Shown piece by piece: positions 1-64,000 of a stretch of DNA of 64,000 nucleotides. This stretch comes from Gloeomargarita sp. SKYG116. GTDB taxonomy: Bacteria > Cyanobacteriota > Cyanobacteriia > Gloeomargaritales > Gloeomargaritaceae. A program made the position numbers and the translations under genes. A model generated the notes under the pieces. It was not told the origin of the DNA, did no database searches, and saw nothing but the letters and a program-made list of their open reading frames with translations. The first letter of the stretch is position 1. Each line of letters starts with the position of its first letter. The stretch covers positions 1-64,000 of the forward strand of contig JANWVM010000006.1 in the NCBI GenBank assembly GCA_025056115.1. The letters are read 5' to 3'.

Positions 1-54
1 TTGGATGACCAGCGCCACCCAGGCCGCTCCCAGCAGCACCAACACCCACCTCAT
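1..54 (-). CDS. 5' end of a small hydrophobic protein (MRWVLVLLGAAWVALVIQ...), truncated by the window edge
   Basis: ATG on the minus strand at 54-52 overlaps the ubiX stop (ATGA arrangement); reading frame open to the window edge. Confidence 0.45.
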   Translation of the reverse strand, partial: MRWVLVLLGAAWVALVIQ

Positions 55-659
55 GACCAGCGTTGCCATGGCACACAATCAATTCCCAACTGGTCCAACG
101 CCCGCGCCACGACAAAATCCACCAGATCCAGGATGGACTGGGGCTGATGATACCAAGCCGGAATGGCCGGGACAATGCGAGCGCCCGCCTCCGCCAAGGT
201 GGTGAGATTGCGCAAGTGAATGAGACTCAAGGGCGTTTCACGGGGCACTAACACCAAGCGCCGTCCCTCCTTGAGATGCACATCCGCCGCCCGCTCGATT
301 AAATCGCCGCTCAAGCCCGCCGCCAGCTTCGCCACTGTCCCCATACTACAAGGCATCACCACCATCCCCTGGGTGCGATAGGAACCGCTGGCAATCCCCG
401 CCCCGATGTCGCGCCAGTGATGGCAAATCAATTTCCCCGCTGTGGGCACCCCTACCTGTTCCCGCCAAAACATTTCCTGCTGGGGCACCGCCGGAATTTT
501 GACCCCCATCTCGTCGCTCCAGACGCGGTAGGCCCCCTGGGAAAGCACCAGTTCCACGATGTATTCGGCCTGGAGCAGATACTTCAGCGCGCGCAGGGCA
601 TAAATCTGTCCCGAAGCGCCTGTGGTTGCCAGCACCACCGGCCAGTGTTGCCCCGTCAT
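51..659 (-). CDS. ubiX: Flavin prenyltransferase UbiX
   Basis: 202 aa; N-terminal VVLATTGASGQIYALRAL and the VVMPCSMGTVAKLAAGLSGDLIERAADVHLKEGRRLVLVPRETPLS signature. Confidence 0.93.
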   Translation of the reverse strand: MTGQHWPVVLATTGASGQIYALRALKYLLQAEYIVELVLSQGAYRVWSDEMGVKIPAVPQQEMFWREQVGVPTAGKLICHHWRDIGAGIASGSYRTQGMVVMPCSMGTVAKLAAGLSGDLIERAADVHLKEGRRLVLVPRETPLSLIHLRNLTTLAEAGARIVPAIPAWYHQPQSILDLVDFVVARALDQLGIDCVPWQRWS

Positions 660-1075
660 GGGTGGGTGGCCTGCTGCACTAGGGTGCGAATCTGAGCGTG
701 ATTCATCCCAAAGGTTTCCCCCAAGACCGCCACCAGGTCATTTTCCTCCACCAGGGTAACCCCATCGGCCAGGGCTAATTTCGCCACTAATTTCACGGCA
801 GTTTCCCGGTCGGCTGGGTCAATCCCCCGCACCCCGGCCCAAAACAACTCCAAGGGGTCCACTGACTGCAACCACCGCTGTACCTGGGCCAGCAATTGGG
901 CATCCACGTCAATCCCCAAAGCCGTCAACTGGGTGCGCAATGCCGTCATCTCTAAAGGCGACACCTCATCGTCAATGGCTATCATCGCGGTTGCCAGCGC
1001 GGTCAAAGCTTCCTGCCGGTTCAAGGTCAACGCCGACGACACTGGTTGTCGAAAACATTGCCAAACGTAGCGCAT
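656..1075 (-). CDS. TerB-like (tellurite-resistance-type) helical domain protein
   Basis: 139 aa; acidic-helix pattern AMIAIDDEVSPLEMTAL...AKLALADGVTLVEENDLVAVL; 4-nt overlap with ubiX. Confidence 0.5.
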   Translation of the reverse strand: MRYVWQCFRQPVSSALTLNRQEALTALATAMIAIDDEVSPLEMTALRTQLTALGIDVDAQLLAQVQRWLQSVDPLELFWAGVRGIDPADRETAVKLVAKLALADGVTLVEENDLVAVLGETFGMNHAQIRTLVQQATHP

Positions 1076-1107
1076 GCAAGGGAATGAACGTGGCTGCCAC
1101 CCCTATT

Positions 1108-2208
1108 CTAAACCAGCAGGTCCTGCAGCGCCGGATGCACCAAGCGCCCGCCCATCGTGTTGACCCCCCGGCCCAAGGGCGTTCCTGGCTTCAGCGCGTC
1201 ATACCCATGTTCTGCCAGTTGCAGCAGGTAGGGCAACAAACTCTGGTTCAGGGCTTGGGTCGCCGTCCAGGGCACTGCGCCTGGCATGTTCGGCACCCCA
1301 TAGTGCAACACCCCGTAGCGCGTATAGACCGGTTGCGTGTGGGTGGTTGGTCGAGACGTCGCCACACACCCCCCCTGGTCCACCGCCACGTCCACAATCA
1401 CACTGCCCGGTTTCATCTGCTGCACCAGTTCCTCCGACACCAGGGTGGGTGTGCGTTTGCCTGGCACGAGCACCGCCCCGATGAGTAAATCCGCCGTCGG
1501 CACCATCTCAGCGATGTGGGTGCTGTTGCTGTACAAAAGCTGCACCCGAAACCCGAACAAATCCCCTAGGGCGTGGAGCCGGTCCAGGTTTAACTCAATG
1601 ATGGTCACCTGCGCCCCCAGTCCAATGGCCATCCGCGCCGCTTCCGTACCCACCACGCCGCCGCCTAGGATCACCACGTGGGCAGGTTTGACGCCTGGCA
1701 CGCCGCCGAGCAGCACCCCCCGTCCTCCTGCCGGTCGTTGCAGAAAATGACTCCCGAACTGCACCGCCAACCGCCCGGCAATCACACTCATGGGGTGCAA
1801 CAGGGGCAAGCGCCCATCCTCCAGTTCCACCATCTCGTAGGCAATGGCCGTTGTACCTGCCCGCAGCAGAGCTTTCGTTAACCCCGGCTGGGCCGCCAGA
1901 TGCAGGTAGGTAAACAGCAGCAAATCCGGTCGCAGAAAGTCGTATTCCACCGGCAAGGGTTCCTTCACCTTGACCACCAACTCCTGCGCCCAAGCCGTCG
2001 CCGCATCCGGCACTAGCAACGCCCCCGCCTGCCGGTAGTCCTCATCACTGAAGCCTGCCCCCTGACCCGCCTGGGTTTCCACCACCACCGTATGCCCGTG
2101 GGCCACTAGCGTCGCCACGCTTGCCGGACTCAGGCCCACCCGAAACTCTTGGTCTTTGATTTCCTTGGGTACCCCGATGCGCATCCCCGTTTCCCGCGCT
2201 ATGGGCAA
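1108..2208 (-). CDS. ald: Alanine dehydrogenase
   Basis: MRIGVPKEIKDQEFRVGLSPASVATL, VVILGGGVVGTEAARMAIGLGAQVTI, HYGVPNMPGAVPWTATQALNQSLLPY. Confidence 0.95.
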   Translation of the reverse strand: MPIARETGMRIGVPKEIKDQEFRVGLSPASVATLVAHGHTVVVETQAGQGAGFSDEDYRQAGALLVPDAATAWAQELVVKVKEPLPVEYDFLRPDLLLFTYLHLAAQPGLTKALLRAGTTAIAYEMVELEDGRLPLLHPMSVIAGRLAVQFGSHFLQRPAGGRGVLLGGVPGVKPAHVVILGGGVVGTEAARMAIGLGAQVTIIELNLDRLHALGDLFGFRVQLLYSNSTHIAEMVPTADLLIGAVLVPGKRTPTLVSEELVQQMKPGSVIVDVAVDQGGCVATSRPTTHTQPVYTRYGVLHYGVPNMPGAVPWTATQALNQSLLPYLLQLAEHGYDALKPGTPLGRGVNTMGGRLVHPALQDLLV

Positions 2209-2221
2209 TAGTGTAGCCCGT

Positions 2222-3040
2222 TTACCGGCGGTCTGTTTGTCCCACCAGCGCCTGTCCCGCCACCGTCACCAGCGCAATCACCGTCAACAGCGATGCCCCC
2301 GCAAAGGCCGCCACCGTCTGGTACTCCATGTACACTCGCTCGATGTGTAGCGTCAGGGTATTGGTCAGATTAATTACCTTGCCGGAGATCACCGCCGCTG
2401 CGCCGTATTCCCCGAGCGCTCGTGCCGTCGTCAGAATCACCCCGTACAACAGCGCCCAGCGAATTTGGGGCAACGTCACTCGCCAGAAAATTTGCCAGCC
2501 GTGCGCCCCCAAGGTTTGAGCCGCTTCTTCTTCTTCGCGGCCTGTGCTCTCCAACACCGGCAATACCTCCCGCACCACAAATGGCAAGGTCACAAACATG
2601 GTCGTGAGCACCAACCCCGGCGGCGCAAACACGATGGACAGTTTGAGCGCCTCGACCCAGTGACGGAATATCCCCACCGTGGGGCTATAGAGCAGGATAA
2701 ACATCAGTCCTACAATCACCGGCGAGATGGCCAGGGGCGCATCCAGCAACGTCAACACCAGCCCCTTCCCCGGCAAGGGATACCGCGCTAGTACCCAGGC
2801 CGCCACCAGCCCAAACACCGTGTTCAAGGGCACGGCAATCCCCACCACCAATAGCGTTAACCCAATGGCATGGAGCGCCTCCGGCGTCGTCAACCCCTGC
2901 ACGTAGGCCGACCAGCCCTCGCGGAATGCCTGGTAAAACACATTTGCCAGGGGCAACGCCACCATCAGCACCAGGTACAGCGTCGCCACAGCAATCAATC
3001 CCCAAGCCACCCATCCTTTTGGTCGCACTGGCTGTCGCAT
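2222..3040 (-). CDS. cysW: Sulfate ABC transporter permease CysW
   Basis: Multi-TM permease with ALGEYGAAAVISGKVINLTNTLTLHIERVYMEYQTVAAFAGAS; start taken at MRQPVRPKGW. Confidence 0.88.
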   Translation of the reverse strand: MRQPVRPKGWVAWGLIAVATLYLVLMVALPLANVFYQAFREGWSAYVQGLTTPEALHAIGLTLLVVGIAVPLNTVFGLVAAWVLARYPLPGKGLVLTLLDAPLAISPVIVGLMFILLYSPTVGIFRHWVEALKLSIVFAPPGLVLTTMFVTLPFVVREVLPVLESTGREEEEAAQTLGAHGWQIFWRVTLPQIRWALLYGVILTTARALGEYGAAAVISGKVINLTNTLTLHIERVYMEYQTVAAFAGASLLTVIALVTVAGQALVGQTDRR

Positions 3041-3042
3041 CC

Positions 3043-4020
3043 CTAGGCCCCTCCCGTTGCTGTGGTTGCCGGTACTCGCGTGCGGGGAATTGCATAGGTC
3101 CAAAAGTCCTGGGCCAGCACGGTGTTGGGGAAAATCGCTTGCGCTTCCGCCAGCAGATCCGACAGTTGGATGGGGTTGCCCGGCGCATAGCGAGGACTGA
3201 AATGGGTCAAGATGAGTTGCTTCACTCCCGCCGCCAGGGCCACCTGCGCCGCCATCGTCGAAGTTGAGTGCAATCGTTCAAAGGCCAGCGCCGCATCTAG
3301 GTGGGAAAACGTGGCCTCATGCACCAGCACATCCGCCCCCCGCGCCAGTTCCACCGCCTCGTCGCAGTAAATCGTATCGGTGCAATAGACAAAATGGCGA
3401 CCCGGTTGCGGCGGCCCACAGAACTCGCGCCCATCCAACACCCGGCCATCGGGAAGCGTCACCCTTTCCCCCCGCTTGAGTTGGCCATACACCGGCCCCG
3501 GCGGAATCCCCAACTGCTGCGCCTTGACCACATTGAACTCCCCAGGCCGGTCCCGTTCCGCCACCCGGTAGCCAAAAGCCGGCACCCGATGCTTCAACGG
3601 CGCGCAGGTTACCCGAAATTCCTCCTCCTCGTACACAACTCCCGGCGCCACGGCATGCACCCGCACCGGAAACCCAAACCGCATTTGGCTATAGCGCAAG
3701 CACGCTTTGATATAGCCCTGCAAATCCGGCGGCCCGTACACATCCACCGCGTGGTTATCCCCCGCTAGCCCACAACTAGCCAGCAACCCCATCAGCCCAA
3801 AGATATGGTCCCCATGCATGTGGGTAATGAAAATCCGGCGGATTTGACTGATACGCAACTCACTCCGCAACAACTGGTGCTGGGTGCCTTCGCCACAGTC
3901 AAACAACCAAATCTCGGCCCGCTGCGGCAACTTCAGGGCCACACTGGAGACATTGCGACTGCGGGTCGGCACCCCGGAACTGGTCCCTAAGAACGTAATC
4001 TCCACGCCACCGTTGCTCAT
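3043..4020 (-). CDS. rnz: Ribonuclease Z
   Basis: [43 protein letters not shown] metallo-beta-lactamase motif, [45 protein letters not shown]; start moved inward from the ORF-track start. Confidence 0.93.
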
Positions 4021-4169
4021 CCACTCCCTGATCAGTTTAGCGAACCCAGGTCCCCCCGCCGTTTGACGCGCCCGCTCCCACCCCCCTAAAATGAGAACAC
4101 AAGTTACAGAATGTAAATTTTGTAGCAAACGTGTTACATCAGGTTTCGACAAGCGGAGTGTAGGGTGCT

Positions 4170-4967
4170 ATGGGACGACGGTGGTACTGGGTTTGGAGCT
4201 TTTTAACGATAGTGATGGTGGGATGGGCGGTGGTGGCCGGTCCGGCGCTGGCCTACGACAATCCCGATTTGTTACCGGACCACCCGACCCCGATCATTGA
4301 CCTGAACCATTCCCTCACGGACCTCCAGCGCGCTGCTTTAGCCCAAGAGCTGGAAGACTTTGAGCGGGAACACGGCTGGAAGTTGCGGGTGGTGACCCAG
4401 TACGACCGGACGCCTGGCCGAGCAGTGAAGGAATTTTGGGGATTGGATGACCGCAGTGTGTTGCTGGTGGCCGACCCGCGCGGGGGCAATCTCTTGAGCT
4501 TCAACGTGGGGGATGCGGTCTATGCCAAAATGCCGCGCCTATTCTGGATCGAGCTACAGGCCCGGTTTGGGAATATGTTCTATGTGCGCGACCACGGGGA
4601 AGACCAGGCAATTATCCAATCGTTGCGAGTGATTGAAGCCTGTTTGGTCAAGGACGAAGGCTGTCGGGTGGTGCCCGGTTTACCCCGTGAGCAGTGGTTG
4701 CTGACGCTCATTACATCGCTGGTGGGGGGCGTCATTTGTGGGTTTGCGGCCCAACCCCGGCGTCCTGGCCAAGTCATTGCCTGGCAATGGGTGCTGATCT
4801 TTTCACCCCTGTGGGGGATGCTGTTTATCTCCTTTGGGATTGGGCCGGTGGTCAGTCGCACCAGTGATTGGTTGCCGGTGTTTCGCAACGTGGCGGGTTT
4901 CGCTATTGGGGTGTTGGTGGCCTACCTGAGTCCCATCTTTGGTGAGCCGTCTCCCTCCAAGACCTGA
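4170..4967 (+). CDS. TPM-domain thylakoid/lumenal protein (Psb32/TLP18.3-like)
   Basis: Signal-anchor then IIDLNHSLTDLQRAALAQELEDFEREHGWKLRVVTQYDRTPGRAVKEFWGLDDRSVLLVADPRGGNLLSFNVG, C-terminal TM segments. Confidence 0.75.
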   Translation: MGRRWYWVWSFLTIVMVGWAVVAGPALAYDNPDLLPDHPTPIIDLNHSLTDLQRAALAQELEDFEREHGWKLRVVTQYDRTPGRAVKEFWGLDDRSVLLVADPRGGNLLSFNVGDAVYAKMPRLFWIELQARFGNMFYVRDHGEDQAIIQSLRVIEACLVKDEGCRVVPGLPREQWLLTLITSLVGGVICGFAAQPRRPGQVIAWQWVLIFSPLWGMLFISFGIGPVVSRTSDWLPVFRNVAGFAIGVLVAYLSPIFGEPSPSKT

Positions 4968-5467
4968 CGCGCGTGTTGACGGGCCAGCGCCACGTAATGC
5001 TGGGCGTGGGTGATTAAATCAGCGGCTTCCTGGGGCGTCACTTCCCGAATCACTTTGGCGGGGATGCCAATCGCCAGGGAGTAATCGGGGATAGATTTGG
5101 TGACCACGGCGCCGGCTCCCAAGATGCACCCCTTGCCGATACGAACTCCGTTGAGCACGATGGCTCCCATCCCTACCATACTGCCGTCACCAATCTCGGC
5201 GCTGTGGATGATGGCCCGGTGTCCCACTGTCACCCATTCTCCCAAGACTGTTGGTTCACCAGGGTCGCCGTGCAGGATGCAGCCATCTTGGATATTGGTG
5301 CCCCGGCCTAGAATCACCGGACTGCAATCACCCCGCACCACTGCCTGATACCAGATATTCACCTCTGGCCCGATGCGCACGTCGCCAATCACGGTGGCAT
5401 TGGGAGCGATGAAACTGGCCTGGCTGGTATCGGGCCGTGAACAGTCTGCGTTGCCGAACTCCCTCAT
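4922..5467 (-). CDS. Gamma carbonic anhydrase family protein (left-handed beta-helix hexapeptide repeats)
   Basis: SFIAPNATVIGDVRIGPEVNIWYQAVVRGDCSPVILGRGTNIQDGCILHGDPGEPTVLGEWVTVGHRAIIHSAEIGDGSMVGMGAIVLNGVRIGKGCILGAGAVV. Confidence 0.92.
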   Translation of the reverse strand: MREFGNADCSRPDTSQASFIAPNATVIGDVRIGPEVNIWYQAVVRGDCSPVILGRGTNIQDGCILHGDPGEPTVLGEWVTVGHRAIIHSAEIGDGSMVGMGAIVLNGVRIGKGCILGAGAVVTKSIPDYSLAIGIPAKVIREVTPQEAADLITHAQHYVALARQHARQVLEGDGSPKMGLR

Positions 5468-5799
5468 GCCTGGGCCGCCAGTTCCTGCAGCGCCAGTACG
5501 GGTTGATAGGTATCAATGTCTGCCTGGGTGACGACGGTTTCTTCGCCAGCCGCGCAGGGATACACCACATACGTCCAAATCCCTGGCTGGCCCGCTTCGG
5601 CGCTTTCCGCCTCGTAAAATGTCACGGTGCCGTCTTCAGGGCATTCGTAGTAGGCCGAGTACACATCTTCCCAGTCGGCATCGGAGTCCGCCAGCGCCTC
5701 CCGGATATTGGCCAGCAAACCCGCCAGGTGATGGGGTTGGGTTTCCACCTGCACCAGCCGTTCTTCTTCCCAATAAAAGTTGTGCAATTCCAGTCCCAT
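5464..5799 (-). CDS. Conserved hypothetical acidic protein
   Basis: 111 aa ORF with 4-nt overlap to the gamma-CA gene. Confidence 0.6.
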   Translation of the reverse strand: MGLELHNFYWEEERLVQVETQPHHLAGLLANIREALADSDADWEDVYSAYYECPEDGTVTFYEAESAEAGQPGIWTYVVYPCAAGEETVVTQADIDTYQPVLALQELAAQA

Positions 5800-5924
5800 G
5801 ATCCGCCCTGCCCAACAACTGTCGTTCCATTATAGGCTGAGCCTGTCAGAATGAAAGGCCGGGAAAATCCATCGCTCCCGCAGCGTTTAGGGTATTATCG
5901 AAGGCGAAGCGCGTGTTGGTGGGT

Positions 5925-6986
5925 ATGCGTCGGCGTCAATACCTCTATCTCACCTTGGCAACTGGTCTCGGGGCTGTCGCCTGTCAATCCCAACCGATAC
6001 CGCCACCTAAAACGGAACCCCCGCCCGGTCAACCCGTTTATCTCAACGGTGCTGGCGCCACCTTTCCGTCCTTCTTGTACTTGAAATGGTTTAGCGAGTA
6101 CCAGAAGATTTACCCGGAAGTGCAAATTTCTTATCAACCGATTGGGAGCGCTGCCGGTATCCAGCAATTTTTGACCGAAACAGTGGATTTTGCCGGTAGT
6201 GATGTGGCAATGACCGATGCCGAGGCAGCGCAGGTCAAACGGGGAGCGCTGTTTGTGCCCATGACCGCCGGCAGCATCGCGGTGGTCTATAACGTGCCAG
6301 GGGTGCCAACCGGCTTAAAGCTGTCTCGCCAAGTGTTGCCAGCCATTTTCTTGGGGAAAATTACGCGCTGGAATGACCCCGAAATTGCCGCTCTGAATCC
6401 AGACATAACCCTGCCGGATTTGCCCATCACTGTGGTTTATCGTTCCGATGGGAGTGGGACAACCGCCATTTTTACCCGGCATTTGAGCGCGATCGATCCC
6501 CTGTGGAAAAACCAGGTGGGGACGGGTTTGACGGTGAACTGGCCAGTGGGAACAGGGATCAAGGATAACGCCGGTATCAGCGCTCAAATCCAGCAAGGGC
6601 AAGGGGTCATCGGTTATGTGGAATTCGCCTATGCCAAGCAGTTACAACTGGCCACTGCCGCGTTGGAAAATAAGGCTGGCAAGTTCCTACTACCGACTCA
6701 AAATTCGGTGGAAAAGGGCGTGGCTGCTGTCGTCCTTGATGAACGCCTGCGCGGATTTGTAGATGACCCCACCAGCCCGGAAGCCTATCCGATTGTGAGT
6801 TATTCCTGGTTGCTGATTTATCAAAAATATGACGATAAGCGCAAGGGGGAAACCCTGCGCAAGTTTATCCAGTGGGCATTGATTGAAGGTCAAAAATTTG
6901 CAACTGAATTGGGATATGTGCCGCTGCCAGGACCAGTGGTGGCTAAGGCCCAGACCCTCATGAAAGAAAATACCCTCGTCGCTTGA
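5925..6986 (+). CDS. pstS: Phosphate ABC transporter substrate-binding lipoprotein PstS
   Basis: Lipobox-like GLGAVACQSQ; YLNGAGATFPSFLYLKWFSEYQKIYPEVQISYQPIGSAAGIQQFLTETVDFAGSDVAMTD; VVYRSDGSGTTAIFTRHLS. Confidence 0.95.
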   Translation: MRRRQYLYLTLATGLGAVACQSQPIPPPKTEPPPGQPVYLNGAGATFPSFLYLKWFSEYQKIYPEVQISYQPIGSAAGIQQFLTETVDFAGSDVAMTDAEAAQVKRGALFVPMTAGSIAVVYNVPGVPTGLKLSRQVLPAIFLGKITRWNDPEIAALNPDITLPDLPITVVYRSDGSGTTAIFTRHLSAIDPLWKNQVGTGLTVNWPVGTGIKDNAGISAQIQQGQGVIGYVEFAYAKQLQLATAALENKAGKFLLPTQNSVEKGVAAVVLDERLRGFVDDPTSPEAYPIVSYSWLLIYQKYDDKRKGETLRKFIQWALIEGQKFATELGYVPLPGPVVAKAQTLMKENTLVA

Positions 6987-6997
6987 GGAGATAGGTT

Positions 6998-7522
6998 GTG
7001 ACCTTGCGCCTGCACATTGGCGGTAAACACCCCCACCCGGACTGGAAAATTGTCGATATTGAACCGCGCCCGGAGGTGGATTACGTAACCGATGCCGCCG
7101 ATCTACACATGTTTGCTGATGAATCCGTGGATGCGATCTACGCCAGTCATGTCCTGGAGCATTTTCACTATGGGTTGAATAATGAATTACTGCGGGTCTT
7201 GACCGAATGGCGGCGCGTGTTGAAACCAGGGGGGAAGTTGTTTATCAGCGTACCAGATTTGCGAGTGCTGTGCTGGTTGTATTGTCACCCCAATCTGTTA
7301 CCTGAAGAGCGGTTTCATCTGATGCGGATTATCTTTGGCGGCCAGGTGAATGAATACGATGTGCACAAGGCCGGTTTAGATGCCGATATTTTGGGGATGT
7401 ATTTAGCCGAAGCTGGTTTTAGTAGTTATGAACAGGTGAGTGAATTTCATCTATTCCCCGATTGCAGTCGGATGCGGATTTTGGACACCTTGATCAGCCT
7501 GAATGTGATTGCCACCCGTTAA
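6998..7522 (+). CDS. SAM-dependent methyltransferase (class I, type 11-like)
   Basis: DESVDAIYASHVLEHFHYGLNNELLRVLTEWRRVLKPGGKLFISVPDL. Confidence 0.85.
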   Translation: MTLRLHIGGKHPHPDWKIVDIEPRPEVDYVTDAADLHMFADESVDAIYASHVLEHFHYGLNNELLRVLTEWRRVLKPGGKLFISVPDLRVLCWLYCHPNLLPEERFHLMRIIFGGQVNEYDVHKAGLDADILGMYLAEAGFSSYEQVSEFHLFPDCSRMRILDTLISLNVIATR

Positions 7523-7951
7523 ACATCGCCGCCAGAGAATCAAGGCATCGTCATCAGGGTTTCGGTAATAACCAGGACGGCGGCCCACGATGCGAAAGCC
7601 ACAGGATTGGTAAAGGTGTAGGGCAATGGTGTTCTGGCTGCGCACTTCCAAGGTGGCGTGGGCGATAGCGGGGGGCAGTGCTTGGAGGAGGTAATTAAGG
7701 GTGGCACGACCCACACCTCGACCCCGGTGGGCAGGATGCACAGCCAGTAGGACAATGTGGGCTTCATCAAGAATTAACCAGGCGGCGGCCATGCTGATCA
7801 ACTCAGTAGGGGACGCATCACCAACAAACACAGTGCTGGATTTGCCCAATTCTTCTGCATACTGCGACGCCGACCACCATCCCCCGAAAGCGGCCTGGTC
7901 GAGGGCAACCACAGCAGCCAAGTCGGCAGGGGTCAAGTGGCGCAGGGGCAT
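7451..7951 (-). CDS. rimI: GNAT-family N-acetyltransferase (RimI-like)
   Basis: HIVLLAVHPAHRGRGVGRATLNYLLQAL acetyl-CoA motif and LEVRSQNTIALHLYQSCGFRIVGRRPGYYRNPDDDALILWRR. Confidence 0.85.
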   Translation of the reverse strand: MPLRHLTPADLAAVVALDQAAFGGWWSASQYAEELGKSSTVFVGDASPTELISMAAAWLILDEAHIVLLAVHPAHRGRGVGRATLNYLLQALPPAIAHATLEVRSQNTIALHLYQSCGFRIVGRRPGYYRNPDDDALILWRRCLTGGNHIQADQGVQNPHPTAIGE

Positions 7952-8231
7952 GATGGGTCAATGAGGGGAATGGATTGCACGTTGGTTTGTCAGCATCGCC
8001 GGTGGTTTCGCCCTATTTTTTTGCCCAGAGCTGGCCTGTGGGTAGGGACAACCGCACTGGTCGCTGCTCGGGCCGGCTGGTTGCAATTGATGGATAGACC
8101 TTCCCACTCGTCGTTTGTTGGAACCTGCTCTTCCTTTAGGGTTCGTTGAACTACACACCAAGGCTGTCCTTTCCCTAACGTAGTAAGTATCCTATCCTGG
8201 TCATCAACCAATCCGCGTTATTGGCAGACCT

Positions 8232-10856
8232 ATGCCCCGTTCGCAAGCCCCAGCCACTGCAGTAACCAACGGCCAGCCAACGTTGGTCATTGTGGAATCG
8301 CCCACCAAGGCGCGCACCATCCGTCAATACCTGCCCGCCAACTACCGGGTGGAAGCCTCGATGGGTCATGTGCGGGATTTACCGGAGTCAGCCAGCGAAG
8401 TTCCCCCTGAGTACAAGGGTCAGGACTGGGCTACCCTGGGCGTCAACATCCACCACAACTTTGAACCCCTCTACATCATCCCGGCGGATAAGAAGAAAGT
8501 CGTCAACCAGCTCAAAGCGGCCCTCAAAGACGCCAAAGAACTGATCCTGGCGACTGACGAAGACCGGGAAGGCGAGAGTATCAGTTGGCATTTAACCCAG
8601 GTGCTCCAGCCTCAGGTGCCGGTCAAACGGATGGTGTTTCACGAAATCACTCGCGAGGCCATCCAGGAGGCATTGCAGCACTGCCGGCAGTTGGATGAGG
8701 GCCTCGTGCGGGCGCAGGAAACCCGGCGGATTCTCGACCGGCTGGTGGGTTACACCCTATCGCCGCTGCTGTGGCAGAAGGTGGGGCCAGGGCTATCGGC
8801 GGGACGGGTGCAATCGGTGGCGGTGCGGTTGCTGGTGGAACGGGAACGGCAGCGGCGGGCCTTTCGCGCAGCGACCTACTGGGATGTCAAAGCCCAGCTG
8901 GTGGCCCAGGGGATGCCCTTTGAAGCCCGCTTGGTCAGCCTCAACGGCGAGCGATTAGCCACCGGTCAGGATTTTGACCCCAAAACCGGTCTGCTGTTGC
9001 CGGGACGACAGGTGCGGTGGTTGCGGGAGGCAGAGGCCACGGAGCTGTGCCAACGGCTGCAGGGGGTGACTTGGCGCGTTCAGTCCGTCGAATCCCGGCA
9101 GGTGCAACGCAAACCCGCGCCCCCCTTTACCACGTCCACCCTGCAACAAGAGGCCAACCGGAAACTCCGGCTTTCTGCCCAGGAAACCATGCGCATTGCC
9201 CAAAGCTTGTATGAGCAGGGCTACATCACCTACATGCGTACCGACTCGGTGCATTTGTCCCAGCAAGCCATCAACGCTGCCCGTGCCTGTGTCCAGCAAA
9301 TGTATGGCAAAGAGTACCTCAGCACCCGACCTCGCCAGTACGCCACCCAAACCAAGGGCGCCCAGGAAGCTCACGAGGCGATTCGTCCGGCTGGCAGCAC
9401 CTTTCGGACACCCCAAGAAACCGGTTTAACCGGACGGGAACTGGCCCTGTACGAGTTGATTTGGAAACGCACGGTAGCCACTCAGATGGCGGAAGCCCGG
9501 ATTACCCACTTTACCGTCACCATTCAGGCGGGGGAAGCGGAATTTCGCACCACAGGCAAGCGCATTGATTTCCCTGGCTTTTTCCGGGCCTATGTCGAAG
9601 GTTCTGATGACCCGCAGGCTGCTCTGGAAGACCAGGAAATCAACCTACCGCCTTTGCGGGAGGGCGATATTCCCACCTGTACCCAAGTGGAACCAGTTCG
9701 CCACGAGACCCAACCGCCAGACCGCTACACGGAAGCGTCGCTGGTGAAGACCTTAGAGAGCGAGGGCATTGGCCGTCCTAGCACCTACGCCACGATCATC
9801 AGCACGATCCAAGACCGGGGTTACGTCCGCACCGAAGGCAACGCCCTAGTGCCCACCTTCACGGCCTTTGCCGTCACCGCCCTGTTAGAGCGTTACTTCC
9901 CCCATCTAGTGGACACTGGTTTTACTGCCAAGATGGAGCAAACCCTGGACGAGATTGCCGAAGGACACGTCAATTGGCTGCCCTACCTCCAGGAATTCTA
10001 CCTGGGTGAACAGGGGCTGGCCAGTCAAGTGAAGGCGCAAGCGGAAACGATTGACCCGGCAGCGGCTCGCACGTTGGAACTGGAGGGATTGGGGGACGCC
10101 AAAGTCCACATTAGTACCCGCTACGGCCCTTACGTAGAAATTCCGCAAAACGGCCAGACGATTACAGTTTCCTTGCCCAAGGACTTGACTCCTGGCGACC
10201 TGACCCCCGCCGTCATCGAGGAACTCCTGCGCCAGAAAACCGAGGGCCCTACCAAGCTCGGTCTGCATCCCGAAACGGGTGAACCCATTTATGTCCTCAC
10301 GGGCAGCTACGGTCCCTATGTACAACTGGGCGACGTCACCGAGACCAATAAAAAGCCCAAGCGCGTTTCTCTCCCGAAGGGCATGACGCCAGAGCAGGTG
10401 ACGTTGGCAACCGCCGTGGGATTGTTATCGTTGCCGCGCACCCTTGGTCCCCATCCCGAAGGCGGTACGGTGAAAGCGGGGCTCGGGCGGTTTGGACCCT
10501 ACGTCGTTCACGACCGTGGCAAGGCCGGCCAAGAGTTTCGTTCCCTCAAACCTGAAGACGACGTGCTCACCATCACATTGGAACGAGCCTTGGAGTTGCT
10601 GTCCCAACCCAAAGCGACACGCGGGCGCAGCACCAGCACTCCCATCCGCGACTTGGGGTTGCATCCCGACGACCAGGAACCTGTGCAAGTCTATCAAGGC
10701 CCCTACGGCTACTACATCAAGCACGGCAAGGTGAATGTCGGATTGCCAGAGGGTGTGACCCCTGACAGTCTTACCCTTGACCAGGCACTCCAGTTGTTAG
10801 CCGAACGCCGTCAAACCCCTCGCAAGCGGACCACTAGCCGACGCAAGAAAAGCTGA
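8232..10856 (+). CDS. topA: DNA topoisomerase I
   Basis: [32 protein letters not shown] toprim, [17 protein letters not shown] active site, several C-terminal GPYV/GLHP repeats. Confidence 0.97.
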
Positions 10857-11651
10857 TCAATTGACGACAGGCCGGCGCAGGGGTTCTGGACGCAGTTCAA
10901 TCAATGGCGCCTGGGGGTCGCTCAGGTCAATGGCAGCAATCCGTTGCAAGGGAACCTGGCGAGGTAAATGGCGCAGGCGGTCTAGGGCAACCAGTTGGGC
11001 GGGCAGTTGTTGCAGATCACTCCCCAGGCGAATCCAACCCAATTCGGTTTGCAGGCGAATATCCCCCGGCTGCTCCCAGTCAATCGCCCTCACCCGTACA
11101 GGGCTGGTTACGATGGCGCGATAAACCTGCGGCCAGAGCGACTTCTGGGTCGGGTGCCAGCCCCGCACGTGCAACGACGGATAACGCTGCAACTGTCGTA
11201 ACACCGGCGCATATTCCGGCCCCAAACGATTGCCTTCCACGTCCAAAAATCCCTGCTGGTCAGGGGGACAGGGAGGTTGACAAACCAGAACTGCTACTGG
11301 CTGGCGCTCCTGCACCCAGATGTCCACCCGCGCGGGAAATGCTTGGCGTCGCACCCGCACCTGGGCAACCACCGGTTGTTGTTGCAAGCGCGCGGTTAAA
11401 ACGGTAGGAGATAACTGCCACAGGGGCTGGGGCTGGTCAAATTGAAGCCACTGCCGCACCCGTGCCTCCGTCAATAGACCATCCGTGTGTATGACCACCT
11501 GTTCAGGGCGCACCACCCACCAACTCGGATGTTGCACCAGCCAAGCCAATCCGGCTGTGGTTCCCACGGTCGCCAGCGTCTGCCAGACTTCTAAGAGCAA
11601 CCGATACCGTTGCTGGCGCCGCATCTGTTGCCGTCGTTGGCGAAAGTCCAT
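10857..11651 (-). CDS. ftsQ: Cell division protein FtsQ (POTRA domain)
   Basis: N-terminal basic/TM segment then VVHTDGLLTEARVRQWLQFDQPQPLWQLSPTVLTARLQQQPVVAQVRVRRQAFPARVDIWVQERQPVAVL. Confidence 0.8.
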   Translation of the reverse strand: MDFRQRRQQMRRQQRYRLLLEVWQTLATVGTTAGLAWLVQHPSWWVVRPEQVVIHTDGLLTEARVRQWLQFDQPQPLWQLSPTVLTARLQQQPVVAQVRVRRQAFPARVDIWVQERQPVAVLVCQPPCPPDQQGFLDVEGNRLGPEYAPVLRQLQRYPSLHVRGWHPTQKSLWPQVYRAIVTSPVRVRAIDWEQPGDIRLQTELGWIRLGSDLQQLPAQLVALDRLRHLPRQVPLQRIAAIDLSDPQAPLIELRPEPLRRPVVN

Positions 11652-11895
11652 CCTGTTGAGACTGCGCCTTTTCCCCGATCCATCTTGACACCTTCTGTAA
11701 GGAATCTCAAGGCCCCTATAGGACATGGCTGCTCAATTCATTGATGCTGGTTACCGCCTAGGTCACAAGGCAAACCCCCCTCGTTCTCTTCCTGCCCAAC
11801 GAGAGTAGCCAAGCGATAACGAACTCTTAAAAATTTCCTTAACGTTTTTGCCGCCGAGATCGGTTAAGAATAGGTAGGGATACTCAAGGTGGCCA

Positions 11896-12789
11896 ATGCA
11901 CGGGTTACTGACAGGCACGTTGCAGGTCGAACACATCACTGTTGCGATCAGCGACTTACCGGAGACGTTAGCTGGTGTACGGCTTGTGCAACTTTCAGAT
12001 TTTCACTTCGACGGTTTACGATTGAGTCCATCCCTATTGCAGGCAGCCTTGGCGGCGACCCAGGCAGCGCGACCGGATTTGATCGTGCTCACCGGTGATT
12101 ATGTCACTGACGACCCGGAGCCGATTTGGGAACTGGCTGGCCATCTGGGGACATTGCAGGCAACTTACGGCATCTGCGCCGTCTTGGGGAACCACGACAT
12201 TGAATGGCCCCAGGCGCGCACCATTATCACCCAGGCTCTGGCTAGTGTGGGGATCGAAGTGTTGTGGAATCAGGTCAGCTATCCCTTGGGGCCGGGAATT
12301 GCGGTGGTGGGGTTAGCCGATTTCTGGTCGCGAGAATTTCGGCCTGCTCCCTTATTCCAATCCTTGCCGCCCAACGTGCCGCGCCTTGTGTTGTCCCACA
12401 ATCCTGACAGCGCCGAAGTACTCCAGCGGTGGCGAGTGGATTTGCAACTGTCAGGCCATACCCACGGCGGTCAGATTGTGATTCCGGGATGGGGACCCCT
12501 GCCAGCTTACACCCGCACCTGGATGCAACGCATTCCCCCCTGGTTGCGCCGTCGGATTCCCTCGCCCTTGTTCAACCAGAACTGCGACCGCGTCATCCTG
12601 CACTGGGAATGGAGCCAGGGGTTACACCGGGTAGGCGCCAATCAGCTTTACGTCAATCGGGGGTTAGGCACTTACCTGCCAGGGCGATTCTGTTGTCCTC
12701 CCGAAGTCACGGTTATTACCTTAACTCCCGCCAGCCACCATCCTCAGGCCCAGTCCGTTCTCCGCTTGGAGTCGGTGTCGGTTGGATAG
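11896..12789 (+). CDS. Metallophosphoesterase
   Basis: VRLVQLSDFHFDG, DLIVLTGDYVTD, GICAVLGNHDIEW, LVLSHNPDSAEVL, LQLSGHTHGGQIVIPGWGP motifs. Confidence 0.93.
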   Translation: MHGLLTGTLQVEHITVAISDLPETLAGVRLVQLSDFHFDGLRLSPSLLQAALAATQAARPDLIVLTGDYVTDDPEPIWELAGHLGTLQATYGICAVLGNHDIEWPQARTIITQALASVGIEVLWNQVSYPLGPGIAVVGLADFWSREFRPAPLFQSLPPNVPRLVLSHNPDSAEVLQRWRVDLQLSGHTHGGQIVIPGWGPLPAYTRTWMQRIPPWLRRRIPSPLFNQNCDRVILHWEWSQGLHRVGANQLYVNRGLGTYLPGRFCCPPEVTVITLTPASHHPQAQSVLRLESVSVG

Positions 12790-12826
12790 CTAAAGGACAA
12801 TACAGATGACTCATTTCTCACCAAAA

Positions 12827-12900
12827 CGGGCTTGGAGGGATTCGAACCCCCGACACCTTGATCCGTAGTCAAGTGCTCTGATCCACTGAGCTACAAGCCC
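12827..12900 (-). tRNA. tRNA-Arg(ACG)
   Basis: Reverse complement GGGCTTGTAGCTCAGTGGATCAGAGCACTTGACTACGGATCAAGGTGTCGGGGGTTCGAATCCCTCCAAGCCCG; 7-bp acceptor stem, anticodon loop CTACGGA, TTCGAAT T-loop. Confidence 0.95.
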
Positions 12901-13056
12901 TGACCGCAGAACATCATTATAGCAGCATCCCGAGGGGGCAGCGCTGGTAACCCAAGGCCGGAAACTTCCACCCCCTGTACGCCGAAGCCTTAATAATCTG
13001 TAACAAGCTAAATGAACAAATTTCTCAATAACTGTGCTATCGTTTAGACGAACTTC

Positions 13057-13077
13057 TATTGAGATTTAATCTCAATA
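13057..13077. promoter_or_regulatory. Perfect 21-bp palindrome TATTGAGATT-T-AATCTCAATA; candidate Fur operator of isiAB
   Basis: Direct sequence reading; contains 7-1-7 TGAGATTtAATCTCA; 77 bp upstream of the isiA ATG; extra half-site TTCTCAATAA at 13022-13031. Confidence 0.65.
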
Positions 13078-13153
13078 AATGGGGTTCAGGATGAACCATC
13101 CTTTTTTCCCAGGTAATTCTGACTTACTGGTTGTTTACGAAGGAGTTCAGGCA

Positions 13154-14182
13154 ATGCAGACCTACGGAGAACCGAATGTGACCTACGGTTGGTGGGCAGG
13201 CAATGCTCGTTTTGCCAACTTGTCCGGGTTATTTATTGCGGCGCATGTAGCCCAAGCGGCATTGATCACGTTTTGGGCGGGAGCCTTTACCTTGTTTGAA
13301 ATTTCTCGCTTCAATCCCGACCAACCCATGGGCGAACAGGGGTTAATTTTGTTACCCCATTTGGCTACGTTGGGGTTAGGCGTTGGTCAAGGTGGGCAGA
13401 TTGTGGATACTTACCCTTACTTTGTGGTTGGGGTCGTGCATTTAATTTCTTCAGCGGTATTTGGAGCAGGCGCTCTATTCCATACCTTCAAAGCACCGGA
13501 GGATTTGAAAATGGCCACTGGTTGGGCCAAACGGTTCCATTTTGAGTGGGATGACCCTAAACAATTAGGCATCATCTTGGGTCATCATTTGTTGTTTTTG
13601 GGCATGGGGGCTTTGCTGTTAGTTGCCAAAGCCTGTTGGTGGGGTGGCTTGTATGATGCGTCCACTCAAACAGTTCGTTTAGTGACCCAACCAACTCTGA
13701 ATCCCCTTGTGATCTACGGTTATCAAACGCACTTCGCCCAATTGGATAATTTGGAGGACTTAGTTGGCGGTCATATTTACGTCGGCCTCATGCTCATTGG
13801 GGGCGGTATCTGGCACATTTTAGTCCCCCCACTAAATTGGGCGCGCCGGGTGCTGCTATTTTCAGGGGAAGCACTTTTGTCCTATGCACTCGGCGGCATT
13901 GCTTTGGCTGGATTTGTAGCGGCCTATTTCTGTGCAGTGAATACCTTTGCCTACCCGCCAGAATTTTATGGTCCGCCACTGCAAGTAAAGTTAGGGATTA
14001 CGCCCTACTTTGCGGACACAGTTAAACTTCCCTATGGTACCTACACATCCCGTGCTTGGTTAGCCAATGCCCACTTTTTCCTAGCTTTTTTCTTCCTGCA
14101 GGGTCACTTGTGGCATGCGCTACGGGCGTTGGGATTTGATTTCCGACGAGTAGAGCGGGCTTTAAGTTCGTTGCAGGTTTAG
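13154..14182 (+). CDS. isiA: Iron-stress chlorophyll-binding protein IsiA (CP43'/Pcb family)
   Basis: [63 protein letters not shown]; six-TM CP43-like layout without the large lumenal loop; followed by flavodoxin gene. Start at MQTYG is preferred over the 25-aa-longer ORF-track start. Confidence 0.92.
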
Positions 14183-14249
14183 AACGTTAACATTCCTACA
14201 CGGCAAGGGAGAGGGGAGAACTTTTTATGGTGTTTTTTGAGGTGATTTC

Positions 14250-14765
14250 ATGGCAAAGATTGGTCTGTTTTACGGTACGCAAACGGGCAACACGCAAAAC
14301 GCCGCAGAGCAAATTCAAAAGGCGCTAGGTGGGCCGTCGGTGGTTGATTTAATTGACATTGCCAATGCTGATGTGGATGATTTTGCCAAGTACGAGTACA
14401 TCATCATTGGTTGTCCCACCTGGAACATTGGTGAGTTGCAAAGCGATTGGCAGGGCTTCTACGATGAAGGACTAGATTCAGTTGATTTTAGCGGTAAAAA
14501 GGTGGCCTATTTTGGTTGCGGTGACCAGGTAGGCTATGCAGACAATTTCCAGGACGCCATTGGCATTTTGGAGGAGATGATTTCATCTCTGGGCGGCAAA
14601 ACAGTGGGTTACTGGCCAATTGAAGGTTACGAATTCAATGCATCAAAAGCACTGCGAGGGGATAAGTTTGTTGGTCTGGCTTTGGATGAGGACAATCAAC
14701 CAGAATTGACAGCCAAACGCATCCAAGCCTGGGCAGAACAATTAAAGCGGGAATTTGGTCTGTAA
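14250..14765 (+). CDS. isiB: Flavodoxin (IsiB)
   Basis: MAKIGLFYGTQTGNTQNAAEQIQ FMN phosphate loop, GCPTWNIGELQSDW, YFGCGDQVGYADNFQDAIG. Confidence 0.97.
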   Translation: MAKIGLFYGTQTGNTQNAAEQIQKALGGPSVVDLIDIANADVDDFAKYEYIIIGCPTWNIGELQSDWQGFYDEGLDSVDFSGKKVAYFGCGDQVGYADNFQDAIGILEEMISSLGGKTVGYWPIEGYEFNASKALRGDKFVGLALDEDNQPELTAKRIQAWAEQLKREFGL

Positions 14766-14774
14766 TGGCTTTGT

Positions 14775-14811
14775 TGGGGGGACGGATAAAGCTAGACTTT
14801 GTCCCCCTTCT
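14775..14811 (+). terminator. Stem-loop downstream of isiB
   Basis: GGGGGGAC..ATAAAG-CTAGA-CTTTGTCCCCC imperfect hairpin shortly after the isiB stop; the T-tract is weak. Confidence 0.5.
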
Positions 14812-14835
14812 AACTAGGCCACTTTAGTTTAGCTG

Positions 14836-14915
14836 GGAGACAATTGGAAAAGCAACAATGGGACTGCGCCCTGCGACCCAAGGGATGACAACTATAGATA
14901 ACCTAGCTATATCAC
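14836..14915. repeat. Dispersed intergenic repeat copy A
   Basis: Contains GGGACTGCGCCCTGCGACCCAAGGGATGACAA; matches the copy near 29271-29312. Confidence 0.55.
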
Positions 14916-14916
14916 T

Positions 14917-15192
14917 ATGCTAACACTACTATGCCCACTCGTCATTTGGTTGATGCTAACGGGATTTCTCACCGCCCTCTGTTTTGCATTTGCTGATGGG
15001 GTGGAATTGCTCCAAAAACTGCATCGTGTTCCCTGTGACCGCTGTTACTACTTTTCGGGAGACCACCGCTTGAAATGTGCAGTACATCCCTGCCGGGCAA
15101 TGACACCAATGGCGGTTGGTTGTCCGGATTTTATTGCAACAACGCCACGCGGGTTCTCTGCGGGTAAACGCCAGGGAGCAGGGTTGGTGTAG
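14917..15192 (+). CDS. Conserved cyanobacterial Cys-rich hypothetical protein
   Basis: N-terminal TM then HRVPCDRCYYFSGDHRLKCAVHPCRAMTPMAVGCPDF, resembling a small cyanobacterial family I recognise. Confidence 0.65.
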   Translation: MLTLLCPLVIWLMLTGFLTALCFAFADGVELLQKLHRVPCDRCYYFSGDHRLKCAVHPCRAMTPMAVGCPDFIATTPRGFSAGKRQGAGLV

Positions 15193-15221
15193 GATCAGAG
15201 GACAAACGCTGAGAGTCGGGA

Positions 15222-15659
15222 ATGGCAGACGTTTTGACGGTTGAGGGGATTCAAAAGTTGCTGCCCCACCGGTACCCGTTTTTGCTGGTGGACCGGATTG
15301 TGGAGTATGTGCCGGGGGAACGAGCGGTGGGGATCAAAAATGTGACGTTCAATGAGCCATTTTTTCAGGGACATTTTCCGGGCCGACCATTGATGCCAGG
15401 GGTTTTGATTGTCGAGGCGATGGCCCAAGTGGGCGGCATCATTGTCATGCAATTGCCGGAAGCCCAGGGACACTTGTCAGTATTCGCCGGAATAGATAAG
15501 GTGCGGTTTCGGCGACAGGTCACCCCTGGGGATCAATTAGTCATCGAGGCCCAATTGCTACGCTTGCGGATGGGGCGTTTTGGTCAGGTGCAGGGACGCG
15601 CCAGGGTTAACGGAGAATTGGTCGCTGAGGGAGATTTATTGTTTTCCTTAGTAGATTGA
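15222..15659 (+). CDS. fabZ: 3-hydroxyacyl-ACP dehydratase FabZ
   Basis: [63 protein letters not shown]. Confidence 0.97.
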
Positions 15660-17089
15660 TGGCCGACCTCATCCTTTTTTGGCACCGGCGGGATTTGCGC
15701 ACTGAAGACAGTGTAGGTCTCTATAACGCGCGTTTGCGCACCCCCAAAGTCGTAGGCGTTTTTTGTTTTGACCCGAACATTCTGGGCCGAGACGATATTG
15801 CACCGGTACGGGTGTATTATTTGCGGGAATGCTTGGCCGATCTACAACAACAATACCAGCGCGTGGGGAGTGAATTATTGATTGTGTGGGCTGACCCAAC
15901 AGAGGCGATTCCCCGCTTGGCACAGGCGCTAAATGCCGCATCGGTGTACTGGCATTGGGATGTGGAACCGTACAGTCAACAACGAGATAAACGAGTGATT
16001 CAGGCGCTTGACCAACGCGGCATTGCTCATCAGCAGTTTTGGGATCAACTGTTACATGCACCGGCTGAAATTGTGACGCAAACGGGACAACCCTACACGG
16101 TCTTCACGCCATTTTGGAAAAATTGGTCGCAACAAGTGAAAGCTAAACCCTATCCCCCTCTACAGGACTGTATGGGTCTTACGGCAGATGAACGTCAAAT
16201 TGCTCAGGAAGCTGGCGCGATTCCTTTACCTACTCTGGAACAGTTGGGCTTTTCCTGGTCAGGAACGTTGGATTATCCGATTGGGACAGCCGGAGCGAAA
16301 AGGTTACTCGCAGAATTTGGACGTTCAGCAATTTATGCTTATCAAGAACAGCGTAATTTTCCAGCCGTGGCAGGCACATCTCGTCTCAGCGCTGCGTTAA
16401 AATTGGGAGTCATTGGCATTCGCACCGTCTGGCAATTCACGCAGGATTGTTTGCAGAATTTTCCGGGGAATGAATCAGTGATAACCTGGCAACAAGAACT
16501 GGCTTGGCGGGAGTTTTATCAACATGGCATGTATCACTTTCCCCATTTGGAAACCCATAGCTATCGGTCTAAATTCGACGCATTTCCCTGGGAGAATAAT
16601 GAAAAGTATTTCCAGGCGTGGTGCGCCGGTGAAACGGGCTATCCCATCGTAGATGCGGCTATGCGCCAGTTAAACCAAACAGGTTGGATGCATAATCGCT
16701 GTCGCATGATTGTTGCGAGTTTTTTGACCAAGGATTTGTTAATTGATTGGCGCTGGGGCGAACGGTACTTTATGCAGAAGTTAATCGACGGGGATTTGAG
16801 TGCCAACAATGGCGGCTGGCAGTGGAGTGCATCGGTGGGCATGGACCCCCGTCCCTTGCGTATTTTTAATCCCAATACTCAGGCAGCCAAATTTGACCCG
16901 GATGCTGAATATATTTACACTTGGATACCAGAATTACGCCCTGTCGAAGTTGCGCAAGTCTTAAGCAATCAAATCACGTCTCTAGAGCGACGGTCGCTGG
17001 GTTATCCTGAACCCATTGTTGACCACGCCAAACAACAGCACTTATTTAAGCGCAAGTATCAAGCCCTAGGTGGCAATGCCGAGCGTTAA
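15659..17089 (+). CDS. phrB: Deoxyribodipyrimidine photolyase
   Basis: LILFWHRRDLRTEDSVGLYNA; FAD-binding WQQELAWREFYQHGMYHFPH, WCAGETGYPIVDAAMRQLNQTGWMHNRCRMIVASFLTKDLLIDWRWGERYFMQKLIDGDLSANNGGWQWSASVG. Confidence 0.96.
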   Translation: MADLILFWHRRDLRTEDSVGLYNARLRTPKVVGVFCFDPNILGRDDIAPVRVYYLRECLADLQQQYQRVGSELLIVWADPTEAIPRLAQALNAASVYWHWDVEPYSQQRDKRVIQALDQRGIAHQQFWDQLLHAPAEIVTQTGQPYTVFTPFWKNWSQQVKAKPYPPLQDCMGLTADERQIAQEAGAIPLPTLEQLGFSWSGTLDYPIGTAGAKRLLAEFGRSAIYAYQEQRNFPAVAGTSRLSAALKLGVIGIRTVWQFTQDCLQNFPGNESVITWQQELAWREFYQHGMYHFPHLETHSYRSKFDAFPWENNEKYFQAWCAGETGYPIVDAAMRQLNQTGWMHNRCRMIVASFLTKDLLIDWRWGERYFMQKLIDGDLSANNGGWQWSASVGMDPRPLRIFNPNTQAAKFDPDAEYIYTWIPELRPVEVAQVLSNQITSLERRSLGYPEPIVDHAKQQHLFKRKYQALGGNAER

Positions 17090-17122
17090 GACTGAACGGT
17101 ATAATAAGGATTCGGCACGCTG

Positions 17123-17207
17123 GGAGAGATGGCCGAGTGGTCGAAGGCGCAGCACTGGAAATGCTGTGTGGGGCAACTCACCGTGGGTTCGAATCCCACT
17201 CTCTCCG
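17123..17207 (+). tRNA. tRNA-Ser(GGA)
   Basis: GGAGAGATGGCCGAGTGGTCGAAGGCGCAGCACTGGAAATGCTGTG...GGTTCGAATCCCACTCTCTCCG; long variable arm; anticodon loop CTGGAAA. Confidence 0.95.
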
Positions 17208-17229
17208 TTGATGCAGTACCTTGTAGTGA

Positions 17230-17303
17230 TGGACACAACTGGACTCGAACCAGTGACCTCCACGATGTCAACGTGGCGCTCTAACCAACTGAGCTATGCG
17301 TCC
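17230..17303 (-). tRNA. tRNA-Val(GAC)
   Basis: Reverse complement GGACGCATAGCTCAGTTGGTTAGAGCGCCACGTTGACATCGTGGAGGTCACTGGTTCGAGTCCAGTTGTGTCCA; anticodon loop TTGACAT. Confidence 0.95.
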
Positions 17304-17349
17304 CCGTAGTCTTTTATAGTAACATCGGCGTTGGACCTTGACCAGAGGC

Positions 17350-17970
17350 ATGCGCGTTCGCCAGCACGTTAATCCCCTCAGCCTGCACCTGATTCAACCG
17401 ATACAACTTCCAGACTGGTCACTGATTTACGCTCAGGTAGAACAGCCCTTGCATATTGACATCGGCTCGGCCAAGGGGGTGTTTTTACTCAAAATGGCCC
17501 AGCAACAACCACAGTGGAATTTTCTCGGTTTAGAAATCCGCCGTCCCTTGGTCGAATATGCCAATCAACAAAAAATGGCCCACGGCTTGCCAAATTTGCA
17601 CTTCATGTTTGCCCAGGTCAATGTTCACCTAGAAGCTATCCTGGAGAGCTTGCCAGCGGGAGTTTTGCACCGGGTGACCATTCAATTTCCCGATCCCTGG
17701 TTCAAACGCAAACAACAAAAACGTCGGATTGTCAAGCCAGAATTAGTCGCTACGATTGCCCGTTATTTGCAACCAGGGGGAGATGTCTTTTTGCAGTCGG
17801 ATGTGCAGGAAGTGGCTCTAGAAATGTTTGACTACTTTCGCCAGCATCCTGCTTTTGTCGTTGCCGGTGAATTCCTACGGGAAAATCCCCTGGGGATTCC
17901 CACCGAACGAGAAGTGTCAGTGTTGCGCCGGGGATTGCCGGTTTATCGCTTTTTACTGCGACGCTCATGA
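17350..17970 (+). CDS. trmB: tRNA (guanine-N7-)-methyltransferase
   Basis: LHIDIGSAKGVFLLKMAQQQPQWNFLGLEIRRPLVEYANQQ, VTIQFPDPWFKRKQQKRRIVKPELV. Confidence 0.95.
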   Translation: MRVRQHVNPLSLHLIQPIQLPDWSLIYAQVEQPLHIDIGSAKGVFLLKMAQQQPQWNFLGLEIRRPLVEYANQQKMAHGLPNLHFMFAQVNVHLEAILESLPAGVLHRVTIQFPDPWFKRKQQKRRIVKPELVATIARYLQPGGDVFLQSDVQEVALEMFDYFRQHPAFVVAGEFLRENPLGIPTEREVSVLRRGLPVYRFLLRRS

Positions 17971-19079
17971 TTGCGGTGGTGGGTATGGGGTTGGTCTCAG
18001 CCCTAGGGTGGGATAAATCCACCGGCTGGCACCATCTGCTGGCTGGACATTGCCCCATCAAAGTACAGCAACCGTTTGCCCAGTCGCCCCCTGCACCCTT
18101 GGCGCTGGTCACATCACAACCAGCCAACCCACGCACGCTCTTACTCGCTGCACTTACGGAAGCATTACAGGATGCAGGCTGGGAATTGCCCTTGCCGGAT
18201 TGTGGCGTGGTGATTGGTTCGAGCCGAGGAGAACAGGCGCGCTGGGAGCAGTGGTTATCAGGGCAACGCCAGGACTTGCACCAGTGGCTTGACCATTTGC
18301 ATGGGAGTTGGGCGAGCTGGGTGGCTGCGAAAGTTGGGGCCAAAAGTTGGGTCGCGGCGCCCATGGCGGCCTGTGCTTCGGGGGTCTGGGCGGTGGCAAC
18401 GGCGGTGGAGTGGCTGCGCCAGGGCTATTGCACGCGGGCGATTGTGGGAGCGGTGGATGCGGCAATCACACCCCTGACGCTGGCGGGATTTCGGCAAATG
18501 GGAGTTTTGGCAAGCGAAGGCTGTTTCCCCTTCGACGTCAAACGCCAGGGTTTAGTACTAGGTGAAGCCGCCGGCGTGCTCCTGCTTGAGACGAGTGAAC
18601 AGGTGACGAGCAAATATGGATTCATCAAGGGCTGGGGATGCACTTGCGATGCAGATAACCCCGTTGCTCCCAGTACCGATACAGCCGCGGCGATGCAAGC
18701 GATTCACAACTGTTTTGCCATGAGTGGTGTGCCCCTGGAAGCCTGCGATGCCATTCATACCCATGGGACGGGAACCCTTCACAACGACCGGCGCGAGATG
18801 CACATCATCCAGCAGCTTTTTCCAGAGTCAGTGGCCATCCTGGCAACGAAAGGGGCGACGGGCCATACGTTGGGAGCCGCCGGAATTGTGAATATCATCT
18901 TTTCCCTACTGGCGCTGCAAACGCAAACCCTACCCCCTTGTGTGGGGCTGCATACGCCTGCGTTTCCAGGTAACTTTGTGCGTCAAAAACAAGAGCGACC
19001 TTTGCAATTTATCCTGAATTTGAGTTTTGGGTTTGGGGGGCAAAATGGGGCGGTTCTGGTGGCTCGCGCCGAGGCGTAA
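17967..19079 (+). CDS. Beta-ketoacyl-ACP synthase family protein (short, FabF-like)
   Basis: Catalytic triad motifs MAACASGVWA, THGTGTLHNDRREM, KGATGHTLGAAGIVN; LSFGFGGQNGAVLV C-terminus; 370 aa. Confidence 0.88.
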   Translation: MIAVVGMGLVSALGWDKSTGWHHLLAGHCPIKVQQPFAQSPPAPLALVTSQPANPRTLLLAALTEALQDAGWELPLPDCGVVIGSSRGEQARWEQWLSGQRQDLHQWLDHLHGSWASWVAAKVGAKSWVAAPMAACASGVWAVATAVEWLRQGYCTRAIVGAVDAAITPLTLAGFRQMGVLASEGCFPFDVKRQGLVLGEAAGVLLLETSEQVTSKYGFIKGWGCTCDADNPVAPSTDTAAAMQAIHNCFAMSGVPLEACDAIHTHGTGTLHNDRREMHIIQQLFPESVAILATKGATGHTLGAAGIVNIIFSLLALQTQTLPPCVGLHTPAFPGNFVRQKQERPLQFILNLSFGFGGQNGAVLVARAEA

Positions 19080-20856
19080 TCAGGCCGTAATCGCTCCAAT
19101 AACTGCGCCGGTTGCCAATAATGACCGTGCAAAACATATCCACCGGCAACTGGGTGAAATGGGCTAAATCCGACCGCCAGATTTGTTCATCGGAACGATA
19201 GGCTTGGCGCACAACCGCGACGGGTGTTTGGGGGTCCCGGTGCTGGAGAAAAATGGCCTGCGCCGCTGGTAATTGCCAGGTGCGTTGGGAGGAACAGGGG
19301 TTGTAAAGAACAGTGACCCAATCCCCTTGGGCGGCCTGGGTTAAGCGATGGGCAATCGTCTCCCAAGGCACGTGTAAATCGCTGAGACTAATGGCGCAAA
19401 AATCCTGCATCAAGGGCACGCCGACCCGACTCGCCACCGCTTGTAAAGCCGAAATCCCTGGCACAACCTGGACACGGTTGAGCAATGGTTGGTGTTGTTG
19501 GTGGTGCAGTAACTCCAACACCACGCCAGCCATGCCATAAATGCCGCTGTCACCGGAAGAAACCACCGCTACAGTTAATCCCCACGTGGCTAGGTCAATG
19601 GCCCGCTGGGCGCGTTCGGTCTCTTGCCCAATTCCATAGGCTTCCCAAATTTGCCCAGGTCGCTTGAGCGGCGCTAGCAATTCCAAGTACAACCGGTAGC
19701 CAATCACCACATCGGCGTGGGCCAGGGCACAGCGAGCTGCAGGCGTGAGTTGACTGAGGTCGCCAGGGCCAGCGCCAACCAGATACAGATAACCTTGGCG
19801 GTCCAGGAATTCCCGGGGAGCCAAAGCGACGGCCACTGTGACGTTGTCCAAAACTTGTTTGGGCACAAGCAGGGGGCCTTGGGCGGCTTGAACAGCGGCG
19901 GCTTCGGCAACGCTTGGAGTGCCCACAGCTTGAGCTACCACCGGCGAGGGATTGGGGACGGCAACGGCTCGCAACTGGTCAGCCGGAAACGTGCGCAACG
20001 GCCACCCCTGGTTTTGACAGAGGGCTACCAGACCGGCTTCATCCTGTTTGATATCAATGCTGGCCAGACCGGCAATGGCGTCCAAGGCGAGGGCGTGTTC
20101 GGCAAACACCTGGGCAATGGCCTGCTGGATGACCCAGGCGGGGGTCCCGCGCGCACAACCAACGCCAACCCACAATACCCGCGGATGCCAAATGGCATGG
20201 GGAACCGTCGGGTTGACTTGCCGGTGCGTGATCCAAATCTGGGGGTGGTGCGCATCCGGTGCGTCCGTCCAGCGCAGGGGCGCTTGCGGCGGAAGGGCTT
20301 GTCGCCACAGGGTTTGACTGGCTTCCTGTACCACTTGCACAGGTTCCCCCCGAATCAGGGCGCCAGCAAGAGCCGTCCAATCACCGGCACCTTTGCGCCA
20401 TCCCCAGGGGTGACCCCAGGTGTCCACGCCAGGCAAGCCCTGCGCACTGGATGCATCGGTAATAATGGCTTGGGCGTTTAACCAGGAGGCAATCGCTTGG
20501 CATAGCCGGTCCCCCTGGCGTTGGTGCCCGCCGCAAACGGTGATTACGTACTGACCGGATTCGGGAATGCATAATACCAGGGGGTCGCGCTGCTTGTCGG
20601 TCAGCAGGGGCGCAATCAGGCGTACCACAGCTCCTAGGGTCAACCCCAGTACCAGTGTTCGATGGTCCGCCCAGAGATACTGCAGGTGGTCACGCAAAGA
20701 TGTCCCGTAGGCATGGCAATCAGGATGGGTTGCCAATTGAGGCGAACACCAGATGGTTCCCCCGAAATGACGCGCCAGTGTTAAAAAACGGGTTTGATTG
20801 ACAGGTGTGGTCGCAACCCAGGCAATTGGTTGAAACGCATCCCAGCCACCAGTCAT
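19009..20856 (-). CDS. Fused cobalamin biosynthesis protein: CbiG N-terminal plus precorrin-3B C17-methyltransferase (CobJ/CbiH) C-terminal
   Basis: CbiG part: VVRLIAPLLTDKQRDPLVLCIPESGQYVITVCGGHQ, WVGVGCARGTPAWVIQQAIAQVFAEHALAL; CobJ part: GYLYLVGAGPGDLSQLTPAARCALAHADVVIGYRLYLELL, VVSSGDSGIYGMAGVVLELL. Confidence 0.93.
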   Translation of the reverse strand: MTGGWDAFQPIAWVATTPVNQTRFLTLARHFGGTIWCSPQLATHPDCHAYGTSLRDHLQYLWADHRTLVLGLTLGAVVRLIAPLLTDKQRDPLVLCIPESGQYVITVCGGHQRQGDRLCQAIASWLNAQAIITDASSAQGLPGVDTWGHPWGWRKGAGDWTALAGALIRGEPVQVVQEASQTLWRQALPPQAPLRWTDAPDAHHPQIWITHRQVNPTVPHAIWHPRVLWVGVGCARGTPAWVIQQAIAQVFAEHALALDAIAGLASIDIKQDEAGLVALCQNQGWPLRTFPADQLRAVAVPNPSPVVAQAVGTPSVAEAAAVQAAQGPLLVPKQVLDNVTVAVALAPREFLDRQGYLYLVGAGPGDLSQLTPAARCALAHADVVIGYRLYLELLAPLKRPGQIWEAYGIGQETERAQRAIDLATWGLTVAVVSSGDSGIYGMAGVVLELLHHQQHQPLLNRVQVVPGISALQAVASRVGVPLMQDFCAISLSDLHVPWETIAHRLTQAAQGDWVTVLYNPCSSQRTWQLPAAQAIFLQHRDPQTPVAVVRQAYRSDEQIWRSDLAHFTQLPVDMFCTVIIGNRRSYWSDYGLITPRREPPEPPHFAPQTQNSNSG

Positions 20857-20857
20857 G

Positions 20858-21544
20858 TCAGGCGTTGATTTCTTCCTGTTGCTGCACCAGTTCCACGCCC
20901 CTGGAGGTTCCTAGGCGAGTTGCGCCGGCACGCAAGAGCGCATGGGCCTGTTCTAGGGTTTTAATACCCCCCGATGCCTTGATCCCTACCTGCTGTTGGG
21001 TCATTTTCCGTAAAAATTCCACTTGTTCCACCGTTGCGCCCCCAAACCAACCGCTGCCGGTTTTCAGGTAATGGACGCCCGCATCGAGACAAATTTCCAC
21101 TGCCAGTTTTTGTTCTTCAGGCGTCAGTTGACTCATTTCCAAGATGGCCTTGACCGTTTGACCGGTGTCGTTGACAATCTGGGCGATTTCGTCGTAAACG
21201 GCTTGGGTTTCACCGCCCTTGAGCCAGCCCCAGTGAATAACCACATCCAGTTCCTTGGCGCCGTTTTCGACTGCTTCCATGGCTTCGTAAAGTTTCACGC
21301 TGCTGGTAGTCGCTCCCAGGGGAAACCCAATCACAGCGCAGACCTGGCACCGGCGTTGATGGAGCAATTCCACGCACTGGCGCACGGCGCTGGGATAGAC
21401 GCACACCACTGGAAACCCATAGCGGTCGGCAATTTCACAACCTTCGGCAATCTCCTGCGGGGTCATCCCTGGACGCAACAGGGCGTGCTCGATCACCGTA
21501 GCAATGTCCGGCAAATCGGTCAACGGCGGTTCTCCGGTAAACAC
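20858..21544 (-). CDS. deoC: Deoxyribose-phosphate aldolase
   Basis: [104 protein letters not shown] start proposed. Confidence 0.92.
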
Positions 21545-21579
21545 GATACGATCATAGGGACAAAGTTCAGGAAGTGGCG

Positions 21580-22491
21580 ATGGTGGATCAGTTGATGCGG
21601 GCCACAGCAGCCGGCGGTGCAATTCGGGCGGTCGGGGTCATCACCACTCGTTTGGTGGCGGAAGCGCGGCAACGACATGGGTTGTCCTACGTGGCGACGG
21701 CGGCTTTGGGGCGAACGATGAGCGCAGGATTGCTGCTGGCGTCGAGTATGAAACGGATGTCGGCGCGGGTGAACATTCGCTTCCGGGGCAATGGTCCACT
21801 GGGAACCGTGTTTGTGGATGCCGGTCGCGACGGCACAGTGCGCGGGTATGTGGACCAGCCCCATGTGGAATTGCCGCCCAATGCCAAGGGGAAATTGGAT
21901 GTGGGACAGGCGGTGGGGTCGCAAGGGTATCTCTATGTGCTGCGGGACAATGGCTACGGCTACCCCTATGCCAGTACGGTGGAGTTGGTTTCGGGGGAAG
22001 TGGGCGACGACATTACCTACTACCTAACCACGTCGGAGCAAACACCATCAGCCCTGGCGCTCGGCGTGTACCTAGAAGGCGGGCAAGTGCGGGCGGCAGG
22101 GGGATTGTTACTGCAAATCCTGCCCAAGGCAGCGCAAAATGAGGGGTTGATCGAGGTGCTGGAATCGCGGGTGGCGGCGTTGTCGGGATTTACGCCCCTG
22201 TTATTGGCCGGACGCCAGTTGAGTGATATGTTCCAGGAATTGCTAGGGGATATGGACTTGGTGATTTTCCCCGAGGTGCAACTGGTGCGATTCCACTGCG
22301 GCTGCAATTTTGACCGGGTGCTGGGGGCGCTGAAGATGTTGGGCATCCAAGAACTCAAGAGCATGATTCACCAGGACGACGGCGCGGAAGTGACGTGTCA
22401 TTTCTGTAGCTCAGTCTTTCATGCCCAGCGCAGTCACCTGGAACAACTGGTGCAGGAATTGGAACAGGAGGCTGCTACGAAGCCGGTGTGA
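21580..22491 (+). CDS. hslO: Redox-regulated chaperone Hsp33
   Basis: [34 protein letters not shown]-terminal CGCNFDRV...[10 protein letters not shown] zinc-binding CXC/CXXC. Confidence 0.95.
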
Positions 22492-22564
22492 TATTGCGCA
22501 GGGGGCGCTAACCGTAATTCCCCCAGGTTATCCTGAAGAAACAACGACCTTTGCGGGGTTTTTG

Positions 22565-23011
22565 ATGGCGAGTGAAAACTGGCTGCATACCCTTTATGAG
22601 CAAGATATTGGGCGGTGGGCAGAAGAAACCGTTGTCCATTTTCAAAAGGGTGACTTCGCCAAGCTGGACATCGAGCATCTGATTGAGGAAATTGAGGCTT
22701 TGGGGATTTCACAAAAGAAAGAATTCGTCAGTTGCCTAGTGGTTCTACTGGAGCACTTGTTAAAACGAATGCACGTTCCATTACCGGCTGCCTACAACGG
22801 TTGGGAACGCACGATTCGCACACAACGGGCTGAGTTGAAAGTATTGCTCGATGTTGCTCCCAGTCTCATCAACCGGTGGGAGTGGAGTTGTGCCAAGGCC
22901 TGGCCGATTGCTCTGGCGAATGTCAAGGACGAGTATCCCCAAGTCCCCTTTCCTTATACGTGGCCTTACGACGCTACGCCGGCAACGATTCTCAACCAGC
23001 GTTTTTGGTAA
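22565..23011 (+). CDS. DUF29-family protein
   Basis: LHTLYEQDIGRWAEETVVHFQKGDFAKLDIEHLIEEIEALGISQKKEFVSCLVVLLEHLLK. Confidence 0.85.
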   Translation: MASENWLHTLYEQDIGRWAEETVVHFQKGDFAKLDIEHLIEEIEALGISQKKEFVSCLVVLLEHLLKRMHVPLPAAYNGWERTIRTQRAELKVLLDVAPSLINRWEWSCAKAWPIALANVKDEYPQVPFPYTWPYDATPATILNQRFW

Positions 23012-23199
23012 ATGTTTTTTCTCGGATTAGGAACCTACAGCAGAAAACATTTAGGTTGTCGGCCCTAGGAAGCGAGTAACGTGGAAGCATCCAGGATGCC
23101 GATTGCTGACTGTGTCAAGCATTCTGTGCTTAGCTATATGCTCTTAAACAGGACTGCTACATATTGTTTTTTTTCCTCTACCACACCCCAGCGCCCAAG

Positions 23200-24249
23200 T
23201 TATTTTCCCATTGATGAAGTGGCTGACGCCAGTTCCCAGAGCCGTCGCTTAACCTCCTGCGCAGTCCAGGGAGCGAGCAGCACTCCATTGCGGTAGTGAC
23301 CCGTCGCCCAGATAACCCAGGGACAGTGGGGGTCGTTTTGCACAATTGGCGCCGTCTGGTCAACCGGTCGCGGGCGTAAACCGTACCACTGCCGTTGCCA
23401 GGTTTTGCCCTGTAAAACGGGACACATTGCCACTGCCCTTTGCCAAAGCTGCTCCCAGGTGGCCGGGTCCGGGGTCGTTCTTGCTTCCACAGTTGCGCCA
23501 ACCCAAACACTGCCCGACGCCTGGGGAACAATCGCCGTCTCTTGCCCGTAGATGACTGGGTAGTCGGCCAACTCCGGACACCAAACCTCCACAGCCTGTC
23601 CCAACACCGGTTCCAGCCGGAACGGCGCCGATAACCCTGGAATTTGCGTGGACCCCAACCCCGCGCTCACCACTAGCGCGTCACAGGTCACTTCCCCCTG
23701 CCGTAACACCAACCGCAATGGCTGACCAGGCAAGACCTGCAAAACGGGTGTGTTGTAGTGAACCTGGCCCCCCTGTTCGGTAGCCCGGTGCAACCAGTAA
23801 GCTGTCAACGGCGCTGGCTGGAGTTGCCACTCTTGAGGGGACAAGACCGCACCCACCCAACCGTGGGAATTGACGACTGGAAAACGCGCCTGTAAGTCAG
23901 CGACGGTTAACAATTCCAATGACCAGCCTTGCCGCTGCCGTCGTACAGCCATCTTTTCGACCTTGACCCACGTCGCCGTATCTTCATACAAACGCAAGAT
24001 CCCCCGCCGGTTGCCAGGTAGCGTCGCATCCGTAAGTATTTCGTGATAGCGTTGCAAGCTGGCCAAGCGCTTGGTCGTCCCCCGGTCGCTCAGCACCGCC
24101 ATCAACAACCCCAAAGCAGCCGCCGTTACCCCTTGCGCCGGCGCCGGTTGGGCTTCGTAAACAGCAACTTCCCACCCCTGGACGCTGGTCAATTCCCAGG
24201 CGATGGCTGCACCGACCACCCCAGCGCCGATGATGGCAATCCGCATCAC
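23200..24249 (-). CDS. thiO: FAD-dependent oxidoreductase, glycine oxidase ThiO-like
   Basis: MMRIAIIGAGVVGAAIAWELTSVQGWEVAVYEAQPAPAQGVTAAALGLL; GLRPRPVDQTAPIV; WATGHYRNGVLLAPWTA. Confidence 0.88.
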   Translation of the reverse strand: MMRIAIIGAGVVGAAIAWELTSVQGWEVAVYEAQPAPAQGVTAAALGLLMAVLSDRGTTKRLASLQRYHEILTDATLPGNRRGILRLYEDTATWVKVEKMAVRRQRQGWSLELLTVADLQARFPVVNSHGWVGAVLSPQEWQLQPAPLTAYWLHRATEQGGQVHYNTPVLQVLPGQPLRLVLRQGEVTCDALVVSAGLGSTQIPGLSAPFRLEPVLGQAVEVWCPELADYPVIYGQETAIVPQASGSVWVGATVEARTTPDPATWEQLWQRAVAMCPVLQGKTWQRQWYGLRPRPVDQTAPIVQNDPHCPWVIWATGHYRNGVLLAPWTAQEVKRRLWELASATSSMGK

Positions 24250-27248
24250 ACCACCAACTGCACCTGCGAACCGGCTTCCGTCTTACTGACTTCGATGCGG
24301 GCAGGAAACGCTTCCTTCAGGCTCGGAATGTGGGTTACCACCAGGATACAAGCATATTCGTCGGCAATGGCGCTAATCGCTGCCAGCAACCGGTCACACC
24401 CCTGAGCGTCCTGCGTCCCAAATCCTTCGTCAATAATGAGCATTTGCATCGTCGCCCCTGCCCGCTGGGTCAATAGCCGCGCCAGCGCCAACCGGATTGC
24501 AAAGTTCACTCGGAACGCCTCGCCGCCCGAGTAGGTTTCATAGGGACGTGTGCCATAGGCGTCGGCAATAAAAATATCCAGCGTCTCGATCAGGGAGTCA
24601 CGCTGACTGCCACTTCTCCTTGGTTTTTGGGTGACAAAACGAACGTGTAACTGGTGATTGGTCAAACGTCCCAAAATGTAATTGGCCGTGGCCTCTAATT
24701 GGGGTAAAACCTGCTCAATCATCAAGGCCTGAATACCGTTTTTACCAAAAGCCTGGGTGAGCGCTTGATACACCTGATAGTGATGCTCATGTTCTGCTAG
24801 CGCCTGTTGGGCCTGTTGATACTTGTCTCGCAACTGGGCCAGTTGGTTTAACTGTTCTTGTAACTTGCCACTTTCGATGTATTGTTCTTGCAGGAATTGC
24901 CGCTGCTCGTGCAATTGCTCCTCCAAAGCGCGAATGGTATCACTCAGGTCAGGAAAATCCGCCAAGGTTTCCGCCATTTGCTGCAATTGCTCCGTTAACT
25001 GTTGCAGTTGCTGCGCCTGGGCAGTTTCACGAGCTATCCATTCCTCTAGTTCTGCCATTAAACGGGGATACTCCGCCTGCGCATTTTGTAATTCCTGGTA
25101 GTACAAAGGCGCTTTTTCATACTGTTTCAACTGCTGGCGCAAGGCTTGATGTACCGCAGGGTCATAGGCCAAGTCAATCAATTGTTGCCGGCAACAGTCG
25201 AGTTGGTATCGCAAGGGGGAATGATGGGTCACGTGAGCGATTTCTTGGTCGAGCGCCTGCTGCTGGCGAGCTAGTTCAGCCAACTGGCGGGATAAATCCT
25301 CATAAGTTTTTTCCGCGTTTTGTATCTCGGCTTGTTTGATTTCTACCCACCGCCATTTGTCCACTTCCGCGCGGGCGCAGACATGTTCTTTTTCGTCGTA
25401 GCCAATGGCTGCTAATTCCGCGCAGATTTGCTCAATTTCTGGATTGGGCGCTGGCGCCATCAGGGCTTGTTCCAGGGCTTGCAAACGAGTTTCTAGTTCA
25501 GTAATTTGCGATTGGAGTTCCTGGCGGTGGTGGATTTGTTGCTGTAATTGACCCTGTTTCTGGTGCAGCGTCTCTCGGGCTTTCAATTGGCTGCTCACTT
25601 CCCGGTATTCCTGGCGTAAAACTTCAATTTCCCGTTCAGTAACGACAATTTGCTCCTGGGTTAACCAAATGGCTTCTTCCAGTTCTCGCCGTTCAAGTTC
25701 CTGTTTTTTATGCACCAATTGCCAGTGTTCTGCATCCAGAGGGCGAGCGCAGAGGGGACACACCGCTTCGGGTTCTTGCAAGAGCGCGATTTTCTGCTGT
25801 AACTGGGCCATCTGAGTCTGATAGTTGTGCAGGCGGGCTTTGAGTTGGTCTTGAAAACTTTTGCGCTCTTTGCCCTTGTCCTCAACATGTTTGAGATAGA
25901 CTTCTTTTTTATCAAGTTCGGCCAACTGTCGCTGGACTTGTTCGAGTTCTCGGTCGAGATAGGCCAGAGATTGCCATTGTTGACGCAGGCGCTGGAGTTG
26001 TTGGTGTTGTTCCTGGCGTTGGGCTTCTTGACGGGCGCGGGCTTGTTCTTGTTGCTGGCAGAGTTGTTGGTAGTGCTCATAAAGCGGACGATACCGTTCG
26101 GCCTGCTGGTCGAGTTGCTGCAAGCGACGACGCGCTGTTTCGAGTTCACTTACCGCCGCAGCCAACCGCTCTTTTTCTTGAAAAATTGCTGCGCATTTTT
26201 GCTGGTTTTCCTGGAGATTTTTTATTTCGGTTTCCAACTGCCGTTTCTGGAGTTCGAGAGCGTGCAAGACCTGTTGATACTCTTTTTCTAAGCGGTTGTA
26301 TTCATCCTGGAGTTGCTGCTGTTGGTGGGCTTTTTGGGTCAGTTGTTCTTCCTGCTTTTGGAGTTCGTAGTAGCTGTGATAAAGCTGGGTGATGGCGTCG
26401 GCTTGGCTGAGGATTTGCTCCAGTTCTTGCCGCCGTTGCTGCAATTGCTGACGCCGGTTTTGGGACTGGCTTTTCCCGATTTCTAACTGCGCCCTTTGTT
26501 GCTGGAGCCACTCGTATTGGTGGAGCCACTGCTGGCGTTGCTGCTGGCGCTGCTGGTAATGCCGGTATTGTTGCTGCAATTGTTCGCAGGTGGTTTGGCA
26601 GGCCTGAATCTGGGCTTGGAGTTGCTGAAATTGACGCTGAATATCGGGTTCTTGGGCTAATGTTTGGGCTTGCTGATGCAGCGTTTGCTGTAGATTTTTA
26701 ACTTGTAGCTCGTGCAAGCTGGCGCGTTTTTTAGCCTCTTCCGCCAACTCGTCATAGTGGTCTAGTTGCAAAAGATTGGCCAGGACTTCCTTGCGTTTAC
26801 TGGGCGTTTTCAACATGAATTCATCCGCCCGTCCCTGGCGCAAATAGGCCGAATGAATGAAGGTGTGGTAGTCGAGTCGCAGTTCCCGGTTGATGTACTC
26901 CTGGGTTTCTCTCAGACTGCGTTGGGTCAGGGGTTGCCAGCGACCGTCGGCCCAGATTTGAAATTCCAAGGTGGTATGCCCCTGCCGCCGCACCCGAATC
27001 ACGCGATAGGTTTGCCCGCCGCTCTGGAAACTAAAATCCACCCGCGCCTCGGTGCAACCACTGCGAATCACATCATCGGCGCCCGGCGCTCGGCATTCAC
27101 CCCACAACGCCCAGGTCATGGCTTCTAAAAGTGACGATTTACCCGCGCCGTTGGGGCCACAAATACAGGCGGTATGCAGACCCCGAAAATCTAAAGTAGC
27201 CTGACGATAACTAAGGAAATTTTTTAGGGTTAATTGCTGGGGAATCAC
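24246..27248 (-). CDS. sbcC: SMC-type exonuclease subunit SbcC
   Basis: 1000 aa; Walker A CICGPNGAGKSSLLEAMTWALWG, long Gln/Glu-rich coiled coil with zinc hook CPLCARPL, C-terminal signature YSGGEAFRVNFAIRLALARLL and LIIDEGFGTQD. Confidence 0.95.
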   Translation of the reverse strand: MIPQQLTLKNFLSYRQATLDFRGLHTACICGPNGAGKSSLLEAMTWALWGECRAPGADDVIRSGCTEARVDFSFQSGGQTYRVIRVRRQGHTTLEFQIWADGRWQPLTQRSLRETQEYINRELRLDYHTFIHSAYLRQGRADEFMLKTPSKRKEVLANLLQLDHYDELAEEAKKRASLHELQVKNLQQTLHQQAQTLAQEPDIQRQFQQLQAQIQACQTTCEQLQQQYRHYQQRQQQRQQWLHQYEWLQQQRAQLEIGKSQSQNRRQQLQQRRQELEQILSQADAITQLYHSYYELQKQEEQLTQKAHQQQQLQDEYNRLEKEYQQVLHALELQKRQLETEIKNLQENQQKCAAIFQEKERLAAAVSELETARRRLQQLDQQAERYRPLYEHYQQLCQQQEQARARQEAQRQEQHQQLQRLRQQWQSLAYLDRELEQVQRQLAELDKKEVYLKHVEDKGKERKSFQDQLKARLHNYQTQMAQLQQKIALLQEPEAVCPLCARPLDAEHWQLVHKKQELERRELEEAIWLTQEQIVVTEREIEVLRQEYREVSSQLKARETLHQKQGQLQQQIHHRQELQSQITELETRLQALEQALMAPAPNPEIEQICAELAAIGYDEKEHVCARAEVDKWRWVEIKQAEIQNAEKTYEDLSRQLAELARQQQALDQEIAHVTHHSPLRYQLDCCRQQLIDLAYDPAVHQALRQQLKQYEKAPLYYQELQNAQAEYPRLMAELEEWIARETAQAQQLQQLTEQLQQMAETLADFPDLSDTIRALEEQLHEQRQFLQEQYIESGKLQEQLNQLAQLRDKYQQAQQALAEHEHHYQVYQALTQAFGKNGIQALMIEQVLPQLEATANYILGRLTNHQLHVRFVTQKPRRSGSQRDSLIETLDIFIADAYGTRPYETYSGGEAFRVNFAIRLALARLLTQRAGATMQMLIIDEGFGTQDAQGCDRLLAAISAIADEYACILVVTHIPSLKEAFPARIEVSKTEAGSQVQLVV

Positions 27249-27353
27249 ACGCAGCGCCGCTCGGGTTCTGGCTCCATCATAGCGCAGTGGCTAATAGGGT
27301 TCCAAGGGGTGGGAGGACAGGTGGGAAAGATTTTATCTCAGTAAAAAATGGCG

Positions 27354-28556
27354 CTAAAAATGTGGCAATAAACCCAACGTTCGCAATTCCTGTTCTAGCT
27401 GTTGACCAACCGGGGAACCCTGCTGCTGGTACAAATCAATGGCTTGTCGCCAGTGTTGTTGCGCCCTTGGTAAATCTCCCAATTTGCACCAGACCACACC
27501 TAAATTCTGATGCGCCGCTGCCAAGTTCGGGTCGAGTTCCAAGGCTTTTTGGTAGGCTTGGATGGCTGCTGGTAGTTGATTGAGGCCCCTTAACGCGAGT
27601 CCCAGATTGTAGTAACCCAAAGCCCAGTCGGGAGCAATCTGGATCGCTTGTTCAAACAGGGTGCGCGCCTGGTGAAACGCTCGCTGTTCTTGATAGAGAC
27701 TACCCAAATTCGTATAGGCGCCGAGTTTAACCAGAGGTGGACAAGGCAGTGCCATCGCGGTTTGGTAGTGCTGCTGGGCCAAGTGCGCCTCGCCACGACG
27801 CTGGTAAACCAACCCCAGATGAAAGTGAATCTCATACTGCACCAGGGGTTCGGTCGGTTGAGTCGCTAGGGCTTGTTGCAGCAAGGACAAGGCTTGGTCA
27901 TCGGCGTTTTCGGCCAGGTACACCGCCGCCAGTTTGGCACACAGGTACGCATCCTGGGGATTCTGGGCCAAAGCTTGTGTTAGAAGACGGCGGGCGCGCG
28001 CTTGTTTGTTGTGGGTCTGGAGCGCTGCTTGCGTGTAGCCCCAGTGTTGCAAGGCGATAGCATCCAGCGTGGCGACCTGCCAATGGGGTTCCCGTCGGCG
28101 AATCTCGGCAACGCTGTCGTCAATCAGTTCGTGGTAGGCCCCCCGGAACCGGATGTCTGGGCGATTGCGAAACAACCGCGACACCAATGAATAGGGCGCT
28201 TGCTGGGTGCCCATTTCCTGACGCCAGAGATTCACCACGAGCACTTGGGGATCGGCAATCGCAGCCTGCAACCCTGGCACAGCGCTGGGGATGAGTACTT
28301 CATCGGCGTCCAACACCAGAATCCATTCCTGCTGGGCAAACTCCAGGGAATAGTTTCGAGCCGCCGCAAAATCATCCTGCCAGCTAAAAAACTCCACTTT
28401 GGCCCCATGCGCCTGGGCAATCGCTACGGTATCGTCGGTGGAACCGGTATCTACCACAATGATTTCCGCCACCACGTCTCGCACACTCGCCAGACAGGTC
28501 GGCAGGCAGGGCGCCTCATCGCGGACGATCATGCACAGGCTGACCGGTAGCGCCAT
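27354..28556 (-). CDS. Family 2 glycosyltransferase with C-terminal TPR repeats
   Basis: MALPVSLCMIVRDEAPCLPTCLASVRDVVAEIIVVDTGSTDDTVAIAQAHGAKV; multiple TPR units (GYYNLGLALRGLNQLPAAIQAYQKALELDPNLAAAHQNLGVVWCKLGDLPRAQQHW). Confidence 0.92.
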   Translation of the reverse strand: MALPVSLCMIVRDEAPCLPTCLASVRDVVAEIIVVDTGSTDDTVAIAQAHGAKVEFFSWQDDFAAARNYSLEFAQQEWILVLDADEVLIPSAVPGLQAAIADPQVLVVNLWRQEMGTQQAPYSLVSRLFRNRPDIRFRGAYHELIDDSVAEIRRREPHWQVATLDAIALQHWGYTQAALQTHNKQARARRLLTQALAQNPQDAYLCAKLAAVYLAENADDQALSLLQQALATQPTEPLVQYEIHFHLGLVYQRRGEAHLAQQHYQTAMALPCPPLVKLGAYTNLGSLYQEQRAFHQARTLFEQAIQIAPDWALGYYNLGLALRGLNQLPAAIQAYQKALELDPNLAAAHQNLGVVWCKLGDLPRAQQHWRQAIDLYQQQGSPVGQQLEQELRTLGLLPHF

Positions 28557-28559
28557 GAT

Positions 28560-29147
28560 TCAACCCGTCGTGATGGTCGCTGGCGACTGCAATTGTTGGT
28601 AGATGGTTTGTACGTCTGCTAGGGTAAACAGAGCAGTCAATGTAACCCCCTTGGCAGCGAGGTAATCCGCACCGCCCTGCTGCCGGTCCACCACAGTAAT
28701 GCCCTGTTGGACCTGATAACCTGCCGCCCGCAACACGTCCACTGCTAACCCCAGCGATTGCCCAGTCGTGACTACATCTTCCACCACAGTAACCCAGCTA
28801 CCTGGCGGCGGCAATGGCCCCTCAATCTGACTACGGGCGCCGTGTCCCTTGGGTTCTTTGCGAATGATTAAACCGCTCACGGGGTGGTTCGTCTGGGCTG
28901 ACAGGACACTGATGGCGGTCACAATGGGGTCCGCTCCCAAGGTCAAACCGGCAACCGCCACCGTTGCTGGCGCCAACAATTCTCCACATAACCGCCCTAC
29001 CAGATACGCGCCGCGCGGATGCAACGTTACCGTCTTGCAATTGATGTAATAGGAACTGCGGGCGCCTGAACTCAAGACAAAATCACCCTCTCGATAAGCC
29101 AACTCAGCGATTAACTGCAACAGTTCCTGACGCAGGGGTGCCGGCAT
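28560..29147 (-). CDS. pyrE: Orotate phosphoribosyltransferase
   Basis: VLSSGARSSYYINCKTVTLHPRGAYLVG; VTVVEDVVTTGQSLGLAVDVLRAAGYQV. Confidence 0.96.
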   Translation of the reverse strand: MPAPLRQELLQLIAELAYREGDFVLSSGARSSYYINCKTVTLHPRGAYLVGRLCGELLAPATVAVAGLTLGADPIVTAISVLSAQTNHPVSGLIIRKEPKGHGARSQIEGPLPPPGSWVTVVEDVVTTGQSLGLAVDVLRAAGYQVQQGITVVDRQQGGADYLAAKGVTLTALFTLADVQTIYQQLQSPATITTG

Positions 29148-29227
29148 CTTGGTCGCTAGTGTGCAGGTTGACTTTCCAATTCTAGGGCAGAAGCATCAGG
29201 GGAGCGTCATGGCTTTCTCTATCGCTG

Positions 29228-29312
29228 ATAGCTAGACCACTTTAAGTTTGTCAGAGGAAGAACCAGCAACGGAGCTGCGCCCTGCGACCTAACGGATGAC
29301 AAGCCCGGATAA
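29228..29312. repeat. Dispersed intergenic repeat copy B
   Basis: CTAGACCACTTTAAG...AGCAACGGAGCTGCGCCCTGCGACCTAACGGATGACAA; aligns to copy A including the upstream CTAGGCCACTTTAG segment. Confidence 0.55.
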
Positions 29313-29414
29313 ACTACAAGGCGTTACTCCAAACGCCTCTTAAACCCATTCCCGTAGTTGCTGAATGGTTGGGAAACCAGGGGTGGGCAGGTTCTCCATG
29401 TAGCGCCTAACCAC

Positions 29415-29441
29415 AAAAAAAGCCCCCTACTCCAGGGAGCC
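29415..29441 (-). terminator. Rho-independent terminator downstream of the 29477-30025 gene
   Basis: Minus strand GGCTCCCTGGAGTAGGGGGCTTTTTTT: GC hairpin followed by a T7 tract. Confidence 0.75.
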
Positions 29442-29476
29442 AGTTGTATTGGGAAAATGTAATACCGGTGTGAGTT

Positions 29477-30025
29477 TTAACCCGGACAAACCGGCACATT
29501 GTTGGCGTTCAGTTGAATCCGGCCAGGGTCACCGTTGATTTGGATAGGCACTTCTTCCTTACCCACGAACCGGAACATGGCACCCCGCTGTTTGGCGCAG
29601 CTACCAATGCTAGTGGCCCACTTGCGCAATTGTTCGTTAAACGCCTTTTGATGCGCCGGTACATCATCCAGGTTCTGCACCCCATCCCCCGTATAGTCGC
29701 GGAAAGGAGCAGGCCGGAATTTGTCAGTCACCGGGGAAGCTGAAGTACCTGTCGTCCTCCTAATCCCGATCCGGAAAGGCTCAATACTCCGTTCCAGCGC
29801 AAAAGGATGCTCGTAGTAAGCAGGCTTCGGGAACTGAATCAAGGTGTCAGGCTTGCGCAACCGGAAGGGACCTGTAAACGGCGGCCAAGGTTCCGCTTTG
29901 GCGGCAGGGGTTGTCATCACCGGGGGTTCATACAACCGCGGCGCAGGTTGAGCACTCGCTGGAGCCATCGCCGCTGCCAACACCGTACCTGCGACCGAAA
30001 GAGATAACAATGTTTGGGGACGCAT
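29477..30025 (-). CDS. Secreted hypothetical protein with DYTGDGVQNLDD module
   Basis: Signal peptide MRPQTLLSLSVAGTVLAAAMAPASAQ; VTDKFRPAPFRDYTGDGVQNLDDVPAHQKAFNEQLRKWATSIGSC. Confidence 0.75.
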   Translation of the reverse strand: MRPQTLLSLSVAGTVLAAAMAPASAQPAPRLYEPPVMTTPAAKAEPWPPFTGPFRLRKPDTLIQFPKPAYYEHPFALERSIEPFRIGIRRTTGTSASPVTDKFRPAPFRDYTGDGVQNLDDVPAHQKAFNEQLRKWATSIGSCAKQRGAMFRFVGKEEVPIQINGDPGRIQLNANNVPVCPG

Positions 30026-30164
30026 AACCGCAACTCCTCAACTTAAACAGCTTAATCCACCATTCTCACCACAGCAATTTGCAGTGACGTTGCCCTCATT
30101 TTAACAGCATCTTCTCCCACTGCGGTCAAGATACTCCCAATCTTAACCTCAACATAACCTGGAC

Positions 30165-30380
30165 TTAACGGGTGCCGCTGATCCGACCAGCCCACTGCCG
30201 CAGTTGTTCGTTGTAGTTTTTCTGGTGGGCGGGAATGTCATCCAAATTCTGCACGCCATCACCGGTGTAGTCCCGAAACGGGGGAATTTTGAACTGGTCA
30301 GTGATGGGTGTGCGCGCTTGAGCAAACATTGGTAACACCAACACTCCCCACAAACTCGCAGTCAGCAACCACAAACGCAT
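30165..30380 (-). CDS. Short secreted hypothetical protein with DYTGDGVQNLDD module
   Basis: Signal peptide MRLWLLTASLWGVLVLPMFAQA; ITDQFKIPPFRDYTGDGVQNLDDIPAHQKNYNEQLRQWAGRISGTR, a close match to the neighbouring gene. Confidence 0.7.
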   Translation of the reverse strand: MRLWLLTASLWGVLVLPMFAQARTPITDQFKIPPFRDYTGDGVQNLDDIPAHQKNYNEQLRQWAGRISGTR

Positions 30381-30426
30381 AAATCTTGGCCCTCGTGAAA
30401 ACTGCCGTTATGCCTTATCGTACCAT

Positions 30427-30843
30427 TCAACCCTGCATCCAACGGCGAGCGGTCTCCCGTAGCCAGCGGCTGCTTTGCACCAGTAGCGAGGATTCCTGCA
30501 ACGGCGGTAAGACTTCGGTGGTGGGAGTAGTGGGCAATGGGATGTGATCAAGCGCCTGCAGAACCGCCTGTGCACTGGTGTAACGTTCCCAAGGTTGTTC
30601 GCGCACCATCTTATCGAGCACCTGGGCCAAGGTGTCTGGGAGGTCGGAGCAGTGAGCGCGCCAGTCGAAGTGCGGGGTGGGCCACTGGTTGGGAGGCAGG
30701 CCGGTCAGGGCTTGAATGGCAATGATCCCGACAGCATAAAGGTCGCTGCTGAATTGCGGACGACCGGCATACTGTTCGCTGGGGGCATAACCGCGCGTGC
30801 CAACGGCAACTGTTTCTTGCTGGTGGTAACTGCCGCGGCACTG
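30427..30843 (-). pseudogene. Remnant of a Ser/Thr protein kinase (C-lobe only)
   Basis: Frame reads ...RGSYHQQETVAVGTRGYAPSEQYAGRPQFSSDLYAVGIIAIQALTGLPPNQWPTPHFDWRAHCSDLPDTLAQVLDKMVREQPWERYTSAQAVLQAL; in-frame TAA at 30846-30844 and no N-lobe, HRD or DFG before the next gene. Confidence 0.8.
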
Positions 30844-30926
30844 TTACAAATTGTCATGATTTCGGCGTAGCGCCGTTAGCTCTTACAATAGGGTGCAGGA
30901 CTGATGATGATGCGGGAGTCGTACCG

Positions 30927-31175
30927 ATGTTTTATGGGCCAGCTAGTGCCGGCATGTCCAGTTTGAATGATGCCAACCGACGTCTGTTTCGCTACGAGGT
31001 GGTGGGTCTGCGTCAGAATGACCAGACAGACCGTCAGAATTTCCCCATCCGTCGCAGCGGCAGCGTGTTTATCACTGTCCCCTATAACCGGATGAATGAA
31101 GAGATGCGCCGAATTACTCGTTTAGGTGGCAAAATTGTCAAAATTGAAGCGCTCAACGGTACTCAACCCGAGTGA
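30927..31175 (+). CDS. cpcD: Phycobilisome rod-capping linker CpcD
   Basis: RLFRYEVVGLRQNDQTDRQNFPIRRSGSVFITVPYNRMNEEMRRITRLGGKIVKIEAL. Confidence 0.93.
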   Translation: MFYGPASAGMSSLNDANRRLFRYEVVGLRQNDQTDRQNFPIRRSGSVFITVPYNRMNEEMRRITRLGGKIVKIEALNGTQPE

Positions 31176-31939
31176 CGGTTGCGGAGGCCCTCGCCCAACT
31201 CCAATCACCTGATCCCAGCCAGCGGTACTATGCGGCCTGGTGGCTAGGGCGGTTTCGGGTCAAAGAAGCTGTACCCGCCTTAATTGCGGCGTTGCAGGAT
31301 GAATCTGACCGCACAGCCCTGGGGGGGTATCCGCTGCGGCGCAATGCTGCCCGGGCGTTAGGAGAAATCGGCGATCCCCAGGCAGTGCCAAGTTTAATCG
31401 CTTGTTTACAGGTCAATGATTTTCAACTGCGGGCGGCGGCAGCGACAGCCTTGGGGTTGCTGGGGGATACCCAGGCAATTCCAGCACTGGTCGCTCTACT
31501 GCAAGAGCAAAACGCGCCGTCAGCTTTGGGAACGGCAGATTTACCTCAACCTTACAGTGCGATTCTCCTGGCATTGGGACGGTTAAACGCACAATCAGTC
31601 ATTCCAGCTATTCAACCATTTCTGGCCCATCCTTTGCCGCGTGTTCGCAGTGCTGCTTTATGTACGATGTATGTACTGACTCGGGATGCCAGTTATATTG
31701 AGCAATTGCTGGAGTTGATTCGTCAAGCGGAAACGCGGTTGCAGCGGGTGTTGTTGACGGATTTGGGCGAAACGGGCTATCTACCGGTGGCGACAGCGAT
31801 TGCCCAGGCGACTGCCGAACCCAGCTTCAAACTCATGGGGTTGCACCGGTTGCTCAGCCAATGGTTGACGACCCAAAGCCACCCCCTCGATTGGGAAGCG
31901 GCGGGGCCGGTTTTGCAGTTGATGGACCAGTTGCTGTAA
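31172..31939 (+). CDS. cpcE: Phycocyanin alpha-subunit phycocyanobilin lyase subunit CpcE (HEAT repeats)
   Basis: SQRYYAAWWLGRFRVKEAVPALIAALQDESDRTALGGYPLRRNAARALGEIGDPQAVPSLIACLQVNDF; overlaps the cpcD stop. Confidence 0.9.
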   Translation: MTVAEALAQLQSPDPSQRYYAAWWLGRFRVKEAVPALIAALQDESDRTALGGYPLRRNAARALGEIGDPQAVPSLIACLQVNDFQLRAAAATALGLLGDTQAIPALVALLQEQNAPSALGTADLPQPYSAILLALGRLNAQSVIPAIQPFLAHPLPRVRSAALCTMYVLTRDASYIEQLLELIRQAETRLQRVLLTDLGETGYLPVATAIAQATAEPSFKLMGLHRLLSQWLTTQSHPLDWEAAGPVLQLMDQLL

Positions 31940-31943
31940 GGTT

Positions 31944-32531
31944 TTAAGCTGCCTTGTAGTAATCCGGTTCGTTACCGGGTTTCCATTTGATATTGCAGCC
32001 GATACTAGCTTTTTGGTCAGGAGACACGGGTTGACCGCTCAATACGGCATCAATGGCAGCCCGCAGGTCTTTCCCCGTCACAGGTAGGTCGTTCCCAGGG
32101 CGGCTGTCGTCAAATTGCCCGCGGTAAACCAGTTTCCGCTCCCGGTCGAATAGGAAGAAATCCGGCGTGCAAGCAGCGCGATAGGCTTTGGCCACTTCCT
32201 GAGTTTCGTCGTAGCAAAAGGGAAACGTAAATCCCAATTCCTGCGCCATTTCCTTGAGGGATTCGGGGCGGTCGTCGGGGTATTTCTCTGCGTCGTTAGA
32301 ACTGATGGCCACGATGCCAATGTCCTTGTCTTTATAGTCCCGGCCTAATTTCGCCAATTCGTTTTGAATGTGTTTGACGTAGGGACAGTGGCGGCAAATA
32401 AACATCACCAGCAGGGCGGTTTTGTCAGCAAACGTGCTCAAGCTAATCGTCTTACCGGTCACCACATCGGGCAGGGCAAAATCCGGCGCTGGTGTTCCCA
32501 AATCCAACATTGTGGAAGGTGTGCGGGCCAT
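31944..32531 (-). CDS. Thioredoxin-like/AhpC-TSA family protein
   Basis: MLDLGTPAPDFALPDVVTGKTISLSTFADKTALLVMFICRHCPYVKHIQNELAKLGRDY; start moved inward. Confidence 0.9.
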   Translation of the reverse strand: MARTPSTMLDLGTPAPDFALPDVVTGKTISLSTFADKTALLVMFICRHCPYVKHIQNELAKLGRDYKDKDIGIVAISSNDAEKYPDDRPESLKEMAQELGFTFPFCYDETQEVAKAYRAACTPDFFLFDRERKLVYRGQFDDSRPGNDLPVTGKDLRAAIDAVLSGQPVSPDQKASIGCNIKWKPGNEPDYYKAA

Positions 32532-32565
32532 CGTCCAACCTCCTAAACCCGTTTCTTCGCTTTCA

Positions 32566-33477
32566 TTATGCCGGTTTGAGGGACGAGACGCCAGAACGTT
32601 GCAGGGGAAAACCTCGCTGCTCCCGCTGCTGGATGTAAAGCTGGGCGACCTGGCGAGCGAGATGGCGAATGCGGGCAATATAACGGGTGCGCTCCGTCAC
32701 AGCGATGACCCCCCGCGCTTCTAGCAAATTAAAGGTATGGGAGCATTTCAACACGTAATCCAAGGTGGGCGTCACTAGATTTTGGGCGAGCAATTGCTGG
32801 GCTTCTTTTTCGTACAAAGTAAACAGTTGAAAGAGGATTTGCGGGTCGGCGGTTTGGAAATTGTAGGTACATTGCTCAACCTCATTGTCCCGATAAATGT
32901 CCCCGTAGGTCACCTGGTCGTTCCAGCGGATGTCCCAAATGGTGTCCACATTCTGCAGGTACATTGCCAGGCGCTCTAGCCCGTAGGTGATTTCGATGGA
33001 AACGGGCTGGCAGTCAATGCTTCCGCACTGTTGAAAGTAGGTGAACTGGGTAATTTCCATGCCGTCCAGCCAAACTTCCCACCCCACTCCCCAGGCGCCC
33101 AAGGTGGGGGATTCCCAGTTGTCTTCCACAAACCGAATGTCGTGTTCTTCGGGGGAAATACCTAATGCCCGCAGCGAGGCCAGATAGGTGTCCTGGATGT
33201 TCGGAGGCGAGGGCTTGATGAGCACCTGGTACTGGAAGTAGTGCTGCAACCGGTTGGGGTTTTCGCCATAGCGGCCATCACCCGGTCGCCGGCAAGGTTC
33301 CGCGTAGGCCACCGCCCAAGGTTCCGGCCCTAGCGCTCGCAAAAAGGTGTGGGGACTCATGGTTGCTGCGCCCTTTTCTAGGTCGTAGGGCTGAACGATT
33401 AAACATCCCTGCTGGCCCCAAAATTGATGCAGCGCTGCAATCAAGTCCTGAAAATTCACTGGCTGTACCCTCCCCAT
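32566..33477 (-). CDS. glyQ: Glycyl-tRNA synthetase alpha subunit
   Basis: [78 protein letters not shown]. Confidence 0.97.
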
Positions 33478-33517
33478 CTTGTGTCTATACTGAAGGGTTG
33501 TGGGTTCCCCTGGCAAG

Positions 33518-34840
33518 ATGACCCGCCCGAAATTAGTCGTTCTCGACGACGACCCCACCGGTTCCCAAACCGTTCACAGTTGCTTGTTGCTGCTGCGCTG
33601 GGACCCCGAAACCTTGCAAACCGCCTGGACGGATGCATCGCCCCTGTTTTTCATCCTAGGCAACACCCGCGCCCGCCCGCCGGAGATGGCTGCTCAAGTC
33701 ACCCGTGAGATTTGCCGGAATTTGCGTCAGGTTGCGGGGGAAAACCTTTTGGACCAGGCCCTGGTGATTAGCCGGTCGGATTCCACCCTGCGGGGGCACT
33801 ACCCCTTGGAAGTGGATGTCTTGAACGAAGAACTGGGGCCATTTGACGGGCATTTGCTAATTCCGGCGTTTATCGAAGGAGGACGCATCACCCGCGACAG
33901 CGTACATTACCTGCTAGTGAATGGACAACCGGTGCCCGTGGACCAAACGGAATTTGCCAAGGATTCAGTGTTTGGCTACCCGTCGGCCTATCTCCCCGCC
34001 TACGTGGAGTACAAAACGGGGGGACGTATCCGGCAAGACCAGGTGGTGCGTGTGACGCTTGCACACATTCGCTCTGGCGCTCTCGATGAATTGCTCCTGG
34101 GATTGCGGCACAACGCCTGTGCGGTCGTGGACGCCGAAACCCTGGCGGATTTGCAGCAAGTCGCCCAAGCGCTCTATCGCGCCCATGCCCAGGGCAAACG
34201 GTTGTTGTTGCGCTCAGCCGCCGGGATTGTCAGCGCCCTGGCCCAGTTGCCTCCCCAACCAGTAGCGCCCGCAGCCATGTCCACCTACGTGCAAGGGAAA
34301 TTACCTGGTGTGGTGGTCGTAGGGTCCCATGTCCGTCTCTCGACGCAACAAGTGGAACATCTGTTGCAACAGCCGGGAGTCCAGGGGATGGAACTGCCGA
34401 TTCAACAGTTGGGTGCGGGACAAACGCCCCAGCAACTAGTGGCACAGGTGATGCCGGCGGTGACCCAGGCGTTAAACCAGGGCTTGATTCCGGTGGTTTA
34501 CACCCCCCGCCAAGAATTGTCATTTCCTGACCAGGCGACGCGCTTGCAGTTTGGGGCGCAGGTGGCTCAAACGACCGCTCTGCTGGTGCAGCAATTGCCT
34601 CCGGAAATTGGCTTTCTCGTGAGCAAGGGAGGCATTACGTCCAACGAAATCCTGAGTCACGGGTTGGCGCTCACAGCGGTACGGTTGCTGGGTCAAATTG
34701 TGCCGGGCATCAATGTCATTCGCACCCCGGCGGACCACCCGCGCTTTCCCCATCTCCCAGTAGTCATTGTCCCCGGGAATGTGGGCGGCCCAGATGTGTT
34801 AGCTACGATTGTTCAGCGCTTACACCCCCGGCAGCTCTAG
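33518..34840 (+). CDS. Four-carbon acid sugar kinase family (DUF1537) protein
   Basis: [96 protein letters not shown]. Confidence 0.88.
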
Positions 34841-35173
34841 GCCCCCTGTCAGTTCGTCCATCTTGCGCTTCATGGTAGCGGTGGATTCGTCGTAGGCATT
34901 GCGTAGCGCCGTATAGACCAGTTGGGAGAGTTCCTCTGGGTTTTTTTCTAAAGCGGCCGGCGCAATTTCCACTCGGCGGGGTTCCTGATTGCCACTGAGT
35001 ACCACCTTCACCAGTCCATCGGCAGCTTCCCCGACAATTTCCATCGCATCCAATTCCTGTTGCATCCGAATGGCGCCTTCCTGCACCTGTTGGGCTTTCT
35101 TCAGGGCATCAGCAAACTCCTTCATCTTGCCCAGCCCAAAGCCGAATCCTTTCCCCTGCGTCATGCGCATCAT
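34820..35173 (-). CDS. YbaB/EbfC family nucleoid-associated protein
   Basis: [61 protein letters not shown]. Confidence 0.92.
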
Positions 35174-35282
35174 CTCCCAGAGTCATTCCCTGTCTCAGCC
35201 TACCACAGCCGGTTCCCTTCTGGGCAGAACCGCCAATGCTACGATAAATAGTACATGCCACCATTGCCCAATCCGTGCGCCC

Positions 35283-38063
35283 ATGCTGAAACTCCTGTTT
35301 GGCGACCCCAACCAACGTCGTATCAACCAGTACAAGCCCCTAGTGACTGAAATCAACCTGCTGGAGCCGGAGATGGAAAAACTCTCCGACGAAGAGTTGC
35401 GGGGCAAAACGGCGGAATTTCGGCAGCGACTGGAACGGGGCGAAACTCTAGAGGATTTATTGCCCGAAGCCTTTGCCGTTGTGCGGGAAGCAGGGAAACG
35501 GGTGCTGGGGATGCGCCATTACGATGTCCAGCTCCTAGGGGGCATGGTGCTCCACGAGGGCCAGATCGCCGAAATGAAAACCGGGGAAGGGAAAACCCTA
35601 GTGGCGACCCTACCGGCCTATCTCAACGCCCTGACCGGCAAAGGGGTACACATCGTCACGGTTAACGATTACCTGGCGCGGCGGGACGCGGAATGGATGG
35701 GGCAATTGCACCGGTTTTTGGGGTTGAGCGTGGGCCTCATTCAACAGGGGATGGATGCTAGCGAGCGCCGGAAAAATTACGCCTGCGACATTACCTACGC
35801 CACCAACAGCGAAATTGGGTTTGACTACCTGCGGGACAACATGGCTACCAGCCTGGAAGACGTGGTGCAGCGCCCCTTCCACTACTGCATCATTGACGAG
35901 GTGGACTCAATTTTGATTGATGAGGCCCGCACACCCTTGATCATTTCCGGCCAGGTGAGCGACCCGGAAGAACGGGAGAAAAAATACATCACCGCTGCTT
36001 GGGTGGCTTCTCAACTCAAACGGGATGAACACTACGAAGTGGATGAAAAAAACCGCAATATCCTGCTCACCGATGAAGGGTTTTTAGAGGCCGAAAAACT
36101 GCTGGGAGTCAATGACCTTTATGACCCAGAAAATCCCTGGGCGCACTATGTGTTTAACGCCATCAAAGCCAAGGAATTGTTCATCAAGGATGTGAACTAC
36201 ATTGTCCGCAACGATGAAGTGGTGATTGTGGACGAATTTACCGGGCGGGTGATGCCAGGACGCCGCTGGAGCGATGGATTACACCAGGCAATTGAAGCCA
36301 AAGAGGGTGTCCCTATTGAACCGGAAACCCAAACCCTAGCCAGCATTACGTATCAGAATTTGTTTTTGCTCTATCCCAAGCTGGCGGGGATGACGGGAAC
36401 GGCTAAAACCGAAGAAGCAGAATTCAGCAAGATTTACAAGCTAGAAGTCACGGTGATTCCCACCAACCGCCCCAATATCCGCAAGGATTTGCCCGACGTG
36501 GTGTACAAAACCGAAACGGCCAAGTGGCTAGCGGTAGCGGAAGAATGCGCCCAGCAATACGCCATCGGGCGACCGGTGCTGGTGGGAACCACCAGTGTGG
36601 AAAAGTCGGAACTCCTATCGGCCTTGCTGCACGAGCGCGGCATTCCCCACAACCTGCTCAACGCCAAACCCGAGAACGTGGAACGGGAGGCGGAAATCAT
36701 TGCCCAGGCGGGTCGCAAGGGCGCGGTGACGATTGCCACAAACATGGCGGGTCGCGGGACGGACATCATCCTGGGGGGGAATGCCGAGTACATGGCCCGG
36801 TTGAAAATGCGGGAGTATTTCATGCCCCGGCTAGTGCGGCCCGAAGAGGATGACGGGTTAAACGTGCTAGCGTCTTTGATGGGACAACGGCGCAGCGGCG
36901 GAGTGGGTTTCGGCACTGGCAAAAAGGTCAAAACCTGGAAGGCGTCCCCCAACATCTACCCGGCAGAACTCTCTCCCGAAACCGAACGGGCATTGAAAGC
37001 GGCAGTAGACTTTGCGGTGCAAGTCTATGGCGAGCAGAGTCTGCCCGAACTAGAGGCGGAGGAAAAAATTGCCATTGCGTCCGAAAAGGGGCCGACGGAT
37101 GACCCGGTGATTGCCCGGTTGCGCGAGGTTTATACGATGATTCGCCGGGAGTACGAAGTCTATACCAAAGCAGAGCACGACGAGGTAGTGAAGCTGGGGG
37201 GACTGTACGTCATTGGCACTGAGCGGCACGAATCCCGGCGCATTGACAACCAGTTGCGGGGACGGGCGGGACGGCAAGGCGACCCTGGCACCACACGCTT
37301 TTTCTTGAGTTTGGAAGACAACCTGTTGCGTATTTTTGGTGGGGAACGGGTCGCGGCGCTGATGACTGCCTTCCGCGTCGAAGACGACATGCCCATTGAA
37401 TCGCCCTTGCTCACCCGGTCACTGGAAAACGCCCAAAAGAAAGTGGAAACCTACTACTACGACATTCGGAAACAAGTGTTTGAATACGACGAGGTAATGA
37501 ACAACCAGCGGCGGGCCATTTATGCTGAACGGCGCCGGATTTTGGAAGGCCGTGACCTCAAGGAACTGGTGATTCAATACGCTGAAAAAACCATTGACGA
37601 CATCATTGCTGCCTACATCAACCCCGATTTGCCCCCCGATGAATGGAACCTGACGGGCTTGGTAGACAAGGTCAAACAATTTATCTATTTGCTGAGCGAC
37701 CTGGAGCCGAAGGATTTACAAGATTTAACCCTGCCGGAAATCCAAGCCTTTTTACACGAGCAGGTGCGCATTGCCTATGACATGAAAGAGGCGCAAATCG
37801 AACAAATTCGCCCAGGATTGATGCGGGAAGCCGAGCGCTTTTTCATCTTGCAACAGTTGGACAACCTGTGGCGGGAGCACTTGCAACAGATGGATGCCCT
37901 GCGCGAGTCGGTGGGCCTGCGCGGCTACGGTCAACAAGACCCCTTGATTGAGTACAAAATCGAGGGCTACGAACTCTTCCAGGACATGATGACCAACATC
38001 CGCCGCAACGTGGTCTATGCCCTGTTCCAATTCCAACCCCAAGTCCAACCTGTAGCCGGCTAA
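35283..38063 (+). CDS. secA: Preprotein translocase ATPase SecA
   Basis: [88 protein letters not shown]; start moved inward from the ORF-track start. Confidence 0.98.
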
Positions 38064-38072
38064 GAGGGCGCA

Positions 38073-38705
38073 ATGACCATTGCCCTAGATGCGGGGGAAA
38101 TCTTTCGACAAGCCTGCGAGAATCGCTACACCTGGAATGCCCAGTTTCCTGGTTATCAAGCGGATGTGGTCTGGCAATCCGGTGAGGAAACCGTGCAGGC
38201 GCACGCGCGGGTGCATCGGGATTTATCAGTGATGGTGGAAAAGTTAGACGCTGACCACCCAGTGTATGGAGAACTGATGAGCCTGATGCGGGAAGTGGTG
38301 GCTCACCGGCAGCGGCGGGATTTCCAGGCGGATTATGGTTCGCACCCGTTTACAGCAGGGGAACCACTCCCCAACGGCACTGTGCCGATTCAGGTGCAGG
38401 ATTCCCACTACCTGGTGCGGGGGCCGGTGATCACCCAGGTGCAACGGGTGGTGGATAACCAATTGTGTACGGTGGACGCTTTATCTGTAGAGCAAACCGC
38501 CGAAGGCTACTTCCCCCTGCATTACCGCGTGCAGATGCGCGATGTCACGACGGGACAAGTGCGAAAGACGGTAGATGTTTGGGAACGCCATGTCCGGGTG
38601 GGGGGCTATTATCTCTTACAAGAACGGCGGCAACGGGTGATGCAGGATGGCAAGATGAGGGAAGCGACGATGACATTCCATAACTTGAAGTTGCTAGCAG
38701 AATGA
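38073..38705 (+). CDS. DUF3386-family protein
   Basis: EIFRQACENRYTWNAQFPGYQADVVW... pattern; cyanobacteria/plant family as I recall it. Confidence 0.7.
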   Translation: MTIALDAGEIFRQACENRYTWNAQFPGYQADVVWQSGEETVQAHARVHRDLSVMVEKLDADHPVYGELMSLMREVVAHRQRRDFQADYGSHPFTAGEPLPNGTVPIQVQDSHYLVRGPVITQVQRVVDNQLCTVDALSVEQTAEGYFPLHYRVQMRDVTTGQVRKTVDVWERHVRVGGYYLLQERRQRVMQDGKMREATMTFHNLKLLAE

Positions 38706-38726
38706 TGGATTTTTGGAGGCCAGTCT

Positions 38727-39200
38727 ATGACCAGTTACCCCGCTAGATTGATTGTGAGTTTATTATTATGGCTAGGAATAAATTCTTTACTTGTAGCTCA
38801 GGCATGGCAACACCGAAAATTGCCCTTAAATCGCCTCGGTCGCCAGTGCCTACAGGAAGTGCGCGCTTTCGATGCTAGAGTCAAGACCATTCTTCGGCGA
38901 AAAACGTCCTATGAACCCCCCACACTATGGTCTGACAAAAAGGGAAATCTCCTTCTTTCATTCTACTTAGACGAACACATATTAGGAAACAGTTTTGACA
39001 CGGAAATAAAAGCTGTGCAGAACCTGAGCAAATCTTGTCCTGAGTTGCAAATTATCCTATTATCGGCTAACATGGGTGCGGGACAAAGATGGTACATGAA
39101 GCAAACCAAATTTAGCAGGGTTCATTCCCGAGACAGCGGTTCTTCGAATGATAGAAAATTTTACTTTAATGAAATTGACACTTTTGATTACTCCCCTTGA
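38727..39200 (+). CDS. Hypothetical secreted protein
   Basis: 157 aa, N-terminal signal-like segment, no recognised family; base composition visibly more AT-rich than neighbours. Confidence 0.55.
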   Translation: MTSYPARLIVSLLLWLGINSLLVAQAWQHRKLPLNRLGRQCLQEVRAFDARVKTILRRKTSYEPPTLWSDKKGNLLLSFYLDEHILGNSFDTEIKAVQNLSKSCPELQIILLSANMGAGQRWYMKQTKFSRVHSRDSGSSNDRKFYFNEIDTFDYSP

Positions 39201-39216
39201 AGGGACATAGACTTCT

Positions 39217-40314
39217 ATGCCCTTTCCTGCTCACCCACCTAGTGAAGGCGACTGGGAACTTGCTAACTACGACTACCCCTTGCCCACCGAACTCATCGCC
39301 CAGTCTGCCATGGTGCCCAGGGACCATGCGCGGTTGTTGGTGGTTTATCGAGATACCCATCGCCATTGCCATGTGTACGACTTGCCCGATTTGTTGCGTC
39401 CGGGCGACTTGCTGGTGCTCAACAACACTAAAGTGATCCCGGCGCGATTGAAGGGCGTGCGACCTGGCGGGGGTCTGACAGAGTTTTTATTGCTAGAGCC
39501 TGGAGAAGGTGATATGTGGCGGGTGCTGGTACGCCCGGGACGGCGGGTGCGCGTGGGGATGCAAGTGACGTTTCCAGCCCAAGGCCAACCCCAACTGGTC
39601 GGTGTGGTGCAAGCGCGAGACCCCGAAACCGGCGGCCGCTGGGTGACCTTTCAAACGCCCGATGGCACAGCGTTAAATGCGACGCAGTTATGGCCCCTGC
39701 TGGAACAGATTGGGGAATTGCCACTACCACCCTATATCGAGCGTTTCCAGGGCGACCCCAACCAATACCAGACGGTCTATGCCCAAGTCGCTGGTTCCGT
39801 TGCGGCGCCAACAGCGGGGTTGCATTTCACTGAAGAATTACTGGCGCGGTTGCAGGCGCGGGGGATTGCCCAGGCGATGATCACCTTGCACGTGGGGGTG
39901 GGCACTTTTCGCCCGGTGAGTACGTCGGATATCCGGCAGCACCAACTACACAGCGAGTGGATAGAGGTGTCGGCGGCGACGGTGGCCAAAATTCAGCAAA
40001 CGCAACAGCAGGGCGGGCGGGTAATTGCTGTAGGCACGACGGTGACGCGGGCGTTGGAGGCAGCAGCCCAGGGGGGCACATTGCAACCTACCACCGGCAA
40101 AGTGAATCTCTACATCTACCCCGGTTACCAATGGCGGGTGATTGACGGGTTGATGACCAATTTCCATTTGCCCCAGTCCAGTCTGTTGCTGCTGGTGAGC
40201 GCGTTGATTGGGCGGCAACGGGTGATGCACCTGTATCAGGAGGCGATCCGGGAACGCTACCGGTTTTATTCGCTGGGGGATGCCATGTTGCTCCTACCAG
40301 ATATGGCACACTAG
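39217..40314 (+). CDS. queA: S-adenosylmethionine:tRNA ribosyltransferase-isomerase
   Basis: YDYPLPTELIAQSAMVPRDHARLLVVYRD; GDLLVLNNTKVIPARLKG; VAAPTAGLHFTEELLARL; MTNFHLPQSSLLLLVSALIG. Confidence 0.97.
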   Translation: MPFPAHPPSEGDWELANYDYPLPTELIAQSAMVPRDHARLLVVYRDTHRHCHVYDLPDLLRPGDLLVLNNTKVIPARLKGVRPGGGLTEFLLLEPGEGDMWRVLVRPGRRVRVGMQVTFPAQGQPQLVGVVQARDPETGGRWVTFQTPDGTALNATQLWPLLEQIGELPLPPYIERFQGDPNQYQTVYAQVAGSVAAPTAGLHFTEELLARLQARGIAQAMITLHVGVGTFRPVSTSDIRQHQLHSEWIEVSAATVAKIQQTQQQGGRVIAVGTTVTRALEAAAQGGTLQPTTGKVNLYIYPGYQWRVIDGLMTNFHLPQSSLLLLVSALIGRQRVMHLYQEAIRERYRFYSLGDAMLLLPDMAH

Positions 40315-40339
40315 GGAAAGCGCTCCTCGGTCACGTGCG

Positions 40340-41506
40340 ATGGCAACGGTCGTTTCCCCCACAACCCATGTCCGTAAGTTCCTCGGCTTCTGGAGTCACC
40401 AAGTACCGTTGCTCGACCGCTACCTGCTGCGGCTGTTCATCGGGCCGTTTGTATTTGGGATAGGGGCCTTTGGCTCGATTGGCCTGTCGGTGGGAGCGCT
40501 GTTTGAAACCGTGCGGCGGGTCGTGGAATCCGGGTTACCCCTGCCGATTGCCTTCCAGGTCTTGGCTTTGAAAGCCCCCTACTTCATCGGGCTGGCCTTT
40601 CCAATGGCGACGCTGTTGACCACCCTGCTCACCTACAGTCGCTTGAGCGCCAACAGTGAATTGATTGCTTTACGGGCCTGTGGCGTCCCAGCGCGGCGGT
40701 GGGTGGTTCCGGCCTTGATTTTTAGCGTGGTCACCACTGGGCTTACCTTTGTATTTAACGAGGCGGTTGTTCCGGTGACCAATTACCAGGCGACTGTTGT
40801 TGTGCGGCAAGCCCTGGACCAGGACCGGCCCCGTGTGGAACGGCGCAACATTATCTATCAAGAATTTGACCAGGCCACCGGTAAAGAATTAGAGCGGTTA
40901 TTTTACGCCAGCCGGTTTGATGGGCGCTACATGCGGGGATTGACGGTGCTGGATTTTTCCCAGGAGGGATTGCAACAAATCCTCACCGCCGAAACTGGGT
41001 TTTGGAATGCTGAACGGAAGGCGTGGGAGTTTCATAACGGCACGATTTATCTAGTGGCCCACGATGGCAGTTATCGCAATATCATCCAGTTCAAAAAGCA
41101 GGAAATCACCCTGCCCAAAGCACCCTTTGACCTGGCCACCCAGCGGCGCACACCTGAGGAAATGGGTTTTTGGGAAGCGCGGCGGTATCTGAAAATCCTG
41201 GAAGGCAGCGGCAATCTGGCGCGGATTCGGGAATGGCAGGTTCGGATTCAACAAAAAATGGCGATTCCCTTCATTTGTTTGGTCATGGGGGTCGTGGGCG
41301 CTGCGCTTGGGAGTCTGCCGCACCGGAGTTCAAATGGTTGGGCGTTTGGTTTGAGTGTGGTGATTATTTTTATCTATTACCTGCTGATGTTTATCGGCGA
41401 TGTAATGAGCCAAGCAGGTATGATTGCACCGGTGATTGGTGCCTGGTTCCCGAATGTGCTGGGGCTATTGACCGGTCTCTACCTGTTGCGCAAAGCTGAC
41501 CGCTAA
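40340..41506 (+). CDS. LptF/LptG-family permease
   Basis: LLDRYLLRLFIGPFVFGIGAFGSIGLSVGALFE; FPMATLLTTLLTYSRLSANSELIALRACGVPARRWVVPAL. Confidence 0.9.
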   Translation: MATVVSPTTHVRKFLGFWSHQVPLLDRYLLRLFIGPFVFGIGAFGSIGLSVGALFETVRRVVESGLPLPIAFQVLALKAPYFIGLAFPMATLLTTLLTYSRLSANSELIALRACGVPARRWVVPALIFSVVTTGLTFVFNEAVVPVTNYQATVVVRQALDQDRPRVERRNIIYQEFDQATGKELERLFYASRFDGRYMRGLTVLDFSQEGLQQILTAETGFWNAERKAWEFHNGTIYLVAHDGSYRNIIQFKKQEITLPKAPFDLATQRRTPEEMGFWEARRYLKILEGSGNLARIREWQVRIQQKMAIPFICLVMGVVGAALGSLPHRSSNGWAFGLSVVIIFIYYLLMFIGDVMSQAGMIAPVIGAWFPNVLGLLTGLYLLRKADR

Positions 41507-41820
41507 ACGTTACTAGCTAATGGGTCAGGAATGGTAGGCGACGGCGCTTCAAAACTGCCCGTTAACACAAACTCCAACCGTAACTTCAAAAAAGTAGCGA
41601 AATCCCGATTTGTGGTGACAATCGCTGCCGCTGGTTGGGGACATTTGGCTTTTACCTCGGCAAATTCAGGGGCTTCCAAAAAGGCCGGGCGCCGCACTAA
41701 AAAAAAGTCAATTTCCTTCCCTTCCCGCTGGTAATGTTTCGTCCGCTCGCGAAAGACCTCCTCTAACGGCTCGATTTCGGTGAGAAATTTTTCGCTGGCC
41801 AGCACATAGTAGTACTGCAT
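41503..41820 (-). CDS. ycf54: Ycf54-family protein (AcsF/chlorophyll cyclase partner)
   Basis: MQYYYVLASEKFLTEIEPLEEVFRERTKHYQREGKEIDFFLVRRPAFLEAPEFAEVKAKCPQPAAAIVTTNRDFATFLKLRLEFV. Confidence 0.93.
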   Translation of the reverse strand: MQYYYVLASEKFLTEIEPLEEVFRERTKHYQREGKEIDFFLVRRPAFLEAPEFAEVKAKCPQPAAAIVTTNRDFATFLKLRLEFVLTGSFEAPSPTIPDPLASNV

Positions 41821-41862
41821 CGGCATTGACCTAACCCTCCCAAGTGGAGTCATTGTACCACC

Positions 41863-42462
41863 CTAGGTCTGCTGTTCCGCGCGGGCTTGGCGGTACACCT
41901 TCCAGGCGGCATCGGCGTTGATGGCGAAAATCCCCACCCCGACCAGCACGTCTGGCCAGGGGGACGGATGGACAGCGGTGATCAGTCCAGCCAGGATGAT
42001 GGCCAGATTCGCGAGCGCGTCATTGCGGGCCGAAAAAAACGCCGCCAGCGCCAAGCTCCCCCCTTGATGACGAAAGCGCAACAGCAGTAACGCACACAGC
42101 CAGTTGACCGCCAACGCCCCTAAACCCGTCAGCGACAAGGCAACCGCCTGGGGAGGAAACCGGGTTTGTACCTTATGCCACAGGGAACCCAGCGTTGCCC
42201 AAGCCGGTAGCAGCAGCAAGCCCGCCAGCCCCATCCCCACCCAGGCTTGGACACGTCGCCGCCACCCCAACGCTCCGTACACCAGCAAGTTCAGCAGCGT
42301 GTCTTCCAAAAAATCGATAGAATCCGCCCACAGCGACACCGAGCCAATCGCCACGGCCACTCCCGCCTCCAGGGTAAAGTAAGCCAAGTTCAACAGGGCC
42401 ACTATCAAGACCGTCTGACGGAGGGCCTGATGCTGGCGTTCAACGCCATTCGGGGTGGGCAT
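41863..42462 (-). CDS. Cation efflux (CDF-like) family membrane protein
   Basis: VLIVALLNLAYFTLEAGVAVAIGSVSLWADSIDFLEDTLLNLLVYGAL. Confidence 0.75.
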   Translation of the reverse strand: MPTPNGVERQHQALRQTVLIVALLNLAYFTLEAGVAVAIGSVSLWADSIDFLEDTLLNLLVYGALGWRRRVQAWVGMGLAGLLLLPAWATLGSLWHKVQTRFPPQAVALSLTGLGALAVNWLCALLLLRFRHQGGSLALAAFFSARNDALANLAIILAGLITAVHPSPWPDVLVGVGIFAINADAAWKVYRQARAEQQT

Positions 42463-43489
42463 TGTCCTGGGCTCCCAACTCGTTTAAGCGGCGAATGAGT
42501 TGGTACAGCCGTCCGTAATCCCGTTGATTGAAACGAAACACCAGGCGCGGCAGATGGTCCGTCTCATCGCCGATTTCTTCCGGAAACGCCCCCCGTTGCT
42601 CCATCACGCCACTGGCGATAATATCGGCGAATTCCTCATTCAACTGGGCCACGACCGCTTCCGATAGCGGGTGATGCAACCGTAGCACCAAATCCTCCCG
42701 CACATAGCGACTGGAATGATAAACCCGGTAAAATTGGCGAATCGTCTGACAGGCCACTGCCACGGAATCGGTGATCGTGTATAGCTCCACGTCGTCTGGG
42801 CTGATGAAGTGGGTGCGCCAGAAATACTCTCGCACGAAGTTATCCCAAGCGCGCCAGTACGTGCCCCCCGGATGTTCTAGCAACACCATGGGGATCGGTG
42901 GACAACGCCCATTTTGGCACAGCGTCAGGGTTTCAAACACCTCATCCTGCGTCCCAAATCCCCCTGGAAAGGCGCACACCCCGTCCGTCTCCCGCAAGAA
43001 AAAGAGTTTGCGGGTGAAAAAGTACTTGAAGTTAATCAACCGCGGGCTATCGCTGACAAAAACATTGCTGTTTTGTTCAAAGGGCAGTTGGATATTCAAC
43101 CCAAACGAATGGTCCGTGCCGGCTCCCTCATTGCCCGCCTGCATGATCCCACCGCCAGCGCCCGTCATGACCATGAACCCCTGTTCACACATGCACCGCG
43201 CAAACTGTACCGCCAACTGGTAATCAGGCGTATCTTTCGGGATGCGGGCCGAGCCAAAAATGGCGATTTTCCGCACGTGGCGATAGGGCTGAAACACCCG
43301 AAACCCCTGCTCCATGTCCTGGATGGCGCCGGCAATGATTTTCCAGTCCAGGCGGTCAAGCGACGTCTGGGATAGGCGCAACAACGCCTCCAACGCCCGC
43401 CGCATCCATTTACCATGTTTGGCCGCATCCAACTGGTTCAGCCAGGCCTGTAACTCGGGGGGCAATTCCGGCAGCGCGTCCGCCCTCAT
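42440..43489 (-). CDS. LOG-family (lysine decarboxylase-like Rossmann) protein
   Basis: KIAIFGSARIPKDTPDYQLAVQFARCMCEQGFMVMTGAGGGIMQAGNEGAG; CAFPGGFGTQDEVFETLTLCQNG. Confidence 0.9.
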   Translation of the reverse strand: MRADALPELPPELQAWLNQLDAAKHGKWMRRALEALLRLSQTSLDRLDWKIIAGAIQDMEQGFRVFQPYRHVRKIAIFGSARIPKDTPDYQLAVQFARCMCEQGFMVMTGAGGGIMQAGNEGAGTDHSFGLNIQLPFEQNSNVFVSDSPRLINFKYFFTRKLFFLRETDGVCAFPGGFGTQDEVFETLTLCQNGRCPPIPMVLLEHPGGTYWRAWDNFVREYFWRTHFISPDDVELYTITDSVAVACQTIRQFYRVYHSSRYVREDLVLRLHHPLSEAVVAQLNEEFADIIASGVMEQRGAFPEEIGDETDHLPRLVFRFNQRDYGRLYQLIRRLNELGAQDNAHPEWR

Positions 43490-44016
43490 GACCCCACCCG
43501 CACGTCCATCACCGACCCCCGCAGGTTGTATTGCGGCCCTTCCAGTTCCACCGGTACCCCCACCTTGAGCTTGGTGTTGCCCAGCACGGCACCGCCGTCC
43601 ACCATTTGCGCTGTTCCTGTCAAGGTAATCACCATGTCCCGGAGAAACTGGCTCTGGGAACGGGTGTCCGGCAAAAATTTCACCGACCCATCTGGTTGAG
43701 GCACTTCCACTTGGGGCGGGAAAATGGACAAGCGTTTAACCGTCAACGTCCCAGATGGCTGGTTGCGCACGATAAAACTGGCCTTGTCGCCGGGGCGGAT
43801 GAGTTCCTCTGGACGGGTCACGCTTAGCCCCCGGACCATCATGTCAATCTCCACCGCTTGGCTTGGCCCCACCTGCGCTACCGAGCCGGTTCCCCCCGGC
43901 ACCAAGAAAATCCCCACCAGTACCAACAACACCACGACGATGGCCCCTAGGTCAATGACGCTTACCTTGCCGCCAATGCGCCCGTGTTGGTCTAACCAAG
44001 CCATGGGATTCCTCAC
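43486..44016 (-). CDS. DUF4330-family protein
   Basis: WLDQHGRIGGKVSVIDLGAIVVVLLVLVGIFLVPG. Confidence 0.75.
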   Translation of the reverse strand: MRNPMAWLDQHGRIGGKVSVIDLGAIVVVLLVLVGIFLVPGGTGSVAQVGPSQAVEIDMMVRGLSVTRPEELIRPGDKASFIVRNQPSGTLTVKRLSIFPPQVEVPQPDGSVKFLPDTRSQSQFLRDMVITLTGTAQMVDGGAVLGNTKLKVGVPVELEGPQYNLRGSVMDVRVGS

Positions 44017-44111
44017 CTGTCTGACTTCATTATCTAATGCGGTGGTTCCTTGTCATACCGGATTTCCCATCTTAGCGCTGCTGAACAGATCATCGCCGCT
44101 GATGTGTTAGG

Positions 44112-45197
44112 ATGAGGCTGGATTCGGCGGTTTTGGTGTTTGAGGAGTTGTCGCTCGTGCCCGCTCTCCCGAATTCTGGTGTCCATGACGCGCGTCCAGT
44201 GGCTGTGGGAGTGATTGGAGTGGGCAATATGGGACAGCACCATGTACGGGTGCTCAGCTTTCTCAAGGATGTGCAGTTGGTAGGCGTCGCCGATATTAAT
44301 GTGGAGCGAGGTTTGCAACTGGCGACTAAATATCAGGTGCGTTTTTTTGCCGACTACCGGGACCTGCTTCCCCATGTCGAGGCCGTATGTGTCGCCGTAC
44401 CCACCCGCTTGCATTACGAAGTGGGCATGACCTGCATTCGGCACGGGGTGCATATTCTGATGGAAAAACCGATTGCTGCGAGTATTGCCGAAGCGGAACG
44501 GTTAGTCAGCGCTGCCACTGAAGCCAACTGCATCCTGCAAGTGGGTCACATTGAGCGCTTTAATCCGGCGTTTTTGGAACTGCAAAAGGTGTTGCAACAG
44601 GAAGAAATCCTGGCGTTGGAGGCCCATCGCCTCAGCCCCTATTCCCAGCGGGCCAATGATGTGTCAGTGGTACTGGACTTGATGATTCACGACATCGATC
44701 TACTGTTGGAACTCACAGCAGCACCAGTGGTGCAGTTGACGGCCAGTGGTACCCACGCGTCGGGTTCCGGTTATCTAGACTACGTGACGGCAACGCTAAC
44801 GTTTGACAATGGGGTGATTGCCTCCTTGACGGCCAGCAAAGTCACCCATCGCAAGGTCCGCCGCCTGACCATTCACGGCAAAAATTCCCTCACCGAAGCT
44901 GATTTTTTGAACAACGAAATCTTCATCCACCGCCATCTGCCGGGCCAGCCCACCGGGCAAGTGCTCTACCGCCAGGATGAATGGGTTGAACGGGTGTACA
45001 CCAACAACATTGAACCGCTCCAGGCCGAATTGGAACACTTTGTCAATTGTGTGCGCGAAGGCAACCAGCCCTCGGTCGGCGGCGAACAGGCCCTGAGAGC
45101 GCTGCGATTAGCCACGCGGATTGAACAGATTGCTTTGCACAATCAAATCTGGTCGGTTCCCCGCAACGGCCTAGAAAAGTCGCTCGTCTCTCCCTAA
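44112..45197 (+). CDS. Gfo/Idh/MocA-family oxidoreductase
   Basis: VAVGVIGVGNMGQHHVRVLSFLKDVQLVGVADINVERG; VAVPTRLHYEVGMTCIRHGVHILMEKPIA; start codon uncertain. Confidence 0.9.
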   Translation: MRLDSAVLVFEELSLVPALPNSGVHDARPVAVGVIGVGNMGQHHVRVLSFLKDVQLVGVADINVERGLQLATKYQVRFFADYRDLLPHVEAVCVAVPTRLHYEVGMTCIRHGVHILMEKPIAASIAEAERLVSAATEANCILQVGHIERFNPAFLELQKVLQQEEILALEAHRLSPYSQRANDVSVVLDLMIHDIDLLLELTAAPVVQLTASGTHASGSGYLDYVTATLTFDNGVIASLTASKVTHRKVRRLTIHGKNSLTEADFLNNEIFIHRHLPGQPTGQVLYRQDEWVERVYTNNIEPLQAELEHFVNCVREGNQPSVGGEQALRALRLATRIEQIALHNQIWSVPRNGLEKSLVSP

Positions 45198-45889
45198 ACT
45201 AGTTGCGCTAATAACGTGTAAATCCCAAAACTCAGCAAAATGGTGCCGCTCAGCCAGGGAAACCAGCGCGAAACCGGACGCAACCGTAACCAATACCGCA
45301 CCGTGGTCGTAAACGTCCCTGCCACCCACACCGGCAATGTGTACCCCAACGTATAGGCCAACAACAGCCCTAGCCCTAACAGCACATTGCCGGTACCTGC
45401 TACCCACGCCAACAGAGTCGCCAGTACCGGTGTACTACAGGGGGAAGCGCTCAAGCCAAAGGTTAATCCCAAGCCATAAGCCCGCCAGCGACCGGCTCCC
45501 CACCCTGGAGGCGCGGTCCACACCGGCAACGGTAGAATTTCCAACAGCACCAGTCCCATGACTACGGCTACTCCCGCCACCAGCAGCGGCAACCCTTTTC
45601 CCCACTGGCCGTACACCCGTCCTAGCAGCGCTGCCCCCAGGCCCAGTCCTGTCAGTGTCGTTGCCAACCCCAGCGTAAACCAACTGGCCTGCCGCCAATC
45701 CCCCTGGCTATCCCCCCCCAAACACGCGACGGTGACCGGCAACAACGACAGCACACAGGGATTCAAACTGGTCACTAACCCTGCGCCCCACACCAGCCCC
45801 ACACTCCAAGGCGTCAAATGCTGCAATTCCTGCGTCACCCACCGATCGGCCCACTGTTCCCACAGGTAGAGGGTACTGGTAAGGTCCAT
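45194..45889 (-). CDS. ccdA: CcdA/DsbD-type cytochrome c biogenesis transmembrane protein
   Basis: GLVTSLNPCVLSLLPVTVACLGG; GLTFGLSASPCSTPVLATLLAW. Confidence 0.9.
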   Translation of the reverse strand: MDLTSTLYLWEQWADRWVTQELQHLTPWSVGLVWGAGLVTSLNPCVLSLLPVTVACLGGDSQGDWRQASWFTLGLATTLTGLGLGAALLGRVYGQWGKGLPLLVAGVAVVMGLVLLEILPLPVWTAPPGWGAGRWRAYGLGLTFGLSASPCSTPVLATLLAWVAGTGNVLLGLGLLLAYTLGYTLPVWVAGTFTTTVRYWLRLRPVSRWFPWLSGTILLSFGIYTLLAQLV

Positions 45890-45943
45890 CCCGGCAATCT
45901 TCCTCTCAGAATCTACACAAATTGTAACAGGCATGGATAGCGG

Positions 45944-47128
45944 TTGCCGGATGTTATGATGCCAGCTATGGGAATGACAATGCCACCACCAGCCTTACTC
46001 GTTTTGGCCGATGGAACCGTGGCGCGGGGGTACCAGTACGGAGCCAAAGGTACAGCCGTCGGCGAGGTGGTGTTTAACACCGGCATGACCGGCTACCAGG
46101 AAGTGATTACCGACCCCAGCTACTGCGGCCAAATTGTGCTGTTTACTTACCCGGAGCTGGGCAATACCGGCGTTAATCCTGAAGATGAGGAGTCCAACCG
46201 GGTGCAGGTGCAGGGCATCATTGTGCGGCATGGGTGTACCCGTCCTAGCAGTTGGCGAGCAACCGAGTCTTTACCAGCCTACTTGGAACGCTGGCAGGTG
46301 GTGGGGATTACCGGTGTGGATACCCGCCTGTTGACCCGGCGGCTGCGCGAACAGGGAGCGATGAATGGCGCGATTTCGACGGAGATTCTCGACCCCCAGG
46401 AGTTGTTGGAGGTTGTAATGCAGGCGCCGCCGATGACTGGGTTGAATCTAGTGCCGCGAGTGACCACCTCCCACGTGTACGAATGGCAAACCCCGACGCC
46501 TGCCCCCTGGGAATTTGCGCCCTTGCCGACGCGCTCTGACCCGCTGGTAGTAGTGGCGATTGATTTTGGCATTAAGTACAACATCCTGCGCCGCCTGGCC
46601 AGTTATGGGTGTCGGGTGATTGTGGTGCCGGCGACCACCCCAGCGGCAGAAATTTTGCGCTATGACCCGGATGGTATCTTTCTTTCCAATGGTCCTGGCG
46701 ACCCAGCCGCAGTCACCGAGGGGATTCAGACGGTGCGGGAGTTGCTCACCAGCGGGCGGCCTCTATTTGGGATTTGTCTGGGACATCAGATTTTGGGCTT
46801 GGCTTCCGGCGGGCAAACCTACAAGCTGAAATTCGGGCATCATGGGCTGAACCATCCAGCGGGTGCCGGTCAACACGTTGCCATTAGCAGTCAAAATCAC
46901 GGGTTTGCCCTCGCCCCAGAAACGCTTCCCCCCCAGTGGCAAATCACCGATTGGAACTTGAATGACCGGACGGTAGCCGGTTTGCAGCACCAGGAGTTGC
47001 CAGTATTTTCGGTGCAGTACCACCCTGAAGCCAGTCCCGGCCCCCACGACGCCGATTACTACTTCGCCGAATTTGTCCGCCGCATGGAACAGTACCGGCA
47101 GCAGAAACGGGCGCGTTACAATAGTTAA
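45944..47128 (+). CDS. carA: Carbamoyl-phosphate synthase small subunit
   Basis: [91 protein letters not shown]. Confidence 0.97.
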
Positions 47129-47133
47129 AGTTT

Positions 47134-47640
47134 TTGGTCCCACCCACCATGGCACCGAAGGCGGCGACCCTGATGGTCGTGGATGGCTATAACGTCATTG
47201 GGGCTAGGCGCGAGTTGCAGCAGGGGAACCTTGACCAATACCGGCAGGAGTTAATTGAATCCCTGTGCAACTATAGCGCCACGCAGGGCTACCAAACTCA
47301 CATCATCTTTGATGCGCACCGGCGACCAGAACCAGAACACTGGGAGCAGATTACAGACCACGTGTACGTGTGTTATACGGGGTACGGGGCGACGGCGGAT
47401 GCCTATATCGAGCGGTTTTGCGCCCAGCACCGGGGTCGGGACCAGCGCTTAATTGTGGTCACGTCGGACCGGTTGGCCTGGATGACGGCAGGAGGGTACG
47501 GCGCGGAATGGATGTCTTCCCAGTCTTTGTGGCAGGCAATGGCGCGACCGCAGCCCCTATCCCGTCCATCGCAACGACCCGTGCGAGGATTGCCTAAGAC
47601 GGTGCAGCGACAACTGCGGGAATGGTTACAAAATCAATGA
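47134..47640 (+). CDS. NYN-domain (YacP-like) protein
   Basis: LMVVDGYNVIGARRELQQGNLDQYRQELIESLCNYSATQGYQTHIIFDAHR; TADAYIERFC; VVTSDRLAWMTAGGYGAEWMSS. Confidence 0.9.
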   Translation: MVPPTMAPKAATLMVVDGYNVIGARRELQQGNLDQYRQELIESLCNYSATQGYQTHIIFDAHRRPEPEHWEQITDHVYVCYTGYGATADAYIERFCAQHRGRDQRLIVVTSDRLAWMTAGGYGAEWMSSQSLWQAMARPQPLSRPSQRPVRGLPKTVQRQLREWLQNQ

Positions 47641-47677
47641 GCTATGATGACGAGTGTGTATCCGAGGGGGTGGAGCC

Positions 47678-48145
47678 ATGATCGCCGTTCCTGATTGGCT
47701 GAAACCGGTACTGCCTTTCTTCCATCCGGTGTTGATGTGGTTGCTATTGGCCTTGAGTCTTTACGCGCTCTACACCGGGATTCAGGTGATTCGCACCCGC
47801 ACAGCCAAGGGAGAAGAAAAAAGCCGCCTGCTCAAGGGGAAGTTTCGGGAGGTGCATTTTCAGGTCGGCGCGTTGCTCCTAGTGTTAATGGTCTGGGGCA
47901 CCCTGGGCGGCATGGCGGTCACCTATATCAACAACCAAAAGCTGTTTCTGGGTCCCCACCTGTTAGTGGGCTTGAGCATGACCGGGTTAATTGCGTTTTC
48001 TGCTTCCCTGGCTCCCTTGATGCAACAGGGGAAAGACTGGGCGCGAGCGCTGCATATTACCATCAATGGCCTGGTGCTGGGGCTATTCGGCTGGCAGGCG
48101 GTGACAGGTATGCAGATTGTCCAGAAAATTCTTACTCAGGGGTAA
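47678..48145 (+). CDS. DUF4079-family membrane protein
   Basis: VLPFFHPVLMWLLLALSLYALYTGIQVIRTRTAKGEEKSRLLKGKFREVHFQVGALLLVLMVWGTLGGMAVTYINNQKLF. Confidence 0.8.
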   Translation: MIAVPDWLKPVLPFFHPVLMWLLLALSLYALYTGIQVIRTRTAKGEEKSRLLKGKFREVHFQVGALLLVLMVWGTLGGMAVTYINNQKLFLGPHLLVGLSMTGLIAFSASLAPLMQQGKDWARALHITINGLVLGLFGWQAVTGMQIVQKILTQG

Positions 48146-48511
48146 TTATTCGCCGTAGTAAAACGCAATTTCCTTGGGTTTGAGAGGTGCAAAACCGGCA
48201 GCAACGAGCTTGGCGTTGAGGGTTTCGAGGGGCAAATGCTTAGCGCCGATGCGAACAATTCGTGAACGCATGGTGTTGGTAACGCCGCTACGTTGTCGGT
48301 TCGCTTCCAAGGCCATGACCTCGTGGTAGAGCGCCAACTGGGCAGGCGGGATTGGCGTTCCATCTAAATCCACCCCTTGGGCAATCGCCCGGTCCACCGC
48401 ATCAGCGCCCTGGGTCTCTGGAGTCATACACACCTCACAATTAGCTTTACCCCCATAGAATACATGGACAATCGCCACCCTAGCTAGGGTTGTCAGCTCT
48501 TGGGGGCGCAT
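48146..48511 (-). CDS. Conserved cyanobacterial hypothetical protein
   Basis: 121 aa ORF (MRPQELTTLARVAIVHVFYGGKANCEVCMTPE...). Confidence 0.65.
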   Translation of the reverse strand: MRPQELTTLARVAIVHVFYGGKANCEVCMTPETQGADAVDRAIAQGVDLDGTPIPPAQLALYHEVMALEANRQRSGVTNTMRSRIVRIGAKHLPLETLNAKLVAAGFAPLKPKEIAFYYGE

Positions 48512-48638
48512 CTTGGCGTTTCTCTCGTCTCTCTGACAAACTGCAGCAGCTTAGCAATAACACTGGGGATGTCCAACAGCTAACCCATTTAGGGGAGGGG
48601 ACTGCCAAGGACCTAGCTGGAAAGACACCCGCTGGCGG

Positions 48639-49334
48639 TTACTGCATGGCCCGGTTGATGGTCTGGTGCAAGCGTTCTACGACCGGCGGGATGGGAATGG
48701 TAGGGTCGTTGAACACCGTCTGGGCCGTCAAGGGTGAACGTCCATAAAAGGCCTCGGTGCGGTCGCGATTAAAGGAAATTTTTTGCCCGGCTAAACTCAC
48801 ACCGGCGAATAAGCCAGCGCTGCGGGAATAGGCGTAAACATCGACGTTGCCCGGTGCATCCGTCGGTACAACGGCATTGCTCCCTACTGGCCCGGCGGCA
48901 ACCCCCACATCTCCCCCCAGACTAAACGATTGCCGCAGGAGCGTCCGTACCGCCCGTTGGTTCATAAACACTAGCACAATGTCGGAGGAGCGGGCGCCTA
49001 CTTGCAGACCCACACTCCCGCCAGCGATATTCACAAAAATGGGGTTACTCCAGCGGCCGTTGTCATTTTTGACGGTAATGATGCCTGACCCACCTGTACC
49101 CCCAAAAATGAAGCCGGCACTGGTGACACCGGGCAAAATGGCAATTCCTTGGGCTTGCCGCAAAACACTGCGAGGGATGCGCTGGTTAGGATTGGCCATG
49201 AATGAAGCGAACGTATCAGCGGCATTTTGGATTTGCTCCTCGGCGTCGTTTGCATAGGCCGGCAACGCCACAGTGATGACCACCGCCGGAATGAGTCCGA
49301 TCAACATGCCGTAACGCATTCCATTCACTCCCAT
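48639..49334 (-). CDS. Lipid-binding SYLF-domain secreted protein
   Basis: Signal peptide; IPRSVLRQAQGIAILPGVTSAGFIFGGTGGSGIITVKNDNGRWSNPIFVNIAGGSVGLQVGARSSDIVLVFMN. Confidence 0.92.
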   Translation of the reverse strand: MGVNGMRYGMLIGLIPAVVITVALPAYANDAEEQIQNAADTFASFMANPNQRIPRSVLRQAQGIAILPGVTSAGFIFGGTGGSGIITVKNDNGRWSNPIFVNIAGGSVGLQVGARSSDIVLVFMNQRAVRTLLRQSFSLGGDVGVAAGPVGSNAVVPTDAPGNVDVYAYSRSAGLFAGVSLAGQKISFNRDRTEAFYGRSPLTAQTVFNDPTIPIPPVVERLHQTINRAMQ

Positions 49335-49451
49335 GAATTTTTTGCTTTTAATGTATCACCTGCAAGGACGCTGAACCGTAGGCCCGAAGTTCCCGTTCAG
49401 ACCGGCGTATTTGTGCTATGAAAAGAGGATAGATTTAAGGCGCAGACACTC

Positions 49452-51239
49452 ATGGTCCTTTGGCAGTCGGCCAGCCAGGTCAAGGTGTCCCCTTGGACAG
49501 ACGTAGGTGTGAGGCGGGGCCAGCAAGCCATCGTTCTTATGACCGCCATCACGTTGGTGTTGTTCGGCGCTATCGGCGGGCGGTTGGCCTATCTCCAGTT
49601 GATCAAAGGGGAAGAATTCCGGCAGATGGCCGATAATAACCGGATTCGCCTTATTCCCAAACCACCTGACCGGGGACGCATTTTTGACCGGCAGGGACGT
49701 TTGTTGGCGGGGAGTCGTTTGTCCTATTCCGTATTTTTGTGGCCGATTGCCCAGCGTCCTCAGGAATGGCCCCGGACGTTGGCGACCCTGGCCCGACTCC
49801 TGGATATTCCTGAAAAGGAGATGCAGAAGCGTTTGCAGCAGGCGGGGTATTATTCGCCCTACCTGTTGCGGCTGGCGCGGGGAATCGGTCCGGCCCAGAT
49901 TACGGCCCTGATGGAACATAGCGACCGTCTGCCAGGCGTGATCCTCAATGCGGAGCCGATTCGCTACTACCCCCACGGCGAACTCCTGGCCCATGTGCTG
50001 GGATACACGGGCGAGATCAGTGAGCAAGAGCTAAAAGCTCGTCAACACGAGAATTACCGCCTGGGGGATGTGATTGGCCAGATGGGTGTGGAGGCCGCTC
50101 TGGAGCACCGGCTGCGCGGCGAGTGGGGGGGGCAACAAGTGGAGGTGGATGCCCGTGGTCAGGTGTTGCGCATCCTAGGGAAGAAACCGTCGGTGGCTGG
50201 GCAGGATGTGACCTTGACGCTGGATTTGGATTTGCAACGGGCGGCGGCGCAGGCGTTAGGAACGCGGCGGGGAGCAGTGGTTGCCATTGACCCTCGCGAT
50301 GGGGCGGTGCGGGCGCTGGTGAGTTACCCAGGCTTTGACCCCAATATCTTTTCGGGACGGGTGACGCCCCAGCAATGGCAGGAGTTGCAACGCCGTAGTT
50401 TCCCGTTTGTGAACCGAGCGTTACAAGTATATCCGCCGGCGAGTACGTTCAAGGTAGTCACCACCACAGCGGCGCTAGAGTCGGGGCGCTTCAGTCCCCA
50501 TACGGTGCTGCCCACCTACCCGTTTTTGACTGTAGGAGGGATTCAGTTTTGGGATTGGAACCGAGCCGGGTTTGGGGCGCTGGATTTCGTGGGGGCGATG
50601 GCCTGGAGCAGCGACACGTTCTTCTACCAAATCGCGCTGGGAACGAAAGCGGAACCCATCATCGAGTGGTCGCGCCGCTACGGCTTTGGGCAAAAAACGG
50701 GGATTGAACTGGCTGCCGAAGAAGCGGAGGGGCTGGTGCCGGACGAGCAATGGAAGTTAAAAACCCTCAAGGAACCCTGGTACATCGGCGATACGGTGAA
50801 TATGTCCATCGGCCAGGGATTCATGCAGGCCTCGCCGCTGCAGTTGGCAGTCATGTTTGCGGCAGTGGCCAACGGCGGCTACCGGGTGCGACCCCACCTG
50901 TACCGAGCGCCGGGGGAGCAGCCGCTACGCACCCCTATCGGCATCAGTGCCACAACGCTGGACATTCTCCGGCGGGGGTTGCGGCAAGTCGTAACCAGCG
51001 GCACAGGCACGGTGCTGAATGTGCGTCATCTGCCCCCGATTGCCGGTAAAAGCGGTACAGCGGAAGACCCGCCCCGTCTAAGTCATACCTGGTTTGGCGC
51101 CTATGCACCGGCGGATAAACCGGAAATTGTGGTGGTGGCGTTTGGAGAAAATTCCGGCGGGGGTGGCGGGAGTGTGGCTGGGCCAATGGTGCTGCGCGTC
51201 TTGGAAGCCTATTTCGCCCAAAAACGGAGTCGCCGATGA
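49452..51239 (+). CDS. mrdA: Penicillin-binding protein 2
   Basis: RLIPKPPDRGRIFDRQGRLLAGSRLSYSVFLWP; YPPASTFKVVTTTAALESG (SxxK); AGKSGTAE (KSGT). Confidence 0.95.
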   Translation: MVLWQSASQVKVSPWTDVGVRRGQQAIVLMTAITLVLFGAIGGRLAYLQLIKGEEFRQMADNNRIRLIPKPPDRGRIFDRQGRLLAGSRLSYSVFLWPIAQRPQEWPRTLATLARLLDIPEKEMQKRLQQAGYYSPYLLRLARGIGPAQITALMEHSDRLPGVILNAEPIRYYPHGELLAHVLGYTGEISEQELKARQHENYRLGDVIGQMGVEAALEHRLRGEWGGQQVEVDARGQVLRILGKKPSVAGQDVTLTLDLDLQRAAAQALGTRRGAVVAIDPRDGAVRALVSYPGFDPNIFSGRVTPQQWQELQRRSFPFVNRALQVYPPASTFKVVTTTAALESGRFSPHTVLPTYPFLTVGGIQFWDWNRAGFGALDFVGAMAWSSDTFFYQIALGTKAEPIIEWSRRYGFGQKTGIELAAEEAEGLVPDEQWKLKTLKEPWYIGDTVNMSIGQGFMQASPLQLAVMFAAVANGGYRVRPHLYRAPGEQPLRTPIGISATTLDILRRGLRQVVTSGTGTVLNVRHLPPIAGKSGTAEDPPRLSHTWFGAYAPADKPEIVVVAFGENSGGGGGSVAGPMVLRVLEAYFAQKRSRR

Positions 51240-52822
51240 ATGAGCTGCCGGTCATTTTGCTGGCTAGTCGGGAGCCAATTCTGCGGTTGGGGTTGTCGTC
51301 GTGGTTAGAGCAACAGGGATTGGCCCAGGTGGTGACTACAGACCGGCCAGAAGACCTGCAAAATCTGCTGAGCGAACGCTTGCAAGCTGCTCAACCCCTG
51401 GTGAATCTGCTGGTTCTGGATTTGGAATTAACCGACATTCCCTTGTGTCAATCCCTGAAGCGCCGCTATCCCCACTTGCCGATTCTGGCGTTGGGACCGC
51501 CGGCCAGTCGCGACCAACTCCTGCGTTACCAGCAACTCGGTCTGGCGGCTTACGTTGAACGCACGACCCCAGCGCTGACCCTGTGGCAATGGATGCAAGC
51601 CCTTTTGAGCGGCTATTCGCCCTGGCTCCAACCAGAACAACTGACGCCCGCCTGGCGCTCGCACCTGTATCAGCAGGGGTTGCAGCAAATCGAAGCCGCC
51701 CTGTGGCAGTGTCATCAATGGCAACAGCGCCCGCGACCCTGGTGGGAACGCCAGATTATCCAAGGCCGCCAGCGGGAACTGCGAGCCGCGCGGTGGTTAC
51801 TCACCTGGCTGTGGCGACCTGGACCCGTGTTGGCACCGCCCCTGCAAGTGATACGCCCGCCCTTGGCCCTCCCGCCAAGTGAACGCATGAACCGGGTACG
51901 GCAGGCCTTTAACCAAACGGTGAGCAACAACAGCGGGTTACTTTTGGAAACCGACTTACTCCGCTTCGAGAAACAACGAGAACTCTGGAATACGATTCTC
52001 AATCACTGGGAAACGCTTCTGGCTGAATTAATCGAAGCCCGGGTGACCCCAGCCGAGGTCGTGCCCCGTTGCCCAGACTTGGTGCGGCGGTTGTGGCAAG
52101 AATCGCTCACGGATTTTGTCGGTCGCTATTACACCATTGACGGCCAGGATGTAGTCCAGACCCTGCTGGCCCAACAACCCACCGTTGAGGCGCTGATTCT
52201 GGCTAAGATTCCCCTGGTGCCTGACCTGGTCAGTTATCACCTGTTTCAAACGCCTTTGCGCATTGATGGCGTACTTTATGCAGCCAATAGCCAGATTGCG
52301 GCAGACTACGCAGCGGCTTTGCTGGAAAATCTGGTGATCCAGGTCGCCAATGCCGTGGTGCAACCCCTGCTCAATTGCTTTCCTCACCACGAATCGGTCA
52401 AGCAACGGTTTTACCGGCGCACCCTCATTTCCACCCGCGAAACCGAGCGCCTGCGCAATCAACTGTCCCAACGCTATCGCTGGCAACGCTACTGGGACGA
52501 ACCTCGCGCCATTTTTGAAAGCCGCTATCAACTCCTGCGCATCCAAAATCAAGCGATTGTCGCCTACCCTGTGTACGCCAGTCGCACGGCTGAACTAGCT
52601 CAACTGCGGGGCATTCCCTGGCTGGTGACGCTGTGGTTGGAATTCCAAGATGCCATTACCCCGGTGCTGCGTGCCATCGCCAACTACCTTGGTCGCACTA
52701 CCGCTTACCTACTGACACGCATCATTGGGCGAGGGTTGGGCTTGATTGGGCGGGGCATTTTGCAGGGTATTGGCAGTACATTGCAAAACAACCGCACCCA
52801 GCAAGAGTCTTCCCAACTGTAA
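51236..52822 (+). CDS. DUF3685/Ycf55-like protein with an N-terminal response-regulator-like region
   Basis: VILLASREPILRLGLSSWLEQQGLAQVVTTDRPE...LLVLDLELTDIPLCQSLKRRYPHLPILALG; long conserved C-terminal domain; 4-nt overlap with mrdA. Confidence 0.75.
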   Translation: MNELPVILLASREPILRLGLSSWLEQQGLAQVVTTDRPEDLQNLLSERLQAAQPLVNLLVLDLELTDIPLCQSLKRRYPHLPILALGPPASRDQLLRYQQLGLAAYVERTTPALTLWQWMQALLSGYSPWLQPEQLTPAWRSHLYQQGLQQIEAALWQCHQWQQRPRPWWERQIIQGRQRELRAARWLLTWLWRPGPVLAPPLQVIRPPLALPPSERMNRVRQAFNQTVSNNSGLLLETDLLRFEKQRELWNTILNHWETLLAELIEARVTPAEVVPRCPDLVRRLWQESLTDFVGRYYTIDGQDVVQTLLAQQPTVEALILAKIPLVPDLVSYHLFQTPLRIDGVLYAANSQIAADYAAALLENLVIQVANAVVQPLLNCFPHHESVKQRFYRRTLISTRETERLRNQLSQRYRWQRYWDEPRAIFESRYQLLRIQNQAIVAYPVYASRTAELAQLRGIPWLVTLWLEFQDAITPVLRAIANYLGRTTAYLLTRIIGRGLGLIGRGILQGIGSTLQNNRTQQESSQL

Positions 52823-52908
52823 GAGCTACAACCTAGCCTTAACGGAACCAGTATGGGGCTGGAAGCGGCCAACCGGCGATGACTTTTTGCCAAGACAGGG
52901 CTACCCAG

Positions 52909-52944
52909 AAAAAACAACCCCCTAGCCTGAAAGCCGAGGGTTGT
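52909..52944 (-). terminator. Rho-independent terminator of the DUF4912 gene
   Basis: Minus strand ACAACCCTCGGCTTTCAGGCTAGGGGGTTGTTTTTT; hairpin plus T-run between convergent genes. Confidence 0.8.
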
Positions 52945-52970
52945 CCTGCACTAAAGGAGTTTGAAGGTTG

Positions 52971-54203
52971 CTAGCCCATGAACCACTCTTCGACGGCCTC
53001 TTCGCGGGTGTTAGTGCGGCGAGACAACGTCCGACGGTCGAAGGTCATGTGGATTTCGCGGGTTTGCTCCCCGTCCGCAGCTACCGCAAAGATGGGGAAA
53101 TCAATGTTGCCATCGGGGAAACTCATCTGGAAGCGGAAGGTGCCATCGGGGTTGAGTTGAATCTTGCGACCCCCCACTGTCACCGTCGCATCCGGTTCCG
53201 TCGCCCCATAGACAATCAATTCCGCATCGGCCACGAGCCAGAACTTGCGCGGGCGCATCGGCGGGATGGAAGCAGCAAATCCAATCCCCGACATCCCAAT
53301 CCCCGATAAGGTGGGAATCGCCCAGCGGCCAATCCCCGACGGGAACACATAGGAACTCACGGCAAATTCGGCGCTGCTGACCACCGAGCCAGGCACGTGC
53401 TGCATCGAACCGTACAGGGAACCAGCCACGCGCATGGATTCAGCAGCGGCTGCCCGTTGCATGACCTCGTCGTACACAGGGGTCGCTGCGGCTTGCCGCT
53501 CGCTAGGAGGCACCAATTGGAAGAACGTCCGGCCCCGCAGGTCCTCTTCAAACCCAACCGTAATGAAATGGTCCTCAATCCAGTCTGAGGGATACACCGG
53601 CGGAATTCGTACTGCTGCTGACCGAGCTAGACTTAACCAACGCCCATCAGCCGTGCGATAACCGATTTCCACCACGTAATCCCGGTCGCTCACCGGTATC
53701 GGTAAATACCACTCCCGCGCCAATTCATCACAGGCGTACTCCTGCACACTGTGGGGCGCCTGCACATCCAAGTTGATATTGGTGACGTCGTACAACCGCA
53801 GGGCCAACTGTTGCCCACCTTGTCTGCGCCGCTCCTCTCGCACCTCGTTGGGAATGTCCCAGTAGGCATAGGCCCATTGGGGGTCGCGGGGCATCAAGAC
53901 AATCCGGCTTTCGCCGTAGCCTCCTGGTAAATCGGGCAGGCCCTGGTCCACATCCTGTAACGCCGTTGCCGTCAAGGCGGGACTCGGCTCTGACATGGTT
54001 ACGTTATCGGTCTCCACAGTCGTTTGCGCCTCCTGCATCATGGGGGATTGGTGGGAATAAGCCGTTTGCAACTCCGCCGCCCGAATCGCCGTTACCAAGT
54101 AGGACTTGCGCATCCGGCTGTAACGGGCAATACCCAACTCGCTCGCCAACCGCCGCAAGTCCCGCAGGGTCATCTCCTCAAGCGGCACATCTCTCTGGGT
54201 CAT
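52971..54203 (-). CDS. DUF4912-family protein with N-terminal Rho-N-like/SAP-like segment
   Basis: EMTLRDLRRLASELGIARYSRMRKSYLVTAI; GESRIVLMPRDPQWAYAYWDIPNEVREERRRQGGQQLALRLYDVT. Confidence 0.85.
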   Translation of the reverse strand: MTQRDVPLEEMTLRDLRRLASELGIARYSRMRKSYLVTAIRAAELQTAYSHQSPMMQEAQTTVETDNVTMSEPSPALTATALQDVDQGLPDLPGGYGESRIVLMPRDPQWAYAYWDIPNEVREERRRQGGQQLALRLYDVTNINLDVQAPHSVQEYACDELAREWYLPIPVSDRDYVVEIGYRTADGRWLSLARSAAVRIPPVYPSDWIEDHFITVGFEEDLRGRTFFQLVPPSERQAAATPVYDEVMQRAAAAESMRVAGSLYGSMQHVPGSVVSSAEFAVSSYVFPSGIGRWAIPTLSGIGMSGIGFAASIPPMRPRKFWLVADAELIVYGATEPDATVTVGGRKIQLNPDGTFRFQMSFPDGNIDFPIFAVAADGEQTREIHMTFDRRTLSRRTNTREEAVEEWFMG

Positions 54204-54321
54204 ATCCGGAACCCGCAGAACGGGATCACAACGTTACTCAGCAATTTAAGCAAAAATCCCCAAGGGATCAAGCGTTATCTCCACCTGCTCGTCGTGTTTT
54301 GGCCCCCGCCTTACCCAAATG

Positions 54322-55770
54322 TCAAGATTTCTTGAGATTTGTCATGTGCTGCACCAGCGCCTGAGCAAAGCCCGAGCAGGATAAGGGGGTCTCCACCGGC
54401 GGTTCCATGAGGCGGGCCAGGTCGTAGGTGACGTGTCGTTGGGAAATGGCCTGTCCAATCGCCTGGTGAATGAGATCAGCCGCTTCTTGCCAGCCCAGAA
54501 ACTCCAGCATCATCGCCCCTGACAGGATTAGCGAACTGGGGTTAACCCGGTCTTGCCCTGCGTACTTGGGAGCCGTGCCGTGGGTCGCTTCAAAAATGGC
54601 GCATTCATCCCCGATGTTCGCCCCTGGTCCCATCCCTAATCCCCCCACCATCGCTGCCGCGGCATCAGACAAGTAGTCCCCATTGAGGTTCATAGTCGCT
54701 AGGATGGAGTATTCCTGGGGGCGGGTTTGAATTTGCTGGAAGATGTTGTCGGCGATCCGGTCGTTGACCAGTACCTTGTGACGCCATTGCCCTTGCCCAT
54801 GACTTTCGCCAATGGTTGCCAGCACGTGTTGCACTTCTGCACACACAGCAGCCTGTTTCGTGGCCGGCAAATGGTCAAACCCTGGTTCAATCAGGCGGGC
54901 ATTTTCCGTCACCGATAAATCCGGGTGTCTTTCCACATTCTCCAAAATCCAGGACTCCCGTTCGGTGACACATTCCTGGCGAAATTCGGTTTGCACCAGT
55001 TCATAGCCCCAATCCCGAAACGCCCCTTCGGTGTATTTCATAATGTTGCCCTTGTGGACGAGGGTAACCAGGCGTTTGGGGGGCGGCAGGCGCAGGGCGT
55101 GTTGAATCGCTCGCCGGATCAGGCGCTGGGAACCGGTTTTGCTGATGGGTTTGATGCCCAGGCCGCTTCCCAAGGGAATCCGTTTGCCCTGGTGCTCCGG
55201 CGTATTCGGGATAAATTGTTCGTTGAGTAACTGAATCAGCGCCTTGGCCATTTCACTCTCTGCCGGCCATTCGATGCCCAGGTAGATGTCCTCGGTATTT
55301 TCCCGGTAAATGACCACATCGAGCCGTTCCGGATGACGGTGGGGGGAGGGCGTACCGGGGTAATAGCGACAGGGACGAATGCAGGCGTACAGGTCAAAGA
55401 TTTGCCGCAAGGCCACGTTCAATGAGCGAATGCCACCAGCCACTGGCGTCGTCAACGGCCCTTTAATGGCCACGCCATATTCCCGGATGGCTGTCAGCGT
55501 GTCCTGGGGTAGGTATTGCCATTCGCCATACACCTCGCAGGCTTCGTCCCCCGCGTAAACCTTGAACCAGTGAATCTGGCGGGCATTCCCATAGCTCAAC
55601 CGCACCGCCGCATCCAATACCAACTGGGTCGCTGGCCAGATGTCCACCCCAATCCCATCGCCGCGGATGTAGGGGATGATGGGTTGGTCAGGCACCTGGG
55701 GCAGGCCGTTGATAAACGTGATCCGTTCGCCTTGGGGGGGAGGAGTAATTTTGTCGTACATGGGTGCCAA
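54322..55770 (-). CDS. icd: NADP-dependent isocitrate dehydrogenase
   Basis: [100 protein letters not shown]. Confidence 0.97.
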
Positions 55771-55799
55771 TCTACCACATCCCCGGAGGGATAGCCCAG

Positions 55800-55860
55800 C
55801 GCTTTTGCAAGGATTGAAAAAAAGACGGAGCTGCGCCCGGTGACCCCGAGAACCCTAGGA
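55800..55860. repeat. Divergent dispersed repeat copy D
   Basis: GACGGAGCTGCGCCCGGTGACCCCGAGAACCC. Confidence 0.35.
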
Positions 55861-55864
55861 GCAA

Positions 55865-56035
55865 TTACTCAGCGTTTTCCAGCAACGAACCACAGATTGG
55901 GCAGGCTGAGCCATTGTAACAGTCAAAGCAGATCAGATGGCTGCGACCGTAGGTATTTTGGCAGCGTTTGGCCCATTGAAAGTCGCTGTAGGAGAGTTCT
56001 TTGCCGCAACGGTCGCACCGCACTGTGTTCCACAT
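55865..56035 (-). CDS. Small zinc-ribbon protein (56 aa), absent from the supplied ORF track
   Basis: MWNTVRCDRCGKELSYSDFQWAKRCQNTYGRSHLICFDCYNGSACPICGSLLENAE; three CXXC motifs; complete ATG-to-TAA frame. Confidence 0.75.
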   Translation of the reverse strand: MWNTVRCDRCGKELSYSDFQWAKRCQNTYGRSHLICFDCYNGSACPICGSLLENAE

Positions 56036-56149
56036 TGCCCACTCCTCGCTGGCTTCCCTAGGCTTACCTACTATAGATGGGGGTGACCCGTCAAGAGCAA
56101 AGGGGCTTGCGCCAGCCGGACAAAATCGGCGCCTGGCTTAAGTCACTTG

Positions 56150-56210
56150 TTGGTTAGTCAAACGATAGGGCTGCGCCCTGGAACCCCAAGGATAATAAAC
56201 GTCTTGTCAA
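56150..56210. repeat. Divergent dispersed repeat copy C
   Basis: GATAGGGCTGCGCCCTGGAACCCCAAGGATAATAAA. Confidence 0.4.
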
Positions 56211-56274
56211 AAGCCGCCGGTTTTTGCTAATTCCTGGGATATTCGCCGTTGGGTCGCCGCTTGGAGGTGTAGAA

Positions 56275-57339
56275 ATGCGCATTGCCCAAATTGCCCCTTT
56301 ACACGAGAGCGTTCCACCCAAGCTCTACGGGGGAACAGAACGGGTTGTCTATTGGCTGACGGAGGAGCTGGTGCGCCGGGGCCATGAGGTCACCCTATTT
56401 GCCAGCGGCGATTCCCACACCCAAGCGCGGTTAATTCCCTTTTGCCCCCAGGCGCTGCGTCTGGACCCCAACGCCGTTGATACGGTAGCCCCCCACCTGC
56501 TGATGGTGGAAAAGGTGTTTCAGATGGCCCAGGAGTTTGACGTGATTCACGGCCACGTGGACTATTTCCCCTATTCCCTGGCGCGGCGGCATCCCCAGGT
56601 GGCGTTTCTGGCAACGTTACACGGGCGCTTGGACATTCCCGAATTAGGCCCCCTGTACGAGGAATTCCGCGATATTCCAGTGGTTTCGATTTCCAACGCC
56701 CAACGGGGACCCATCCCCCAGGCTCGCTGGGTCGGGACGGTCTATCACGGGTTGCCTCTGGATTTGCACCCCTTTTACCCCCAACCGGGGGATTACCTGG
56801 CGTTTTTGGGGCGGGTCTCGCCGGAAAAAGGCTTGGATACGGCGATTGAAATTGCCACGCGCCTGGGCATGCCCCTGAAGGCATCCATCAAAATTGACCG
56901 GGTGGACCGCCCCTATTACGAGTCCCAGATTGAACCCATGGTGCGCGCCAATCCGCTGGTAGAACTCATCGGCGAGATTACGGAGAAAGAAAAAAGCGAC
57001 TTTCTGGGTAAAGCTTACGCGGTGTTGTTTCCGATTCGCTGGCCGGAACCCTTTGGGCTGGTGATGATTGAAGCGATGGCCTGTGGAACGCCGGTGATCG
57101 CCATGCGCTGCGGCTCGGTGCCGGAGGTGATGGTGGATGGGGAAACGGGGTTTATCGTGGATTCGGTGGACGCGGCGGTTGCAGCAGTACAGAAAGTCGG
57201 GGAACTCAGTCGCCAGCGGGTCCGACAAATTTTTGAAGAGCGGTTTAGCGTCGAACGCATGACCAACGACTACGAGGCGCTCTATCAGCAATTGCTGGCG
57301 GAACGGACGACCGCGCCATCCCCGATGCCTACCCCTTAG
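56275..57339 (+). CDS. Family 4 glycosyltransferase
   Basis: MRIAQIAPLHESVPPKLYGGTERVVYWLTEELVRRGHEVTLFASGDS; YLAFLGRVSPEKGLDTAIEIA; FPIRWPEPFGLVMIEAMACGTPVIAMRCGSVPEVMVDGETGFIV. Confidence 0.93.
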   Translation: MRIAQIAPLHESVPPKLYGGTERVVYWLTEELVRRGHEVTLFASGDSHTQARLIPFCPQALRLDPNAVDTVAPHLLMVEKVFQMAQEFDVIHGHVDYFPYSLARRHPQVAFLATLHGRLDIPELGPLYEEFRDIPVVSISNAQRGPIPQARWVGTVYHGLPLDLHPFYPQPGDYLAFLGRVSPEKGLDTAIEIATRLGMPLKASIKIDRVDRPYYESQIEPMVRANPLVELIGEITEKEKSDFLGKAYAVLFPIRWPEPFGLVMIEAMACGTPVIAMRCGSVPEVMVDGETGFIVDSVDAAVAAVQKVGELSRQRVRQIFEERFSVERMTNDYEALYQQLLAERTTAPSPMPTP

Positions 57340-57394
57340 CACTAGCGGTTGCGGACTGCTAATCTAGGAACGTTGTACGGGAAGCGGGTACCGC

Positions 57395-59560
57395 ATGGCG
57401 GACGACATCATCCAGTACCAGGACCAGTACTACATCCGGGCGCAGGCGTCGCTGGTGGAAAGCCGGCCCCACGTGCTCAAACACGACAATTGCTTTGCGA
57501 TTTTTGACCGGCTGGGGAACATGCGCCCGCTGGGGTTGGGGGACCACGGCCTATTCCGGGATGACACGCGGTTCCTGTCGCGCCTGGTGCTGGATTTGGA
57601 AGGGAAACAGTTCCTGCTGCTGAGTTCGGAGGTGCGCGAGGACAAGGACATCCTGGCGGTGGATTTGACCAATCCCGAATTCACCACGTCCCAGGGCCAG
57701 TTCATCGGCCAAGACACCATTCATGTCTTCCGCACGACCTTCCTGTGGCACAACGTGGCCTACCAGCGCATCCGCGTGCATAACTACGGTTCCCACACTT
57801 TTCGCATCCCCATCACGCTGCGGTTTGAAGCGGATTTTGCCGATATTTTTGAGGTGCGGGGCATCCGGCGCAATCGCCAGGGCAATGGGTTGCCTTCTCT
57901 GGTGCAATCGGAACGGGTGGTGCTGCGCTACTGGGGGTTGGATAATGTCGAACGCCAAACCCATCTGCTCTTTGCGCCTGCACCGACGATGGTGGCGACC
58001 GACTTGGCCCAGTGGTGGGTGACCCTGGCGCCGCAAGCCGAACAAGACCTGTGGCTGACGGTAGTGTGCGCCTATGCGGGCGAAGCGATGACGGTGCTGA
58101 GCTATGACCAGGCGTTGCAGGCGGAACGTAGCCATCGCCACAAGTTGCGCAGCCAGTCGGCCCACATTGATACTGGCAATGCCCAGTTCAACGATTGGCT
58201 GAATGCGTCGCGGGACGATTTATTGATGATGCTCACGGAAACGCCCTACGGGTTATACCCCTACGCTGGGGTGCCCTGGTTCAGCACGGTGTTTGGGCGG
58301 GACGGGCTTATCACGGCGCTGGCGACCCTGTGGTGGTATCCCGACATTGCGCGAGGGGTGTTGTTGTATCTTGCAGCGCAGCAGGCGACCGAGGAAGACC
58401 CCAGCCGGGACGCTGAACCGGGTAAAATTCTGCACGAGCAACGCCAGGGGGAGATGGCCAAAACGCGGGAAGTCCCCTTCGGCCAGTACTACGGAAGTAT
58501 TGATGCCACGCCCCTGTTTGTCGTGTTGGCGGGTCGGTATTTCCGGCGCACCGGCGACCGGCAGTTATTGACCCAGTTGTGGCCCCACGTGGAAGCGGCG
58601 TTGCGCTGGATGGATACCTACGGCGACCGGGATGGGGATGGGTTTGTGGAATACGCCCGCAAGGTGCATACGGGGTTGCGCAACCAGGGCTGGAAGGACT
58701 CGGACGACGCCATTTTTTATCCCGATGGCACCATTGCCGAACCGCCTCTGGCGCTGTGTGAGGTGCAGGGCTATGTCTATGAGGCCAAACTCCAGGCGGC
58801 CCACATGGCGGAAGCGCTAGAGCAATGGGAACGGGCGGCGGCCCTGCGACAACAGGCGTTGGATTTGCAACAGCGGTTCTGGCGGGCGTTTTGGTGCGAC
58901 GACATTGGGGGTTATGCCCTGGCGCTGGACAGCGAGAAACGCCCCTGCCGGGTGCGCAGTTCCAACATGGGTCACTGTTTGTTTTCGGGCATTGCCCATC
59001 CCGACCATGCCGCTCGCATTGCCGCCCAAATTCTGGAGCCCCATTTCTTTAGCGGTTGGGGGATTCGCACGGTTCCCCAGGGCGAAGGTCGCTACAACCC
59101 CATGTCCTACCACAACGGCTCTATCTGGCCCCACGACAATGCCTTGATTGCCGCTGGCCTGGCTCGCTATGGCTACAAGGAAGAAGCGGTGCGGGTATTG
59201 ACGGCCCTGTTTGACGCCAGCCAATTTCTGGACTTGAAGCGCTTGCCGGAACTGTTTTGTGGGTTTGCCCGCCGGCAACGGGAAGGCCCGACCCTGTATC
59301 CAGTGGCCTGTTTGCCCCAGGCGTGGGCGTCCGCCAGTGTGTTTTTGCTGTTGCAGGCCTGTTTGGGGCTGGAAATCGAAGGGGCAACCCAGCGGGTGTA
59401 TCTGCAACAACCGACCTTGCCCCTGTGGTTACCCCACGTCACCCTGCAGAACATTGCGGTGGGGGCTGGTGCGCTGGATATCGGTCTATACCTGCACCAG
59501 GGGGGCGTCAGTATCAATGTGCTGGGACGCCGGGGCCGGGTGGATTTGATCGTGCAATAA
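57395..59560 (+). CDS. Amylo-alpha-1,6-glucosidase / glycogen-debranching-type glycoside hydrolase
   Basis: HVLKHDNCFAIFDRLGNMRPLGLGDHGLFRDDTRFLSRLVL; GVPWFSTVFGRDGLITALATLWWYPDIARGVLLYLA; PMSYHNGSIWPHDNALIAAGLARYG. Confidence 0.93.
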   Translation: MADDIIQYQDQYYIRAQASLVESRPHVLKHDNCFAIFDRLGNMRPLGLGDHGLFRDDTRFLSRLVLDLEGKQFLLLSSEVREDKDILAVDLTNPEFTTSQGQFIGQDTIHVFRTTFLWHNVAYQRIRVHNYGSHTFRIPITLRFEADFADIFEVRGIRRNRQGNGLPSLVQSERVVLRYWGLDNVERQTHLLFAPAPTMVATDLAQWWVTLAPQAEQDLWLTVVCAYAGEAMTVLSYDQALQAERSHRHKLRSQSAHIDTGNAQFNDWLNASRDDLLMMLTETPYGLYPYAGVPWFSTVFGRDGLITALATLWWYPDIARGVLLYLAAQQATEEDPSRDAEPGKILHEQRQGEMAKTREVPFGQYYGSIDATPLFVVLAGRYFRRTGDRQLLTQLWPHVEAALRWMDTYGDRDGDGFVEYARKVHTGLRNQGWKDSDDAIFYPDGTIAEPPLALCEVQGYVYEAKLQAAHMAEALEQWERAAALRQQALDLQQRFWRAFWCDDIGGYALALDSEKRPCRVRSSNMGHCLFSGIAHPDHAARIAAQILEPHFFSGWGIRTVPQGEGRYNPMSYHNGSIWPHDNALIAAGLARYGYKEEAVRVLTALFDASQFLDLKRLPELFCGFARRQREGPTLYPVACLPQAWASASVFLLLQACLGLEIEGATQRVYLQQPTLPLWLPHVTLQNIAVGAGALDIGLYLHQGGVSINVLGRRGRVDLIVQ

Positions 59561-59562
59561 GC

Positions 59563-60384
59563 TCACAACCGGCTCAGCACCCGCTGGCGGTAGAGGGTGG
59601 CATCCATGCCGTCGCCGCTCAGGTTGGGAGGAAGCAAGCGCTGGAGTGCGGCAATGCGGGTTTCGGGGGCGGGATGGGTGCTCAAGAAGGCCAGCGCTGG
59701 GGGATAGCCGCGCAATTTCCCTAAAAACTCCGGCAAGCCCCGCCCGTCGTAACCGGCTCGCAACAAGTACTGCAGGGCGCTGGCGTCGGCTTCAAACTCG
59801 TGCTGGCGACTCCGGGGACGGCGCAGGGCCAGTTCGATCAACAGGGCGTTCAACTGGCTGCCATCCGTACCGAGCAAGGCGCTGACCCCCTGGGCGATGG
59901 CAACTTCTCGTAATTGCTGCACCAGGTGCCGGTGGACGATGTGGCCAATCTCATGCCCCAGGACCCCTGCCAACTGCGCTTCGTTATCGGCAGCTCGCAA
60001 CAGTCCCGTGGTCACGTACACAAATCCCCCTAACGTGGCAAAGGCGTTGACCTGGGAACTGCGCACGACGGTGAATTCGTAGGGCAAATTGGGGCGGTCA
60101 CTGACGCTGGCCAAGCGTTGACCAATCGTGGCGACATAGCGTTGTAATTCCGGGTCGGGATACACCTGAAATTCCTGCGTCAACAATTGCTGGTGGATTT
60201 GCCGACCCAGTTGCACTTCCTGGCGGTCCGAAAGATTGCTCCACTGGAGAATCTCGATGCCCCGTTGCAGCAAGACCGGCCAGGGAACCCCCCGACTGCG
60301 CTGGGCCTGCACCGGCCAAACCACGCCGAAAAACAGACAACTGCTGAGTAACAGTGCCCAAAACCGCCGCCACCGTCTGCCCAT
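59563..60384 (-). CDS. M48-family secreted metalloprotease
   Basis: Signal peptide; NAFATLGGFVYVTTGLLRAADNEAQLAGVLGHEIGHIVHRHL (HEXXH); QHEFEADASALQYLLRAGYD. Confidence 0.93.
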   Translation of the reverse strand: MGRRWRRFWALLLSSCLFFGVVWPVQAQRSRGVPWPVLLQRGIEILQWSNLSDRQEVQLGRQIHQQLLTQEFQVYPDPELQRYVATIGQRLASVSDRPNLPYEFTVVRSSQVNAFATLGGFVYVTTGLLRAADNEAQLAGVLGHEIGHIVHRHLVQQLREVAIAQGVSALLGTDGSQLNALLIELALRRPRSRQHEFEADASALQYLLRAGYDGRGLPEFLGKLRGYPPALAFLSTHPAPETRIAALQRLLPPNLSGDGMDATLYRQRVLSRL

Positions 60385-60465
60385 GAAATGCCCCCCTGCT
60401 TGCCAAGCCACCCGATGGACTACAATGAACACCATAAACCACGCCAGTTGGCCCTGACTAGATTG

Positions 60466-60786
60466 ATGCCTAACCGTACAGTCGTGCGCCGGCAACCAAC
60501 AGTTCCCAGTAGCCGTGAGTTGGGCTGGGGCTTTGCCATTCAAACCTTGATTGCCGCTGGGATGGTCGTGGCGCTCGCGCGTCTCTGGCCCTACTACTGC
60601 GAGCAACAACAGCGCCAGCGCGTTCTGGAGACCGAACTGACCCGTACAGAAACCCAAGTACAAGCGCTACAGCAACAATTTCAACGCACCTTTGACCCCC
60701 GCCGGCAACCTCGCTTGCAGCAAGCCGCCACCCAGCAACTGCAACCACACCAGCGCTTAGTGATTTGGGTTTCACCCCCCCGTTGA
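60466..60786 (+). CDS. Small conserved hypothetical protein (TM plus short coiled coil)
   Basis: LGWGFAIQTLIAAGMVVALARLWPYYCEQQQRQRVLETELTRTETQVQALQQQFQRTF; start uncertain (ORF open from 60388). Confidence 0.55.
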   Translation: MPNRTVVRRQPTVPSSRELGWGFAIQTLIAAGMVVALARLWPYYCEQQQRQRVLETELTRTETQVQALQQQFQRTFDPRRQPRLQQAATQQLQPHQRLVIWVSPPR

Positions 60787-60793
60787 AGAAGCC

Positions 60794-61231
60794 ATGTTAC
60801 CTGTGCTGCCCCCCGATTTACAACCGGAGGCATACCTAGTGGTGGGTCTAGCTCATTGCTTCTGGAAAGAAGAGACGGGCCTGCGGGAACTCGAACTCAT
60901 TGAACCCATCCCCAGCGCTGCCCTGGAAACCTTGCTGCAGGGGGTACCCACGTCTTACAGTCACCTAGTCGCGACCACCCTAGCCCAAGTGGAAACCACG
61001 GCAACCCAGCGGTTCCCCAGCGCTCAACTTTGCCCTGACTTCTGGGAACGGGCCATTGCCGCCGCGCGTACCTATCGCCATCGTCCGCAGGCGACCCAGC
61101 ACCTGCCGCTCGGGGCTGAACGGAACGACCTGAATTTCAGCTTAGAGCGCAAACGGGTTCTCAACAGCCGGCGCACCGTGCGCGATAGCGACAACATCCG
61201 CCAGCATCCTCACACCCATCAACAGCTTTAG
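60794..61231 (+). CDS. Conserved hypothetical protein
   Basis: 145 aa ORF closely following the previous gene. Confidence 0.6.
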   Translation: MLPVLPPDLQPEAYLVVGLAHCFWKEETGLRELELIEPIPSAALETLLQGVPTSYSHLVATTLAQVETTATQRFPSAQLCPDFWERAIAAARTYRHRPQATQHLPLGAERNDLNFSLERKRVLNSRRTVRDSDNIRQHPHTHQQL

Positions 61232-61242
61232 TGCAGTTGTCG

Positions 61243-61626
61243 TTACTGCCGGTTCGCAGGGGTGACTTGCGTTAGACGAATCTGTTTGCGACCTAGGGAA
61301 ATCTCGAATTCGTCCCCAGGTTTGAGGTTCATTTGTTTCGTGTAGGCCGCACCAATGAGCAAATTACCGTTGGATTGCACGCGCACCCGGTAACTGGCTT
61401 CCCGACCGCCACGGGAGCGTTTGGGTTTGCGGCCCTTGCCATCGAGTTCGATCCCATAGGCTTCAATGAGGGCGTTGCGGAATTTTTGGATATTCACCCG
61501 TTCTAAGCCATTTTTGGTCACTGTGTAATATCCACAGGCTTTGGCTTTTTCCTTGTAGCTCAAGTGACCTAATTCTTGGAACTTTGCTAACAGGGCTTCG
61601 CCTGTCAATGGTTGCGGTTTATCCAT
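61243..61626 (-). CDS. AbrB-family (cyAbrB) transcriptional regulator
   Basis: LTGEALLAKFQELGHLSYKEKAKACGYYTVTKNGLERVNIQKFRNALIEAYGIEL; C-terminal AbrB-like SYRVRVQSNGNLLIGAAYTKQMNLKPGDEFEISLGRKQIRL. Confidence 0.93.
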   Translation of the reverse strand: MDKPQPLTGEALLAKFQELGHLSYKEKAKACGYYTVTKNGLERVNIQKFRNALIEAYGIELDGKGRKPKRSRGGREASYRVRVQSNGNLLIGAAYTKQMNLKPGDEFEISLGRKQIRLTQVTPANRQ

Positions 61627-61796
61627 AGTAGCTGGCCTATCGCGATGTGGGCAAAGGTCTGCTTTTATCATACGACTTTCATCAACAATTCTCCGCATTT
61701 ACCTGAACCAAATGCTCACCATCCTAGCCAAACCCCAGGGAAGCAGGTAAGATAGAAATCCAGTCTCCCATCGTCGTTAAGGAGGTTAACTGTTTC

Positions 61797-61972
61797 ATGA
61801 CGCAAGTGGTTCTGGGCGAAAACGAGAGCATTGAGTCTGCGTTGCGCCGCTTCAAACGACAAGTCTCCAAGGCGGGAATCCTTGCCACCATCAAACACAA
61901 ACAGTACTTTGAAACGCCCCAAGAGAAGCGCAAACGCAAGGCCAAGAATGCCCGCCGTAAGCGTCGCCTCCG

Positions 61973-61976
<4 letters not shown>
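61797..61976 (+). CDS. rpsU: 30S ribosomal protein S21, absent from the supplied ORF track
   Basis: [66 protein letters not shown] ribosome-binding site upstream. Confidence 0.96.
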
Positions 61977-63251
<1,275 letters not shown>

Positions 63252-63292
63252 TCAGGATTAGGATAGCGGCCCCAGGGCACTGGCGACAAGGG

Positions 63293-64000
63293 CTAGTCCG
63301 TCTTTAATTTTAATACGGCCATAAAGGCTTCCTGAGGAACGTCCACGCTGCCGAGGGCTTTCATGCGTTTTTTGCCTTCTTTTTGTTTCTCTAGCAGTTT
63401 GCGCTTGCGGGTGACGTCACCGCCGTAACACTTGGCCAGAACGTTTTTGCGCAGGGGAGCAATCGATTCACTGGCGATGACGCGGCTGCCAATGGCGGCT
63501 TGGATGGGCACGCGGAATTGGTGCCGGGGAATCAGTTCTTTCAACTTCTGCACCAGGGCCTTACCCACCTGGTAGGCTTTGTCCCGGTGCACGATGGTCG
63601 CGAGGGCGTCTGCCGGTTCGTCGTTGATGAGAATATCCAGCTTGACGAGATCGCTGGGACGATACCCCACCCACTGATACTCCATACTGGCGTAACCGCG
63701 CGAGCGGGATTTCATCTGGTCGAAAAAGTCGGTAACCACCTCTGCCAGCGGAATTTCATAGACTAAGACCGCCCGTTCGGGGGTGAGGTAGCGCATATCC
63801 TTGAATTCCCCCCGCCGGGACTGGGCCAGTTCCATCAAGGCGCCCACGTAGGCTTCCGGCGTAATGATTTCCACCTGCACGTAGGGTTCCTCAATCTGGC
63901 GACGCTCGTGGGGCGGGGGTAAATCGCCGGGGTTGTCCACTTCGATCACCGTCCCGTTGTTGAGCGTCACCCGGTACACCACGGATGGGGCGGTCACCAC
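63293..64000 (-). CDS. lepA: Elongation factor 4 (LepA), C-terminal part; N-terminus beyond the window
   Basis: [78 protein letters not shown]. Confidence 0.96.

Follow-up and report, generated by a model that had tools for sequence, protein, structure and literature searches.

The window, the whole 64,000-nucleotide stretch of DNA that was analysed, carries two co-oriented open reading frames on its minus strand, 29477-30025 (182 residues) and 30165-30380 (71 residues), both present in the list of open reading frames. Read along that strand, the small gene (30380 to 30165) comes first and is followed, after a gap of 139 bp, by the large gene (30025 to 29477). Sec-type signal peptides, read by eye and given here with the cleavage point as a slash, open both proteins (MRPQTLLSLSVAGTVLAAAMAPASA/Q and MRLWLLTASLWGVLVLPMFAQA/R). 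The coding features, and the hairpin that follows them, are:

30165 to 30380, minus strand: small gene, 71 residues, comprising signal peptide, loop and helix, without the core domain.
30237 to 30272, minus strand: 12-residue loop of the small protein, DYTGDGVQNLDD, residues 37-48, from the sequence and the alignment of loop-bearing relatives.
29477 to 30025, minus strand: large gene, 182 residues, comprising signal peptide, Pro-rich stretch, ITD strand, loop insertion and core domain, from the open reading frame and the family profile search.
29663 to 29698, minus strand: 12-residue loop of the large protein, DYTGDGVQNLDD, residues 110-121, from the sequence and the contrast in identity between paralogues.
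29480 to 29662, minus strand: post-loop helix plus the C-terminal core, which is conserved and contains two invariant cysteines (C143, C180); common to loopless relatives, from alignments.
29421 to 29441, minus strand: terminator-like hairpin 3' of the large gene, a weak feature (3 in the region against 1.4 expected).

The earlier note had described this pair as adjacent secreted proteins with a near-identical block, and indeed a block of 39 residues is common to the two, with 77% identity (E 1.4e-18). The sharing is not confined to two proteins, as had been stated, but involves three copies in the genome (2.37 Mb, 98% complete), since the same block matches a third paralogue of 174 residues, encoded on another contig (G000:C181), with 74% identity (E 8e-17). 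As judged by these E-values, both similarities are well outside chance. The DNA of the block is only 65-67% identical between the copies within the genome and the loop codons differ at synonymous positions, so that conservation is at the protein level and does not stem from a recent DNA duplication. When the large protein is compared with the third paralogue from the same genome, identity is 89-100% in the loop segment but 27-36% before the loop and 41-52% after it. We do not claim gene conversion between the tandem blocks, given that the within-genome DNA identity, although high in some species (0.83-0.87), does not exceed that of same-clade cross comparisons.

A domain profile search places the pair within a family that is present in 67 of 390 cyanobacterial genomes of the class and 36 of 160 genera. 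The window genome itself falls in the Gloeomargaritaceae, and its named relatives are Gloeomargaritales cyanobacterium VI4D9 and Gloeomargaritaceae cyanobacterium C42_A2020_066. Most family members are loopless, and in these a helix of the form W...V..CL starts only a few residues after an ITSNTPITD strand. The block is thus an optional insertion of ~26 residues, consisting of the 12-residue loop and the following predicted helix, and the proposal that this module is the functional unit of the family does not hold, because most relatives dispense with it and it represents a variable insertion in a larger domain. Alignments with and without the loop reveal the invariant positions of the core, namely W, the first C, R, G, L-N-A and the final V-C. 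The presence of two invariant cysteines in exported proteins suggests that they form a disulfide. In addition, the members from family f19 have two extra cysteines, in and after the loop, that perhaps form a second one. Profile searches of Pfam, NCBIfam and PHROGs returned no significant match for either protein or for the core domain, and searches of the PDB by sequence and profile gave subthreshold matches only. The earlier statement that no named family is recognizable is therefore borne out, and neither protein is placed in a well-characterised family of Pfam, NCBIfam or the PDB. No relative was detectable in viral contigs and plasmids. On the basis of these profile searches, the pair represents exported members of a cyanobacterial domain family that is absent from the family libraries searched. 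Loopless relatives from family f16 (L013, L014, L041-L044) contain long Pro/Ser/Thr-rich linkers between the signal peptide and the core domain, which resemble those of surface or wall-spanning proteins.

The loop is found in 15 of the 67 family genomes, comprising eight from the Gloeomargaritaceae, one from family f8 and six from family f19, where members with loci were read as sequences and, for the rest, absence of the loop was judged from the start of the profile match. All three genes (small, large and third) occur in each of the seven genomes of the genus, while only a gene of the third type is found in the sister genus (G007). In a tree of the core computed without the loop columns, sequences of f1 and f8 form one clade (bootstrap 97), and those of f19 fall separately, with a weak bootstrap of 49. 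Given this uncertain position of f19, the tree does not distinguish between a single gain of the loop, two gains, or losses. Loopless relatives from family f34 (L060, L049) keep a helix start, LTADDVPRIRSEY and ITLDDVPRIRAEY, that is similar to the second half of the loop plus helix of the loop-bearing proteins and may be either a degraded loop or its precursor.

The ligand spacing of an EF-hand or dockerin loop, to which attention had been drawn for the window proteins, extends to all loop-bearing members that were read, with D1, T/N3, D5, N/T/D9 and D12. Ligand-type residues are kept at positions 1, 3, 5, 9 and 12 and the others vary, as seen in DYTGDGVQNLDD, DYTGDGTANLDD, DYTRDGKMNLDD, DCNGDNRITLDD, DCNSDNKITFED and DCNGDNRIDLSD, with the loops of f19 being near-canonical (DCNGDNRITLDD). 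There is one loop per protein, and Thr at position 3 of the Gloeomargaritaceae loops lies outside the strict Dx[DN]xDG pattern. An objection had also been raised to position 8, which is indeed the non-hydrophobic Gln in the window proteins; this doubt is eased by the presence of Ala in the sister genus, Met in one other family and Ile in the near-canonical loops of a third. No EF-hand, dockerin or other Pfam model matched significantly in the profile search. In the PDB, most of the profile matches, all of them subthreshold, are to EF-hand or dockerin chains; none is significant alone and several are redundant copies of one protein, and the alignments with dockerin 2y3n and obelin are in register with the loop. 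The Dx[DN]xDG-type motif has evolved repeatedly, and homologues differ in having it (PMC3123361), so that the present family looks like another context for a known calcium motif. Taken together, the retention of ligand-type positions, the weak in-register PDB matches and the precedent for gain and loss of the motif make it likely that the loops bind calcium outside the cytoplasm, one Ca2+ each, and the calcium-loop idea of the earlier note is probably right.

Structure prediction was performed for the window sequences together with those of the named relatives. AlphaFold reached a mean pLDDT of 38.6 for the large protein in its mature form and 65.3 for the small module; the models were based on alignments of only nine and eight sequences, respectively, and are thus too weak for metal placement. 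A helix directly after the loop is predicted in both with low to moderate confidence, and no metal site is present in these low-confidence models. A Foldseek search of the PDB with the small-protein model gave no match.

Alternatively, the loop could be a structural or protein-binding segment, namely a tight turn with an Asp-rich helix cap, that is conserved by contact with a partner rather than as a metal site. Conservation does reach beyond the ligands, since it includes an Arg that precedes the loop and a Pro-x-His-Gln that follows; positions 3 (Thr) and 8 (Gln) are non-canonical, and the loopless f34 relatives retain the similar helix start described above. Against this, the near-canonical f19 loops share with those of the Gloeomargaritaceae only the ligand-type positions, and we regard this reading as unlikely. 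Less likely still is that the proteins serve intracellular carbonate formation in Gloeomargarita, for example as exported calcium buffers. Such a role would fit the restriction of the loop-only protein to this genus and the intracellular Mg-Ca-Sr-Ba carbonates that PMC4085569 describes for Gloeomargarita lithophora; however, the proteins are predicted to be exported whereas the carbonates are intracellular, and loop-bearing relatives are also present in two other families.

The small protein ends shortly after the helix and lacks both core cysteines. Its orthologues, which are 71-83 residues long, were found in all seven genomes of the genus and carry the signal peptide, loop and helix. For the block of the small gene, those between-species comparisons that allowed an estimate of dS yield values of 0.27-2.8, with dN at 0.02-0.16, indicating that the gene is maintained by purifying selection. 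That the 71-residue reading frame is a decaying truncated duplicate without function, as might be supposed from its missing core and its confinement to one genus, is refuted on present evidence by the low dN with high dS and by its occurrence in 7/7 genomes, where it has retained its signal peptide and where its end is conserved, and we consider it extremely improbable. Rather, as read from these alignments, the small protein is a genus-specific derived copy that has kept the signal peptide, loop and helix and lost the core.

Two further elements lie upstream of the large gene:

30142 to 30171, plus strand: PHO-box-like tandem repeat CTTAACCT-caa-CATAACCT-gga-CTTAACGG, matrix score 23, overlapping the stop codon of the small gene and lying upstream of the large gene in the opposite orientation.
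30098 to 30106, minus strand: extended -10-like element TGTTAAAAT upstream of the large gene, conserved as TGnTAnnAT in the intergenic alignment.

A promoter scan identified no consensus sigma-70 pair. The intergenic sequence AGGTTAT-N5-GGTTAA upstream of the large gene occurs without mismatch in each of the seven genomes and is rarely met in the rest of their DNA; in the window, its opposite strand gives the PHO-box-like tandem repeat listed above. The PHO box of SphR consists of at least three 8-bp CTTAACCT-like repeats with a 3-bp linker (PMC1906773), and a matrix built from the table rows of that paper was evaluated against 200 shuffles. Three boxes are present in the window genome and two are conserved in 7/7 genomes. 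The site scores higher than all 200 shuffles in the window genome, G001 and G006, and the three-box score is not clearly above the shuffles in the other four species, where the third box is poor. Scanning the seven genomes with the matrix gave no consistent signal for the small and third genes. Within the genus, the motif is also located near genes that we read from their sequences as encoding a pstB-like ABC ATPase and a pstS-like binding protein, as well as near a CHAD gene and an OprB-type porin, and the pstS-like gene of the window genome has the same reversed arrangement. The motif would place the large gene in the phosphate-limitation (SphR/Pho) regulon, an assignment that is fair and that we make with moderate confidence. 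In several genomes of the genus (L113, L125, L135, L141, L142) the repeat is just upstream of the CHAD-domain gene, which suggests that this possible polyphosphate-binding protein is under phosphate control, and a conserved repeat is found ~110-130 bp upstream of the OprB-type porin in four (L128, L136, L139, L140).

The tandem pair is kept in 7/7 genomes of the genus, but the genomic context of homologues, a check that had been proposed, provided no conserved neighbourhood beyond it, with clustering of the gene neighbourhoods of ~30 loci giving no conserved partner outside the genus. At 30432-30843 (minus strand) the window contains a C-terminal remnant (~145 residues) of a gene encoding a GAF and Ser/Thr kinase protein. 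In G002, G004 and G005 the complete gene lies next to the pair; it is unlikely to be a required partner, since the window retains only this C-terminal part and the G001 and G003 loci gave no detectable copy. In G014, a loop-bearing genome of f8, a GAF-domain protein (L079:4227-5012) with 40% identity to the N-terminal half of the kinase is encoded ~1.1 kb from the family gene, possibly by chance.

As a whole, the locus is probably best explained by exported members of an undescribed family with a calcium-type loop insertion and a loop-only spin-off. The insertion, one EF-hand/dockerin-type loop plus helix of ~26 residues, sits in the core domain in the Gloeomargaritaceae and two other families. 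Each loop would coordinate one Ca2+ via D1, T3, D5, the backbone of residue 7, N9 (perhaps through water) and D12, and the bound Ca2+ would order the stretch that connects the ITD strand to the helix leading to the first cysteine. As EF-hand loops normally work in pairs, a reasonable but weak proposal is that the single loops of the small and large proteins pair with each other and that the loop-only protein thereby modulates its neighbour in response to calcium. A more speculative extension, which we think distinctly unlikely, is a two-part exported calcium device in which the loop-only protein completes or competes with the loop of its phosphate-controlled neighbour, so that Ca2+ outside the cell would be coupled to the supply of phosphorus in Gloeomargarita, a lineage that forms carbonates.

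The findings define a family of exported proteins that is missing from the libraries searched and occurs in about one in six of the cyanobacterial genomes sampled. They also show that a calcium-type loop was gained or lost among the members of this family and later became a small protein of its own. In Gloeomargarita, a close relative of plastids that is studied for its intracellular carbonates, the genes for these exported candidate calcium binders, with their phosphate-type promoter, would be amenable to testing. Calcyanin is a carbonate-associated cyanobacterial protein with glycine-zipper repeats.

Among known systems, the type I dockerin (PF00404) is similar in that a loop is followed by a helix, here a predicted one, like one dockerin repeat, in exported proteins, and in the weak in-register match to 2y3n, but distinct in having two tandem loop-helix repeats rather than one copy. 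That the module is a dockerin-like half docking to a cohesin is rejected as hardly credible, given the single loop, the absence of a Pfam dockerin match and of any cohesin or dockerin domain in the genome (cohesin PF00963 had no match there, and a control genome was positive). The PHO-box-like site shares with the SphR PHO box (PMC1906773) the tandem 8-bp CTTAACCT-like repeats with 3-bp linkers and the occurrence near pst-like genes, but is oriented opposite to the gene here and has only two clear boxes in some species. There is also a likeness to the EF-hand-type or Dx[DN]xDG loop (PMC3123361), with which the family shares ligand spacing at 1, 3, 5, 9 and 12 and a motif that is present or absent between homologues, while a helix after the loop is predicted at low to moderate confidence. 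It differs in the Thr at position 3 and the Gln, Ala or Met at position 8 of the Gloeomargaritaceae and f8 loops, and in carrying one loop per protein within a cyanobacterial domain absent from the libraries searched. What is new is the protein in which a known calcium motif is found, not the kind of system.
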